52,452 nucleotides of DNA from a virus. Positions 1 to 52,452 of this stretch are shown here, in pieces. Numbering within the stretch: the stretch's first letter is position 1; each line of letters begins with the position of its first letter. The translations under genes were made by a program, and so were the position numbers. The notes under the pieces are model-generated. The model was not told the DNA's origin, searched no databases, and was given only the letters and a program-made list of their open reading frames with translations. The stretch covers positions 1 to 52,452 of IMG/VR virus record IMGVR_UViG_3300044302_004114; one strand, given 5' to 3'.

Positions 1-146
1 TAGAACTGTGGAAGGTGCTCGCAGTCGCCAATGCCGTCATCAACAAAAAGGATTTTTTCTGGGCTTACAGTTTGGGACAACAGGCTCTCAATACAATGGG
101 AGGCAAGGTGTCCATATTGGTACGACGCTACAACTATTGTTAGCAT
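1..146 (-). CDS. Family 2 glycosyltransferase, N-terminal fragment
   Basis: The reading frame starts at an ATG (146-144) and runs off the left edge of the window after 48 codons. It begins with MLTIVVASYQYG, and about 25 residues later has KILFVDDG. This is the usual opening of a GT-A family 2 glycosyltransferase: a first beta strand followed by the nucleotide-sugar-binding Asp region. The start overlaps the stop of the upstream oxygenase gene as TAATG, so the two are translationally coupled in one minus-strand operon. Neither the sugar donor nor the acceptor can be told from this fragment. The family call is an inference from a short but typical N-terminus. Confidence 0.7.
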   Translation of the reverse strand, partial: MLTIVVASYQYGHLASHCIESLLSQTVSPEKILFVDDGIGDCEHLPQF

Positions 147-877
147 TACGGTATCTTTTCTGGATTTATCTCGTGAACTACCTTGCCGTTTTTAAGGTAG
201 TCTGGATATGAACTTACGCTGTCCGCTTTGCAAAATCCATTCATGTAGGTCATTCTGGACAAGTTTGAAGTATTTGCTTCGCTTCCGTGTACGATCATTA
301 CGGACCATACCATTACATCGCCTTTTAGCGCTATGTACTTGGTTCCTGATAGTCCTGATCGGGTGAAATTCCGTAAATCCCTAGGGGCTTCAAAACTTGG
401 CCAATCATGTGAGCCTTCGATAAACTCTACAGCACCATTATCTTCTGTAATGTCGTCTATTGCTATAATGGTTTGAAGGTAATCAGTTGAAACTGCTTCA
501 GTAAATAAATCACTTTCACGGAAAATGTCATCTCTGTGCCAAGCAAATGTGTCTAGATCGTTGGGTTCTCTAAAGTAGACTTGGTTGTTTATTTGACGAA
601 CATTGTCACCTAGAAATGTGCTAACTATATCAACCATTCTTGGGTCTGTTCTAACTTTATTTAGGTAAAAGTTTGCTAATGCGGGAAAGAATATCAGCGA
701 CTTCTTGTTGTATGCTTGTTCGCTTGGTACATGAGGGTACCTTGCTTTTGTAATTTGTTCATCTGTTACCGAGTATGCTTCAACCTTCATTCTGTCACAC
801 TCTTCTTCTGTGAAAACTGCTGGAAGCACAGCAACGCCTTTTTTAAGGTAAACTTCTTTGGCGGACGCTAGGGACAT
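146..877 (-). CDS. Phytanoyl-CoA dioxygenase (PhyH)-like Fe(II)/2-oxoglutarate oxygenase
   Basis: The product is a 243-residue cupin-type oxygenase. The metal triad is visible as H114-R-D116 in FAWHRDD and H197 in MIVHGSE, and R208 (LSRMTY) is a likely 2-oxoglutarate ligand. Family members hydroxylate small molecules or sugar/lipid substrates with Fe(II), oxygen and 2-oxoglutarate. The ATG at 877 is preferred over an upstream TTG at 892 because it sits two bases after the stop of the preceding deacetylase gene. Its neighbours are a methyltransferase, a deacetylase and a glycosyltransferase, so a glycan or nucleotide-sugar substrate is plausible but not shown. A second PhyH protein lies at 8425-9330. 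Confidence 0.85.
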   Translation of the reverse strand: MSLASAKEVYLKKGVAVLPAVFTEEECDRMKVEAYSVTDEQITKARYPHVPSEQAYNKKSLIFFPALANFYLNKVRTDPRMVDIVSTFLGDNVRQINNQVYFREPNDLDTFAWHRDDIFRESDLFTEAVSTDYLQTIIAIDDITEDNGAVEFIEGSHDWPSFEAPRDLRNFTRSGLSGTKYIALKGDVMVWSVMIVHGSEANTSNLSRMTYMNGFCKADSVSSYPDYLKNGKVVHEINPEKIP

Positions 878-879
878 GG

Positions 880-1404
880 TTACGGTATCCAATCAACGTA
901 GTCGCTAAAAATTTTGTACTGTGAATCAGGGGCGTCCCCTGCTAAGACTCCTTGCGTGACAGAGTATGCTTTTTCATAGCCTGCTTGCTTCACCAACTCA
1001 ACAACCCTGTTGTCATACTCCCCATGTGGGTATCGTAAGTACTTGGTGGGAAAAGGAGAAGTTATTTCTTGTATCACTTCCTTGTCGCTTAGGTAGCGAA
1101 GATTTCGGTGTGACCACGTGTGCCACCCCAATTCAAAGTCGTACTTGTCACACATTTCTTTTACTTGCGATAAAGTGCAGTAGTATTCCAATTTAGGAAC
1201 GTTCATGAGGTCGAAGGCGTTTCCTAGCCCCATGTAGTCTCCCATGACAAACATTATTCCTGATTTACCTTCGAGAACATCTTGGTTCTCATATACATTG
1301 AGGTAAACTCCATCAAACCCAATAGGCTCATCACAAGCAAGTATTTGTTCTCGTGTGTGGTAGTTTGAATGCTTTTCTGTTCCGATGTTGTGTGCTAGTC
1401 TCAT
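880..1404 (-). CDS. NodB-like polysaccharide deacetylase (carbohydrate esterase 4 family), divergent
   Basis: The product has 174 residues. The HxxxH zinc motif is visible as H95 and H99 in GWHTWSHRNL, and the RxPxGxY motif as R124, P126, G128 and Y130 in LRYPHGEYD. The usual N-terminal TFDDG motif with the catalytic base is reduced to GFDG (29-32), and the protein is short for the family, so activity is uncertain. The family removes N- or O-acetyl groups from polysaccharides. The ATG at 1404 is chosen because it overlaps the methyltransferase stop as ATGA; an ATG at 1419 is possible. It belongs to the minus-strand operon with a methyltransferase, an oxygenase and a glycosyltransferase. Confidence 0.78.
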   Translation of the reverse strand: MRLAHNIGTEKHSNYHTREQILACDEPIGFDGVYLNVYENQDVLEGKSGIMFVMGDYMGLGNAFDLMNVPKLEYYCTLSQVKEMCDKYDFELGWHTWSHRNLRYLSDKEVIQEITSPFPTKYLRYPHGEYDNRVVELVKQAGYEKAYSVTQGVLAGDAPDSQYKIFSDYVDWIP

Positions 1405-1925
1405 TGTAACCAACTCCACTTAACTTCATGGGTGAACTCGTAGACATCTACTACATGTGTGTACTCTCTGTAGGGAAACTCGAAGTGCCTGATTTTTGTT
1501 CCAAAGTCATAAGGCAGTAGCCAATCTTTTATTCCACCAACAAATACGAGGGTACCGATATCTACTGATGCAGCATTCACAAGCGTTTCCGCTATTTCAG
1601 TGTGATTATACTGTGTGTAAAGTGTTCCAGTCGTCATGACTAGATCGTACTTGCCTTGAGGGGCGGAGACTCTTTCTACGATTTCAGGGAACCTGTCTGA
1701 CGCAAGATCGCTGTACTCTATTGCATGCTTTTCATTTGCTGGAACAGCCTGAGTTATCCAACCCTCGCCTGCACCAACGTCCAAGAGCCGGCCAAAGGTT
1801 GGACCTAGATCTTCAAGAACCGTTAGGTAAAACTTCTTTCTGTACGCATCGTCTGGGTCTTTTCGGTACTTCCACGGGTCAATATCATGATACCACTCCT
1901 CCAGTTCGCTCTTACTCTGCACCAT
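1401..1925 (-). CDS. Class I SAM-dependent methyltransferase
   Basis: The product has about 174 residues. The N-terminus has an EEWYHDIDPWKYR segment like that of NodS-type small-molecule methyltransferases. Motif I follows as RLLDVGAGEGW, the glycine-rich S-adenosylmethionine loop, and later YDLVMTTGTLYT matches the motif IV region. The enzyme should methylate a small molecule or sugar; the substrate is not readable. An ATG at 1955 would add ten residues; 1925 is preferred because it limits overlap with the upstream gene to 14 bases. It ends in an ATGA overlap with the deacetylase gene, so the two are probably co-translated. Confidence 0.82.
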   Translation of the reverse strand: MVQSKSELEEWYHDIDPWKYRKDPDDAYRKKFYLTVLEDLGPTFGRLLDVGAGEGWITQAVPANEKHAIEYSDLASDRFPEIVERVSAPQGKYDLVMTTGTLYTQYNHTEIAETLVNAASVDIGTLVFVGGIKDWLLPYDFGTKIRHFEFPYREYTHVVDVYEFTHEVKWSWLQ

Positions 1926-2118
1926 CTTCTCGCTCTTTCTTTTTGCTGAACTCATAGACTTCGCTGGATTCTGGCACGGAAACTTTAATCTGTTTCACAG
2001 ACCATTCTGAGGGGGCGTATTCAGAGATAAAGTCTACCCCTGTGTGAAGGGCCTCTGTTCCGCAGTCCTCTTCTACAGTAATTTCGTAAGTTAATCGAAC
2101 TAAGTACTCTTTCTTCAT
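1912..2118 (-). CDS. Small hypothetical protein (68 aa)
   Basis: This is a short acidic protein beginning MKKEYLVRLTYEITVEEDCG and ending in a charged KKKEREDGAE tail. The N-terminal half looks like alternating beta strands. I do not recognise it. Its ATG overlaps the stop of a minus-strand reading frame at 2115 as ATGA, and its 3' end overlaps the methyltransferase start, so it sits inside the minus-strand operon. No strong ribosome binding site is visible, which fits translational coupling. The reading frame is clear; its function is unknown. Confidence 0.6.
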   Translation of the reverse strand: MKKEYLVRLTYEITVEEDCGTEALHTGVDFISEYAPSEWSVKQIKVSVPESSEVYEFSKKKEREDGAE

Positions 2119-2521
2119 AGGGTTATTCTACTCTCAAGTCTTGTTTTTGGCAAGGCTAACCTACCCTTTCGTGTGGTAGTTGACGCTGCTACACGAGAGG
2201 CACTAGGTAGAACCTGTAGAGGAATGTAAGATCTATTTACTTCTTGGACCCCAAACGCACCTATTTTGTTCAGTGCGCCCACTCTCCCTAGATATGGCTC
2301 TAGTTGCCCGTGTGTCGGAACCGCTTGGGCTATTGCTAGTTCCGAACCTATCCTTCAAGTCCTAATGCTCTCCGTGCAGTGACTGGCACATCGTCAAATG
2401 TGTTATTCCAGTTTATCGTGCGATTCAAATCCTCACTCTTTAGGTAGGCGTGCCCGAATGTCTTTCCTGTCACCAGTTGCGTAACGAGTGTGACCCTCCG
2501 GTCCTTCAGTAAACCTTTATG
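2115..2521 (-). pseudogene. Unresolved minus-strand coding stretch, probably frameshifted
   Basis: Two abutting frames without a good start codon read like protein. The upstream one (2521-2348) contains VTQLVTGKTFGHAYLKSEDL and ends ARRALGLEG. The downstream one (2354-2115) contains LEPYLGRVGALNKIGAFG and ends KTRLESRITL. The second frame's stop overlaps the start of the gene at 2118 as ATGA, as expected for a real operon member. It opens with no ATG, GTG or TTG for about 24 codons. A single indel near 2350, real or from assembly, would join the frames into one product of about 135 residues. I do not recognise the product. Confidence 0.4.
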
Positions 2522-2603
2522 TCATCGAGATATCTCGGCTTCTTTTGTACTCTTCTTCTCCTTCGGTTTGCGTTCTATGGTACAAGGTCATTTGAGCCTT
2601 GTC

Positions 2604-2650
2604 AAGTGGGACCATTTGTGAAAATTTTATGGCAGAAACCTCTTGGGAGA
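2604..2650 (+). repeat. Leader repeat, copy 1
   Basis: This is an imperfect copy of a 45-50 bp block: AAGTGGG, then CCA, then an AT-rich run, then TGGCAGAAACC, ending in GGGAGA. It lies just upstream of a possible 22-codon ORF at 2657. It is most like copy 3 (3022-3070), which aligns along its full length. Confidence 0.55.
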
Positions 2651-2866
2651 TGCAACATGGGAAGGAGCGAAGTGCCATGTAGTTCATGGAGACTGGATGA
2701 TAAATCCACCACCACTGATAAATAATGGTGTAGGCGTCCCAAAACAAGATTGGCGGGGAAGTCATTAAGTATGAAATTATTTTAGGAAAATTACCCCAAA
2801 ACAAAAAATCTGTGGTTGTTCCTTTATGTGCGCAAAAAAGACAATTATTCTCCTCTAGATCCTTAT

Positions 2867-2910
2867 CGGACCAGTACGGAAATATTGTGGCAGAAATAAG
2901 TCTGAGGAGA
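2867..2910 (+). repeat. Leader repeat, copy 2
   Basis: This second copy shares GAAATATTGTGGCAGAA with copy 3 and ends in the ribosome binding site GAGGAGA, which serves the 35-codon ORF at 2916. The 5' part of the block is more diverged than in copies 1 and 3. Confidence 0.55.
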
Positions 2911-2915
2911 TAAAT

Positions 2916-3023
2916 ATGAAAAAATTCTGTAGATATGGCGAAATACGCCCCAAAACGGCACCCTGTTGGGGACTTTATATAGGTAGACGCCCCAATTTAA
3001 AAAACTTCATGGAAAAGATATAA
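2916..3023 (+). CDS. Very small ORF (35 aa) behind leader repeat 2
   Basis: This is an ATG ORF with a strong ribosome binding site (GAGGAGA, six bases upstream). It starts MKKFCRYGEIRP, ends NLKNFMEKI, and contains two cysteines and several basic residues. I do not recognise it. Its interest lies in its position: it directly follows one of three near-identical leader blocks, so it may be an early peptide or a decoy ORF within a regulatory leader. Length alone gives little support. Confidence 0.4.
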   Translation: MKKFCRYGEIRPKTAPCWGLYIGRRPNLKNFMEKI

Positions 3024-3070
3024 GTGGGCACCAAATAGAGAAATATTGTGGCAAGAACCTTAGTAGGAGA
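3022..3070 (+). repeat. Leader repeat, copy 3
   Basis: This third copy runs from AAGTGGG through AAATATTGTGGCAAGAACC to AGGAGA. It overlaps the stop of the preceding 35-codon ORF by two bases. The next ATG downstream encodes only MEPP before a stop, so any product is a four-residue peptide. This suggests that the repeat itself, not the peptide, matters. Confidence 0.55.
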
Positions 3071-3149
3071 AAGAGGTGAGAAAATGGAACCCCCATAGCA
3101 ACTTAAAAACAAAATATTACACACCTAACAAAAGTAGGAAGGAGAAACA

Positions 3150-3329
3150 GTGACTACTTTTATAGACGGCAGACCTGAAACGTGCTTGTTTGACAGAGAT
3201 CTCGAAGATGCACAACCCAGACCTTTGCCTTTAATAGATAACAGAAAAACGGTCCTAGCAGGACCATTAACATGCAGAAAGTTGGTTAACGGAAATGTAT
3301 ACCGCAGAAGATACAAAAATAAAGTTTGA
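3150..3329 (+). CDS. Small hypothetical protein (59 aa), GTG start
   Basis: The ORF starts at GTG, eight bases after a strong AAGGAG site. The protein begins MTTFIDGRPETCLFDRD and ends in a very basic VYRRRYKNKV tail. It overlaps the next gene's start by 35 bases in another frame. I do not recognise it. The ribosome binding site and the position at the head of the plus-strand operon support a real early gene. The basic tail may bind nucleic acid, which is a guess. Confidence 0.55.
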   Translation: MTTFIDGRPETCLFDRDLEDAQPRPLPLIDNRKTVLAGPLTCRKLVNGNVYRRRYKNKV

Positions 3330-3591
3330 CGAAATCATAAGTGAAGAATATGAGTTTGTCACCTTGTTTGATGCTGCGCAACGTTCTGGAGCGAAGTACA
3401 CCGCTACGCTTTGGATGCACAGTGGAGAATCATATTTTATTTGTCATGGTCTTACAACTACTTCTCATCAGGGCGATGTGGAAATCATCGACAAAAACTT
3501 GACGATTGAAGCGGCCCTATTTGTGTTGAGCGAACTCATTCAATCGAATGATTGCCAAGTTGCAAACATGACTAAAGTAAAATTATTTTAA
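3295..3591 (+). CDS. Hypothetical protein (98 aa)
   Basis: This is an acidic 98-residue protein beginning MYTAEDTKIKFDEIISEE. Its middle reads like a small alpha/beta domain (KYTATLWMHSGESYFICHG). There is no signal peptide and no membrane segment. It overlaps the previous small gene by 35 bases and has only a weak ribosome binding site, so translation may depend on the upstream gene. I recognise no family. Confidence 0.6.
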   Translation: MYTAEDTKIKFDEIISEEYEFVTLFDAAQRSGAKYTATLWMHSGESYFICHGLTTTSHQGDVEIIDKNLTIEAALFVLSELIQSNDCQVANMTKVKLF

Positions 3592-3662
3592 TTACATGTC
3601 CGCTTTTCACTACGCTGTGTCCTATATGTAGTGTAAGGCAAATTATTTAAGGAGAAAATGAT

Positions 3663-3728
3663 ATGAGTATTGAGATTAGGGGACCGCCAAAAGTGGGTTG
3701 TCTGCTTGACATTGTGACCCTAAAATAG
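3663..3728 (+). CDS. Leader-peptide-like ORF (21 aa) upstream of whiB
   Basis: The ATG follows AAGGAG by about 11 bases and encodes MSIEIRGPPKVGCLLDIVTL plus a final Lys. It ends 29 bases before the WhiB-like gene. Its 3' end overlaps a TTGACA sequence. It could be a leader peptide or a chance ORF. A hairpin-forming pair (CACTAC and GTAGTG, about 3608-3634) precedes it. Confidence 0.3.
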   Translation: MSIEIRGPPKVGCLLDIVTLK

Positions 3729-3738
3729 AAGGTAGAAT
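3706..3738 (+). promoter_or_regulatory. Possible promoter for whiB
   Basis: TTGACA at 3706 and TAGAAT at 3733 lie 21 bases apart, which is too long for a standard promoter. TTGTGA at 3712, with a 15-base spacer, is an alternative -35. A short leader with AAAGGA follows, then the whiB ATG at 3758. Confidence 0.3.
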
Positions 3739-3757
3739 ACAAGTAGAAAGGACATCA

Positions 3758-3991
3758 ATGAGTGCGCATGCCCCAGAGTGGTTTAAAGAAGCACCATGTG
3801 CTGGACAAGACAGGCTTTTCTTTTCGAGCCACCCAAGGGATAGAAAAGAAGCAGTTTCAATTTGCAACCTAGAGTGTGAGAATACTGAAAAGTGTTTAAG
3901 TTTTGCTTTAGAGTCTGAACTCATACTGGGTGTTTGGGGCGGTAAGACTGGTCCAGAGATTTCCAGAGAGTTGGATAAGATAAATGCCTGA
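3758..3991 (+). CDS. whiB: WhiB-family iron-sulfur transcription regulator
   Basis: The protein has 77 residues. It shows the family order: WFKEAPCAG with the first cysteine, an FF pair, then ICNLECENTEKCLSFAL with three cysteines, then the GVWGG turn and a charged C-terminus. WhiB proteins hold a [4Fe-4S] cluster, bind the sigma-70 factor and occur only in Actinobacteria and their phages, so this gene is strong host evidence. The central cysteines are spaced C-x3-C-x5-C, not the usual C-x2-C-x5-C. It likely redirects host transcription early in infection. The ATG has an AAAGGA site upstream. Confidence 0.9.
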   Translation: MSAHAPEWFKEAPCAGQDRLFFSSHPRDRKEAVSICNLECENTEKCLSFALESELILGVWGGKTGPEISRELDKINA

Positions 3992-4382
3992 CAAGTATGA
4001 AAGTGCTGATTTAGACCCAGACGTATTGGCGGTCTTAAAAGAAGGTCCAGTGACCATCACTTTCATTACCACGACTGCACACGCACTGAATGATCGACCC
4101 TACAGTATTTTAACATGGAGTCCATCTGACATGATGATTGGGATATCAGAAGAGTTTTTTAACGAAGGGTTAGATGAAATGATTGCTGATAAGGTTGCAA
4201 TGTCAATTGAGGCCTTGCAAGACACGTTTAGTCCAGATGAGATTAACGCCATGATAAAAGAAAGTGCGACGACTTATTTGGGCGACTCGCTAAAAGCAAT
4301 AGTTGATAATCTTTTAATCACTCAGAATCCTAGCGTTGCAAACTTTGATGACACACTTGAAAGACTTTTAAAAGAGGATTGA
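3984..4382 (+). CDS. Hypothetical protein (132 aa)
   Basis: This is an acidic, mostly helical protein beginning MPDKYESADLDPDVLAVLKE and ending TLERLLKED. It overlaps the WhiB stop by eight bases, so the two genes are probably co-translated. It has no cysteine-rich motif, membrane segment or family signature that I can name. The -35 element of the next gene's promoter covers its stop codon. Confidence 0.7.
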   Translation: MPDKYESADLDPDVLAVLKEGPVTITFITTTAHALNDRPYSILTWSPSDMMIGISEEFFNEGLDEMIADKVAMSIEALQDTFSPDEINAMIKESATTYLGDSLKAIVDNLLITQNPSVANFDDTLERLLKED

Positions 4383-4407
4383 CTTTTTTCTCTGGGTAGA
4401 GTATAAT
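4379..4407 (+). promoter_or_regulatory. Sigma-70-type promoter (TTGACT, 17 bp, TATAAT)
   Basis: TTGACT at 4379-4384 and TATAAT at 4402-4407 are exactly 17 bases apart. The leader to the ATG at 4439 carries TTGGAGAAAA, so this transcript has a normal leader, unlike the leaderless set elsewhere. It should drive the recombination genes. Confidence 0.8.
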
Positions 4408-4438
4408 TTATATATCTACTATTTACTATTGGAGAAAA

Positions 4439-4951
4439 ATGAATCCTACTAACGATACAAAAGATACTGTTGACACACTTTCAGAATTGCTAAATCTTTT
4501 AGAATCAGACATATACAAATTATCTAAGTCCGAACTAGACGATGATCCTAAAGAGATCTTACAAGTTGCCACTAACCTACACGAAGTAAAAGGTCGAGTT
4601 GGAGCATTGTACAATGAACTTCAATCAATCATCACTGAGGAATATGACTATTTTGCCTCACCAGTTGTGGTTGATGGCGCAACAGTAGAAATAAAGGCTG
4701 GATCTTCACGCAAAAAGTGGGATCACGCTTCAATTTCTGATGATGTTGCACGCAGAATTGTAAATACCAGCGTAAACATTGACACTGGGGAAGTAACAAA
4801 AACCCCACTAGAGATGCTACAAGAGTTTACCCAATACATGGGAGTTTCCTACTGGAAAGTTGGCAAACTAAAAGAACTACACCTTGATGCTGATGAGTAT
4901 TGCGAGGTTAGTCCACCGAAGAAAAACATTGTGATTAGGAGATCCGAATGA
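4439..4951 (+). CDS. Hypothetical protein upstream of the Rad52-like gene (170 aa)
   Basis: The N-terminal 60 residues are helical and acidic (LSELLNLLESDIYKLSKSEL). The C-terminal half is mixed and ends in a basic KKNIVIRRSE. A segment around 75-100 contains VEIKAGSSRKKWDH. It is the first gene behind the 4379 promoter and overlaps the Rad52-like start by four bases (ATGA). The coupling suggests it works with the annealing protein or the nuclease, but I recognise no family. Confidence 0.7.
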   Translation: MNPTNDTKDTVDTLSELLNLLESDIYKLSKSELDDDPKEILQVATNLHEVKGRVGALYNELQSIITEEYDYFASPVVVDGATVEIKAGSSRKKWDHASISDDVARRIVNTSVNIDTGEVTKTPLEMLQEFTQYMGVSYWKVGKLKELHLDADEYCEVSPPKKNIVIRRSE

Positions 4952-5595
4952 ACGTACTAGATGCTCTATCCGAGCCGTTCCCACAAGAGGTAGAACGGCA
5001 ATTAAAAAAAGGCGGAACAAGCCTTACATATATCCCAGTTAGCGAGGTTATCACTCGACTAAACAAGGTTCTTGGAGTGGATATGTGGTCGTATACTATT
5101 GAAAGGTGTGAACGAGATGCTCTTGACCCTGATTATATTGTGGCACATGTTCGACTCACTGCTACTTTTGTACCCACTAATGACGCCCCTACAATTACGA
5201 TTGTCAAAGACGGCGTAGGCGGACAGAAAATTAAAAGAACTCGAAACGGAGACATCTTGGATTTGGGTGATGAAATGAAAGGTGCTGTTTCAGACGCTTT
5301 AAAGAAAGCGGCTCAACACTTTGGAGTTGGTCTTTACTTGGCTAGAACAGAAGAGTCTTTACATTTAGAAGCGCTAGAAGATAGTGCTGATAATCCAATT
5401 TCAGCGGAACACTTCCAAAAATTGCGTGATCTTTTGAATGCTCAAGCCCCACAAGTAATTGAAGATGCTAAAGAGTATTGGTCAGCCATTTCAGATGGTG
5501 CAACGTTTGAGAACGTCAACATAAACCGTGAGAAACTTACTCAAATGTTAGAGTTTGTTAAATCAGCGAGTTCGGCGGATACAAATGCAGGATAG
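4948..5595 (+). CDS. Rad52/Rad22-type single-strand annealing protein
   Basis: The protein has 215 residues. Family features are RLNKVLGVDMWSYTIE near residue 40, a beta-rich section (VRLTATFVPTNDAPTITI), then EMKGAVSDALKKAAQHFGVG, which matches the conserved core helix before LYLAR (about 108-133). Rad52-type phage recombinases bind single-stranded DNA and anneal complementary strands during recombination-dependent replication and end repair. The adjacent Cas4/RecB-like nuclease gene overlaps its 3' end, a standard annealase-nuclease pairing. Confidence 0.88.
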   Translation: MNVLDALSEPFPQEVERQLKKGGTSLTYIPVSEVITRLNKVLGVDMWSYTIERCERDALDPDYIVAHVRLTATFVPTNDAPTITIVKDGVGGQKIKRTRNGDILDLGDEMKGAVSDALKKAAQHFGVGLYLARTEESLHLEALEDSADNPISAEHFQKLRDLLNAQAPQVIEDAKEYWSAISDGATFENVNINREKLTQMLEFVKSASSADTNAG

Positions 5596-6370
5596 TCTTC
5601 CAGTTGGAGACTTACCATACAAGATACCAGCGTACATGTCTCCAAGTTCTATTGGCACGTTTAATCAGTGCCCTATGCGCTATAAGTACGCAAAACTTGA
5701 CAAAATACCGGAGCCTTCAACAGAAGCACAGGTGCTAGGATCGTTCGTCCATGAGGTACTAGAAGACTTATTTAGATTGCCCTCAGAAGAAAGAACAGAG
5801 CCAGCATCTAGGAAACTAGCAAAAGACCTATGGGACAAGAAATGGGCAGATGAGTTTTTTGACTTGAATGAACGGTGTGATGACAACGAGTTTAGATGGA
5901 AAGCATGGTGGTGCATTGAGAACTACTTCTTAATGGAAGATCCAACTTCATTTGATGCTGGTGGCATTGAAGCCAAGATGAATGGAGACATTTTGGGTGT
6001 CCCTATTTATGGGATTATCGATCGCTGGACGCTTGAGAATGACAAGATTGTAATTTCTGATTATAAAACTGGTAAAAAGCCTCGCCCACAGTATGAGTGG
6101 GAAAAGAAGATGCAGATAACAATATACAGCATTCTTCTTGGCAAAGAGTTAGAAAAAGAAATAGAGCGTGCAGAACTGCTTTATCTCAAATCAGGACAGT
6201 TTGCCAAATACGATGTAACTGAAGATCTTGTAGACAAAGTTTCAAATGATGTTAAGTCCACTTGGGACGAGTTGGTAGTTAGTTGTGAGTCCGGTGAGTT
6301 TGAAACTCGCACTGGACCTTTGTGCAACTGGTGTAATTACAAGAGAATTTGTCCGGCTTGGAGGAAGTAA
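5585..6370 (+). CDS. Cas4/RecB-like PD-(D/E)XK nuclease with likely Fe-S cluster
   Basis: The protein has 261 residues. It opens with SPSSIGTFNQCPMRYKY (C29), then GSFVHEVLEDLF around 53-63 (H56), and in the centre DYKTGKKP, the D-x-K catalytic pair with a downstream QITIY helix. The C-terminus has C-x2-C-x5-C (CNWCNYKRICP), which with C29 gives four cysteines as in Cas4/AddB-type iron-sulfur nucleases. It should resect DNA ends for the Rad52-like annealase. The ATG at 5585 is preferred to an upstream TTG at 5555; it overlaps the annealase stop by 11 bases. Confidence 0.88.
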   Translation: MQDSLPVGDLPYKIPAYMSPSSIGTFNQCPMRYKYAKLDKIPEPSTEAQVLGSFVHEVLEDLFRLPSEERTEPASRKLAKDLWDKKWADEFFDLNERCDDNEFRWKAWWCIENYFLMEDPTSFDAGGIEAKMNGDILGVPIYGIIDRWTLENDKIVISDYKTGKKPRPQYEWEKKMQITIYSILLGKELEKEIERAELLYLKSGQFAKYDVTEDLVDKVSNDVKSTWDELVVSCESGEFETRTGPLCNWCNYKRICPAWRK

Positions 6371-6828
6371 TGGGACGTATGAAAGAGTTTGAAATTATGG
6401 TGTCTGAAGACATCAAAGGAAAAGGGTCGCAGGCTGATAAGGACTATTTAAGATTGCCCGAAAATTGGCAGACTTGGAAAGAATCTCTTATTGTGATTAT
6501 TGAGACAGTCTCCGCTAAAATTGAAGATCTTGAAGCAGAGATTCAAAAATTAAGATCAGCGTACCCTGACTTTGACACAGACCCCGCTGCTTCATACGAA
6601 GAAAGCAGGGGAAAGGCAGCCCGCTTTCGATTCCACGCAGAAAAAAGGCTTGCTGAAGTTGACAGACTTATACGCTTAGGGGAAGAGCCTAATGAAGATG
6701 ATAAATTGGTGTACTTTCTTAGAGACGCAATTATCACTCACAAGCGTATCAAAGAGGAGAAAAGTGAGTCTATAACAGATACAGATCAAGCGCTGTGGAA
6801 AACAATTCAAGGCAAATGGAGTTTTTAA
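6370..6828 (+). CDS. Hypothetical coiled-coil protein (152 aa)
   Basis: The start is the ATG at 6370, which overlaps the nuclease stop as TAATG and has GGAGG eight bases upstream. The protein is highly charged and helical. A coiled-coil segment (VSAKIEDLEAEIQKLRSAY) lies around 42-60 and a second long helix (FHAEKRLAEVDRLIRLGEE) around 85-103. It ends with KTIQGKWSF. I recognise no family. Its place in the recombination operon suggests an accessory role. Confidence 0.65.
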   Translation: MGRMKEFEIMVSEDIKGKGSQADKDYLRLPENWQTWKESLIVIIETVSAKIEDLEAEIQKLRSAYPDFDTDPAASYEESRGKAARFRFHAEKRLAEVDRLIRLGEEPNEDDKLVYFLRDAIITHKRIKEEKSESITDTDQALWKTIQGKWSF

Positions 6829-7923
6829 ATGAAAGTCGGATTTGCGACACATGATTGGTCTAGAACTGTTTTAGATCCTCTTGGGCGCCCTGTCATGGGA
6901 GGCTCTGGGCACATACGGATAGGTCAGTACATAAAAGTTTTGCAGACCTTAGGACACGAGTGTTGCCTAGGGATATTGGCGCATAACAGAATGACAAATA
7001 CTTTTGGCATTCACTCATGGGACGGTAACGATTATTTTGATTGTGACGTTATAGTTATGCAACGATATATGCACATGCAAGTCTTACCTGACATGAAGGG
7101 TGCTCAAGCAGCAGGGCAAATCATACTACAAGACATTGATGATTGGTACTGGGGCCTTAGCGAAAAGAACTCTGCTTATGAAACTTCGTTACCTTCCCTT
7201 AATCCAAGTGAAAACGTTAATTGGTATAGAAATATTGTTGAAGAGTCTGATGGCATTATTGCCTCAACGCCATTTTTAGTTAAGAAGATGGAACAATGGA
7301 ATCCAAATACTCTTTTGCACACCAACTACGTTGATCGTGGAAAATATAAAAATCGACGGATACATAAAGATAAGGATAAAATCATAGTAGGGTGGATGGG
7401 GTCAACCTCCCATAGAAGTGGGGATTTGGAAATACTTCGTCCCTACGCAAATAAAATTAGCCAGTTTGCAACATGGCATCATACAGGTCATGTTGATTCA
7501 GTTCAGGTTCCACTGTTTGAAAAAGAAGTTGGAATTTCTGCGGGGATTCTTACCAAATCACCTTTCCTACCACCCACACAGTTACATAAAGGATTTTTAT
7601 TTGATACAGGTATTGTCCCACTTACGGACATTCCGTTCAACCATGCAAAGTCATACATTAAAGGCTTAGAGTATGCTTGTGGTGGTGTTCCATTTGTTGC
7701 ATCATATTCACCTCAATATGAGGAGTTAACTGAAGAACATGGAATTGGAGTTCTAGCACGAAACCCACAAGAGTACGTTCGTGCCCTAAAGAAGTTTAAT
7801 GATGTAGAATATAGACAGGCTGTATCTGATGATGCTTGGAAAAAAGTTAAAAAGTTCGACATAAGAGTAGGTGCTCCTAAGTTGTGGAGAACTATTGAGA
7901 CTCTGGTAAGAAATGCAAAATAA
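6829..7923 (+). CDS. GT-B-fold glycosyltransferase
   Basis: The protein has 364 residues. The N-terminal domain starts MKVGFATHDWSR and has the substrate-side glycine segment (GGSGHIRIGQY). The C-terminal domain begins at IIVGWMGSTSHRSGDLE (about 185-201), typical of the GT-B second Rossmann domain. It ends in the donor-binding region with KSYIKGLEYACGGVPFVAS, like the conserved E-x7-E area of GT4-type enzymes. It transfers a sugar from a nucleotide donor; acceptor unknown. It starts one base after the preceding stop and ends in a TAATG overlap with an HNH gene. With the minus-strand glycosyltransferase and two PhyH genes it suggests glycan modification. Confidence 0.8.
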   Translation: MKVGFATHDWSRTVLDPLGRPVMGGSGHIRIGQYIKVLQTLGHECCLGILAHNRMTNTFGIHSWDGNDYFDCDVIVMQRYMHMQVLPDMKGAQAAGQIILQDIDDWYWGLSEKNSAYETSLPSLNPSENVNWYRNIVEESDGIIASTPFLVKKMEQWNPNTLLHTNYVDRGKYKNRRIHKDKDKIIVGWMGSTSHRSGDLEILRPYANKISQFATWHHTGHVDSVQVPLFEKEVGISAGILTKSPFLPPTQLHKGFLFDTGIVPLTDIPFNHAKSYIKGLEYACGGVPFVASYSPQYEELTEEHGIGVLARNPQEYVRALKKFNDVEYRQAVSDDAWKKVKKFDIRVGAPKLWRTIETLVRNAK

Positions 7924-8444
7924 TGGAACGACGAAAACCTCTTAAAAGAACACCTCTCAAGAGGGGAAGTAGCCAACTTAAAAGAACGCCCTTAAATCGT
8001 GGTGGTTCTCAATTGAAAAGAACTCCCTTAGCAAAGCGTTCTGCGAAAATGAAACAAACTTACGTTAATCGAAGAAAAATAGTTCAAGAAATGCTTGAAG
8101 AGCAGAAGTGGTGTGAGGCATGCATAGTGTGGGCTTCGTATGATGGAAAAAATAGGGCAAAACAAAGAAGAACTCAGGACATACATGAATTGGTAAACAG
8201 ATCGCAGGGCGGAAGCATTTTAGAGAGAATAAATCTTTACGCAATTTGTCGCCCCTGTCATATGAGAGTCACAGAAAATCCATATGATTCCATGGTTACA
8301 GGCTTACACATGCCATCTTGGTGCAAGACAGAACACCACTATAACGAGGCAGAAAGAGTTAGAGAGTCTTGGAAGGTTGGAGTTGCGGCCAGACCGTATT
8401 GGGATCTCTCACAGGAGCACGCAGATGAGTACCCAGATGAATAA
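7923..8444 (+). CDS. HNH-type endonuclease with basic repeat N-terminus
   Basis: The protein has 173 residues. The first 40 contain three tandem copies of a 12-13-residue unit based on LKRTPLxRG, a very basic tail. The HNH core follows: WCEAC (first Cys pair), DIHELVNRSQGG (first His), NLYAICRPCHMRV with the second Cys pair and final His. The zinc-bound beta-beta-alpha nuclease nicks or cuts DNA; phage HNH proteins often sit near packaging or recombination genes. It overlaps the glycosyltransferase stop as TAATG and the next PhyH start by 20 bases. Confidence 0.8.
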   Translation: MERRKPLKRTPLKRGSSQLKRTPLNRGGSQLKRTPLAKRSAKMKQTYVNRRKIVQEMLEEQKWCEACIVWASYDGKNRAKQRRTQDIHELVNRSQGGSILERINLYAICRPCHMRVTENPYDSMVTGLHMPSWCKTEHHYNEAERVRESWKVGVAARPYWDLSQEHADEYPDE

Positions 8445-9330
8445 AAGATTAAATGACTTTTTAGGAGGTGCTTTAGAGACGCACCCTGACTTGCTTGACG
8501 AAATGAATTCGTTGGCAGGCAACATTGGTGACGGACTTCTACCCCCACTAGATCGTGCTGAAGTTGATGAGTCCACGCTTTCACAGATGCAAAAAGATTG
8601 GCGAAAAGATGGCGTTGTCATATTAGACAACTTTATTCCAGATCAACTTATTGAGGCTTACCGCACAGATTGGATTCAACATAATCGGGTAAATCACGAC
8701 AGACCCTTAGGGTATCCCGGAGAATGCGCCTATTATCAAGTTCCAAGTTTAATGAACATCGCCACCTTTGGACCGTTACAAGACGTAATGCGTTCTTTAA
8801 TTGGTGAACCAATGGGAGTGCACTTAAATCTAACTGGTTGGAAATCAACTCAGAGAAACTGGCATCAAGACGGATATCTTAACCCTGATTCAAACTATGA
8901 TCATTACTTAGCGATATGGGTGGCTCTTAACGACGTTCACGAAGATGCAGGACCGTTTGAGTATGTTCGTGGATCACATGTTTTGCCAATTATTACACAG
9001 GATAAAACTTTGGCACGCCTAGAAGAGACGGAGAGGCGTGACCCACTGTGGCCCAAATACTCAGAACGCTTCTTAACTCCCATGTTTGAAGACATTTTAG
9101 ACAGAGGGGGGTTGGAGACTGAGAAGTTTTTGGCAAAGAAGGGTGATGTTCTTTTGTGGCATGCTAGACTGATGCATCGTGGGTCAATTCCTGATGATCC
9201 AGATTTGTGGAGAGAAACAGCAATTTTGCATTATTCTGGGGTAAACCATAGACCTGATATGCCTTCGAACGCAATACAGCACCAACAAGGTGGCTGGTAC
9301 TTTCCCTTAAATCAAAACATTCCGTTATAA
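8425..9330 (+). CDS. PhyH-family Fe(II)/2-oxoglutarate oxygenase
   Basis: The protein has 301 residues. The metal ligands are H147 and D149 in NWHQDGY and H251 in LMHRGS; R263 (LWRETAI) is the likely 2-oxoglutarate ligand. A tryptophan-rich core (LAIWVALNDVHEDAGPFEYV) matches the jelly-roll strands. The ATG at 8425 has AGGAG upstream and overlaps the HNH gene by 20 bases; an ATG at 8437 is possible. It is only distantly like the minus-strand oxygenase at 146-877, so the phage carries two different enzymes of this family. The substrate is unknown. Confidence 0.87.
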   Translation: MSTQMNKRLNDFLGGALETHPDLLDEMNSLAGNIGDGLLPPLDRAEVDESTLSQMQKDWRKDGVVILDNFIPDQLIEAYRTDWIQHNRVNHDRPLGYPGECAYYQVPSLMNIATFGPLQDVMRSLIGEPMGVHLNLTGWKSTQRNWHQDGYLNPDSNYDHYLAIWVALNDVHEDAGPFEYVRGSHVLPIITQDKTLARLEETERRDPLWPKYSERFLTPMFEDILDRGGLETEKFLAKKGDVLLWHARLMHRGSIPDDPDLWRETAILHYSGVNHRPDMPSNAIQHQQGGWYFPLNQNIPL

Positions 9331-9710
9331 TGCCAGCGAGTTATGGTAAGCAAGCAAAGGCTAAAGCAACTAAACTACATAGTTTGGTTGTTAGAACTCG
9401 TGATGGGTTTCAGTGCCGATGGTGTGGTGCCAAAAAAGAAGAAGGTAAGCAAATTCAGTGTGCTCACATAATTTCAAGAGCGATATCTGCCACTAGAACG
9501 GACGAAAGAAATGCTGTTGCTCTTTGCGCATCTTGTCATTGGAAGCAATCAAAGAACCCATTGGTGTGGGCACGATGGCTTGAAAGCGAGTTAGGAAAGG
9601 AACATTTAGATGATCTTTTACAGAGAGGGGTCACTGGTTCTAAAATTGACTGGAACAGCGAGGTTGAAAGGCTAACAATCACCCTTGACCTATTACAAAA
9701 AAACGGGTAA
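9330..9710 (+). CDS. NinG-like HNH/zinc nuclease
   Basis: The protein has 126 residues. It begins with a basic helix (KQAKAKATKLHSLVVRTRDG), then the zinc site CRWCG, then IQCAHIISRAISATRTDERN and ALCASCHWKQSKNPLVW. This matches the lambda NinG/Rap family, which acts in homologous recombination, and HNH proteins generally. It starts at a TAATG overlap with the PhyH gene. With the Rad52-like and Cas4-like genes it completes a recombination set. Whether it acts on junctions or single nicks is not visible. Confidence 0.78.
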   Translation: MPASYGKQAKAKATKLHSLVVRTRDGFQCRWCGAKKEEGKQIQCAHIISRAISATRTDERNAVALCASCHWKQSKNPLVWARWLESELGKEHLDDLLQRGVTGSKIDWNSEVERLTITLDLLQKNG

Positions 9711-9713
9711 AAT
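9685..9713 (+). promoter_or_regulatory. Leaderless-type promoter (TTGACC, 17 bp, TAAAAT)
   Basis: TTGACC at 9685 and TAAAAT at 9708-9713 are 17 bases apart. The ATG at 9720 follows the -10 box by six bases, so transcription should start at or next to the start codon and there is no room for a ribosome binding site. Confidence 0.75.
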
Positions 9714-9719
9714 AGTTGC

Positions 9720-10073
9720 ATGAGTATAGGTGAAAGAAACAGACCAATAAGTTCAACAGAAATTGAGTCCGAACTTATACGAATAACTCATGATATTGAA
9801 AACGAAACAGAAGCCTTTGAAACGCTTGCGAAAGATCACGCTGTTAAAGAGGCTGAATACAAGAAAAAATGGTTTAAGGAGTATTTAGCAGCAGAAGGCG
9901 CTGTGAAAAACAAAGAGAGTTGGGCTGGCTACAAAACTAGCGATCTTTACTACGATGTCCAAGTCGCCGAAGCGCTTGTAAAAGCGAAACGGGAAAAGTT
10001 ACATTCGCTAAGGACGGCGTGTGATGCCCTTAGAACAATTGCCGCCAACGTAAGATCACAAGTAAAGTTTTAA
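9720..10073 (+). CDS. Hypothetical helical protein (117 aa)
   Basis: This is a charged, almost entirely helical protein (EIESELIRITHDIENETEAF). The C-terminal half is also helical (VQVAEALVKAKREKLHSLRT). It is probably a coiled-coil dimer; I recognise no family. It lies immediately behind a leaderless promoter and 12 bases before the ParB-like gene, so it is the first gene of the ParB/PAPS-reductase group. Confidence 0.68.
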   Translation: MSIGERNRPISSTEIESELIRITHDIENETEAFETLAKDHAVKEAEYKKKWFKEYLAAEGAVKNKESWAGYKTSDLYYDVQVAEALVKAKREKLHSLRTACDALRTIAANVRSQVKF

Positions 10074-10085
10074 TGAGGTTATATA

Positions 10086-10874
10086 ATGATTGATAAAATT
10101 GATGAAGCAATTAGAGATCTTGCTATAGATGTTGATCTCTTAAAGCCACTTGAAAATAATGCTCGACGAGGAAACGTTGAGGCGATTGAAGCGTCATATA
10201 ACAAGTTTGGTCAACTAAAGCCTATTGTTGCTGTTAAGGACAAAGACGAGAATCTTCTTGTTATTGCGGGCAACCACCAGTTACAAGCCGCAAAAAATTT
10301 AGGGTGGGATCAAATTGCCGTAAGTATTGTTGATCTCAATTCAGATGACGCCTTAGCGTTTGCCTTGGCAGATAACAGAATATCTGATTTAGGGTCTACA
10401 GATGCAGACGCCTTGTATGAAGCAATCTCTTCGGTTGCTGGAACTGATGCCGACTTTTTTGATTTGCTTGGTTGGGACGAATTTGCTGTAGCAGTTATTG
10501 AAAATGAGGTTATTGAAAATGAATTTGATCGAGAGCCTCGTGGGAGTAACGACGGTTGGGTAGCACCAGAAATAGTAATAAGCGAGTCACCCAACCCAGT
10601 GTTTCACACAGAAGATGATGGTGAAGAAAGCACACCTCTTCCTCGCCCAACAGAAGTACCCACAAGCACAATTGTTACTCAGGGTAGCACTTCAACAAGT
10701 GCGTCTGGAACTAAAAACGCAGCAATTCAGTTCACGTTAGTTTTTGACTCATCTGAGCAACAATCTAAGTGGTATTCGTTTTTACGATGGTTAAAAGATG
10801 ATGATACGTTTGTTGGGGAAACCACTGCCGAGAGGCTATTGGACTTTATTGCTAACCACACTCCTGAAGGGTAG
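10086..10874 (+). CDS. ParB-like nuclease-domain protein, first of two
   Basis: The protein has 262 residues. The ParB/sulfiredoxin-type N-terminal domain is seen as LKPLENNARRGNVEAIEASY, then KFGQLKPIVAV, then AGNHQLQAAKNLGWDQIAV, then DALAFALADNRISDLG. The usual GNHR arginine is replaced by Q. A Ser/Thr/Pro-rich linker follows (about 165-215), then a C-terminal domain ending LLDFIANHTPEG. In phages such proteins are often paired with PAPS-reductase-like proteins, as in IbrB/IbrA. It may bind DNA, hydrolyse nucleotides or guide its partner; which of these is unknown. Confidence 0.8.
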   Translation: MIDKIDEAIRDLAIDVDLLKPLENNARRGNVEAIEASYNKFGQLKPIVAVKDKDENLLVIAGNHQLQAAKNLGWDQIAVSIVDLNSDDALAFALADNRISDLGSTDADALYEAISSVAGTDADFFDLLGWDEFAVAVIENEVIENEFDREPRGSNDGWVAPEIVISESPNPVFHTEDDGEESTPLPRPTEVPTSTIVTQGSTSTSASGTKNAAIQFTLVFDSSEQQSKWYSFLRWLKDDDTFVGETTAERLLDFIANHTPEG

Positions 10875-10876
10875 CC

Positions 10877-12052
10877 ATGGCTAGAAAACGAATGTTCTTG
10901 GACACATCTTGTGTTGAGGCAGCCAGACAACGAATCCGACATGTTTATGATAGATTCGATAGTGTTGCAGTTCAGTTTAGTGGAGGCAAAGACTCAACGG
11001 CATGTCTGTACCTCGCTAAAGAAGTCCACGATGAAAGAGGGCTTGGTCCTGTAAAAGTTATTTTTCGTGACGAAGAAATGATTTCTCCTGCGATTGAAGA
11101 GTATGTTACTAAAGTTTCTAATTATGACTGGGTTGACATGGAGTGGTATTGCTTACCACAAGGACAAGAATTATGGGTACTTGGACGACGAGAATATGTT
11201 CTTTTGTGGTCAAAAATGAGAGAGTCTGAAGATAGGCTTTTTAGGCCCTTCCCTAAGAACGCAATCAGGGCGGAGCATTTTGGGCTTGATCCAAACGAGT
11301 GTATACCGAAAAGAATTGATGAGTATACAATGCAGGGCAAAAAGGGACTTACTGCATTCATCACCGGAGTAAGGGCAAATGAATCAATGATCCGATATCG
11401 GACAGTTGTCCAAAAACTCCACGAGAACTACATTAATCGACCATTCGGACTATCCAAAGCCATTCCTATGCGGTTTGCCAAAGTGATATATGATTGGCAG
11501 TCTGACGATGTGTTAAAGTTTATCACTGAAGAGCATAATGCTGAGTATTGCGCATATTACGATTATGCTGCAATGAGTGGCGCAAACCAAAGAGTCGGAA
11601 TACCCTTACACGCTGTGGCGGCCCGTAGGCTCACTGACGTTATAAGAACTGAGCCAGAATTTTATGATGAATTATATAGGTGTTTTCCTGAGATTGAAGC
11701 GCAGTTACGACTTTGGGGAGAGTTTGACATTGAAGCCCTAATTGACCTGTATTCAAGTAGGGGCTGGGATGGTGTAAAAGACTGCATTGATGACAACATG
11801 CTTACACCTGGCATGCACAGAATGGCGATGGTGTACACTCATGACTTCAAAAAGAGGCACGCTAAAGATCCGTATGGCTACCCACGGGAACACTTAGTCC
11901 GCACCTTACTTCTAAATTCATTTACTGGTTCCCCAAGCCCAGTGGGTCCAAAAACAAAATCACACAACAAAAGAGTGGCTATGCTTGCAAAACAAGAACA
12001 ACAGGAAATGATGGATGCAGACAGCCTTGACATAGTTGATGATACCCGATAA
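10877..12052 (+). CDS. PAPS-reductase-like PP-loop protein (IbrA-like)
   Basis: The protein has 391 residues. The PP-loop ATP pyrophosphatase motif is SGGKDSTACLYLAKEVHD (about 35-52). Later, KGLTAFITGVRANESMIRYR matches the second nucleotide-binding section of the family, and a conserved helical C-terminal part follows. Family members activate sulfate or adenylate a target; phage and mobile-element forms (IbrA, DndC-like) are tied to DNA modification or regulation. There is no C-terminal redox cysteine motif of true PAPS reductases, so sulfate assimilation is unlikely. It starts two bases after the ParB-like gene and is followed by a second ParB-like gene. Confidence 0.85.
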   Translation: MARKRMFLDTSCVEAARQRIRHVYDRFDSVAVQFSGGKDSTACLYLAKEVHDERGLGPVKVIFRDEEMISPAIEEYVTKVSNYDWVDMEWYCLPQGQELWVLGRREYVLLWSKMRESEDRLFRPFPKNAIRAEHFGLDPNECIPKRIDEYTMQGKKGLTAFITGVRANESMIRYRTVVQKLHENYINRPFGLSKAIPMRFAKVIYDWQSDDVLKFITEEHNAEYCAYYDYAAMSGANQRVGIPLHAVAARRLTDVIRTEPEFYDELYRCFPEIEAQLRLWGEFDIEALIDLYSSRGWDGVKDCIDDNMLTPGMHRMAMVYTHDFKKRHAKDPYGYPREHLVRTLLLNSFTGSPSPVGPKTKSHNKRVAMLAKQEQQEMMDADSLDIVDDTR

Positions 12053-12055
12053 TCT
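12027..12055 (+). promoter_or_regulatory. Leaderless-type promoter (TTGACA, 17 bp, TAATCT)
   Basis: TTGACA at 12027-12032, a 17-base spacer and TAATCT at 12050-12055 are followed by six bases (AAAGGT) and the ATG at 12062. The -35 box lies inside the end of the PAPS-reductase-like gene. Confidence 0.75.
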
Positions 12056-12061
12056 AAAGGT

Positions 12062-12583
12062 ATGGACTATATAAAAACGTCAAAACTGAAGCCTGCTAAA
12101 TGGGTATCGGCATCTTATGTGGTTTCCCCAGACTATAGAAGGCTAACAAACTCTATCATTAAGTACGGGATTCTTAGCCCTATTCTTGCTCAAAAGAATG
12201 GTAAAATTATAGATGGTTATCATCGTTGGGCAGTAGCGAACGAGCAATCGCTTGATCGTGTCCCAGTAACAATTATGGACATTGATGACATTGATGCAAT
12301 GCTATTGCACATTGACATGAATAGATCCAGAGGAATTGTAGTAGCCAAATACCTTTCAAGAATGATAAAAAGAATTCTTGCTTCTGGAAAGTACAACGCT
12401 GAAGAGTTGTGTCGAAAACTAGAGATGACAAATGATGAGTTTGACGTCCTTGCTGATGGAACGCTTATAAAGATGAGAAAGATCAAGCAACATAGTTACT
12501 CTCCGGCGTGGGTTCCCATTGAGTCCGCCTCTGGGGAAGACATTAGAATTGAGCGTCCAACAGGACACACAGAACAAGTTTAG
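12062..12583 (+). CDS. ParB-like protein, second of two
   Basis: The protein has 173 residues. The ParB/Spo0J-type core reads IKYGILSPILAQKNGKIIDG followed by YHRW (about 36-60), the DGYHR form of the nucleotide-binding motif. IDIDDIDAM-like acidic segments and a helical C-terminus follow (NAEELCRKLEMTNDEFDVLA), possibly a helix-turn-helix. It differs in length and motif from the first ParB-like protein, so the two are not a recent duplication. It has its own leaderless promoter. Confidence 0.75.
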   Translation: MDYIKTSKLKPAKWVSASYVVSPDYRRLTNSIIKYGILSPILAQKNGKIIDGYHRWAVANEQSLDRVPVTIMDIDDIDAMLLHIDMNRSRGIVVAKYLSRMIKRILASGKYNAEELCRKLEMTNDEFDVLADGTLIKMRKIKQHSYSPAWVPIESASGEDIRIERPTGHTEQV

Positions 12584-12597
12584 AAACGGAGAAAAGT

Positions 12598-12924
12598 ATG
12601 GATGTTAACGCATATCAAGCGGCCGCTAAACAAACAGCCGTTTACCCAGAAGAAATGGGCATCTTGTACACCACGCTTGGTCTAGTTGGAGAAGCAGGCG
12701 AAGTTGCTGAAAAAGTTAAAAAAGTAATTCGTGATCATGGTGGAGAGATGGACGATGACATGCGAGAGGCAATCGCTCTAGAGGTGGGCGACGTGCTATG
12801 GTACGTTGCGAACCTAGTACATGAGTTGGGGTATGACTTGCGGTACGTTGCGGGCGCAAACATTCAAAAACTATACGACAGACAAGCAAGGGACAAACTC
12901 CATGGGTCAGGGGACACAAGATAA
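12598..12924 (+). CDS. MazG-like nucleotide pyrophosphohydrolase
   Basis: The protein has 108 residues. The E-x-x-E metal motif is in LVGEAGEVAEKVKKVIRD (about 29-46), and the second acidic motif is LEVGDVLWYVANLVHELG (about 60-79). MazG-type enzymes hydrolyse nucleoside triphosphates to monophosphates and in phages adjust nucleotide or ppGpp pools. An ATG with GGAGA upstream at 12598 is clear. Its 3' end overlaps the DUF932 gene by 23 bases. The length fits a single MazG domain. Confidence 0.85.
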   Translation: MDVNAYQAAAKQTAVYPEEMGILYTTLGLVGEAGEVAEKVKKVIRDHGGEMDDDMREAIALEVGDVLWYVANLVHELGYDLRYVAGANIQKLYDRQARDKLHGSGDTR

Positions 12925-13858
12925 AAAATCGTGGCTGTCTCTTGCGTCACCAATATTTGAGAATCAGTCTGACGAAGAAATACTTGCTAACGCAAACGCA
13001 GACTATAAGGTTTCTCTTAAGCCGGTTACGCTTTGGGATAGCCTTAGCGATTCATTGGTTGATCTTGAAAAAAGGTTTGTTACATGTCGCCCTAATCCAA
13101 ATGGGCTATATTGGGACTATTGGGAAGTTGTTAAAGAGCGTTACGAAGTAGTACAGAATTCTGATTTACTAGAAAGAGCAAAAGGCATCGTCTCTAGGAC
13201 AAACGGTAAGGCAAAACTGCATAGTTGTGGCGTCCTTGATGATGGTAGGAAATTCTTTGTAGCAATGTCGTTTGGATCAATTAGTTTAAAAGTCAAAGAC
13301 ACCACATCAGCAATAGACAGTTTTTTAGTTTTAATTTCTTCGCATGACGGATCAATACCAATTTGCTATTACAGCCTAGATGTGAATAGAAGTAGGAATA
13401 CAGTCTACAGGGTTTCATCTAATACGTATGACTTTGATTTAAGGAAAAGACACACAAAAAACTTAAAGGGGCATGAGGTTGAAGCGAGTGAGGCAATAGA
13501 ACTTAGGAAAAATTGGAGCATTGCAATAACAGATGCTGTTAATGCTTTGCAAAAGCCAATAGGACCCTCAATGAAAAAAGAATCCATGGATTTAGTTGCT
13601 TCAACAGAAAAGGCAAACACAAAAAAGAAACGAGAGCACGCAGAAGACGTGCACTCAAAGATTGAAGAATTGTTTAGAAAAGATTACAACAGTGGATTGT
13701 TTGGAGAAACACGTTGGGCTTTTTATAATGCTATAATTGAATATATTGATTTTTATAGAGACATTGACCCATTAGATGCAGCCCAACACACCTTAGAGAT
13801 AGATAATTATAGTCACAGGCTAAAAGTTCGTGTTTTTGAGACACTGGTGAAACAATGA
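12902..13858 (+). CDS. DUF932 phage/plasmid-like protein
   Basis: The protein has 318 residues. DUF932 features in order are ERYEVVQNSDLLERAKGIVS, then GRKFFVAMSFG, then SFLVLISSHDGSIPICYYSL with the SHDGS motif, then a region ending LRKRHTKNLKG. This family is common in phages and plasmids, often near recombination or modification genes; its biochemical role is not established. The ATG at 12902 is preferred, since upstream starts would overlap the MazG gene heavily. Its stop overlaps the methyltransferase start (ATGA). Confidence 0.8.
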   Translation: MGQGTQDKKSWLSLASPIFENQSDEEILANANADYKVSLKPVTLWDSLSDSLVDLEKRFVTCRPNPNGLYWDYWEVVKERYEVVQNSDLLERAKGIVSRTNGKAKLHSCGVLDDGRKFFVAMSFGSISLKVKDTTSAIDSFLVLISSHDGSIPICYYSLDVNRSRNTVYRVSSNTYDFDLRKRHTKNLKGHEVEASEAIELRKNWSIAITDAVNALQKPIGPSMKKESMDLVASTEKANTKKKREHAEDVHSKIEELFRKDYNSGLFGETRWAFYNAIIEYIDFYRDIDPLDAAQHTLEIDNYSHRLKVRVFETLVKQ

Positions 13859-14877
13859 CAAAGGTAGTTTCACTTTTTTCTGGCGCTGGTGGTTTAGACT
13901 TGGGTTTTACCTTGGCTGGATTCAATGTTGTTTGGGCAAATGAGCATGATAAAACTATTTGGGAAACATATCGAGAAAACCACCCAAACTGTGTATTAGA
14001 CACTCGAAGCATAGTGAATGTGGACAGCAGAGACATACCTGACTGCGATGGAATCATTGGCGGCCCACCATGCCAAAGTTGGAGTGATGGTGGCTCCAGA
14101 AAAGGTATAAATGACAAAAGGGGACAACTATTCTTTGAGTTTATAAGAATTCTACAAGAAAAGCAACCAAAGTTTTTTGTAGCAGAAAACGTGCAAGGTA
14201 TTTTGTCCGACAGAAACAAAAGCGTCGTTGAAACTTTAACTAACCTTTTTAAGGTATGCGGTTACAACATTCATGTCAAACTATTTAATCTTTCTGAGTA
14301 TGGCATTCCACAAGATAGAAAACGAGTAATCTTTCTAGGAATACGAGAGGACATTTCTACGTCTTATAACTTCCCATCGCCACTAACCACATCAAGCAAA
14401 CCCAACTTAAAAAGCGCAATTTTAGATCTTCAACAATATCAAGTCAAATCGGCTGATCGTAAATCAAGGTCTACAGAGTGTGAGTTCCCTAACCATGAGT
14501 ACATGGAGGGGGATTATTCAGCCTTTTGGTTAATGCGAAATAGGGTTAGAAACTGGGAACAGCAGTCATTTACCATTGTGGCATCTGCAAGACATATGCC
14601 CTTGCACCCACAAGCACCAAAGATGATAAAAACCCCAGATGGTCCGTTTGTCTTTGAGAGCGGAAAAGAGCATCTATATCGCAGGCTTTCTGTTAGGGAG
14701 TGCGCAAGGATTCAGACATTTCCAGACAATTTTAAATTAATTTACGATAAGATAGAAGATGGGTACAAAATGGTAGGCAATGCGGTTCCCCCTAAATTTG
14801 CCTATTACTTAGCGAACAGTATTAAAGGGGTGCTTAATAATGAAAATTCCTCAAGCGAACTGCCACTTTTGCGGTAA
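13855..14877 (+). CDS. DNA cytosine-5 methyltransferase
   Basis: The protein has 340 residues and all key motifs: motif I SLFSGAGGLDLGF (6-18), motif IV IIGGPPCQSWSDGG with the catalytic cysteine (about 70-83), motif VI FFVAENVQGI, motif VIII YGIPQDRKRVIFLG, motif IX RRLSVRECARIQTFP and motif X MVGNAVPPKFAYYLA. It should methylate cytosine in a short DNA target to protect phage DNA from restriction. No cognate endonuclease was seen, so it looks like an orphan enzyme. The start overlaps the DUF932 stop by four bases. Confidence 0.95.
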   Translation: MTKVVSLFSGAGGLDLGFTLAGFNVVWANEHDKTIWETYRENHPNCVLDTRSIVNVDSRDIPDCDGIIGGPPCQSWSDGGSRKGINDKRGQLFFEFIRILQEKQPKFFVAENVQGILSDRNKSVVETLTNLFKVCGYNIHVKLFNLSEYGIPQDRKRVIFLGIREDISTSYNFPSPLTTSSKPNLKSAILDLQQYQVKSADRKSRSTECEFPNHEYMEGDYSAFWLMRNRVRNWEQQSFTIVASARHMPLHPQAPKMIKTPDGPFVFESGKEHLYRRLSVRECARIQTFPDNFKLIYDKIEDGYKMVGNAVPPKFAYYLANSIKGVLNNENSSSELPLLR

Positions 14878-15061
14878 TCCTGTAGTCATGCTAAAAGGCG
14901 CTTTTAGGCGTGTGACTGGGTGGGCACAGTTTCGAGAGCAGGGTGGAACCAACTCATTAGCCTTAACGTCTGAACCAGAAGCATGGGCGCACAGTGGATG
15001 TGTTGAAAAAGAAAAGCAAAAGTTTCGTGGAATGGGTCCACAAACTGAGACTCTTTTTTAA
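14840..15061 (+). CDS. Small zinc-binding-type protein (73 aa)
   Basis: This protein has CHFCGNPVVMLKG near the N-terminus and a later WAHSGCVEKEK, giving C-x2-C and H-x2-C pairs that could bind zinc. It starts inside the last 38 bases of the methyltransferase gene behind AAAGGGG and ends exactly where the convergent ferredoxin gene ends, with no bases between the two stops. I cannot name a family. It could be a small regulatory protein or the C-terminus of a larger function. Confidence 0.65.
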   Translation: MKIPQANCHFCGNPVVMLKGAFRRVTGWAQFREQGGTNSLALTSEPEAWAHSGCVEKEKQKFRGMGPQTETLF

Positions 15062-15343
15062 TTACTCAACATCAATAAATATACATTCACCCGGACACTC
15101 GTCTGCTGATTCAATAACATCTTCAAGCATGTCTTCGGGTACAGACGCTGTTCCTCCAGCCATTTGAAGAATGGGGTCATCAGATGCAGTTTTACCGTCT
15201 TTTGAATAGATCGTTGGCCAACTTGCTTCTTTGACATATGCCAATCCATCATCAGCCATCTCAAATATACTTGGACATATCTCTGCGCAGAGTCCATCTC
15301 CAGTACATAAATCTTGATCAATCCAAACTTTAATGTTACTCAT
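15062..15343 (-). CDS. Ferredoxin, single cluster, Asp-ligand type
   Basis: The protein has 93 residues. It starts MSNIKVWIDQDLCTGDGLCA and continues EICPSIFEMADDGLAYVKE, then has a distal DECPGECIFID. Cysteines are spaced C-x5-C-x3-C-P with Asp at the usual second ligand position, as in the Pyrococcus furiosus ferredoxin, so the cluster is [3Fe-4S] or Asp-ligated [4Fe-4S]. The wording is very close to actinobacterial P450-partner ferredoxins. It probably donates electrons to a host or phage oxidoreductase. It is on the minus strand, ten bases after terminase, and has a possible TAGAAT box seven bases before its ATG. Confidence 0.9.
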   Translation of the reverse strand: MSNIKVWIDQDLCTGDGLCAEICPSIFEMADDGLAYVKEASWPTIYSKDGKTASDDPILQMAGGTASVPEDMLEDVIESADECPGECIFIDVE

Positions 15344-15353
15344 AGAACATATT

Positions 15354-16670
15354 CTAAACTATTATTTCAATCTTTCTACGAACTCCCATACCCAGTCCGG
15401 CACATAAATTGAACCCATGAACGACGGCATCCACTTGGTCGTCATGTACTTTTGCTTCTGGGAATGCTGATAATTCGTCGATAAAGTCACCGTTCCATGC
15501 CCCCCTAAGTAACTTCACATTGCCATTTGCAACTGCCGCTGAAAATGGTTTTGCTCGTGTAACCTTGTCACCCGTAGCACGTTGTCCTGTAAAGTCATAA
15601 CCAGTAAGAACGTAACGAGCATATGAATCAATTAAGTTTTTACCAGCAGAGCCTGGCTCCTGCTCCATGCGAATTGGTATTTCTGGACCGTCCTCAAATG
15701 CTGTGTCCTTTATGAATCTTTCAACCTTTTCCCCTCTTGCCCTTATTCGCCTAACATCCATAACGTAGAATATACCATTATGGAAGGCTCCTAACATTCC
15801 GACTGTCCAGTCAGGGTCTGGGTTGCTAGGAGTAGGCTCAGTTCCTGCCAAATCCCAAAAGCGCACTAACTTTGTGTCTTTGTCTAGTTCTGGAACTTCT
15901 GATGGCTCAATAATTTCTAGATTTGTTCTGTCAAACATTGATCCAAGTGTCGTTGCCCACCAGTCACCAAACTCTAGCCTCTTTCTTTCAATGGGGTCCA
16001 ACTCCTGAAGTACGGCTCGATAAGAGTCTGGATCAATTCCTGGGTTGTCGGTGAGCATAGAAGGGACAAAGATGCGCCCATGCTCTTTACCTTCCGTTAA
16101 AAATCTTTGCCTTACCCAGTTTGGGGCAGGGTTTGTTGCGGCACGCATTCTAAGCGGTACAGTTGAAAGTGGTCCAGTCGCTGGCCGACGTAGACGAGAG
16201 AACATATACCTGTAGTCGGCTTCCCTGATCTCCGTTACCTCATCCATGCCTATGAATTGAAATTCAGAACCTTTATAACGCAGGTAGTCATTTACATTGT
16301 TTAAGTAACCAAATGTGACACGAGCGCCACTGGGAAACGTAGCAGTATACATGTTTGCGTTCCAGTGCACATCATCATAACTTGCAACCCAGTCCCTAAA
16401 CCTATCCATCAAAGCACCCGGCAAGGCGAGGTCGGCATAAGTACGCCTAAACAAAATAGCACTGTAGTTTGGAACATCAACATATTGCAATGCAGCCATT
16501 ATAAGCGCAGATGACTTACCCCCACCTGCGGCACCACCAAAAAGAACTTCTGTTGATTGCGATTTAAGGAAAACTTTTTGAGTTAAAGAAGGCTCTTCTA
16601 CCCAATACTCTGAACGCCTAGGTTCAAGGTAGTCTTTTATTTTTTCCCAATCTGCGGTCTGTACTGACAT
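15354..16670 (-). CDS. terL: Terminase large subunit
   Basis: The protein has 438 residues. Walker A is GGAAGGGKSS (45-54), Walker B is FQFIGMDEVTEI with D143/E144, and the nuclease domain has VRFWDLAGTE (first Asp) and VHDDQVDAVVHGF near the end. It cuts and pumps phage DNA into the prohead and docks on the portal. It is transcribed away from the head genes, which is unusual, and pairs with the ferredoxin gene. No small subunit was recognised nearby. The ATG is preceded by GGAGACAAG about 14 bases upstream. Confidence 0.95.
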   Translation of the reverse strand: MSVQTADWEKIKDYLEPRRSEYWVEEPSLTQKVFLKSQSTEVLFGGAAGGGKSSALIMAALQYVDVPNYSAILFRRTYADLALPGALMDRFRDWVASYDDVHWNANMYTATFPSGARVTFGYLNNVNDYLRYKGSEFQFIGMDEVTEIREADYRYMFSRLRRPATGPLSTVPLRMRAATNPAPNWVRQRFLTEGKEHGRIFVPSMLTDNPGIDPDSYRAVLQELDPIERKRLEFGDWWATTLGSMFDRTNLEIIEPSEVPELDKDTKLVRFWDLAGTEPTPSNPDPDWTVGMLGAFHNGIFYVMDVRRIRARGEKVERFIKDTAFEDGPEIPIRMEQEPGSAGKNLIDSYARYVLTGYDFTGQRATGDKVTRAKPFSAAVANGNVKLLRGAWNGDFIDELSAFPEAKVHDDQVDAVVHGFNLCAGLGMGVRRKIEIIV

Positions 16671-16677
16671 ATTTTAC

Positions 16678-16706
16678 TTGTCTCCTAGACAATTTCACGA
16701 TAAAAT
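16678..16706 (+). promoter_or_regulatory. Leaderless-type promoter for head operon (TTGTCT, 17 bp, TAAAAT)
   Basis: TTGTCT at 16678 and TAAAAT at 16701-16706 are 17 bases apart, and the ATG follows seven bases later at 16714. The -35 box is half of a short palindrome (TTGTCTCCTAGACAA) next to the divergent terminase start, a possible operator. Confidence 0.7.
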
Positions 16707-16713
16707 AGATATC

Positions 16714-16872
16714 ATGAAGAATTTTTTAACCCGTTCTACGGTTGCACACGTGTTAATGTCCGCTTCCATATTTCTAATAGGCTTTGGTATTAGTATACTA
16801 AGTTTAGGGTGGGGTTTGGCAAGCGCTGGTCTTTCCTGTGCAATATACGGTTATCTCCTAGGGGCTGAATAA
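16714..16872 (+). CDS. Small membrane protein (52 aa)
   Basis: The protein begins MKNFLTRSTVAH and has two hydrophobic segments, roughly 12-27 (LMSASIFLIGFGISIL) and 32-48 (GLASAGLSCAIYGYLLG). A holin-like or head-proximal role is possible. It starts just after a promoter and its stop overlaps the portal ATG as TAATGG, so it is the first gene of the head operon. I recognise no specific family. Confidence 0.65.
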   Translation: MKNFLTRSTVAHVLMSASIFLIGFGISILSLGWGLASAGLSCAIYGYLLGAE

Positions 16873-18320
16873 TGGCTTGGAACAAATCTTTAAATAATAG
16901 CGAACAAAAGTCAGTTTCAGTTGGTGCGCCCATAGCATACAGCCCAAACTTGCAACCTAAGACTGGTTACCATGATGGGTGGGACATTGTTAAGGCTTAC
17001 AAAGAAGGCGTATCAAAAGTTACTTGGGTTTTTCGATGTATTGATGTTATCGCATCAAATCAAGCCACGCTACCAGTAATCTTACGAAAAGACAATAACC
17101 CATTTGGAGAAGTTATTGGTGATAGTGATCTTTTAAAGATTTTCAACAATACCAGCAATAAAGGTGAGAATGCGTTTGCTTTCCGATATCGGCTTTCCGC
17201 TCAACTCTTAATGAGCAGTCGTGGTGTCTTTATTGAGATAATTCGTGGTCGTGACGGGAATCCAACAGCGCTACATCTTCTTCCCCCACAAAACACTTCC
17301 CCTATTCCAGATGTAAATAAGTTTGTAAAAGGTTACGAGGTAAAGATAAGCGCTACCGAGAAAAAAACATTACGCCCAGAAAACGTAATATGGATTAGAC
17401 GACCACACCCACTTGACCCATATTTGTCGATGACACCAATGGAAGCAGCCGGAGTTGCAATTGAAGTTGAGTCTTTGGCTAAGATTTACAACAGAAACTT
17501 CCTTATTAACGACGGAAGACCAGGTGGTCTTCTTGTGCTAAGAAGCGAAATAGCAGAAGACGACAAAGATGAGATTCGTTCAAGGTTCCGAGGAAACATT
17601 GGTCGTGCAGGCTCAGTTGGGGTTATATCTTCAGATGATGGGGCAGATTTCGTAGACACAGCAGCGTCACCTCGTGATGCAGCATACATTCAGATGCGAA
17701 CATTAACAAAAGAAGAAATTCTTGCGGCCTTTGGTGTACCTGAGTCCATTATTGGAAATTCATCAGGTAGAACATTCTCAAACGCCATGGAAGAAGGAAA
17801 AGTATTCTGGATGGAGACAATGACTCCTCACCTTGCTATGATTGCTCGTGGGTTTGATGCCATTGATCCTCAGCACTATATTGACTTCGACACGTCTAAT
17901 GTTCCTATTTTGATTCTTTCAAAGCAAGAGGCGGAGCGCCACTATGGAACAGAGTTTCAAATGGGTCTTATTAGCGTAAATGAATACCGAGAACTCTCTG
18001 GTCGCAAAAAGGTTGAGTCAGATATTGCTGATTCACTTTTGGCTAACCCAAATCAGTCGCCAATTGCAAACACAGAAAAGCCTATGAATGAAGACGCCGA
18101 CATGCAAGAAGGCGTACCCATGGATCAGCAAGCAACTCAAGCAACACAAGAACAAGTAACAGAGTTTAGCCCAGAAGAAGGCGCTTTTGTCCCAGCGGGC
18201 GAAGTTCAAGGAACAATGGCAATTGAGGCTTCTGCCGCAGAGGTTCCTAGCGAGTTAGAGAGCGATAGATTGGAACCGGAGGGTGAGAAGAGCCTCCCTT
18301 TTTCCAAAACGAAAAAGTAG
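16872..18320 (+). CDS. Portal protein, HK97 family
   Basis: The protein has 482 residues and typical portal order: VTWVFRCIDVIASNQATLPV near residue 50-70, RPENVIWIRRPHPLDPYLSM in the middle, then KEEILAAFGVPESIIGN, then a helical C-terminus with many Gln/Glu. It forms the twelve-subunit ring at the head vertex through which DNA enters. The C-terminal 90 residues are acidic and low in complexity. The last codons contain CCCTTTT (18296-18302), and the -1 frame after it is open and continues into the MuF gene, so part of the product may be a portal-MuF fusion. Confidence 0.93.
   Translation: MAWNKSLNNSEQKSVSVGAPIAYSPNLQPKTGYHDGWDIVKAYKEGVSKVTWVFRCIDVIASNQATLPVILRKDNNPFGEVIGDSDLLKIFNNTSNKGENAFAFRYRLSAQLLMSSRGVFIEIIRGRDGNPTALHLLPPQNTSPIPDVNKFVKGYEVKISATEKKTLRPENVIWIRRPHPLDPYLSMTPMEAAGVAIEVESLAKIYNRNFLINDGRPGGLLVLRSEIAEDDKDEIRSRFRGNIGRAGSVGVISSDDGADFVDTAASPRDAAYIQMRTLTKEEILAAFGVPESIIGNSSGRTFSNAMEEGKVFWMETMTPHLAMIARGFDAIDPQHYIDFDTSNVPILILSKQEAERHYGTEFQMGLISVNEYRELSGRKKVESDIADSLLANPNQSPIANTEKPMNEDADMQEGVPMDQQATQATQEQVTEFSPEEGAFVPAGEVQGTMAIEASAAEVPSELESDRLEPEGEKSLPFSKTKK
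18296..18302 (+). promoter_or_regulatory. Candidate -1 frameshift site CCCTTTT
   Basis: The heptamer has the X XXY YYZ form in the portal frame (C CCT TTT). A slip back by one base reads on as FQNEKVDAFSSWEEKALYRV into the MuF frame. No ATG, GTG or TTG occurs in that frame between the TGA near 18284 and the GTG at 18359, although the residues look coding. Confidence 0.5.
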
Positions 18321-18358
18321 ACGCATTTTCTAGTTGGGAAGAAAAAGCCCTATATCGG

Positions 18359-19105
18359 GTGGACACCCTAGAGGAAGAGTTTGCTAAAGTTGTTGATTCG
18401 GTTATTGACGATCAAGAAGAGATTGTTTTAAAAGAACTAGAATCTGATGCCACACAAGCACTGCTTGGGTTAGGAAAAGATGCAGATTTTAGCGTGGTTG
18501 CACCACTAGCAGCATTAGGGGTATCCTCTCAACAAATGAACACCTTAATGGATGGCATTTATAAACAAGCCGTTGTAGATAACATCCAAGAAGGATATGG
18601 AACATCTGTCGAGGAAGACACTAAAAATGCGTCAGTTTCACAAAATATAGCCACAGTAAACGAGTTCAATTCCACGACGCAGAAGCAAATTGTTGCTGCG
18701 CTGGCTACGGCATCAGCATTAACTGATGATTCTGGCAATGGAGATATTGATGTGGCACTTAAGATAGCCCTTGCATATTCTTTAATTAAGAGCGTTTTTA
18801 ATAGATTGCGAACAAAAAGAAAGCCTTTAATTGTTGATACTGGTGTTCTTGGCGCCTACAATCTAGGCTTATTTGACTCTTCTGTTGCATTAGAACAGCA
18901 AGATGGGGGGCGACCCATAACCAAACAATGGCTTTCTTTGAGAGATGAGAAGGTTAGAATGGCGCATAGAAACCTAGATGGTGAAAAAGTGCCTGTACAA
19001 AGTGCCTTTATATATAATGGAATACCTATTAGATTTCCTAAAGATCCACTAGCGCCACCGAATTTGACCATAAATTGCCGATGCTTGTTGAAATTTAGCC
19101 GATAA
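18359..19105 (+). CDS. MuF-type head morphogenesis protein (minor capsid)
   Basis: The protein has 248 residues from the GTG at 18359. The C-terminal 60 residues (RDEKVRMAHRNLDGEKVPV, then PKDPLAPPNLTINCRCLLKF) are the signature of the Mu gpF / SPP1 gp7 family, which sits between portal and head. The N-terminal part is acidic and helical. The GTG has no convincing ribosome binding site, and similar-looking coding sequence continues upstream without a start, so translation probably comes from portal by a -1 shift. If not, an indel in the assembly is the alternative. Confidence 0.85.
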   Translation: MDTLEEEFAKVVDSVIDDQEEIVLKELESDATQALLGLGKDADFSVVAPLAALGVSSQQMNTLMDGIYKQAVVDNIQEGYGTSVEEDTKNASVSQNIATVNEFNSTTQKQIVAALATASALTDDSGNGDIDVALKIALAYSLIKSVFNRLRTKRKPLIVDTGVLGAYNLGLFDSSVALEQQDGGRPITKQWLSLRDEKVRMAHRNLDGEKVPVQSAFIYNGIPIRFPKDPLAPPNLTINCRCLLKFSR

Positions 19106-19202
19106 ATATATAAACTATAAAGAGAAACTATATATAAAGTGTGTTAGAACGGCACATTGTAGTATGTAGGATATGGGTATTGGAATTATTTTTAGGAGAA
19201 CT

Positions 19203-20801
19203 ATGTCCACTCTACTTTTCAATTCAAACGCAAATGTGGTCAACCAAGAAGACGAAGATTTTACGTTTAAAGCAATTTCTGGTCAAATTGGCGTTGACAA
19301 AGCAGAAGGTATTGTAGAAGCCTTTGTTTCTGGCATAGGAAACAAAGATTCCGTAGGAGATATTGTTCTTCCAGGCGCATTCAAAGCGTCATTACATCGA
19401 AGAAAACCACGTGTTGTTTGGGGCCACGACTGGAACCAACCAATTGGTAAAGTTCTCGAAATGTATGAAGTTGGACCAGCAGATCCTAGATTGCCTGAAA
19501 AAATGAAAAAAGCAGGCATTGGTGGACTTTTTGCTAAAGTTCAATTTAATTTGAATACTGAACGTGGACGAGAAGCGTTCGCAAACGTTGCTTTTTATGG
19601 AAAAGAGCAAGAGTGGTCAATTGGATACAAAACAATTACTGCGGATTTTAATCCAGACAAGCAAGCAAATATGCTTAAAGAAGTTGAATTATACGAGGTT
19701 TCTCCTGTTTTGCATGGAGCGAACCAACTAACTGGCACCATTTCAGTTAAAGATGACGAGGAAGGCATCATGGAAAAAGGACATTGGGAAGATCACGACA
19801 AGGACGGTCCACAAAATAGCGCTGATGCCGTATCTGCAATGATTGGCAGGGCACTATCAATGGCTCTTCGCAAACCAGTTCGAGTACTACAAATTATGGA
19901 CAATTCAGTAGTGTTTCAGACTGGAGAAAATGCAGTTTGGATGGCTACATTCACAAGAGATAATGGACAAATTCAAATTAGCAAACCTACACGTGTGAAG
20001 CCTACAGTTTCATACACCCCGATAGGAGACTCAAACTCACCTTCCATGATGATAAAAGACAATACAGAACTTCCTGAAAGTTTAAGAGACGCAGATCCCG
20101 AAGAAGGGACATGGGCGACTCCTGACATTGCTTTGGCTTGGTCAAAGACGTTCGGTTGTGATGGGTATCATTCTCATGGCGGTGGCTATTTGCCATGCTC
20201 GACTCATGAAGAGTACCAAAAAGCATTAGAACAGTTTGATGGAAATGCAAACATTAACTCGCACAACAACTACCTTGCTGGGGTTGAGGTAGAAGAAGCA
20301 AAAGATGCTGAATCAGAAAAGGGTGCTTGTGGTTGCGAAACAGAAGAAAAAGGTGGCGTACATGGTCACTCAGGTTACGGGAAACCTAAAAAGAACTGGA
20401 AAGAAGACCCAATGGCTCTTCTCCTAATGGCGTACAATGCCATGCTTCCCGTAAGAGGCGCAAGTGAATTAAGAGAGGCTACGTTAGCCGTAATTAATTC
20501 TCTTGAAGAGTTTTTAACATCAAATCCAGCATCTGCCGAAAACAATGAAAAGGCACTTTCTGGCTTTGTTGTGCATGTAAAATGCAATGAGAATCAAGCG
20601 CTTGATGTTGTTGATGCTATGAATGGGGTATCTGTCCTTTCATTTAAGAGTGAAGAAGGGATTGACCTGCATTTTTCAACAAAAATTGCGCATGACGAAC
20701 TATTAGAGAAGGTAGCGTTTGGTTTGGCTTCTTTAGAGTTTGATCCCCAATTTACAATAACAGACAATACAAGCGTTGACACCGACGAGGGTGTTCAGTA
20801 A
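19203..20801 (+). CDS. Prohead protease (HK97/S78 type) with long C-terminal extension
   Basis: The protein has 532 residues. The protease domain spans about 1-190: VWGHDWNQPIGKV with the catalytic His, EWSIGYKTI with the catalytic Ser, and VELYEVSPVLHGAN. It cleaves the scaffold and capsid N-termini during head maturation. Beyond it lies a Cys/His motif GCDGYHSHGGGYLPCSTHEE (about 318-337), shared with two other head proteins, and a C-terminal domain of unknown role. The ATG at 19203 follows AGGAGAACT. The extension more than doubles the usual family length. Confidence 0.9.
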   Translation: MSTLLFNSNANVVNQEDEDFTFKAISGQIGVDKAEGIVEAFVSGIGNKDSVGDIVLPGAFKASLHRRKPRVVWGHDWNQPIGKVLEMYEVGPADPRLPEKMKKAGIGGLFAKVQFNLNTERGREAFANVAFYGKEQEWSIGYKTITADFNPDKQANMLKEVELYEVSPVLHGANQLTGTISVKDDEEGIMEKGHWEDHDKDGPQNSADAVSAMIGRALSMALRKPVRVLQIMDNSVVFQTGENAVWMATFTRDNGQIQISKPTRVKPTVSYTPIGDSNSPSMMIKDNTELPESLRDADPEEGTWATPDIALAWSKTFGCDGYHSHGGGYLPCSTHEEYQKALEQFDGNANINSHNNYLAGVEVEEAKDAESEKGACGCETEEKGGVHGHSGYGKPKKNWKEDPMALLLMAYNAMLPVRGASELREATLAVINSLEEFLTSNPASAENNEKALSGFVVHVKCNENQALDVVDAMNGVSVLSFKSEEGIDLHFSTKIAHDELLEKVAFGLASLEFDPQFTITDNTSVDTDEGVQ

Positions 20802-20828
20802 GATAATCTTAGCGGATTAGGAGTAACA

Positions 20829-22673
20829 ATGAGCGACAATCTTAACGAAGACCTTCAAAAGTTTGAAGAACTTGAGAAACTTCTCAATGAAGAGACTGAA
20901 GTCAAATCAGATGAAGAAGAAGGCGAAGTAGTAGAAGAGGCTGAAGAAGTAGTCGAAAGTGAAAGCGGTGACGAAAGTGAAACTGTTTCTGACGAAGATG
21001 ATTCAGAGGTTGAAGTTGAAGAAGAGGCGGAAGAGGCTTCATCAGACGATGATGAGGGCGAAAGCGCTGAGGCAGAATCTGAAGATAGCGAAAGCGAATC
21101 TGACGAGGGAGATGATGCGGAAATAGAAGAGGCTGAAGAATCCCCTGAAGATGCTGACGATGCAGAAGAGTCTGAAGAAGATGAAGAGTCTGAAGAAGAT
21201 GAAGAGTCTGAAGAAGATGAAGAGTCTGAAGAAGATGAAGAATCTGAAGAAGATGAAGAAGATGAAGAGTCTGAAGAAGATGAAGAATCTGAAGAAAAGT
21301 CTGCTGAGGAACAAGAAGTAGACTCAAAGGCAGCAAGCATTATGGCTAGAATGGTTTCTGAAGAAGATGAAACAGACATGCCTGTACTTTGGTTCAAAGA
21401 AGCCGATCTTCTTGAGGCTGAAAATGACGGTGAAATAATTACAGCCTTGGCATACGATGACTTAGATGAAGACGCAAAAGGCGCATATGAACCTATTGAG
21501 GTTTTTGAAGAGGTTTCCGGTAAAGGATGGGGAACCAGATATCGCCGAATTAGCCCATTAGAACGGAATAGGCAACGAAAAGAAACAGAAGAAGTGGTTG
21601 AAGAGGCTACAGAAACTGTTAAAGACATGTTTGACACTGCGGAAGAAGCGGCAGAACGAGCAACCGCACTAGGGTGCGAAGGCTCACATGCACATGAAGG
21701 TGGCAAGTTTATGCCATGCGCTTCCATGGAAGAGTATGAAGCATTAGTTGCTAATGCTGCTGAGAAATCAGAAGAGTTCCTTTGTGGTCAACAGCGCAAA
21801 TCTGTATCGCAACCTTGCGACATTTGTAGAGGAGGCTGTGCGCCAGAAGATGGGCTACCCGGTCTTCAAGACATTGAACTAATTGTCAAAGACGCTCACA
21901 GCGGATCAGAGATTATAGGATCTGGATACTCAAACGTTGACGACATGTTTGTTGTGGACATTAAGCGTGAAGATGGATCAGCAATTGAAGTATTCCTTTC
22001 TGGAGACGGACAAGAACTTGGATGGTTGCGACTAGATGAAGAACTTCTTGATGAAAAATCACTCGAAGGGATTGAAATAGTTTCTAAAGCAGACGCAGAA
22101 GACGTTGCACAAAAAGCAGTTGCAGAACTTGAACTTGAAGGCACAGTAATGGGTGTTATGGTAGATGTTTTCGCTGATGAAGACGTTTACGTTGTTGAAG
22201 TTGAAACTGATCAAAAGAGTTTTGACTTCTTTGTTTCAATTGATGGAAAGATGCTTGGATACGACGAGTACGAAGTTGAACTTGACACTGAAATAAGCGA
22301 AGAAGATGAGATCAAAGCACTTGAAGCGGAACTAGAGATCAAGCGAATGTACTCACGTGAGCAACGAGAGGCAATGGCAGAATCTGGTGAAGCAATGGAA
22401 GATGGATCTTTCCCAATCGCAGATCAAGCAGACTTAGAAAACGCAATTGCTGCCCTACCACGTGCAACTGATAAAGAAGCAGTTACAGCACACATTATAA
22501 AGAGGGCAGAAGAGTTAGGTTTGACAGAAATGCTTCCTGACGGTTTTGCAACAGCAGTTTCAGAGACAGTAGAAGAAGACGATGAAGGAGCAGAGAAAGC
22601 CTCTCCTGATTCAGAGATTATAAGTGCTCTTGAAGAGTTCCAGAGTATGAAGTTGGAGGAAGGGCTTTCCTGA
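20829..22673 (+). CDS. Acidic scaffold-like head protein (614 aa)
   Basis: The first 160 residues are almost all Glu, Ser and Asp, including repeats of ESEEDE, a composition common in phage scaffolds and decoy regions. Near 283-298 is GCEGSHAHEGGKFMPC, the Cys/His module also seen in the protease and at 30969. Near 522-570 is AMEDGSFPIADQADLENAI followed by TAHIIKRAEELG, a module shared with the 30969 protein. Its position between protease and capsid fits a scaffold or assembly protein. The ATG is preceded by GGATTAGGAG. The function is inferred from place and composition. Confidence 0.75.
   Translation: MSDNLNEDLQKFEELEKLLNEETEVKSDEEEGEVVEEAEEVVESESGDESETVSDEDDSEVEVEEEAEEASSDDDEGESAEAESEDSESESDEGDDAEIEEAEESPEDADDAEESEEDEESEEDEESEEDEESEEDEESEEDEEDEESEEDEESEEKSAEEQEVDSKAASIMARMVSEEDETDMPVLWFKEADLLEAENDGEIITALAYDDLDEDAKGAYEPIEVFEEVSGKGWGTRYRRISPLERNRQRKETEEVVEEATETVKDMFDTAEEAAERATALGCEGSHAHEGGKFMPCASMEEYEALVANAAEKSEEFLCGQQRKSVSQPCDICRGGCAPEDGLPGLQDIELIVKDAHSGSEIIGSGYSNVDDMFVVDIKREDGSAIEVFLSGDGQELGWLRLDEELLDEKSLEGIEIVSKADAEDVAQKAVAELELEGTVMGVMVDVFADEDVYVVEVETDQKSFDFFVSIDGKMLGYDEYEVELDTEISEEDEIKALEAELEIKRMYSREQREAMAESGEAMEDGSFPIADQADLENAIAALPRATDKEAVTAHIIKRAEELGLTEMLPDGFATAVSETVEEDDEGAEKASPDSEIISALEEFQSMKLEEGLS
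21168..21297 (+). repeat. Tandem 18-bp repeats encoding ESEEDE
   Basis: GAAGAGTCTGAAGAAGAT and close variants are repeated about six times in frame. They encode a run of Glu-Ser-Glu-Glu-Asp-Glu. The near-identical units suggest recent expansion by slippage. This is a coding repeat, not a CRISPR array. Confidence 0.85.
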
Positions 22674-22690
22674 TTAGTTTGGAGGCTTAA

Positions 22691-22870
22691 ATGAAAGCCA
22701 ACATAATTGGGGAACGGATTAGTCTTGCTAATGAAGCCCTTTTTGAACTTGGTGCAAGTCGATTTCTTGGTGCCGTATGGGAAAAAGACGAAGTAGAATA
22801 TGTAGATAGCAATGGTGTTTTACACCAGTATATTCCACTAGATGAAGTTGGGGACTCAGATGGAAACTAA
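22691..22870 (+). CDS. Small hypothetical protein (59 aa)
   Basis: The ATG follows TTTGGAGGCTTAA, a good ribosome binding site. The protein begins MKANIIGERISLANEALFEL, continues with SRFLGAVWEKDEVEYVD, and ends in an acidic tail. It lies between the scaffold-like gene and the giant head gene and overlaps the latter's start by about ten bases. I recognise no family. Position and ribosome binding site make it likely real and expressed with the head genes. Confidence 0.6.
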   Translation: MKANIIGERISLANEALFELGASRFLGAVWEKDEVEYVDSNGVLHQYIPLDEVGDSDGN

Positions 22871-25800
22871 CATTGAGATAAAAGGACCTCAGGATGTTCT
22901 TTTAGACCTACCCCAAGAGAGACTCACATCTATTACTCGTGGGCGTGGGCCTAGACGAGGCAACTTAGAGGCACTTCTTCGTTATTGGCGACCAATAATG
23001 CGAAAGCCTGGCGGGTTTCGTAGGTGCTTGGTTATTTTAGCGAACCACCCAGAGTTGTACCCTCTGGAGCGCATCTGTGCGTGGCTTCACCATGAAACCA
23101 CTGGATTGTGGCCCAACGAGGGAAATCATCACAAGCGAGGACGAAAAAAGAAGAAAAAGCGTAAACGCAGGAAACTAACCAGAAGAGTTAGGCGTGCGGC
23201 AAGGCGCAAAAAGTCTATAGATTTCGGAGACGACATTGTAGAAGTTTCTGCAATGCGTTTAGCGGTAAGAGAGGCTAGGGATATAGGTGGCGTACTTGTG
23301 CAACCAATTGCTGGGCGTCAAAACGCTGTAAATCTAAAAACGGCTATGTTTGTTCAGTACTCTGAACCACTACCCGTAACTGGTCAAATTGAAGTTAAAA
23401 GGCGTGGTCTTGTTGGAAGCAGGGGACGTGCTGGTCAAACAGTGCAAGGTATAGGCACCTTCTTGCTACCAGGCGATATGTCTGATTTTAGAAATCCAGT
23501 TCGCTCACAAATATATGAAACACTTACACCAGGTGGTGGACGAGATAGGATTCCTAGTGCTCGTCGTTTACTGCGTGGTGCTGGGCGTGGTGCTAGAAAT
23601 AAATTCAGGTGTCCACCTGGTTTCCAAAAAGGTGGAACGTTTACAAATCGTGAATTCAGTACTTGTGGTGCTCAAATATTGGGCTTGCCTTCATTTGGTC
23701 CAGGTTCTCCTTCAGAGGGAGCGCAGAGGGCACTTGCTAGGTTGGCTAGAAATGCTGAACTAGTTAGGTCAATTGGTGATCTTAGGAAGAACAGAAGCGC
23801 TTACGACATTATTCGTGCTGCTCAAATTCCGGTTGCACCTAAAAAGGCTAGCCCTACCCGTAGACAAACTTCTGTAGACTTGGTTCTTAACAGAATTAAA
23901 AATGAAGAATTCGGAACTCGACTTGTTCGTAGAGACGGTGTTATTCTTGAGCCTGTAGTCTCTTTACAGGCGCTAGGCGGAATGGACGAATTCGACGACA
24001 TGGTTGATGGCAGTTTGATAGACAGGTACACAAAAGGTCAGATTGGTAAAGACATGATTCCTGCGTTTGGCGCTGGATTGAGAGATGTTTATGTTGGCAT
24101 ACCTGAAACTGACTTGGCTGTTAAAATTAGTCGTGTTGGTGGAGAGTTGAAGCCTTCAGAAATGGATGCGGTACAAAGGACTTTCCCAACATCTTTAAGA
24201 AGATCAGCAAACTTGCCTGATCCTTCTGCAGCCATCTATAACTTATCTGAGACAACTAACGGAAGGTTTAAAGTTGAGATAGGAGAGTTAAAGAATAATA
24301 GGTTTAACAAGGTAGACGACGCTCGAAACGAAAGAATAAGAGTTCAGTCTGGCGGACAAGTCCTAATGGTACCACGTTGGGTGTATGACACATTTCTGTC
24401 CAGATCAGCGCCAAGGCGTGCAAAGGGCGACAAAATATTTGAAATTGTCAATGAAGAAAAAGCAGGCAATCCGTTTCTAATATCAACAAAGGCAGTAGCA
24501 CATAAAGCGATTAAAGGCAATGGTAGATACCATGACAAGATTGAATTGCGTATTGCTGCGTTTGCTGATAGTATTGAAGCCGCAAATGTTGAGGTTAAAA
24601 AGGGAGGACGAGTTGCTGGTAGTGCTGTAAGCATTTTAACACCAGGCGATCGTTCACCTTTTACTAGTCCTGTTAGGTCGGGAATATCACGAGCGCTAAC
24701 GCCAGGAGGCGGTAGCGGTGTTGGTGGTAGGGCACGTGCTATTTTTGATCCAGGTATCAACATGCACAGGTGCCCACCGGGTACTCGTAATGCAGGGCAG
24801 TTTACTGATCCAATGGGTCGATCCTGTGGTTATAGTTTGCCTCGCCGGTTGGTGAATGCCATGGTTGATACAGGCGTTCGAATTGAAGATCGCATGGAAG
24901 AGCGAAGGCGACGGCGTGGCGATCGTGAACCGGTACGGCAACGTTTGGGTAAGGCTTATCGTGAGAAACTTGCTAATGCGCAAGATAGACTTTCTGATGT
25001 GATGAAAAGGTTGGCTAATGTTTTAAGGGTTACAGAAGATCGTAATCGTGGTGATGTTGGTCCTACTATTGCAGATCGTAGAAGAAGGGCAGCGCTTACG
25101 CCTGAGCAGAGAGATTTGCTAGATGGTGGAGAGTTGCGTGATGCTTTGCAGAATATGCAGAGAGTGTTAGAAGAACGTGATTTTGATGACGCTGATATTT
25201 CTGATGTAAGAAAAGCATTTAAGCAGGTTGAAGAAGCCGCTCAACTTGAGGCTGGAAGAATTACAGATAATCCTGTTAGGACTCCACAACAACGAAGCAT
25301 GATGGCTTCAATCCAAGAGACTCTTGAAGCAATTATGCGAAAACTTGCACAGGTTATACGTCCAGGTGATGGGCGACGTGATCGTGATGATCGTGATCGA
25401 ACTCCTCGCCGTGTAAGGGCGCAAGAGGCTGGTGAAAGAGGACTCCGCCGAGCGGCTGATGTTGTTCGCCCCGATGGAGATCGTCGTGGCAGGAGAAGAG
25501 GCGAGCCTCGTCGTGTACGAATGCAAGAGGCTGGCGAAAGAGGTCTACGTAGGGCGGCTAATGCAGTTAGACCCGAAGAAGATCGTAGAAGAAGGCAGGG
25601 GCAAGCAAGAAGAGTTGTTACCCCAGATGGACAAGATGAACTAGCAAGACGAAATCGTCGCCTAGGATTAAGACGGCGCAACGCAGCAGTTGAAATGGCT
25701 CCCATGCGCAATCTAAACCAACGAAATAGAAGAAACGTTAATAGAGAAGTTCAGCAACAATTTAATGAGTTGAGCGACTTTTGGGCACGAGAATTGGGTG

Positions 25801-28800
25801 TTGGTGACAGAAATGCCTTCTCAGAAGCACAGATTCGTAGATATATTCGGAGACAGCCACAAAGAAGACGCAGGCTTTTGGAAAGGCGATATAGGGACTG
25901 GAATGAACTTAACGCTCTTCTTAATGCCAATGATGAAAATCCTGAGCATAATGAATTTGAGGATAGGTTAGGAAGACTAGCCCCTCATCGTCGTGAAGCG
26001 TTCTTGAGAAGAGTTGGTGTTAATCAACCTAGGAGAGAAGAACGCAATAATGAGCGCCCTCGTGGTTGGACTGGCTTTGATGGTAGATCATGGTTTTTGG
26101 ACGACAATAACAAACCAGATGCTACGCCACGTCCATCCGCTGAAGAAGTACTACCGGGTGCGGTAACTGAGATGGAGGCGGATGAGAGAGGCGATACCAT
26201 AATTCCATCACCGAACATGCAGGAGATCGCTGAAGTCACTGAATCGGAAGCGATGCCACAAAGCGTGGCGGATCTTGAAGATTTCCTTGCTGCCGCCCCA
26301 TCGGGCAACCGAAGAGGACCGGAGGCACGTGAACTAAGGGCTGCTGGTATCGCTCGTGCGAACGATCGACAAGTAGCACAATTAGTTGATGTATTAGCAC
26401 CTAATGTAATGCGTGATCCAGATGGTACTGGGGATCAACTTCAGGAACTTAGCGACAGTGCATTATACATGTTAGATGCTCGCTTAGATATGATGGTGGC
26501 AAATCCAAATAATACAGTAACGATTCCACCATTCGCTAGAGAAAAGGTCAGAGCAGAAATAAGTCGCCGAAACCTTCCACCACGTAAGCGCCTAACCGCA
26601 GATGACAGAGATAACCTACTAGAACTTGAAGAAATGTGGAGAGGGGTACGTCCAGGAGAAGGCCTTCTCGCTGAAGTTTCCGATGAGAGACTTAACGTAT
26701 TAATTGATACGTTCCAGAATGGTGTAGATATTCGCCAACGGCGTGATGGAGTGAATCCAAACCCTAACGGCTTATCAGATGAAGAATGGGAGCGTGTGAA
26801 TAGAGTTCGTGCTGCACTTATTGTGGAAAGAAACAACAGGAGTGGCGCTCCCGATCGACAAGAGTCAGATAGCCTTGTTGATGGTATGGACATGAACTTA
26901 GAACCTCTAGGAAGCGATGTGATGGGTCTTGATCCTGACGCATGGTTAGAGGATCAAAGAGATTTGAGTCCTGAAGATGTTGAGTTGCGACAATTAGTTC
27001 AAAATTGGATGAGGGATAACAATGTTGCATCACTTTGGGATCGTGAAGATACATGGAAACTGGAGTTTGCAGATTCTCTTAGCGAAGATGAAGCAAATAT
27101 TTTTGCAACAGCCTTGGCAAGGAGACAGATTAGGTTAGATCAAGGTGGAGTCGTTTCAAGAATGGATGACCGGTTGTTAGATACTTTGGCCACCCGACAT
27201 CGCCTGAACGTTGAGGCTCAAGAAGAGATGCGTAAAGCCAGATATAGAAAAGTCCATGGAATAGATAGAATGAACCCCCGCTATTGGAATAACAATAATG
27301 CAAATGATTTCAGTCGAAAACAAGCAGCCGAAAGGTATCGAGATCACTTGATACGGCAAGGTGATTGGTCAGCCGATGGTGATATTATTGATAGTATAAC
27401 TGGCGAAAATGTCAATTGGGTGCGGGACGACATTTTAAGTGATCAACAGGCTGTCAATAACAGTGTACAAGCAGTAAATAATACTGTAGCAAATAGCCCA
27501 TCTTCGCCTGCTTCAGCAGCACGTGCTATTGCTAATTATGACTGGAAAGAAAAACGTAGGCAAAAAATTAAGAAGAGGCAAGAGCAAGCCATCCAACAGG
27601 CAATAGATCGCCATGGAAACAAGCGTCCGTATGCTCAATCAGTAGAAGATATCTCTAATATGCGTAAGCCTGATGGGACTCCCGATACAAGGAAGCAAAA
27701 CGCATACTTTAGGCAGATTTTCTCACACAGGGAAGAGGTTGATGCTGGCACGGTTGAAATAAATGGTCAGACATATCGGAAGACTATAACGCCTATGGTC
27801 ACTAGCACTAAAGTTAGGCGAAATGCGGATGGAACTGTTACCGGTGCTACTGTTAGAGGTAAATTCAGATTTAGAGTGTATGATTCTGATGGGAATGTAG
27901 TTGCTGACGAAACAGCAAGCCCTCAGGGTGGGTATTCAAGAGGACTTTTCAGCAGAAATATAAAGATAACAGAAGGTCGAGTTTCACACAGCACTTTTGG
28001 TGTTGACAGGACTTTAACTGTTGACGGAAAATCTGTAAACTTTAAAGCAGGCGGATTTGGCGATAAGTTTAACAACAATGCAATATTGTTCTATAGAGGA
28101 TTGGGTGTTGATAAAATATCTGTTGGTGCTGCTGGCGATGGAAACGCTATTTGGCCACGTCAAGGATTTAGGGAAGACAACTTTAAGGTAGAGCGCCTAA
28201 ATGCTAGAGGCGGACCAATGGAATCATTGGTTGGTAAATTCAGATCGTATGAGCGCAAAATAGCGAGTGGTGAAACACCTGATGCTTCAGAAATTACTGC
28301 TAGAATTCTTATTGGGGATTCTGCTGCTGCGTCACGAGTGGAAGCAATGCTTGCTTCTGCCCAAGCAACACGAAACATTGATGATATGCCTAGCATACAT
28401 GATTACAGTCTTGCTTTGGATCCATCAACCGCTTCTGGAATAAGCCGAAACACTGCTTTACATAATGTTTGGAGAAGGGGTACCCTTGATAAGGAAATGT
28501 CCCCATCTGACAGGCAAGCAATTGTGGCAGCGCTTCAAGCGGAAGGTATTAGTGACAGCAAGATTGAGTCAGCCTTAAGAGGTGGCTCTAGAGAGTATAA
28601 ACCAGCGTTTGGCGGAGGCGACCTACCAGGCTTTGGCTCTGGCGTATGGACGATCAGTGATGTTGAAGTTCCTTCTGAGTCGGAGGTACAGGACCGTGTT
28701 GCTAGAGGAAATCCCTCTGACTTTTTAGTCCCTAGTGAAGTTGTGCCTAATGTTGCTGGTGGACTTAATCCAGGTTTGGGTGGTGCACAACAAGTAAAAT

Positions 28801-30020
28801 CTGGGTATGTGCCAAGCCTTACACCACCAGGTCATGTTAGGGCGAATGGTCCTGCGGTAATTCCTGATGGAGCCAATGGATTAACTACACAAACAAGGGC
28901 GAACACACACGTTCGAAACGGTGGCTCACTTGCAGAAGTCCCAGATAATATGCTTTTGAAAGCAATTAAAAACAACTCTGATAAAATTCAAGGTGGTCAA
29001 GTTGTTGAAGAAAAACGATTTAAGAAGATCGGACAAGGCGGTGGTGGTGGAGTAAACGGCATCACTATATACGAAGACAGAACAACAGGTACGCTTTATG
29101 GCGTTAAATTCGCTGGAAGCAAGTCGTACTTTAGAAACGAAGCGGAGAATGAGGTTATATCTGGAATGATAGCAGACCAACTTGGGTTCGGGCAAGGAGA
29201 TTTCCGATTTGCTGGACCTGTTGCTACCGCTCAACAAAATAATGGAAATCAAATGGGTGGGGCAACATCTCCAATACTGTTTGAACTTGGAAATGCTATT
29301 CGTGGTCCAGTAGTAACTCATGCAGGAAGAAATTCAAGACCGCAGAATCATCCAACTCTTCCTGATATAAACAGTGATGATGGTATAGCAGATGGGGTTC
29401 GTTTGCTAGCACTAGATATGGTTATTACCAACAGTGACAGGCATGGTAGTAACTTTATGTGGGGAGGAACTCCAAGCGAAACAGCGGTCCTCTTGCCAAT
29501 TGACAATGGCGCAGGCTTACAAAACATATCTTCACGCTCTGCATGGGATCCCAATTTAACCCCTAGACAGAACTTTATGCGAGGCTTAATGGGGTGGAAG
29601 CGTGTAGCAAAAGCGGAAAGTAGAATTCTTCTTGATCCAAACGATCCAAACCCAGAGAGGAATAAGGTTAGAGCGACGTCACGACTGAAGGAGTTGTACG
29701 AAGGACCTCCGGCAGACAAGGCTAGGGCTATAGCAATAATGCAAGGAATTATTGATAACGTTAAAGCCCAAAGGCAAGGCGCTGCACCAATATCAGAAAT
29801 AGTCGAAAACACAAAACAAGGCATGATCCAAAGAGGTGGTGGAACCCCATCAGCAATACAGCGAGCAGATATATGGGCAACAACAGCAGAGACAGCACTG
29901 AGACGCTTGGACTACATTGCCAATAGTACTAGCGCTGAAGATCTACTAAGAGACATACTACAAGCAACACAGGGCGGGGGAATTCCAGACATGAATTGGG
30001 TTCCTGGCGCTACCATTTAA
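22860..30020 (+). CDS. Giant head-region protein with kinase-like C-terminus (about 2386 aa)
   Basis: The N-terminus has PGGFRRCLVILANHPELYPL and a Lys/Arg-rich tract, a block I believe recurs in phage head proteins. A module with TPGG, RCPPG, GxFT and CG occurs twice (about 200-285 and 590-665). A basic middle section has two tandem 34-residue units with QEAGERGLRRAA (about 850-910). Near 1730-1770, GGFGDKFNNNAILFYRGLG followed by WPRQGF resembles an acyltransferase or polymorphic-toxin module. From about 2055 the order is IGQGGGGGVNG loop, YGVKFA lysine, helix with Glu, SDRHGSN with D2193 and LLPIDNGAG with D2215, as in HipA/PI3K-type kinase folds. The ATG at 22860 follows GGGGA. A role in head assembly or ejection is inferred. 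Confidence 0.75.
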   Translation: METNIEIKGPQDVLLDLPQERLTSITRGRGPRRGNLEALLRYWRPIMRKPGGFRRCLVILANHPELYPLERICAWLHHETTGLWPNEGNHHKRGRKKKKKRKRRKLTRRVRRAARRKKSIDFGDDIVEVSAMRLAVREARDIGGVLVQPIAGRQNAVNLKTAMFVQYSEPLPVTGQIEVKRRGLVGSRGRAGQTVQGIGTFLLPGDMSDFRNPVRSQIYETLTPGGGRDRIPSARRLLRGAGRGARNKFRCPPGFQKGGTFTNREFSTCGAQILGLPSFGPGSPSEGAQRALARLARNAELVRSIGDLRKNRSAYDIIRAAQIPVAPKKASPTRRQTSVDLVLNRIKNEEFGTRLVRRDGVILEPVVSLQALGGMDEFDDMVDGSLIDRYTKGQIGKDMIPAFGAGLRDVYVGIPETDLAVKISRVGGELKPSEMDAVQRTFPTSLRRSANLPDPSAAIYNLSETTNGRFKVEIGELKNNRFNKVDDARNERIRVQSGGQVLMVPRWVYDTFLSRSAPRRAKGDKIFEIVNEEKAGNPFLISTKAVAHKAIKGNGRYHDKIELRIAAFADSIEAANVEVKKGGRVAGSAVSILTPGDRSPFTSPVRSGISRALTPGGGSGVGGRARAIFDPGINMHRCPPGTRNAGQFTDPMGRSCGYSLPRRLVNAMVDTGVRIEDRMEERRRRRGDREPVRQRLGKAYREKLANAQDRLSDVMKRLANVLRVTEDRNRGDVGPTIADRRRRAALTPEQRDLLDGGELRDALQNMQRVLEERDFDDADISDVRKAFKQVEEAAQLEAGRITDNPVRTPQQRSMMASIQETLEAIMRKLAQVIRPGDGRRDRDDRDRTPRRVRAQEAGERGLRRAADVVRPDGDRRGRRRGEPRRVRMQEAGERGLRRAANAVRPEEDRRRRQGQARRVVTPDGQDELARRNRRLGLRRRNAAVEMAPMRNLNQRNRRNVNREVQQQFNELSDFWARELGVGDRNAFSEAQIRRYIRRQPQRRRRLLERRYRDWNELNALLNANDENPEHNEFEDRLGRLAPHRREAFLRRVGVNQPRREERNNERPRGWTGFDGRSWFLDDNNKPDATPRPSAEEVLPGAVTEMEADERGDTIIPSPNMQEIAEVTESEAMPQSVADLEDFLAAAPSGNRRGPEARELRAAGIARANDRQVAQLVDVLAPNVMRDPDGTGDQLQELSDSALYMLDARLDMMVANPNNTVTIPPFAREKVRAEISRRNLPPRKRLTADDRDNLLELEEMWRGVRPGEGLLAEVSDERLNVLIDTFQNGVDIRQRRDGVNPNPNGLSDEEWERVNRVRAALIVERNNRSGAPDRQESDSLVDGMDMNLEPLGSDVMGLDPDAWLEDQRDLSPEDVELRQLVQNWMRDNNVASLWDREDTWKLEFADSLSEDEANIFATALARRQIRLDQGGVVSRMDDRLLDTLATRHRLNVEAQEEMRKARYRKVHGIDRMNPRYWNNNNANDFSRKQAAERYRDHLIRQGDWSADGDIIDSITGENVNWVRDDILSDQQAVNNSVQAVNNTVANSPSSPASAARAIANYDWKEKRRQKIKKRQEQAIQQAIDRHGNKRPYAQSVEDISNMRKPDGTPDTRKQNAYFRQIFSHREEVDAGTVEINGQTYRKTITPMVTSTKVRRNADGTVTGATVRGKFRFRVYDSDGNVVADETASPQGGYSRGLFSRNIKITEGRVSHSTFGVDRTLTVDGKSVNFKAGGFGDKFNNNAILFYRGLGVDKISVGAAGDGNAIWPRQGFREDNFKVERLNARGGPMESLVGKFRSYERKIASGETPDASEITARILIGDSAAASRVEAMLASAQATRNIDDMPSIHDYSLALDPSTASGISRNTALHNVWRRGTLDKEMSPSDRQAIVAALQAEGISDSKIESALRGGSREYKPAFGGGDLPGFGSGVWTISDVEVPSESEVQDRVARGNPSDFLVPSEVVPNVAGGLNPGLGGAQQVKSGYVPSLTPPGHVRANGPAVIPDGANGLTTQTRANTHVRNGGSLAEVPDNMLLKAIKNNSDKIQGGQVVEEKRFKKIGQGGGGGVNGITIYEDRTTGTLYGVKFAGSKSYFRNEAENEVISGMIADQLGFGQGDFRFAGPVATAQQNNGNQMGGATSPILFELGNAIRGPVVTHAGRNSRPQNHPTLPDINSDDGIADGVRLLALDMVITNSDRHGSNFMWGGTPSETAVLLPIDNGAGLQNISSRSAWDPNLTPRQNFMRGLMGWKRVAKAESRILLDPNDPNPERNKVRATSRLKELYEGPPADKARAIAIMQGIIDNVKAQRQGAAPISEIVENTKQGMIQRGGGTPSAIQRADIWATTAETALRRLDYIANSTSAEDLLRDILQATQGGGIPDMNWVPGATI

Positions 30021-30026
30021 AATGGT

Positions 30027-30055
30027 TTGCTATAACAAAAATCTTGTGGTAAGGT
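30027..30055 (+). promoter_or_regulatory. Leaderless-type promoter (TTGCTA, 17 bp, TAAGGT)
   Basis: TTGCTA at 30027 and TAAGGT at 30050-30055 are 17 bases apart, with the ATG at 30062 six bases after the -10 box. A short palindrome (ACCATTTAAAATGGT, 30012-30026) sits immediately before it. Confidence 0.6.
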
Positions 30056-30061
30056 AATATT

Positions 30062-30346
30062 ATGACAAAATATAACGTATACAGTTTTAACACAACAACT
30101 CCAGACTACCATGAACTTGAAGGCATATTGACGATTGAGGATGGAAAAATTTTAGCGGACTTTATTGGCCCCGATATGCAAGTTGAAGTTATGGATTTTT
30201 TGGAAGAGGCTAAACCAACAACTTTTGAAGAGTTAATTGACATTAGTAGCGTCCTCAACAGAATGTTTATTTACGAGGTTGATAAAGACGGTAACGAAAT
30301 ACGCTTATTTGATGATCCAGAAGATGAAGATGAGGACGATGAGTAA
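30062..30346 (+). CDS. Acidic hypothetical protein (94 aa)
   Basis: This is a small acidic protein beginning MTKYNVYSFNTTTPDYHELE and ending in an Asp/Glu run (DDPEDEDEDDE). The centre looks like a compact alpha/beta domain. It is the first gene after the giant protein, has its own leaderless promoter, and its stop overlaps the next start as TAATGG. I recognise no family. An assembly-chaperone or adaptor role is only a guess. Confidence 0.65.
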   Translation: MTKYNVYSFNTTTPDYHELEGILTIEDGKILADFIGPDMQVEVMDFLEEAKPTTFEELIDISSVLNRMFIYEVDKDGNEIRLFDDPEDEDEDDE

Positions 30347-30969
30347 TGGCTTATTTTATGTTAAGCGCAGACAACACAATAATTGCAGACATAACAGACG
30401 ATAGATCTGCCACGTTCCATTCAAAAATAGGCTGGGATGATGATGTTGATAGATTTAAAAGCGCTTTAGAAGTGCTTGAAGGTCGTGATGCTCCATTATA
30501 TTCTGATATACGTATGAAAGCGTACTTCCCAAATATGATTGAAATTGATAAAAGCGCATATGATTCCGCTAGGGAAGAAATTGACGATTTTAATTCAAAG
30601 CAGAAACTTATGTTAGCGGAAATAAATAATACTCCAAATGATGAAATTAGAGAGTATGTATCGTTATTTCCAGCAACCTATCCAGAATTACTTAATTATG
30701 TACAATTAGCAAAATTGCGTATGGCTATGGATATGGTAAAAGATCCTTCTGCTGATTCACCAGGTGAAGTTGTTTTATCAGAGGAAGATGAATTGGCAAA
30801 CATAAGGGCATTATATGGAATGCTTAGGGAAGTCGAAAGATCTAAAGATAACAGCATGATAGTTTCTCTATTGAATCTTGTTGGAGACGCTGTTGAGCCG
30901 GACGACATATTTGGAAGCGAAGAAGTGGATTTAGAACTTGAGCCAGACGACGAAGAGGAATTAGAGTAA
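30346..30969 (+). CDS. Acidic hypothetical protein (207 aa)
   Basis: This protein opens MAYFMLSADNTIIADITDDR and ends with a long acidic tail (VDLELEPDDEEELE). The middle is helical. It is coupled on both sides by TAATGG overlaps, so it forms a three-gene operon with 30062 and 30969. I do not recognise it. Its acidity resembles the scaffold-like protein and the preceding gene, which may reflect electrostatic interaction with the Arg-rich giant protein. Confidence 0.65.
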   Translation: MAYFMLSADNTIIADITDDRSATFHSKIGWDDDVDRFKSALEVLEGRDAPLYSDIRMKAYFPNMIEIDKSAYDSAREEIDDFNSKQKLMLAEINNTPNDEIREYVSLFPATYPELLNYVQLAKLRMAMDMVKDPSADSPGEVVLSEEDELANIRALYGMLREVERSKDNSMIVSLLNLVGDAVEPDDIFGSEEVDLELEPDDEEELE

Positions 30970-32474
30970 TGGCTAAAGATCCCCTCGCTGGAGAAACTGT
31001 CCCAACTAAAGAAATGGCTGAAAAACTATCAGCAATGTTGGGGTGCTCTGGCGCTCACAAAGTGGGGGATGACGCATGGGGTCCATGTGAATCCGATAGG
31101 GATTTACAAAAATTAATTGAAGTTGGGAACCCAGCATTCCGTGAATGGAAGGCACGTCAAAAAAAGAAAAAGACTGTTCTAGACTTTATGGAGTTAAAGG
31201 CTAATAAGAAAAAGGGTTTCTTTAACACTCGTGAAGAAGCGGAGATGGTGGCAACACGTATTGGTTGTTTTGGAGCACATCAAGTTAGGCAAGGTGTATG
31301 GGCACCTTGCGGTACACCTGAAGAGCATAATGCCGCTCATTCCAACGCTGGGGCTGGTAGATCTAGAATAATTAGAGCGCAACGTCCTGCTAGAAGAGTT
31401 GTCACAAATCGAAGAGTTTGGGAGAACTTACGGGGGCGTGGTCCTCGTGGGATAGAAACACTACCTGGTGGTGGGTTGGTTTCTGGTAAAAGCGTAAACG
31501 CATCGGACTCTTTTAAACCAACCAAAGGAATGGTTGAAGAGGCTAAACGTGCCTTAAAGTGGCGTAGGGAGTTTAAGCGTGGCGGAACTGCTGTTGGTAT
31601 TGCTCGTGCGAGAGATATCGCTAATGGTAAAAACTTGCCTTATAAAACTGTAAAAAGAATGAAAGCATTTTTTGATAGACATCAGTCTGATGCTGATGCA
31701 GATGGTTTTCGCCCAGGCGAAGACGGATTTCCGTCGAATGGCCGCATTGCCCATGCTTTGTGGGGAGGAGATCCCGGCTATACATGGGCGAAGGATATTG
31801 TTTCTCGTGTTGAAGGATCTGAAAAGTCTTTCAAAAGTATAGACGAAAAACGGTTCTACACAAGAACACGGAGAACAGAATATGCAAAGCGTGGTTGGGC
31901 TTTACCTGACGGATCATACCCAATTAGAGATGTTGGTGATTTAAGAAATGCGATTCAAGCATATGGTCTTGGAAAAAACAAAGAAAGAACACGCAAGCAT
32001 ATAATCAAGCGTGCTAGACAATTAGGTCGCCTTGATTTAGTTCCAGCAGATTGGAAAAAAAGAGCGTCTTCAAAGTCTTTAAACGATCCTAAAACTCCTG
32101 CCAAACCTTCAGAACGCATATACGGTTCAAGTAGAAATCGTAGAGGCTCTGCTTCAGGCACTAGAGGCGGAATCAAACTTTCTGTCGCTGTTGAAGCATC
32201 TTTAAAAAACAAGGTAAAAGAGCATAACGAGAAGATGGAGAAGCGTGGTAAAGAGGAACGCAAAGTTACACTAGGCATGCTTAAGGCTGTTTGGAGAAGA
32301 GGCGCTGGTGCTTTTTCTCAGACTCACCGACCAAAGATGGGAAGACAGCAATGGGCTATGGGGCGTGTCAATGCATTTCTTAAACTCGTGTCTAGCGGAA
32401 AACCATCAAACCCAAAGTACACAACAGACAACGATCTCCTACCCAAGAAGCACCCACGTAAAACAAAAAAGTAG
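30969..32474 (+). CDS. Head-region protein made of phage-conserved modules (501 aa)
   Basis: Residues 24-40 and 98-114 hold two copies of the Cys/His motif (LGCSGAHKVGDDAWGPC and IGCFGAHQVRQGVWAPC). About 180-280 is a domain with WRREFKRGGTAVGIARARDI and ending LWGGDPGYTWAKD. About 313-355 is ALPDGSYPIRDVGDLRNAI followed by KHIIKRARQLG, as in the 20829 protein. The last 100 residues have LKAVWRRGAGAFSQTHRP and DNDLLPKKHP, a block I know from other phage structural proteins. It lies just before the major capsid gene and is probably a minor head component. Individual roles are unknown. Confidence 0.75.
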   Translation: MAKDPLAGETVPTKEMAEKLSAMLGCSGAHKVGDDAWGPCESDRDLQKLIEVGNPAFREWKARQKKKKTVLDFMELKANKKKGFFNTREEAEMVATRIGCFGAHQVRQGVWAPCGTPEEHNAAHSNAGAGRSRIIRAQRPARRVVTNRRVWENLRGRGPRGIETLPGGGLVSGKSVNASDSFKPTKGMVEEAKRALKWRREFKRGGTAVGIARARDIANGKNLPYKTVKRMKAFFDRHQSDADADGFRPGEDGFPSNGRIAHALWGGDPGYTWAKDIVSRVEGSEKSFKSIDEKRFYTRTRRTEYAKRGWALPDGSYPIRDVGDLRNAIQAYGLGKNKERTRKHIIKRARQLGRLDLVPADWKKRASSKSLNDPKTPAKPSERIYGSSRNRRGSASGTRGGIKLSVAVEASLKNKVKEHNEKMEKRGKEERKVTLGMLKAVWRRGAGAFSQTHRPKMGRQQWAMGRVNAFLKLVSSGKPSNPKYTTDNDLLPKKHPRKTKK

Positions 32475-32554
32475 AGTAGTAGACTTTACTGCGGTATATA
32501 CACTACAATAGAATCTTGTAAGGGTGTAAGAGATTATTGGAATAGTTCCCGTGA

Positions 32555-32600
32555 TTTTCTTTACATCAGTGCTAGCATAATATATGACTGGTGCTCACCA
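32555..32600 (+). promoter_or_regulatory. Possible capsid promoter and 5' hairpin
   Basis: TAATAT at 32578 is a possible -10 box, but no good -35 stands 17 bases upstream. TGGTGCTCACCA (32589-32600) forms a small hairpin just after the expected start site. The ribosome binding site for the capsid gene is AAGGAGACTGAAC next to the ATG at 32668. Confidence 0.35.
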
Positions 32601-32667
32601 CATAATTTTTTATTGTTGGGTCGCCTATCATTAACAAATAAACATATTCAATCTAAGGAGACTGAAC

Positions 32668-33957
32668 ATGAGTTTTGATGAGAGTCGGCTCAACGAACTC
32701 AAAACTGCTTTAACCGGTAAAATGGCAGAGCAGCAAGAGATCGCTGATTCGATGCAGTTCGAGGGTGAAACCCTCATTGCAGATGATGAAAAGAAATCTG
32801 CATTTCAAGGCAATATGGCCCAGATCAAAGAGATCAAAGGTCTTATTGAAGACATGGAAACCCTTCGTGACGTATCAGCATGGTCGTCAGAGTCTGACTA
32901 CAAGTCAGTCGCTGCTGAAGTTGCTGCTGGCGTTGAGGCTGAGGTTGCAAATCACTACGGTTCCGTAGGTGAAGCATTCCTTGACTCCCCAGAATTTAAG
33001 TCACTACAGGGCGGTAAAGCCGGTGTTAACATGGTTGCACCTTATCAGGCAAAAACACTTGAGCAAAAAGATATTTATTCTGGTTTGCCAACTGGAACAC
33101 CTGGTTCTTTCGGTGCTGTTGAGCGTGACGGAATTGTCCCAATCGCACAACGTAGAAGCCGTGTACGGGATCTTTTCCCATCACGTAGCACTAATTCAGC
33201 AGTTATTGAGTACTTCCGTCAAAGCGGTTTCACGAACAACGCTTCTGTTGTTCCTGAATATGCGTCCAGTGCATTTGGTGCCAAGCCTCACTCAACGTTT
33301 ACTTTCGTTGGCGAGCAGGCTCCAGTACGGACCATCGCTCACTGGGAAGCCGCTCACCGTAACGTTCTTGCTGACGAACCGCAACTGCGGTCAATCGTTG
33401 ACAACGAACTTCTTTACGGTCTGCGTTTAACAGAGGACAACCAAATCCTCTCAGGTGCTGGTACAGGTGAAGACCTCACTGGTATTCTAAACACGACAGG
33501 CATTCAAACGTATTCATGGTCTGCTGGTGCAACAACTCCGGTTGCTGACACCAAAGCCGATGCAATTCGTCGTGCCGCAACGCTCGCATACCTAGCGTAC
33601 TACGAGCCAACTGGTATCATTGTTAACCCAAATGACTGGGAAGACATTGAACTTACCAAAAACTCACAAGGTACCTACCTACTTGCTATGTCAGTAGCCG
33701 GTGGCGCAGAGTCACGTGTCTGGAGAATTCCAGTCATCGATACTCCTGCTATCGCTTCTGGTACTGCTCTTATCGGTGCCTTCGGTACAGGTGCTCAGTT
33801 GTATGACCGTGAGGCTGCTACAATCCGAATTTCGGAACAGCATTCAGACTTCTTCGTAAGAAACGCAATCGTGATTCTTGCTGAAGAGCGTCTCGCCCTC
33901 GCTGTTAAGCGACCAGAGTCCTTCGTGAAAGTTACCTTCGACGCCGCTCCATCCTAA
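32668..33957 (+). CDS. Major capsid protein, HK97 fold
   Basis: The protein has 429 residues. The first 100 form a charged helical delta/scaffold domain (LTGKMAEQQEIADSMQFEGE). The capsid core starts near 110 (GSVGEAFLDSPEFKSLQGG) and includes RSRVRDLFPSRSTNSAVIEY, then an E-loop/A-domain section with EAAHRNVLADEPQLRSIVDN and GAGTGEDLTGILNTTG, as in HK97 gp5 relatives. The N-terminal domain is probably removed by the protease. A strong terminator follows. Coding bias and length fit a highly expressed capsid gene. Confidence 0.95.
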   Translation: MSFDESRLNELKTALTGKMAEQQEIADSMQFEGETLIADDEKKSAFQGNMAQIKEIKGLIEDMETLRDVSAWSSESDYKSVAAEVAAGVEAEVANHYGSVGEAFLDSPEFKSLQGGKAGVNMVAPYQAKTLEQKDIYSGLPTGTPGSFGAVERDGIVPIAQRRSRVRDLFPSRSTNSAVIEYFRQSGFTNNASVVPEYASSAFGAKPHSTFTFVGEQAPVRTIAHWEAAHRNVLADEPQLRSIVDNELLYGLRLTEDNQILSGAGTGEDLTGILNTTGIQTYSWSAGATTPVADTKADAIRRAATLAYLAYYEPTGIIVNPNDWEDIELTKNSQGTYLLAMSVAGGAESRVWRIPVIDTPAIASGTALIGAFGTGAQLYDREAATIRISEQHSDFFVRNAIVILAEERLALAVKRPESFVKVTFDAAPS

Positions 33958-34011
33958 ACCTAACGGAATAGGAAAGAGTTAAGTCTTAGTGACCTAACGA
34001 ATTAAAGATCT

Positions 34012-34042
34012 AGCCCTCACCCTTCGGGGTGGGGGCTTTTTC
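34012..34042 (+). terminator. Intrinsic terminator after the capsid gene
   Basis: A GC-rich hairpin (AGCCCTCACCC, TTCG loop, GGGTGGGGGCT) is followed by TTTTT. It ends the head transcript about 60 bases after the capsid stop. Confidence 0.85.
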
Positions 34043-34103
34043 CTGGTGTAGGATAAGAGTAACGTTGCGTTTCACGCATCTTGGCGGTGCATCCCCTGAG
34101 GAG

Positions 34104-34133
34104 GACTCCCCTGCTACGGTGGGGGAGTCTTTG
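34104..34133 (+). terminator. Second hairpin, possible terminator
   Basis: GACTCCCC and GGGGAGTC form an eight-base stem followed by TTTGTT. It overlaps the spacer of the next promoter, so it could end read-through and also shape the start of the 34147 transcript. Confidence 0.55.
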
Positions 34134-34134
34134 T

Positions 34135-34140
34135 TATAAT
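34135..34140 (+). promoter_or_regulatory. -10 box (TATAAT) of a leaderless gene
   Basis: TATAAT ends exactly six bases before the ATG at 34147. A clear -35 box is not visible; the terminator-like hairpin occupies that place. Confidence 0.55.
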
Positions 34141-34146
34141 AGGCAT

Positions 34147-34869
34147 ATGCCCATATTTGACCATGAAGAAGAGTACCCATTTCCAATTTGGACAATGGAC
34201 GATGTAGAAGTTTTAGAAAATATTGACGACTTTTGGTCTATCGGGATTGTTGAGTTGCTACATTTTTTGATAAATGAAGATGGAAAGTATGAAGACGACA
34301 CACTAGACATAACAGTCGTAATACATTCCGTAGTAAACTCTTTAAAAGATCAGTATTCTTTTGATGAGGTTAGTGGTCTACTTTCAATTGCTAGTGAGTT
34401 TTGTCTAGTAGACTGCAACTACCATAAACAAAATTTATTATCAATAGAGATATCTGATAATGCAATATTGTATCTAGCCTTACAAGAAGAAGACGAACTT
34501 GCTTTAGAAGGGGCGCTTCAAAGGGCAAGAGATCTCTGTTCAATTTTTAACAACATCGTGACTAGAGGGGCACTAACCCTATTCGGACATTTGGAAGATC
34601 AGGCTTCAGAACTCTTAAATTCCATGTTGACTAGAGACGTACTAGATGATACAATAGATTCTACATTCAAATATATTTCATATATGTTTACAGACAAATT
34701 AGCGTTTGTAGACTTTATTAGAAAGATGTGTGATGTTGGCTTGATTTCAACAGAAATCCAAGACACAGGAACTGCAAAAATAATTATTCACCCTCCAGCC
34801 ACAGGAATTTTTTTACTCTTGTCGAACAGGACTGAACTAGCAATTAAGTTAGCACATCTTTCAATTTGA
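34147..34869 (+). CDS. Hypothetical acidic protein (240 aa)
   Basis: This protein begins MPIFDHEEEYPFPIWTMDDVE and is acidic and helical throughout, with leucine-rich helices such as IGIVELLHFLINEDGK. It ends in a hydrophobic stretch (PPATGIFLLLSNRTELAIKL). The ATG at 34147 is chosen because a TATAAT box lies six bases upstream; earlier in-frame starts lie inside the terminator hairpin. I recognise no family. It is the only gene between the capsid terminator and the ribonucleotide reductase. Confidence 0.7.
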   Translation: MPIFDHEEEYPFPIWTMDDVEVLENIDDFWSIGIVELLHFLINEDGKYEDDTLDITVVIHSVVNSLKDQYSFDEVSGLLSIASEFCLVDCNYHKQNLLSIEISDNAILYLALQEEDELALEGALQRARDLCSIFNNIVTRGALTLFGHLEDQASELLNSMLTRDVLDDTIDSTFKYISYMFTDKLAFVDFIRKMCDVGLISTEIQDTGTAKIIIHPPATGIFLLLSNRTELAIKLAHLSI

Positions 34870-34894
34870 CTTATACCCACTCATGTGGTAATGT
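34866..34894 (+). promoter_or_regulatory. Promoter for ribonucleotide reductase (TTGACT, 17 bp, TAATGT)
   Basis: TTGACT at 34866-34871 and TAATGT at 34889-34894 are 17 bases apart and lie at the end of the previous gene. A second TTGACA at 34911 has TAGAAT 22 bases downstream, which is less standard. The leader to the ATG at 35014 is over 100 bases long. Confidence 0.55.
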
Positions 34895-34967
34895 TAAAAA
34901 TCATAAAGATTTGACATTTAGTTCTTTCTAACCTTGTTTAGAATACAAGAACCATCTTAAATCACGT

Positions 34968-34987
34968 AGCAGCGAAAGGTCGCTGCT
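34968..34987 (+). promoter_or_regulatory. Leader hairpin before ribonucleotide reductase
   Basis: AGCAGCG and CGCTGCT form a seven-base stem with an AAAGGT loop, followed by TTCTTC. It could be a weak terminator, an attenuator or an RNA-stabilising hairpin. It lacks the core of a cobalamin riboswitch. AAGGAG stands before the ATG. Confidence 0.5.
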
Positions 34988-35013
34988 TTCTTCAACTAAG
35001 GAGCAATAAACAA

Positions 35014-36969
35014 ATGAAGCCATTTCTTATTTCAGACAGTCACATTAAATCATACGAAGATCAACTACCACCATGGGGATTTAATGGACTTGGGTATGTA
35101 ACCTACAAAAGAACGTATGCACGCCCTATTTTTGATGGCGACTCAAACGTCATAACACGAACAGAAGAGTGGCACGAAACTGTACAGCGTGTTGTTAATG
35201 GCGCACAAAACATTGGGGCAGAATTAACAGAAGACGAAGCAATTAGATTATACGACTACATGTTCAACCTTAAGGGTTGTGTTGCTGGCAGAATGCTTTG
35301 GCAACTTGGCACTGAAAACAATTCAAGGCTTGGTGGTGACAGTTTAGTAAACTGCTGGTTTGTGGACATATCGAAGCCAACTGACTTTTCATGGTCCGTT
35401 GAGCGCTTGATGCTTGGTGGCGGTGTAGGGTTTTCGTGTGATAAGCCCGAAAGACTAGGCACGGTTCGCCCAGCATGGGTTGAGCACCATGATGCTAACG
35501 ACTCTGACTTTATTGTTCCTGACACACGGGAAGGTTGGGGTGAACTTATACGCAAAGTTTTCGAATGCTACTTAGGAGACGACGACAACCCACGCAAGAT
35601 GACTTACGCCACACATCTCGTTCGCCCTGCTGGTGTACCAATTAAGACATTTGGTGGCACAGCATCTGGACCTGATATTCTCATTTCTGGTGTTGAAAAA
35701 ATTTGTAAGGTTTTAGATGGTGCTGTTGGTAGAACAATGACATCTGTTGAAGTTCTTGACTGCATGAACATAATCGGTTCTATTGTCGTTGCTGGAAACG
35801 TTCGTCGTTCAGCAGAGATTGCTGTAGGTAGCCTTGATGATGAGGCTTACTTGATGGCAAAGCGGTGGGACTTGGGAGACATTCCTATTGAGCGTGCAAT
35901 GTCAAACAACACAGTGTTTGTTTCTTCAGAACAAATGAAAAATATGCCTGAATTGGTTTGGGAAGGATACAAAGGCAATGGTGAACCTTATGGGTTTTTC
36001 AACCTTGAGGCCTCTCGGACATATGGTCGAATGGGAGAGGAAAAGCCAGATCACTCTATCGTTGGAGTAAACCCTTGCGCTGAAATCCCTCTTGCCAATC
36101 GAGAGTCTTGCAACTTGTCAGAACTATACTTACCCATGATTGAGTCACAAGAAGAGTTGGTTGATGTTGCAAAACTTCTTTATAAGGTACAAAAGGCAAC
36201 AGCCGCATTATCTTACCTTGATCCAGCCTCAGATCGAATTACTTCACAAAACATGAGACTAGGTTTGGGGATAACAGGAGTCACTCAAGCAATGGATAAA
36301 ATTGAATGGTTAGACACAGCGTATGTGGCTCTTCGTGAGTTTGATGCACAGTGGTCTGCTAAAAGGGGTTGGCCAGAGTCGGTCAGGCTTACAACTATAA
36401 AGCCATCAGGCACACTTAGCCTATTACCGGGTGTTACGCCTGGTGTTCACCCTGCGTTTAGCCAATACTTTGTTAAAAGAATGCGCATGGCTTCATCGGA
36501 TGTTTTGGTTGATTACTGTAAAAACAAAGGATTTTATGTTGAACCCCTAAGAAACTTTGATGGTTCTGAAGATGACAGAACAGTAGTGATTGAATTCCCA
36601 TGCGCTTTCCCTGAAGGAACAATTTTAGCAGAACAGATGTCTGCAATTGATCAGATGGATTTAGTGCGTGGACTTCAAAGAGTGTGGGCGGATAATGCTA
36701 TATCTGTAACTGTGTATTACAAGGCGGAAGAACTTGAAGAAATTCAAGAGTACCTTGCGCAATATTGGCATGAAATGAAATCAGTGTCATTTTTGTTGCA
36801 TTCTGAGCATGGTTTTGATCAAGCACCAATGGGTGAATTATCGTTACAAGAATATAAAGACATGCTTGAAGCCACTACTCCTCTTGGAGAAAAACTTTCT
36901 GGATCTACGTTTATGACAGACGAAGAATTTGAAGCAGAGTGTGCTACTGGGGCTTGCCCTATTCGATAA
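35014..36969 (+). CDS. nrdJ: Class II (adenosylcobalamin-dependent) ribonucleotide reductase
   Basis: The protein has 651 residues. It opens with PWGFNGLGYVTYKRTYARP, typical of the monomeric triphosphate reductases of the Lactobacillus type. Key residues are the thiyl-radical region NPCAEIPLANRESCNLSELY (Cys and Glu of the active site), the substrate region LTTIKPSGTLSLLPG, and a C-terminal redox pair C-x4-C in ECATGACPIR. It reduces ribonucleotides to deoxyribonucleotides without oxygen. The protein is about 90 residues shorter than the Lactobacillus enzyme, so one insert is missing. B12 must come from the host. Confidence 0.93.
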   Translation: MKPFLISDSHIKSYEDQLPPWGFNGLGYVTYKRTYARPIFDGDSNVITRTEEWHETVQRVVNGAQNIGAELTEDEAIRLYDYMFNLKGCVAGRMLWQLGTENNSRLGGDSLVNCWFVDISKPTDFSWSVERLMLGGGVGFSCDKPERLGTVRPAWVEHHDANDSDFIVPDTREGWGELIRKVFECYLGDDDNPRKMTYATHLVRPAGVPIKTFGGTASGPDILISGVEKICKVLDGAVGRTMTSVEVLDCMNIIGSIVVAGNVRRSAEIAVGSLDDEAYLMAKRWDLGDIPIERAMSNNTVFVSSEQMKNMPELVWEGYKGNGEPYGFFNLEASRTYGRMGEEKPDHSIVGVNPCAEIPLANRESCNLSELYLPMIESQEELVDVAKLLYKVQKATAALSYLDPASDRITSQNMRLGLGITGVTQAMDKIEWLDTAYVALREFDAQWSAKRGWPESVRLTTIKPSGTLSLLPGVTPGVHPAFSQYFVKRMRMASSDVLVDYCKNKGFYVEPLRNFDGSEDDRTVVIEFPCAFPEGTILAEQMSAIDQMDLVRGLQRVWADNAISVTVYYKAEELEEIQEYLAQYWHEMKSVSFLLHSEHGFDQAPMGELSLQEYKDMLEATTPLGEKLSGSTFMTDEEFEAECATGACPIR

Positions 36970-36991
36970 CTAATTATATTATTAATAAGAG

Positions 36992-37140
36992 TTGCACGTT
37001 GGTGCAAGTTGGACTATTAATGTAATTGTTGTACCGGAATAAGGCTAACCCCAAAGGAGGAGATTGTTTTATCGGTGAAACCGGTAGCCGACTGACAATC
37101 ACATCATCTACAGAACGGGGTCTGGCTTGAACTGGACCTC
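36992..37140 (+). other. Structured intergenic RNA candidate
   Basis: The stretch between the reductase and the next gene is rich in paired segments: TTGCAC-GTTG-GTGCAA (36992-37007), GGCTA pairing with TAGCC (37043 and 37085), CGGT-GAA-ACCG inside GATTGT/ACAATC, and a GGGTC/GGACC pair near 37119-37138. A strong AAAGGAGG sequence (37053-37060) has no sensible gene behind it. No known RNA family is recognised; it is not a tRNA by eye. Confidence 0.35.
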
Positions 37141-37156
37141 GTTTTGTCGTTACAAT
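37127..37156 (+). promoter_or_regulatory. Leaderless-type promoter (TTGAAC, 18 bp, TACAAT)
   Basis: TTGAAC at 37127-37132 and TACAAT at 37151-37156 are 18 bases apart. The ATG at 37163 follows the -10 box by six bases. Confidence 0.65.
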
Positions 37157-37162
37157 AAGAAG

Positions 37163-37516
37163 ATGACACGTCTTAATGAATTGAAGAAAAATAAGGTAAA
37201 CCTTTATCTTTGGCATGTGGCTGGATTAATTGAGTTTGCTGGGCTTTCAAAAACATCACCAAAAGACGCAAAAGGACGAGTTTCTTTACCTTTCGCATTA
37301 GCCATGCTTTGTGGGGCAGATCAAAATGGGTATAGTGACGACTTTGAGCATTTACTGGAAGAAGTACCTAGCATGTACGTTCCCATGTTCATATATTGTT
37401 GGGAGTCGATTGAATTAGAAGTTGAAGAAGATATTGTCTATTGGTCGGAAGCCGTAGGAGCGAAAGAGACTGTTAGGCGAATAAGGAATTTAGCAAAAGT
37501 AATAGAACACAGTTAA
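37163..37516 (+). CDS. Hypothetical protein (117 aa)
   Basis: This protein begins MTRLNELKKNKVNLYLWHVA and is mostly helical with a mid-section KGRVSLPFALAMLCG. It is acidic in the second half (CWESIELEVEEDIVYW). The ATG at 37163 is preferred over an upstream TTG because a TACAAT box lies six bases before it. I recognise no family. It is a single-gene transcript, since the next gene has its own promoter. Confidence 0.65.
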   Translation: MTRLNELKKNKVNLYLWHVAGLIEFAGLSKTSPKDAKGRVSLPFALAMLCGADQNGYSDDFEHLLEEVPSMYVPMFIYCWESIELEVEEDIVYWSEAVGAKETVRRIRNLAKVIEHS

Positions 37517-37534
37517 TTTTTTCTAAATGTCCAT

Positions 37535-37563
37535 TTGACACACTTCAACAATTGCAGTATTAT
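37535..37563 (+). promoter_or_regulatory. Leaderless-type promoter (TTGACA, 17 bp, TATTAT)
   Basis: TTGACA at 37535-37540 and TATTAT at 37558-37563 are 17 bases apart; the ATG at 37570 is six bases after the -10 box. This is one of the clearest examples of the pattern. Confidence 0.8.
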
Positions 37564-37569
37564 AGAACT

Positions 37570-37950
37570 ATGAATCATAATACACGCTGGAAAAAACACT
37601 ACGATGCACTAGTGACATATTCAGAGCGATATGGAGACGCACTCGTTCCAAGCGGTCATGTTGAGTTTGTTGGTTCTGGAGAAGAGATTAATCTAGGAAA
37701 CTGGGTTAGTTACATGAGAACCAGATACAGGCAAGACGCTTTATCGAGTGAGCGAATAAGCCTTTTAGAGGGCATACCCACTTGGGATTGGGGACCAGTT
37801 AGACCTGGACCAAAATCTAGAGATATCGTGATTGAGCGAAATTCTATCATTGTAGCAAGGCACAAACAGGGAGATTCCTTGTCTAACATTGCTAAAGAGT
37901 ATGGTTTGTCACGGCAACGTATTCATCAAATAGTTAAAGGGGCAAAATGA
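37570..37950 (+). CDS. Helicase-associated domain protein with C-terminal helix-turn-helix
   Basis: The protein has 126 residues. Residues 5-70 match the helicase-associated (HA) pattern: WKKHYDALVTYSERYGDALV, LGNWVSYMRTRYRQDALSSE and IPTWDWG. The C-terminal 40 residues hold a sigma-region-4-type helix-turn-helix (SLSNIAKEYGLSRQRIHQIV). Both parts bind DNA, so it is probably a transcription regulator. The ATG at 37570 is chosen over a TTG at 37552 that lies inside the promoter. It is coupled to the next gene by an ATGA overlap. Confidence 0.8.
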   Translation: MNHNTRWKKHYDALVTYSERYGDALVPSGHVEFVGSGEEINLGNWVSYMRTRYRQDALSSERISLLEGIPTWDWGPVRPGPKSRDIVIERNSIIVARHKQGDSLSNIAKEYGLSRQRIHQIVKGAK

Positions 37951-38279
37951 ACAATAGACACAGAAACACTGACGTTGCTTGGAATGCCTTAATGGAAAAC
38001 CTTTCAAAAGAGACAAAACAGAATGGAGTCAATATGTCTAAAGCGAGTCAAATATTTAGTGGGGTGCTATCACTAGCAGCCTTAAACGGCGTAACTGCGG
38101 TTGCGCTCATGCTTTTAAACACAGTAGTAAACAAGGCTTGGCCGGCACTTGAACTGTTCACGCCAGCAATTGGATACTTTCATGCCTTTTACATTACTTT
38201 AATTATATGGGTTATCTGGATTATCAAAACGTCAATTAAGACTGCACAGCAAAGTGCACAGCAAAGGCAACAGCAATGA
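37947..38279 (+). CDS. Membrane protein with two helices (110 aa)
   Basis: The soluble N-terminus (MNNRHRNTDVAWNALMENL) is followed by two hydrophobic segments, about 45-65 (LSLAALNGVTAVALMLLNTV) and 73-93 (TPAIGYFHAFYITLIIWVIW), and a Gln-rich tail. A holin is possible given two helices and a polar tail, but the endolysin gene lies 5 kb away. Its start overlaps the HTH gene stop and its stop overlaps the next start (ATGA), so the three are co-translated. Confidence 0.65.
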   Translation: MNNRHRNTDVAWNALMENLSKETKQNGVNMSKASQIFSGVLSLAALNGVTAVALMLLNTVVNKAWPALELFTPAIGYFHAFYITLIIWVIWIIKTSIKTAQQSAQQRQQQ

Positions 38280-38752
38280 CGGACACTTTATGTGAAAGTT
38301 GGGAAGACCTTGCCGAAAAGCATGTCTTGCGAATTTGGGACAGAACATCAGACGTCCACTTCCACGATCCTGTTGGAGAGATACGAAGAACAATAGACAA
38401 CATGATTGATCAGTTTTTTGACGGGAACAAAGAAATAAACTCTGAAGTGTACTGGTTAAATTTAGGGGCGCTAGCCTTAATATGTAATGGTGAGTTTGAT
38501 CCTTATGAAGTTTCTGAAGTGCTTGCCAATAAGCAAAGAGACTACGGTCCAAACAACATTGCTCGATTTGGAGAAAAGGGACTAATCATCAGACTCCACG
38601 ACAAAGTTGCTCGCCTTGAAAACCTTTTGGAAAGTCAAGTTTCTGCTAGGAATGAATCAATTGTTGATACGTACCTAGACATAATAGGTTATTCTGTTAT
38701 TGGCTTAATGTGGATGAATGACGAGTTCCTAACCCCTCTTCGCTCTAAGTAA
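38276..38752 (+). CDS. DUF1599-like nucleotide-metabolism protein
   Basis: The protein has 158 residues. The C-terminal 80 carry the family pattern: NKQRDYGPNNIARFGEKGLI, RLHDKVARLENLL and NESIVDTYLDIIGYSVIGLM. This family is distantly related to MazG and is proposed to act in modified-nucleotide metabolism. It overlaps the preceding membrane-protein gene as ATGA. With MazG, RNR and the cytosine methyltransferase it supports nucleotide-pool control by the phage. Confidence 0.78.
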   Translation: MTDTLCESWEDLAEKHVLRIWDRTSDVHFHDPVGEIRRTIDNMIDQFFDGNKEINSEVYWLNLGALALICNGEFDPYEVSEVLANKQRDYGPNNIARFGEKGLIIRLHDKVARLENLLESQVSARNESIVDTYLDIIGYSVIGLMWMNDEFLTPLRSK

Positions 38753-38824
38753 AGCGAGTAAAAACGAGAGGCAACTTAGTTGCGGTATCATATATTAAGA
38801 GTCGTCTTTAAGAGGAGATATACG

Positions 38825-39013
38825 ATGCCAGATCCATTTTTATTTAGAGATAGGGAACGCCGTCGTGGTCGTGGTAGAAGAGGTAGAGCGGACGCTAGAG
38901 GAAGGCGTCCAGGTCTTATAAACAGACTAAGAAACCGAATTGCTGATGCATTAGACCGAGGTGCGGATAACCTAGGCAGACGTGCGGCAGCAAATCGTGC
39001 CCGTAATCGGTAA
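38825..39013 (+). CDS. Arginine-rich basic protein (62 aa)
   Basis: The protein starts MPDPFLFRDRERRRGRGRRG and contains 21 arginines and no lysine in 62 residues. A helix (LINRLRNRIADALDRGADNL) lies in the middle. The ATG at 38825 follows AGAGGAGATATACG. It is probably a nucleic-acid-binding or head-internal protein and opens the connector-to-tail gene run. The family is unknown, and its composition is like the basic sections of the giant head protein. Confidence 0.65.
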   Translation: MPDPFLFRDRERRRGRGRRGRADARGRRPGLINRLRNRIADALDRGADNLGRRAAANRARNR

Positions 39014-39033
39014 ACTATTACTTAGGTTGCACT

Positions 39034-39675
39034 ATGGCGTTGATAACAGTTTCAAATGTAGAAACATATATGGACATTTCGTTCACCAACACGCAGAAAG
39101 ATGCTGTGGAAATGGTGATAGAGGGGCTACAATCAGAACTGGAAGCGTATTTACGCAGACCAGTTGAGCAAGCCACCTTTACAGAAACATATAGGGTTCC
39201 AGAAACAGGTCGTGGAGTAGTTAATCAACAATATTACTACAATTATCCCACTAACCCAGAGACAACGCTAACTTCTCCAGGAATTATTTACGCACCAACG
39301 TATACCCTGTATTTAGACAACAGTCCAGTTGTGTCTGTGACTTCTGTTTCAATTAAAACGGCAAGTGCCTCTGCAACTGCTACAACACAAGAAGCAGAAA
39401 GAGATTATGTAACAAGAAAGTATGGGATCGATCTTTTTAATGCATATGCAAACGATAGAGTTACGGTTACATACGTTGCTGGTTTAAATGGGGGAGGAAT
39501 TAAGTCCTTCCAATCATTAATGCTTAGAGCAACGGCAAGAGAAGTACAAAATATGTACGATGACACAGTTGGACTAAAAGATTTAACTACAAGAAACATA
39601 GCCCCATTAGAGACAGGCTTCACTGAAAGAGAGTTAGCAAGTATCAAGAGGTATCGCAGAGTAAGGGTGTCCTAA
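39034..39675 (+). CDS. Head-tail connector/adaptor protein
   Basis: The protein has 213 residues. It starts with MALITVSNVETYMDISFTNT and a helical section (QKDAVEMVIEGLQSELEAYL), then an all-beta insert (TSPGIIYAPTYTLYLDNSPV), then RVTVTYVAGLNG and a C-terminal helix (SLMLRATAREVQNMYDDTVG). This is the layout of gp6-like head-tail adaptors that bind the portal ring. Gene order (connector, neck, terminator, sheath) supports the call. No catalytic motif is expected. Confidence 0.7.
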   Translation: MALITVSNVETYMDISFTNTQKDAVEMVIEGLQSELEAYLRRPVEQATFTETYRVPETGRGVVNQQYYYNYPTNPETTLTSPGIIYAPTYTLYLDNSPVVSVTSVSIKTASASATATTQEAERDYVTRKYGIDLFNAYANDRVTVTYVAGLNGGGIKSFQSLMLRATAREVQNMYDDTVGLKDLTTRNIAPLETGFTERELASIKRYRRVRVS

Positions 39676-39676
39676 C

Positions 39677-40183
39677 ATGGCGTATGGAGTTAGGATTAAA
39701 AGTGTTGATACCAGCAGGTTGCGTCGTAGATTTAATGCGATGTCGAGAAGATCGCAGAACTTTAAACCTGTTTTTAGATGGATGATGCAACAACTGCAAG
39801 AAGCCCACAGAGAAAATTTTCGGACTGAAGGAGGGTCATCTGGATTCAGGTGGCAACCTTTAGATCCACAGTATGCTTCATGGAAGTTAGATAACTATGG
39901 AGTAAGAGGAATATTGGTTAGGACAGGAGACTTAAGAGACAGTTTAACTATGAATAGTGGTAGGGGTGCTGTGAGAGACATTGGGTTGCGGACAGCCGAA
40001 TTTGGTACAACAATTGGTTATGCCAAGTTCCACCAAGCAGGCACAGCAAACATGGCACAAAGAAAGCCACTATTCTTACCAAGGTTAATGGCGAACAGGA
40101 CTGGGCACGCTGTTGGAGAGTACATACTGCATGGCTCCATTGGAGATGTTAAATCAATTCTTAGTAGGGGGTTTTTGAGATAA
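39677..40183 (+). CDS. Virion morphogenesis / neck protein (Mu gpG-like)
   Basis: The protein has 168 residues. Family features are a basic N-terminal helix, then FRWQPLDPQYASWKLDNYG, then LVRTGDLRDSLT, then YAKFHQAGTANM with RKPLFLPRL. These match phage virion-morphogenesis proteins of the tail-completion group (gpG/HK97 gp10-like). It starts one base after the connector gene and is followed two bases later by the next gene. It probably closes the neck between connector and sheath. Confidence 0.8.
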   Translation: MAYGVRIKSVDTSRLRRRFNAMSRRSQNFKPVFRWMMQQLQEAHRENFRTEGGSSGFRWQPLDPQYASWKLDNYGVRGILVRTGDLRDSLTMNSGRGAVRDIGLRTAEFGTTIGYAKFHQAGTANMAQRKPLFLPRLMANRTGHAVGEYILHGSIGDVKSILSRGFLR

Positions 40184-40184
40184 A

Positions 40185-41057
40185 ATGATGTCAGGACCTA
40201 GATTGGCAAAAAGTTATGTAAGTAATTATCTTGCAAACGATCTGCCACCTCGTTTAATTACATACAGGAATCACTGGAATCTGAGTGAGTCACAACTACC
40301 AGATCCACGAAAAATATTAACGTATGAGCCTTTTGCGCTTGATACGTGGCCAACCCTTATTTCCCTAGTTATAAATACTCGCTCGGTTGAGCGAGAGGGA
40401 TATGAATATGATTATGATCCCAATTTTAGGGTTACATATGAAATGCGAACATACGTGTGGACAAGGGCAAATGGCGCAGAGACGGTTACAGAACAACGAG
40501 ATAACCTTACAACTGTGGTGCGTGAGTCTTTAATGGACGGATCTTCTTTATCCTCTTATGACAGCGACGTTCCATGCTACCCAAAAATAAATGAATCAAC
40601 AATTAGGGAAGAATTTTCTGATTTAACCCTAATTAAAGGTGAAAGGCTTTTGGCTGGTGCATATGTAGCATACGACTTATCCCTTGAAGAAATAATCGAT
40701 CATACTCCGGTAGGCATTATGCAGACGCATGAGAATACCGTTTCAAAACTTGCAGTAACCGCAAACGCCCCCACGAATGTTATTGCAGTGGCTGGTAATG
40801 CGCAAGTTACACTAGGTTGGACTACTTCAACATGGAATGGCGGAGTTTATAATATAACTGGGTATCAGATTCAACAAAGCACAGATGGTGGCTCTACATG
40901 GAGTACGGCTGTCGCTGATACGGGATCTACTGATACCGCAAAGGTTATCACTAGTTTGTCTAACGGAACTAAATATTTATTTAGAGTTGGCGCTATAAAT
41001 GCGGCAGGTACTGGTGCTTATTCAGCAAATAGTGTATCTGTTACGCCATCTGCGTGA
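40185..41057 (+). CDS. Neck / tail-terminator protein with fibronectin type III domain
   Basis: The protein has 290 residues. The N-terminal 190 form an unrecognised alpha/beta domain in the position of the tail terminator. The C-terminal 95 residues are a fibronectin type III domain: PTNVIAVAGNAQVTLGWTT, YNITGYQIQQSTDGG, then SLSNGTKYLFRVGAINAAGT. Such domains decorate virions and may bind carbohydrate. It sits directly between the neck protein and the sheath. The role of the N-terminal part is inferred from gene order. Confidence 0.7.
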   Translation: MMSGPRLAKSYVSNYLANDLPPRLITYRNHWNLSESQLPDPRKILTYEPFALDTWPTLISLVINTRSVEREGYEYDYDPNFRVTYEMRTYVWTRANGAETVTEQRDNLTTVVRESLMDGSSLSSYDSDVPCYPKINESTIREEFSDLTLIKGERLLAGAYVAYDLSLEEIIDHTPVGIMQTHENTVSKLAVTANAPTNVIAVAGNAQVTLGWTTSTWNGGVYNITGYQIQQSTDGGSTWSTAVADTGSTDTAKVITSLSNGTKYLFRVGAINAAGTGAYSANSVSVTPSA

Positions 41058-41099
41058 TGATATTTATAGTTTCAACGATTTCTAGACAGTCAGTGGTAG

Positions 41100-41134
41100 T
41101 ATAATAAAGAATAAGCAGACGCTTAGGCGTCTGT
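41100..41134 (+). promoter_or_regulatory. Possible promoter and 5' hairpin before sheath gene
   Basis: TATAAT at 41100-41105 is followed by the hairpin GCAGACGC-TTAG-GCGTCTGT (41115-41134). No clear -35 box is seen. The hairpin is not followed by a T-run, so an mRNA-stabilising or leader role is more likely than termination. GGAGG lies before the ATG. Confidence 0.45.
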
Positions 41135-41190
41135 CATTTGAAATCGATACTGGTATTGTATACATCTAATAAGGAATATGGAGGCTTAAA

Positions 41191-42702
41191 ATGCCGGGAG
41201 TAAACGTAACAACTGCGGTACGTAGTGGTCCAGTAGGGACTAACGACGTTGTTGCAGGCCAGTTGTTTGTTGTTGGAGAAGCCGAGCGTGGGCCTACAGA
41301 TGAACCCACACTTTTAAGATCCTTCAGTGACTATACAACCTACTACGGAAATTATCAGTCAGGTAGCCTTTACGCACATGTAAAGACTTACTTTGACGAG
41401 GGAGGCGCACGTTGTTATGTTATGCGTGTTGCTGGAGGTAGTTCTGCCGCAGGTAGCATTACCTTAAACAACTCAAGTGGTTCCGCTACAATGGACATCA
41501 CTGCCAAAAACGTTGGTGCATGGGCTGACAACTTGAAAGTTCAAGTTCTTGCTGCAGATGTTTCTGGTTACAGACTACAAATTGTTCTAGATGGAGAAAC
41601 CCTATTAACAACTCGTGACCTCACGAGCGTTACAGACGGTGTTAATGTAATTAACACTTCTGAGGTTGCCCACCTTATCACTGCAAGTGACAACACTACA
41701 GCAACTGGCAACCCTGCCACTCTTGCTTCCACGGCACTATCCGGTGGATCGAACGGTAGTGCTGTTGCGGATGCAGACATTGTTGCAGCGCTTGCTACAG
41801 ACACAACGAAATTAAGCCCTAACCTTAAGTCTGGTGCCATTGCCGCCCCAGGTCGAGGTAAGGGAGCATCAGCAGATGCTATATGGACTGCTTTGAGAGA
41901 TCATGCTGCAGCAAACAATCGTATTGCTCTTCTTGGTTTCAACAGCGGAACTGCTGCAGGTACCGCTAAGACAGAAGCGTCCGCATATTATGCTGATGCA
42001 AAAGCATCATACATGGCTTTCTATTGGCCAGAGATTAAAGTTCCAGTTCCAAACTCTTCAGAGTTAGCAACCGGAACCGCTTCACTTGCTGGAGCAACTC
42101 TTACAATTGATCCTGTATGTTATGCTGCTGGCGCCCGTGCTAAGGCAGTTGCTGAAGTTGGTGGTCCATGGCGTGCAGGCGCTGGGCAAATTTCTTCTGC
42201 GATGACTGTTAAAGACTTGGCTTCAGACGTCACCCCAGCAACGGGAGATGCACTTGATAACGCTAGAGTTAATGCCATACGTAAGATTGGTGATCAAATC
42301 CGTGTTTACGGTGCGAGATCAGTTTCTAACGATGAAGCAAACTGGCGCTACATAACAATGCGTGATACAATGAACTACATTACTCTTGGAATTGAAGATC
42401 GTATGGAACAATACGTATTTGAAACAATTGATGGTAGTGGTAACTTGTTTGGGCGTATTCGTGGATCAGTTAAGGCATTCCTTGAGCCAATTCGAATCGC
42501 AGGTGGTTTGTACGAAGCATACGATGTAAACGGACAATTGATAGATCCGGGTTACAACGTCATTGTTGATGGAACAATTAATCCTGCTACCCAACTTGCT
42601 ACTGGTCTAGTTAAGGCTCAGGTCGGAGTAAGGGTTTCTGGAGTCGCAGACTTAATTGATATAGTAATTACTAAGAGCAATCTATCAGCCCCACTGATAT
42701 AA
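41191..42702 (+). CDS. Tail sheath protein (contractile tail)
   Basis: The protein has 503 residues. It opens MPGVNVTTAVRSGPVGTNDV and has GQLFVVGEAERGPTDEPTLL and YARVKTYF-like FDEGGARCYVMRVAGG, typical of sheath N-terminal domains. The C-terminal domain has VRVSGVADLIDIVITKSNLS, the strand that links neighbouring subunits. It forms the contractile outer tube, so the phage is a myovirus. The ribosome binding site GGAGG is strong, and a hairpin leader precedes it. The tube gene follows 12 bases later. Confidence 0.95.
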   Translation: MPGVNVTTAVRSGPVGTNDVVAGQLFVVGEAERGPTDEPTLLRSFSDYTTYYGNYQSGSLYAHVKTYFDEGGARCYVMRVAGGSSAAGSITLNNSSGSATMDITAKNVGAWADNLKVQVLAADVSGYRLQIVLDGETLLTTRDLTSVTDGVNVINTSEVAHLITASDNTTATGNPATLASTALSGGSNGSAVADADIVAALATDTTKLSPNLKSGAIAAPGRGKGASADAIWTALRDHAAANNRIALLGFNSGTAAGTAKTEASAYYADAKASYMAFYWPEIKVPVPNSSELATGTASLAGATLTIDPVCYAAGARAKAVAEVGGPWRAGAGQISSAMTVKDLASDVTPATGDALDNARVNAIRKIGDQIRVYGARSVSNDEANWRYITMRDTMNYITLGIEDRMEQYVFETIDGSGNLFGRIRGSVKAFLEPIRIAGGLYEAYDVNGQLIDPGYNVIVDGTINPATQLATGLVKAQVGVRVSGVADLIDIVITKSNLSAPLI

Positions 42703-42714
42703 GGAGTAAGGTAA

Positions 42715-43161
42715 ATGGCTAAAGCAACACAGAGACAAATCGTTGGAGAGATACATGCGGTTGAACTTCCAGGACATACTAAAGGTCCAGATTTTCCCAA
42801 GTACTTTGCAACTGTAAGCGGTGGCGAGATTAGTGCATCTGTGGAAAAAGTGTATGATGGAAACAGCACTTTTCCAGAGGTTCTATGTGCGCCTTCAGAA
42901 ATTGGTGACATTACTGTAAGTAAATTCTACGATCCAGATGAGGATGCAACTAAGTTGAATCAACTTCGACAAATAGTTGGAATGGCTTACTACGATGTTG
43001 TTATCATGACTTTAAACTGTGACCTTAAAGAACCAGGCTCTGAGCGTACTTACGCTAAGTGCCTACTTGTTGGTCTTTCGGAGCCTGATGGTGATGCATC
43101 ATCTGGTGCTCCTTCAGCATACTCACTGACATTCTCAGTAAGTTCAGTTGCAGCAGTATAA
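42715..43161 (+). CDS. Tail tube protein
   Basis: The protein has 148 residues. It has a basic N-terminal arm (MAKATQRQIVGEIHAVELPG), a mixed beta domain (VSGGEISASVEKVYDGNSTF), FYDPDEDATKLNQLRQIVG and a final beta hairpin (SAYSLTFSVSSVAAV), like tube proteins of contractile tails. It lies immediately after the sheath gene with AAGGAG upstream and is followed by an intrinsic terminator. Confidence 0.88.
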   Translation: MAKATQRQIVGEIHAVELPGHTKGPDFPKYFATVSGGEISASVEKVYDGNSTFPEVLCAPSEIGDITVSKFYDPDEDATKLNQLRQIVGMAYYDVVIMTLNCDLKEPGSERTYAKCLLVGLSEPDGDASSGAPSAYSLTFSVSSVAAV

Positions 43162-43189
43162 AAGTTAAATAAACTTTTCTTTTAGAATC

Positions 43190-43220
43190 GGCACCACCTT
43201 GAGTGGTGTCTTTTCTTTTT
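43190..43220 (+). terminator. Intrinsic terminator after the tube gene
   Basis: GGCACCAC, a TTGA-type loop and GTGGTGTC form a stem followed by TTTTCTTTTT. It separates sheath/tube transcription from the lysis gene. Confidence 0.85.
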
Positions 43221-43228
43221 ATATCTAC

Positions 43229-43257
43229 TTGACCGCCTTAGGAAATTTTAGTATTAT
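43229..43257 (+). promoter_or_regulatory. Promoter for endolysin gene (TTGACC, 17 bp, TATTAT)
   Basis: TTGACC at 43229-43234 and TATTAT at 43252-43257 are 17 bases apart. Here a leader of about 35 bases with ATAAGGA leads to the ATG at 43297, so this transcript is not leaderless. Confidence 0.75.
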
Positions 43258-43296
43258 ATTTATGAAGTTGACCGCACATAAATATAAGGAAAAACT

Positions 43297-44031
43297 ATGG
43301 CAATCCCAACAGTATCAAGCAGAGTTAATATTAAAGACTTGCACCCAAAGTTCAAACAACGTCTCGAAGCGTTCTTTGCCGATCCACGAATTAAAGGCAA
43401 AGTTTCTGTTTCTTCTGGCGTTAGGACGTACCAACAGCAAAAGTACCTGTATGACGGGTACAAGAGTCGCCGTCCGGGGTTCAACCTGGCGGCCAACCCA
43501 GATCGAGTAAATAGCGCAGGGTTCCAAGGGTCTTACCACATGAGCCAACCTAAATTCCAAGGGTATGGTTACGCAGTAGACTTTAGAATCGTGGGCAAAG
43601 GAATTACAACTACACAGGTTAATGCTATTGCTAAAGAGTACGGTATTGTTAAGACAGTTCCTTCTGAGTGGTGGCATCATCAGCCTTGCCGTGTAAGTGG
43701 AACAAAAATGGACTGGTTCCCTGTAGGCAAGGAAAAGAAACTACCTAAGGCTGCTTCTGTTAAGAAAGAACAGGAGAATGTGTTTGCGTTTATTGGAGAA
43801 GCAATCAAAACTACGCTTCGTAAAGGCGCAAAAGGACCTGTTGTAGAGTTCTTACAGAAACTCTTAGATAAGAATGGGTACAAACTTTCAAACCGTCCTA
43901 AGAAATATTCTGGCGTAGACGGCGATTTTGGTCGTATGACTGATCGTGCTGTTCGCCAGTTCCAAAAGGACGAAGGTCTAGTTGTTGATGGTATAGTTGG
44001 TCCCAACACTTGGGGCAGACTCATCGACTAG
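43297..44031 (+). CDS. Endolysin: M15-type D-Ala peptidase with peptidoglycan-binding domain
   Basis: The protein has 244 residues. The peptidase domain (about 10-145) shows SSGVRTYQQQKYLYDGY, SYHMSQPKFQGYGYAVDFR with the zinc His and Asp, and EWWHHQP with the last zinc His, as in VanY/L-Ala-D-Glu type M15 peptidases. The C-terminal domain (about 165-244) is a PG_binding_1 module ending GLVVDGIVGPNTWGRLID. It cuts cell-wall peptides for lysis or entry. It sits between tail genes, so a virion-associated role is possible. It has its own promoter. Confidence 0.9.
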   Translation: MAIPTVSSRVNIKDLHPKFKQRLEAFFADPRIKGKVSVSSGVRTYQQQKYLYDGYKSRRPGFNLAANPDRVNSAGFQGSYHMSQPKFQGYGYAVDFRIVGKGITTTQVNAIAKEYGIVKTVPSEWWHHQPCRVSGTKMDWFPVGKEKKLPKAASVKKEQENVFAFIGEAIKTTLRKGAKGPVVEFLQKLLDKNGYKLSNRPKKYSGVDGDFGRMTDRAVRQFQKDEGLVVDGIVGPNTWGRLID

Positions 44032-44060
44032 TTGACACACCTATTGGAAAGAGGTAACAT
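44032..44060 (+). promoter_or_regulatory. Leaderless-type promoter (TTGACA, 17 bp, TAACAT)
   Basis: TTGACA at 44032-44037 and TAACAT at 44055-44060 are 17 bases apart, and the ATG at 44067 is six bases downstream. It begins right at the stop of the endolysin gene. Confidence 0.8.
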
Positions 44061-44066
44061 AGTTAC

Positions 44067-44591
44067 ATGAGTACTGATAAAAATACTGAAGAAGTTGAAG
44101 TTGCATCTGCTGAGTCTGATGCACCTGTTGCTAAGAAAAAAACTGCTCGTTTGACAGTTTTGGATCAATTGAAGGAAGAAATCTCTAAAGAGGTTACTCG
44201 CCCTGACATTGAGATTCCTGTTCCAGAGCGCAAAGGCGTAACTGTAAGGTTTTCTCCAAACATTACAAATGAACAACTAAAATCTTGGCGACGAAATGCT
44301 ACAAACCGTAAAACAGAAGAACTTGATTCTATCAAGTTTTCTTGTTACGTTGTAGGTCAGACTGTTAGTGGAATTTATTTCAACGATGAAATTGTTTTGG
44401 ATGACGAGGGTAATGAGATTACCTTTGCTTCTCCTGTAATCATGGAGATGACTGACACTGATCGTCCATTGCCTGACGCAATTCGTGCATTTTATGCCGT
44501 TGACCCTCACTTAGAATCTGTAGCACTCAAGATACTTGATTACGCAGGTTACGGTGATGATATCGACGCAGAGGACCCTATTCTGGGCTAG
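44067..44591 (+). CDS. Tail assembly chaperone, short form (G-type)
   Basis: The protein has 174 residues with an acidic, flexible N-terminus and a folded middle (VTVRFSPNITNEQLKSWRRN). It ends with LKILDYAGYGDDIDAEDPIL plus Gly, just before a TAG. Its place before the tape measure gene and the open -1 frame after its end identify it as the lambda G analogue. Chaperones of this kind bind the tape measure protein during tail assembly. It starts behind a leaderless promoter. Confidence 0.82.
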   Translation: MSTDKNTEEVEVASAESDAPVAKKKTARLTVLDQLKEEISKEVTRPDIEIPVPERKGVTVRFSPNITNEQLKSWRRNATNRKTEELDSIKFSCYVVGQTVSGIYFNDEIVLDDEGNEITFASPVIMEMTDTDRPLPDAIRAFYAVDPHLESVALKILDYAGYGDDIDAEDPILG

Positions 44592-44785
44592 TTGACGAAT
44601 TAGCCGGGGATATTAGGATCAGATCAGCGGCACGACTAGCCGAAGCATTTCATACTGATCCTATTCAGATTTTAAATTCTGACTACGATGAGTGGTTAAT
44701 ACGCTTGGCTGTTGCTACAGCCCTTTCTAGAGATCAAGCGGAGAGGGAGCGAAAACGCAACAATACTACAGGTGGTTACGGATAA
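44561..44785 (+). CDS. Frameshift extension of tail chaperone (T-type part)
   Basis: In the -1 frame relative to the chaperone, an open stretch encodes LVDELAGDIRIRSAARLAEA, then DEWLIRLAVATALSRDQAER and a basic end RKRNNTTGGYG. It has no start codon, so it must be made by a -1 shift between 44561 and 44591. The long GT-type product would then cover 44067-44785. The likely slip point is GGGCTAG (44585-44591), where peptidyl-tRNA-Gly can move back one base at the stop; no standard heptamer is present. Confidence 0.75.
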   Translation, partial: YRRRGPYSGLVDELAGDIRIRSAARLAEAFHTDPIQILNSDYDEWLIRLAVATALSRDQAERERKRNNTTGGYG

Positions 44786-44788
44786 AGG

Positions 44789-44831
44789 ACTGGGAATTTT
44801 TGTAGAATATCTACAGAAGTTCCCAGTTTTT
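44789..44831 (+). terminator. Bipartite hairpin terminator before the tape measure gene
   Basis: ACTGGGAA and TTCCCAGT form the outer stem, and TGTAGA-ATA-TCTACA an inner stem, followed by TTTTTCTGTTTT. It could partly end transcription so that chaperone is made in excess of tape measure protein. GAGGTAGCA serves the tape measure ATG just downstream. Confidence 0.75.
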
Positions 44832-44847
44832 CTGTTTTGAGGTAGCA

Positions 44848-47800
44848 ATGGCTGTTGAAGAAAAAGTAGTAATTAAGGTTGAGATTGATGCCGACATCAC
44901 AAATGACCTTGCTGCTATTGAACGACGTATACGAAACCTAGATGCTACCACGAAAAAGTTTAACAACACTAACCGTGATCTAGATAAAACGACTAATAAA
45001 CTTACACGGCGCTTTGGTGGAATGACTAGAGCAGTGACTGGTTTTATGAAAGTATTTACCAAGTTCATTACCATGATGGGAAAGTTTTCTTTTCTTGCCC
45101 TTGCTGGACACATTGCTATAGTTACGGCTGGATTGTTGGCGGCTAAAGCGGCCTTAATAACTGGTCGAGCAGCGGTTAAACTGTATGATGTTGCATTAAA
45201 GGGTTTGACTGTCACAGCGGCTGGACTTGCAACAACTTTAGCGGTTGCTGCTGCAGCCATGCGAGAATTTAATGAAGCACAATTGGCACCTATTTTGGGT
45301 GGCGGAAACCTAGGCATGAATAGGGCTAGGACGTTTACTCAAGGGATAAGTAGTAGAAACCTTGGTTTGCTTGGCGGTGAAGCAAGTGCTTCTGTTATAA
45401 ACTCTCTTGCTAGGTCTGGAATTCAAGGCGCACGAGCCAACCAGTTAGTAACTAATTTGTTTAACATTGCGGGCGGTGACGCTAAGGCAGTGACGACATT
45501 GGCTGCTGCTATTGGTTCTAGAAACTTTGGTGATGCTCGAACAGCAGTTCAAGGTGCGCAAGGTTTCAAAAAAGGATCTTTAGGCGGAGTCACCACTATG
45601 GCTGGTCTTACTGGAGTAATTAGCGCTGGTGGAGCAACCAAAGCAGGATTTCAAGGGCTATCTCAAAACATGGGTGGCACACTAATAGGAACTGCAAAAA
45701 CTGAGTTTGCTGGACAAAAAGGACTTTTTGCTGATTTAGGTGAGCCTTTACTTGGACCATTCCGAGACACATTCTTACAAATATCTAATATTATTAAAAA
45801 CGACATTATTTCAATGGCCTCCATAATTCAAAAGTTTGGTGAAGGTTCATTTGCTCCTACACTGGTTACTACCGTTAGGGCTATTTCTGGCTGGGTTCGA
45901 GAAAACGTTTTGGAAGATATTGATCGAATTGAAGAGATGGGAAAAAGTTTCGTTGGGTTCTTTGTAGGAGTTAGAGACTTCTTTGACTCCATGGGTGCAT
46001 GGTTTAACAAGTTTGAACCCGCAGCCAATTTGTTGCTAGATATGTTTAGGGCAATGGGTAGCGCTGCTGGTGGTAGAGGTCTTTTCGCAGAGTTCAGACA
46101 ACTTATGATGAGCAATGCTGATAACTTTATTGCGTTTGGTGAATCTCTTGGTAACGTTATAGGTTCTTTGTTTGATCGGCTATCTAATGGACAGACAGGG
46201 TTCTTTGATAAACTTCCTTTGATTAATGAAGTTTTAGATAAACTGGCTTTTGAAGTAATTCCCGCCATGTTCAATTTATTCAATACAATATTCCCCATTC
46301 TTGAGCAACTGCCAGAGGCGCTTCATAGTTTGGCTAGCGTACTAAACTTTCTAGCCCCAATAGTTTCAACTCTTGTAACTTCTATTGCTTCGCTAGCATC
46401 AATGGTTAATAGTATAGGTGGTGGCAATACGTTTGGTACGGCTATCATGGCGGGCGCTATGTATATGGGCGGTAGAAAGTTAGGGGTTTTTGGAAGGGCT
46501 GCTAGAACAGCCCGAAACGCATCAGGCATGGGTCGTGTCGCATTTGCTGGGTCAAACATAGCCGCTGGTGCTAGAAGCCTATCAGGAAGTCGAGCGATTG
46601 CAAGTAGACAACTCAGTTCGGGGTATCAAGCATTCAGGCATGGACAAGGTGTAAGAGGGGCTTTTCAGGCTTCTAAACTTGCTGGAGTAAGAGCAGGCGC
46701 TATGACGGGTGCGAGATTTATGCCACTGGCTAATGTTGCTCTTTCGGGATACATGGCTTATAATTCACTTAACCAAGCGGCTCAGACTGGACAGATGACT
46801 GGATCAACTGCCTTGTCTGGTGGATTGGCGGGAATGTCAATTGGAGGAATGGTTGGTGGACCTCTTGGAGCAGCGGTTGGTGCCGCAATCGGAGCAATAG
46901 CCGGTGGCGTTGGAGAATGGTTTGCTTCTAGGAAAGGTCAAGAGAGACTAAGAAAAGAAGCCGACAAGCAATCTACAAGAATATTTAATGAAGCCTCTGG
47001 TTTTAAAGTTGGGTCAGGAACGGAAGCCTATATGAAGCAAGCAGGTATGCTTGAAGGCTTTTCCGCTGCTTTTTTTGCAGACAAAGCAAGAGATGAATAT
47101 GGAAGACTCAAAGTAAACGATAAAGGGAATTTTGAAGGCGACACTGCTGAGTTTGGTAAGTTCTTGTTAAGCATGGGTGTTGATCCCGACAGCGTACATA
47201 GAGATAATCTTTTCACATCATTGGTAAACAAAGGGTTACTGTCGGAACTTGAAAATAGCGTGATGGCCGCTGAAGATCTTTACGTTAGGCAAATAAATAG
47301 AGTTGTGGAAGCGACTGGAATAGCGGCAGAAAATATCGAAGGCGTCATGGATATGCTAAACATTGATGGATACAAAGATCTCAATGAGACAGCAATTGGC
47401 GTACTTTCAACATTATTTACTATGGGTGACATTGATAGAACTAAGTCTTTTATTGGTAATATTGATTTATCAACAAGCCCCATAGGTCAGCGTACTAGAT
47501 CTGCTTCAGTTGATGCTGCTCTAAATGCGTTTATCTCTGGTGGTTCAATGGATGAGCAATTATTGATGGACATCTTTAACGCTATCGGAATTGCTGAAGT
47601 GGCTATGGGTGGAAGCGCTGACTTGGCTGGTGTTTCTGGAATTACGTTTATTAAAAAAGCGCAAGAGGCTGGGGCGTTTGGTGGCGTGGACGTTGTTGGT
47701 CAATTTGGATTGAATGCTGCACTAGCGACTCAATATCAACTACTTTCGGACGAGTCTGGAATCCCTGTTTCACAGTTTGAAGGTAAAACTACTTTTGAAA

Positions 47801-48258
47801 TTAACAACATGCTGAATCAGGCAAACCGTGACAGAGCAATGTATCGAGACGTATTCACCGGCAAAAAAGGCATTGGAGATTTTAGCGCTGGTCAAATTGC
47901 AGGACTTGATACGGCCGGATTTGCAAGGTATGTAATGAACCAAGACGATGAATACGGCTTCAGAAGTAATGATATGATAGGCAATTTGGTTGGTGGACCG
48001 TTATTTGAAAAATTGATGTCAGGCGACTTAGGTGCGCTTGAAGAGTTTTACGGTAAAGAAGAATCCTCCCAATTGTTAATAAATTACTTAACTGAAACCG
48101 GTCAATATGCAGCAAGTGACAGTGCCTTCTTAGAAACAATTGCTAGAAATACAGGTATGCGACATCAGGTTGTTATCAATGCTGAAACAGTTGATGAGCG
48201 TGGGGTTGAGACAGTTATGTTAGAGATACATAATGAAGTAGTAGAGCACACGGAATAG
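44848..48258 (+). CDS. Tail tape measure protein
   Basis: The protein has 1136 residues. It starts with charged helical repeats (ADITNDLAAIERRIRNLDAT), has several hydrophobic helices (for example LALAGHIAIVTAGLLAAKAA near 90 and a Gly-rich AGMSIGGMVGGPLGAAVGAA near 665), and ends in a mixed C-terminal section. Length of the tape measure sets tail length, so the tail is predicted to be of medium length. Its position after the frameshifting chaperone is diagnostic. Cell-entry or pore-forming segments may be among the hydrophobic ones. Confidence 0.9.
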   Translation: MAVEEKVVIKVEIDADITNDLAAIERRIRNLDATTKKFNNTNRDLDKTTNKLTRRFGGMTRAVTGFMKVFTKFITMMGKFSFLALAGHIAIVTAGLLAAKAALITGRAAVKLYDVALKGLTVTAAGLATTLAVAAAAMREFNEAQLAPILGGGNLGMNRARTFTQGISSRNLGLLGGEASASVINSLARSGIQGARANQLVTNLFNIAGGDAKAVTTLAAAIGSRNFGDARTAVQGAQGFKKGSLGGVTTMAGLTGVISAGGATKAGFQGLSQNMGGTLIGTAKTEFAGQKGLFADLGEPLLGPFRDTFLQISNIIKNDIISMASIIQKFGEGSFAPTLVTTVRAISGWVRENVLEDIDRIEEMGKSFVGFFVGVRDFFDSMGAWFNKFEPAANLLLDMFRAMGSAAGGRGLFAEFRQLMMSNADNFIAFGESLGNVIGSLFDRLSNGQTGFFDKLPLINEVLDKLAFEVIPAMFNLFNTIFPILEQLPEALHSLASVLNFLAPIVSTLVTSIASLASMVNSIGGGNTFGTAIMAGAMYMGGRKLGVFGRAARTARNASGMGRVAFAGSNIAAGARSLSGSRAIASRQLSSGYQAFRHGQGVRGAFQASKLAGVRAGAMTGARFMPLANVALSGYMAYNSLNQAAQTGQMTGSTALSGGLAGMSIGGMVGGPLGAAVGAAIGAIAGGVGEWFASRKGQERLRKEADKQSTRIFNEASGFKVGSGTEAYMKQAGMLEGFSAAFFADKARDEYGRLKVNDKGNFEGDTAEFGKFLLSMGVDPDSVHRDNLFTSLVNKGLLSELENSVMAAEDLYVRQINRVVEATGIAAENIEGVMDMLNIDGYKDLNETAIGVLSTLFTMGDIDRTKSFIGNIDLSTSPIGQRTRSASVDAALNAFISGGSMDEQLLMDIFNAIGIAEVAMGGSADLAGVSGITFIKKAQEAGAFGGVDVVGQFGLNAALATQYQLLSDESGIPVSQFEGKTTFEINNMLNQANRDRAMYRDVFTGKKGIGDFSAGQIAGLDTAGFARYVMNQDDEYGFRSNDMIGNLVGGPLFEKLMSGDLGALEEFYGKEESSQLLINYLTETGQYAASDSAFLETIARNTGMRHQVVINAETVDERGVETVMLEIHNEVVEHTE

Positions 48259-48262
48259 TAAA

Positions 48263-49015
48263 ATGCCTTTTGTAACAACGACTTTTGTTAGCGATCTCCC
48301 AACTGGATCACCGCCTGTAATTCGATCAGCACAGCCTGAGCGTGCAGTTTTAAAAACTGTAGGGGTTCAAAATGCTGATGGCGAAAATGTAGACATTGAA
48401 GTAATCTTTCCTTTTGGTCCACGAGATATAAGCCACGATACGCTTGAGGCTAAGTTTAGCCAGATTGCTAGACCAGGTAAGAAACCAATTCTAGCCAAAG
48501 AAAACAAACAATTACGTACTATTTCTTTTAAGGCAGTAATTGCTGATAAAGAAAGTGGTGGCGCTTTACCAATTGTAGATATTTTAGATGACATTTCAAA
48601 CATAGCAGAAAATGGGTATTCATGCAAGTTCGTTTATGGTCACACATCATTATCGTATTTTGTTGCTTTAACTAAATTTAGTTATAATGTTAAGTATAGG
48701 AATACTTCTGGTGAGCCAATAAGGGCAGAGGCAAGTTTTCAATTAACTGAATTTCCTGGTATTAATCAAGAGATAGCCGAACTTTTGGCTGTCTATCGTG
48801 AGCCAACTTATACTAAAGTAGTTCCTCCACCCCCTACACCAGAACCTGACGATGATCCTCTAACTCTTTGGGAGTCACAGCAATTACAATCCAGATATAG
48901 CCAACTTCTAGAGGCTGCCCAAATTGACAATGCGGATCCCTTTGTGGCGATAGGACTAATGGAAAGACTTTACAAACGAGCCTACTTTGACGTTACTGGA
49001 GAATGGCCATCATAA
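48263..49015 (+). CDS. Tail/baseplate protein (250 aa)
   Basis: The N-terminal 170 residues form a beta-rich domain: VDIEVIFPFGPRDISHDTLE, then NKQLRTISFKAVIADKESGG, then GEPIRAEASFQLTEFPG. This resembles the tube/baseplate adaptor of contractile systems that lies between tape measure and hub genes. A proline-rich linker (VVPPPPTPEPDDD) leads to a C-terminal helical part (LLEAAQIDNADPFVAIGLME). It starts four bases after the tape measure stop. The call rests on order and beta pattern, not a named family. Confidence 0.65.
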   Translation: MPFVTTTFVSDLPTGSPPVIRSAQPERAVLKTVGVQNADGENVDIEVIFPFGPRDISHDTLEAKFSQIARPGKKPILAKENKQLRTISFKAVIADKESGGALPIVDILDDISNIAENGYSCKFVYGHTSLSYFVALTKFSYNVKYRNTSGEPIRAEASFQLTEFPGINQEIAELLAVYREPTYTKVVPPPPTPEPDDDPLTLWESQQLQSRYSQLLEAAQIDNADPFVAIGLMERLYKRAYFDVTGEWPS

Positions 49016-49057
49016 TATAATACCGTTGGCGTAATGGCAACCTGAGATTAGGAATGG

Positions 49058-49063
49058 TACAAT
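49058..49063 (+). promoter_or_regulatory. -10 box (TACAAT) of a leaderless gene
   Basis: TACAAT ends six bases before the ATG at 49070, matching the leaderless pattern. The -35 region is weak (TGGCAA at 49035). Confidence 0.5.
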
Positions 49064-49069
49064 AATACT

Positions 49070-50104
49070 ATGGTTACTGTAACAACTTCTGTTGACTCCT
49101 TAAAAATAGGTGAAATTGGCGAAAAAGTCGTTGAAATACGTGAATCCATAACTAGCCTTTCATATGATTTATCTGCTGACATGGTTAGCCAAATCACCGT
49201 GCGTGTCCATGATCCTAGTTTTGAAATGTATAAAAATAATTATTTTATGATTGGGCGTACTGTTGATTACTTGTCTCAATTGTTTGAAATATCAAATGTA
49301 GATATAATTCATGACAAAACAGATTCTGTTAACTTTGTTGCTCGACTGCAAGCAACTCAAAAAATGCGAAGAGACAGAGGACAAATGTCTTTTGGGCAGA
49401 TATCACCGTCAACGTTTGCTTCTATGATGGCAAAAAAGTTTGATTTAGATGAGTTTATGGAAGATAGCGCAGTTGATGGCACTATTGTGAGGGAGCATAC
49501 TGACAAAAAAGATGAGTCAACTTTTGATGTTTTACGAAGGTTGGCGAATGCTTTAGATTTTAGGTTTTTTGAAGCAAAAGGTGTTTTATACTTTGCGTCA
49601 GAAGAATTTATTGTTGCAAACACAGACTCTTTTACAGTCAATATACCTTCTGCTGAGATAGATCCATATTTTGGATCAAAGGTTACAGTAAAAAGATCAA
49701 CTGATTCAAAAAAGTCCGCAACGTCCCAGTTGTCTTTGGTTCAAAATTCTTCAAGTTTGTCAATTTATCCTGGTGCTTCTTTTGAAATAAAAGGAGTTCC
49801 TCATTTTGAAGGAAAGTTTATGGTTGATCGAGTATCTTTTCGATCAGGACCAACTTCAATAGTGAGTGTGAGTGGAACAAACGTTGAGGACTCTGATGAT
49901 ATGGCTTGTACGTTAGAGACTTTTCAACAGGGTTCCAAAGGGTCTTGTGTTAAAAGGATACAGATAGCGGTTGGCGTTACAAGTGATGGGATTTTTGGTC
50001 CTTTAACTAAGGCTGCTGTTGTTAAGTTTCAATCCAATAATGGAATAACAGCGGACGGTATAGTAGGGCCAGTAACTTGGGGTAAGATTGTTGGGGTAAT
50101 TTAA
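49070..50104 (+). CDS. Baseplate hub protein with peptidoglycan-binding domain
   Basis: The protein has 344 residues. The first 270 match the late-control gpD/gp27 hub layout: a beta-rich start (ESITSLSYDLSADMVSQITV), STFDVLRRLANALDFRFFEA, and a second barrel with YPGASFEIKGVPHFEGKFMV. The last 60 residues are a PG_binding_1 domain (VGVTSDGIFGPLTKAAVVKF, ADGIVGPVTWGKI). It should form the trimeric hub that holds the spike and touches the cell wall. It is coupled to the spike/fibre gene as TAATG. Confidence 0.8.
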   Translation: MVTVTTSVDSLKIGEIGEKVVEIRESITSLSYDLSADMVSQITVRVHDPSFEMYKNNYFMIGRTVDYLSQLFEISNVDIIHDKTDSVNFVARLQATQKMRRDRGQMSFGQISPSTFASMMAKKFDLDEFMEDSAVDGTIVREHTDKKDESTFDVLRRLANALDFRFFEAKGVLYFASEEFIVANTDSFTVNIPSAEIDPYFGSKVTVKRSTDSKKSATSQLSLVQNSSSLSIYPGASFEIKGVPHFEGKFMVDRVSFRSGPTSIVSVSGTNVEDSDDMACTLETFQQGSKGSCVKRIQIAVGVTSDGIFGPLTKAAVVKFQSNNGITADGIVGPVTWGKIVGVI

Positions 50105-52101
50105 TGAGTAGAAGAACTTCTAGAAATAATAGTTATTCTGGTTTAGGTATTAATCCTAGAGGAATTTATAGGGCTACGGTTGTTTCTGTTAATGGACCTT
50201 TGATAAACATTAAGATTCCTAGGTTGGGTCTGGATAACGTTTATGAAAATGTGCCTATTGTAGGACCCACGCCGTCTGTCTCCGACAATGTGTTTGTTGG
50301 TTTTATTGAAGGGAACACTGGAAACCCTGTAGCATTCACGAGCAATGACACAAACACTGGAGATATTGATTCCGTTGTTGCTGGCACGGCTTTAAGTGGT
50401 GGTGGATCTTCAGGTGATGTTACTTTAAACTTTGCACCTTCAGAACTTTCATCTGCTACAGTCTCAGGATCGGATAAAGTTGTTATTGCCGATGCTGATG
50501 ATAGCGACAATCCAAAAACTGTTACTGTTCAGTCAATCGTTGATCTTTCTCCCGTGGGTGACATTACGGGTGTTACTGCTGGAACCGCTTTAAGTGGCGG
50601 TGGCACAAGTGGAGCGGTTACTGTTAACTTTGCTCCGTCGGAACTTTCTTCTGTAACTGTCGCTACCGATGACAAGGTGGTTATTGCCGACACAAGCGAT
50701 AGCGATAATCCCAAGCATGTGACTGCACAGTCGATTGCTAACCTTTCTCCAGCAACGACGCCGGGTGGGTCCACAACTCAGATACAGTATAACAACTCTG
50801 GGTCTTTTGCGGGTTCTGCTAACTTTACGTTTGATGGAACATCTACAGTTACTTTAACTGACACTGATGCTGGTTCGGAAGGTGCCCCTATTATTGAGTT
50901 GTATAGGAATAGTGCTAGCCCTGCTGATGCTGATTATATAGGTCTGATAAAGTTTCAAGCCGAAAACGACAATGATCAAAAAGTCGTGTACGCCAAGATT
51001 AGTGGTAAAATTGATGATGCTTCTGACACAACTGAGGACGGCATCATCGAGATTATGCTCAAAAAAGCAGGGTCTAACAATATTGCAATGCGCTTCAACT
51101 CCACGACTATGAAGTTACTTAATGGTACGGGTATAGAGGTTAATGGCGCTGCTCAGTTTGATAGCACGCTGGAGGTGGCGGGCGACACAACTTCTACTGG
51201 TCATTTTACTGCCCAGTCTGGTGGCGCTGATAGCGGTATAGTTCTTGGACAAGCGTTTAGTTCTTCATACGTTGGTTTGCGTACTGCTGGCATGGCAGAG
51301 GACAGCGCTGACGAATACATTCTCATAAGTGACGGTGGCGATACGTTTGTTTCTGCTGGAAATGCTGCTGGAGATGACTTATATTTACGAGCCGGTGGCA
51401 ACTCAACTACATGCCAAATCCAGTTAGATTCTTCTGAAAATAATGTTAACGTTACTGGAAGTTTAGGAGTAGGCGCATCAGGGGTAGCAGGTAATCTTAC
51501 TGTTAAGTCTCAGAATAGGGAAGTTTCTATTCTGGATTCTGGAAGTACTAACCGTGCTGAACTTAGAGCGCACGCTGCTGGGGATACAAGTAGTTACGCT
51601 TATATGCAGTACAATGCTTATAGTCATAGGTTCCTTGTTGAAGGAAATGTAAAGGCAGAACTTGCAAATTCTGGTATTTTTACTACACCCGATGTCCCTG
51701 CGTTTAGAGCATACAAATCAGGCACTGGGCAAGTGACTACTACAGGCCCAAATATATGGGTTTGTGACACTGAAATTTTCGATAATGGAAATAACTATAA
51801 TACGTCTACAGGTAAATTTACTGCACCTGTAGATGGCTATTATTTCTTTACTTGGCACATGTTTATGCACACAAATTACACCAATACTACTGACACATAT
51901 TGGGGGTTTGTTGCTACTGGCGATAACGCATGGTTTAACCACGGCGACAATGGAGTTGATGGCGGTCAAAGCATTTCAGCATTGTTTCATTTAGATGCAG
52001 GCGATGTCTGCTACCCATACATTGCAAGCGATTCAAGTTACACATTAACATCGTTTACATCTGCAAAATATAATGCCTTTAATGGTTACTTAGTAGGATA
52101 A
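50104..52101 (+). CDS. Baseplate spike / tail fibre with C1q-like tip
   Basis: The protein has 665 residues. The first 85 look like an OB-fold spike base (IYRATVVSVNGPLINIKIPR, then VGFIEGNTGNPVAFTS). Two 63-residue repeats follow, with AGTALSGGG and NFAPSELSS in each (about 94-220). A fibre shaft comes next. The last 130 residues form a C1q/TNF-like beta sandwich (NYNTSTGKFTAPVDGYYFFT), a trimeric receptor-binding tip. It is probably the host-recognition protein. Spike and fibre functions in one chain are unusual. It overlaps the hub gene by one base. Confidence 0.8.
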   Translation: MSRRTSRNNSYSGLGINPRGIYRATVVSVNGPLINIKIPRLGLDNVYENVPIVGPTPSVSDNVFVGFIEGNTGNPVAFTSNDTNTGDIDSVVAGTALSGGGSSGDVTLNFAPSELSSATVSGSDKVVIADADDSDNPKTVTVQSIVDLSPVGDITGVTAGTALSGGGTSGAVTVNFAPSELSSVTVATDDKVVIADTSDSDNPKHVTAQSIANLSPATTPGGSTTQIQYNNSGSFAGSANFTFDGTSTVTLTDTDAGSEGAPIIELYRNSASPADADYIGLIKFQAENDNDQKVVYAKISGKIDDASDTTEDGIIEIMLKKAGSNNIAMRFNSTTMKLLNGTGIEVNGAAQFDSTLEVAGDTTSTGHFTAQSGGADSGIVLGQAFSSSYVGLRTAGMAEDSADEYILISDGGDTFVSAGNAAGDDLYLRAGGNSTTCQIQLDSSENNVNVTGSLGVGASGVAGNLTVKSQNREVSILDSGSTNRAELRAHAAGDTSSYAYMQYNAYSHRFLVEGNVKAELANSGIFTTPDVPAFRAYKSGTGQVTTTGPNIWVCDTEIFDNGNNYNTSTGKFTAPVDGYYFFTWHMFMHTNYTNTTDTYWGFVATGDNAWFNHGDNGVDGGQSISALFHLDAGDVCYPYIASDSSYTLTSFTSAKYNAFNGYLVG

Positions 52102-52110
52102 GGAGATAAA

Positions 52111-52371
52111 ATGGCTAAAACATTTACAATAACAATAACTGACGCTGAAGAAAAAGCGTTTGCTTGGGCTGTAGTAGACCCAGATGATTGGGTGGACAAT
52201 GTTGTCCATGAAAAATGTCGTAAAGTAAAGGATCGTTTGTACGATCAAGAAGTTCAACGCATGACCGACGATGAAAGTGTTACTTCTATCCCTGCGGATA
52301 AAGACACAGTTATCAATAACGCTAATGTTAAAACAGCGAAACAACGACAAGATGAAGAAGGTACTACGTAG
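52111..52371 (+). CDS. Small conserved phage protein after the tail fibre (86 aa)
   Basis: It starts MAKTFTITITDAEEKAFAWA, continues with VVDPDDWVDNVVHEKCRKV and TSIPADKDTVINN, and ends in a charged tail. I recognise this pattern from small proteins placed beside tail fibre genes in other phages; their role is not known to me. AAGGAGATAAA lies directly before the ATG, and it follows the fibre by nine bases. A fibre-chaperone role is only a guess. Confidence 0.7.
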   Translation: MAKTFTITITDAEEKAFAWAVVDPDDWVDNVVHEKCRKVKDRLYDQEVQRMTDDESVTSIPADKDTVINNANVKTAKQRQDEEGTT

Positions 52372-52387
52372 AAGGGTAGTGTGTGCC

Positions 52388-52452
52388 ATGTGTGAGTGTG
52401 AAACTTGTATGTGTACCAAAGACTGTAACTGTGGTTGCTGTTGCTGGGATCC
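52388..52452 (+). CDS. Cysteine-rich ORF, cut by right edge
   Basis: From an ATG at 52388 the frame reads MCECETCMCTKDCNCGCCCW plus Asp and then leaves the window: nine cysteines in 21 residues, in CxC and CCC patterns like metallothioneins. A GAAGGG sequence about 14 bases upstream is a possible ribosome binding site. With only 65 bases visible, it could be a metal-binding peptide, a lipoprotein-like surface peptide or chance. Confidence 0.4.
   Translation, partial: MCECETCMCTKDCNCGCCCWD

Follow-up and report, generated by a model that had tools for sequence, protein, structure and literature searches.

A giant protein encoded in the head-gene cluster of an uncultured virus almost certainly carries a two-lobed kinase fold at its C-terminus, and this domain is probably an active kinase. 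The computed evidence comprises the fold itself, intact and conserved catalytic residues, purifying selection, a fixed place in the head cluster and the exchange of domains within that place. What we infer from these features is that the enzyme is active, that it is packaged and ejected, and what it acts on; we lean towards reading the giant as a virion cargo effector of the polyvalent kind, whose HipA/PI4K/CotH-type kinase would be ejected with the DNA and would phosphorylate a host component.

The Giant Gene and the Head Cluster

The window, that is, the whole stretch of 52,452 nucleotides analysed, is a 52-kb IMG/VR virus record, which is probably a fragment. The contig carrying a relative of the giant with 74% identity in its best segment (L004) is 128 kb, and an identical giant is found on one other contig. 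Rfam and tRNA scans of the window were empty.

The open frame of the giant covers positions 22842-30020 of the forward strand (2392 codons) and offers two in-frame ATGs, one at 22842 (2392 aa) and one at 22860 (2386 aa). The latter is the likelier start, judging from the bases upstream, since GGGG is found 7-10 bases before it and the ATG at 22842 is without such a site. Residue numbers such as K2083 count from 22860; counted from 22842 they are six higher. The gene order is portal, MuF-like protein, HK97-type prohead protease, p614, giant, two short ORFs (94 and 207 aa), p501 and major capsid protein (MCP):

16872-18320, + strand: portal protein (PF04860, E 9.6e-53)
18359-19105, + strand: MuF-like head morphogenesis protein (PF04233, E 1.5e-7)
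19173-20801, + strand: HK97-type prohead protease with a DUF3721 motif in its C-terminal part (PF04586, E 1e-13)
20829-22673, + strand: p614, a 614-aa head-region protein with a DUF3721 motif; it borders the cargo slot on the left and is conserved
22860-30020, + strand: giant head-region ORF (open-frame list, motif check, start-site check)
30969-32474, + strand: p501, a head-region protein of 501 aa carrying two DUF3721 motifs; it borders the cargo slot on the right and is conserved
32668-33957, + strand: MCP (PF05065, E 2e-46)

The first-pass annotation had placed the giant in the head cluster. This placement is right, since the flanking genes match the Pfam families of portal, MuF, prohead protease and MCP. 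The nearest cultured capsids to the MCP belong to Gordonia and Brevibacterium phages, which only hints at a host among Actinobacteria. No HipB-type antitoxin match was found among the larger ORFs adjoining the giant that were scanned.

A short Cys/His motif (DUF3721, GCxGxH...PC) is common to the prohead protease, p614 and p501, and is possibly a common assembly or targeting element of head proteins. The CPPG...CG motifs of the giant were considered as the same element and dropped, as the motifs differ.

Motifs and Sequence Matches of the Kinase Domain

The motifs on which the kinase reading was originally founded, namely a Gly-rich loop, a Lys, a Glu, SDRHGSN and IDNGAG, are all present in this order in the 2386-aa product, and the numbering of D2193 and D2215 agrees. 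The domain and its predicted residues are the following:

28887-30017, + strand: kinase-fold domain with an N-terminal helical lead-in and a C-terminal helical lobe (A5 profile, model)
29037-29057, + strand: Gly-rich loop GGGGGVN (in IGQGGGGGVNG), between strands beta1 and beta2
29106-29108, + strand: predicted ATP-binding Lys K2083 (in YGVKFA), strand beta3
29151-29153, + strand: predicted helix-C Glu E2098
29436-29453, + strand: predicted catalytic loop DRHGSN, with catalytic Asp D2193 and Asn N2198
29502-29504, + strand: predicted metal-binding Asp D2215 of IDNG

Searches with the single sequence were near-empty, and a profile built from uncultured relatives was needed. In detail, tblastn against 50,697 phage records gave no relative, whether the query was the domain or the entire giant, and neither did phmmer against PDB. 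Scans of genome contigs with narrow patterns gave no cellular relative, a result which, given such patterns, does not imply absence. The domain is above the cut-off of no single Pfam family. It matches PI3_PI4_kinase (PF00454) with 16.2-16.3 bits (E 0.009-0.01, against a gathering cut-off of 27.1 bits), just over the SDRHGSN segment. HipA_C and HipA_2 are absent from its matches and appear, weakly, in other members of the family only.

A search with the capsid protein gave 80 viral loci, and an iterated HMM search of their ORFs yielded 51 ORFs with the domain; the E-values of this search are not independent, as the profile is trained on its own matches. Alignment A5 consists of 35 phage sequences that are 16-36% identical to the window, with visibly degenerate copies left out. 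Its profile matches positions 28887-29972 with E 7e-76, the window being itself a row of the profile. Among the 35 members, 16 match PI3_PI4_kinase (best 5e-5) and eight HipA_2 (best 2e-5).

Evidence for the Kinase Fold

When the A5 profile was compared with all PDB sequences, CtkA of Helicobacter pylori was the best match (E 3e-5), followed by Fam20C (2e-3), PI3K-alpha (3e-3) and then VPS34 and actin-fragmin kinase. The AlphaFold model of the domain (pLDDT 79.5, pTM 0.84) has the topology strand, Gly loop, strand, strand with the Lys and helix with the Glu, then, after a further helix, the DRHGSN loop, two strands, IDNG and a helical lobe. The closest structural match of the model is PI4K-IIalpha (Z 10.4, rmsd 5.7, 242 aligned residues), followed by CtkA (Z 10.3), CotH (10.1), HipA (9.2) and HipT (9.0), and the structural matches listed are kinases. 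Foldseek alone also places PI4K-II at the top (E 8e-4), with low TM-scores. Among predicted viral proteins (BFVD), an uncultured phage protein annotated as PI3/4-kinase domain protein ranks first (E 7e-14); protein L7TJZ0 of the haloarchaeal virus HSTV-2 is also found there.

The same structure procedure applied as a control to domain X, which precedes the kinase in the giant, gave no such list of kinases; thus, the matches do not reflect a general bias. The predicted structure bears out the kinase-like C-terminal domain that had been proposed from the motifs, and "HipA/PI3K-like" describes the right neighbourhood. The class of target (protein, lipid, RNA or small molecule) cannot be told from the fold, because the superpositions on known kinases are loose (rmsd 5-6 A) and the Foldseek TM-scores low.

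Conservation, Degenerate Copies and Selection

In the 51 unselected relatives, the Lys and the Glu columns are each kept in 49, and the catalytic Asp, the Asn and the metal Asp each in 43, which excludes a chance origin of the motifs. Only six columns of A5 are invariant (K74, E89, G100, D184, N189 and D206), five of which are the ATP-Lys, the helix-Glu, the catalytic Asp, the Asn and the metal-Asp. The exclusion of degenerate copies from A5 favours such invariance, a bias of which the counts in the 51 relatives are free. Accordingly, the Lys and both Asp, on whose presence in relatives the first-pass annotation had made its reading depend, are kept save in a minority of recognisable degenerate copies.

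Not every phage needs catalysis, as there are copies with lost catalytic residues (e.g., L014 and L019-L023). In L014, L019, L020, L021 and L023 (kinase ORF located at ~4.2-7.3 kb), SRSPLD or ARSPLD is found in place of DRHxxN and the metal Asp is lost. The degenerate kinase of these five has an ORF of its own, which immediately follows the ORF of domain X; in this subgroup, the giant appears to be split and the kinase inactive.

The kinase domain is under purifying selection in the relatives, with dN/dS of 0.06-0.38 over ten pairs. Its divergence is considerable, as kinase domains fall to ~20% identity against 64-99% for the MCPs. The giant of L004 keeps the Gly loop, Lys, Glu, DRHxxN and IDxG, with ~40% identity to the window in the kinase part and only 19-36% in residues 1100-1500.

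A Proposed Cargo Slot between Protease and Capsid

Among 45 uncultured phages with a related MCP and 7 kb or more of sequence upstream, 38 have the kinase domain ahead of the capsid gene. As capsid similarity was the basis on which the loci were selected, the fraction describes one lineage and is no census. Two further records (L041 and L043) have a match to the domain elsewhere. The order across the loci is fixed, i.e., protease, p614, one or more kinase giants, p501 and MCP. Several phages have two or three diverged kinase copies (e.g., L072, L074 and L083/L095), and a search of four cultured phages whose capsids are related found no copy of the domain. Some members of the kinase family match the PADLOC candidate-defence models PDC-M03A (best 5e-11).

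The slot exchanges the kinase with other effector-type domains. In four phages without the kinase (L065, L087, L086 and L076), ORFs of 1691-3223 aa occupy the same slot and contain Zeta_toxin plus NUDIX, DnaJ, HTH/sigma-r4 or pentapeptide domains. Among cultured phages, an RNA ligase and a VIP2-like ADP-ribosyltransferase are encoded between portal and MCP in UBSmoodge (Gordonia), and an RNA ligase in the same region in Cantare (Brevibacterium). The slot giants before the capsid gene are found at L065:2-9670, L087:2-9646, L076:3-5075 and L086:1041-9350.

Scaffold, Spacer and Domain X

The giant consists of a scaffold region, domain X and the kinase, and the identification is firm for the kinase only. 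The parts ahead of the kinase are:

22860-26140, + strand: basic N-terminal scaffold region, ~residues 1-1095 (L004 comparison, charge count, phrog_6439 match)
26140-27540, + strand: acidic, fast-evolving spacer (19-42% identity to L004)
27549-28580, + strand: domain X, 344 aa (recurrence in relatives; model pLDDT 91)

The N-terminal region is ~75-95% identical to the matching region of L004, and the first 1100 residues (counted from 22842) have a net charge of +84. This charge is not consistent across relatives (-115 in L078, -28 in L029), for which reason scaffold basicity was dropped as a general mark of packaging. A phrog_6439 module (RKPGGFRRCLVILANHPELYPLERICAWLHHETTGLWP) is located at positions 23001-23138 (residues 48-93) and is followed by a very basic KKKKKRKRRK stretch; module and stretch are possible contacts to nucleic acid or in packaging.

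Domain X is found in about 26 relatives, either immediately ahead of the kinase on the same protein or on an ORF next to it, and it shows invariant G, W and G inside a DG..VW.R.GF motif. A profile search gave no PDB relative below E 0.4. A GNAT identity is tentative, as the GNAT rows reach only Z 3.9-5.7 and are found among unrelated folds.

Comparison with Known Systems

Few phage kinases have been characterised, T7 gp0.7 and the 933W kinase being those named by Benler et al. (PMC8008677). In the same account, five gut phages named 'Gratiaviridae' have a HipA-family kinase between portal and MCP, read as superinfection immunity (Benler et al. 2021, PMC8008677). The window resembles them in having a HipA-like kinase gene between portal and MCP in a tailed phage. 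The 'Gratiaviridae' are described from human gut metagenomes with Bacteroidetes as hosts, and their kinase domain is found beside an ATPase and a glycosyltransferase; compared by this description only, the passages on that kinase propose no giant scaffold, array or virion cargo (PMC8008677).

Polyvalent proteins are large, multidomain proteins (with kinase, GNAT, zeta-toxin and ART domains) encoded near virion genes, for which packaging in the virion and injection have been proposed (Iyer et al. 2017, PMC5512222). The giant is similar in its size, its gene among virion genes (protease to MCP) and its exchangeable effector domains. By contrast, the polyvalent kinase clade comprises reduced Ser/Thr/Tyr kinases in which the C-terminal lobe was lost (PMC5512222), whereas the window kinase is modelled with a helical C-lobe after the metal Asp and is nearest to PI4K-II, HipA, CotH and CtkA. 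The main text of Iyer et al. has no mention of HipA or PI3K (PMC5512222).

CtkA, CotH, HipA, HipT, type II PI4-kinase and Fam20C share the fold and the order of catalytic residues with the window domain. They differ in having 10-15% identity to it over structural alignments, and no phage head protein is among them; the scanned ORFs next to the giant gave no antitoxin partner.

Gp16 of HSTV-2 is encoded in a head/neck module, three genes after the capsid gene, and has a domain with DRHYGN...IDSG. It matches PI3_PI4_kinase with E 1.5e-5, just below the cut-off, and its counterparts in HRTV-2/11 and HCTV-6/15 are annotated as 'phosphatidylinositol kinase'. On the basis of the equal length (490 aa) and the motif, it is presumably the BFVD match L7TJZ0. 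Gp16 differs from the giant in its length, its archaeal virus, a profile similarity that is only local and the lack of a giant scaffold. In gp16, encoded at L090:10647-12119, the N-terminal part is common to many haloviruses, whose proteins leave the remainder unmatched.

The ADP-ribosyltransferase Alt of T4 is packaged in the head and injected, and its delivery with the DNA is established (PMC5512222). It resembles the proposal made here as an enzyme packaged in the head that acts immediately on the host. The enzymes are unrelated, and delivery, established for Alt, is inferred for the giant.

The novelty claimed in the first-pass annotation stands in part. A HipA-like kinase near head genes was already described between portal and MCP in five gut phages (PMC8008677), as were virion-linked multidomain proteins with other kinases in 2017 (PMC5512222). 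As far as searches show, neither the giant scaffold nor the arrays of several copies nor the spread through the lineage has been described. Literature searches by phrase gave no paper in which a tailed-phage head protein is named as PI3/4-kinase-like.

Proposed Role and Alternatives

In the proposed mechanism, the long basic N-terminal scaffold region would anchor the giant in the head during assembly, and the variable tail would end in an atypical kinase of the HipA/type II PI4-kinase/CotH/CtkA/Fam20 group. K2083, E2098, N2198 and D2215 would bind ATP-Mg, and D2193 would serve as the catalytic base in phosphate transfer. The giant would be packaged in the procapsid and enter the cell along with the DNA, where the kinase would phosphorylate a host component early (most likely a protein), for takeover or against defence. 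The polyvalent reading follows from the slot, as mixtures of effector domains beside virion genes are what Iyer et al. named polyvalent proteins (PMC5512222). Packaging and ejection as such are moderately probable.

A place among head genes points to late expression rather than to packaging. A kinase expressed late and left unpackaged could alter the dying cell, e.g., by superinfection exclusion as proposed by Benler et al. for the 'Gratiaviridae' (PMC8008677), whose kinase gene, in the account given there, has the same place between portal and MCP; the PDC-M03A matches of some members also agree with this. We consider it improbable, as a fusion to a ~2000-residue scaffold would be costly for a soluble late enzyme and the zeta-toxin/NUDIX/DnaJ giants of the slot are the mix of polyvalent proteins thought to be injected (PMC5512222).

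A role in morphogenesis, with the kinase phosphorylating capsid or other head proteins, would fit a gene between protease and MCP. CotH kinases phosphorylate spore coat proteins, and with Z 10.1 CotH belongs to the closest structural matches. The kinase is unlikely to be essential for assembly, since the catalytic site is degenerate in five phages with the same gene order (L014, L019, L020, L021 and L023) and other phages with related MCPs have zeta-toxin giants instead; the divergence of the kinase far beyond that of the MCPs also argues against it, and we rate this explanation slightly lower than late unpackaged expression. There are also kinase folds, such as SelO and SidJ, that perform AMP or other transfer. 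The domain could likewise catalyse another reaction, or serve for binding only as a pseudokinase-like scaffold, given that the fold alone does not fix the reaction and that the family includes degenerate copies. With the five canonical residues intact in the window and invariant in the family, and with low dN/dS, this is the most doubtful of the alternatives.

Returning to the cargo reading, a wider proposal can be put forward tentatively, and with less confidence than the reading of the giant itself: the proteins may form a large unrecognised family of virion-delivered kinases, in which one uncultured lineage would keep a dedicated cargo slot between protease and capsid. The slot would be occupied by up to three HipA/PI4K-like kinases (at least one), diverged from each other and at times accompanied by degenerate copies, as a shuffled set of effectors injected at the start of infection. 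The prediction for polyvalent proteins apart, the kinases of tailed phages found in the literature consulted here have not been proposed as virion cargo. Dozens of uncultured phages have members of this diverged family, with the catalytic site intact, at one fixed place among their head genes; whether phages inject kinases can thereby be tested directly, and the slot is a place in these genomes to seek new enzymes of host takeover and counter-defence.
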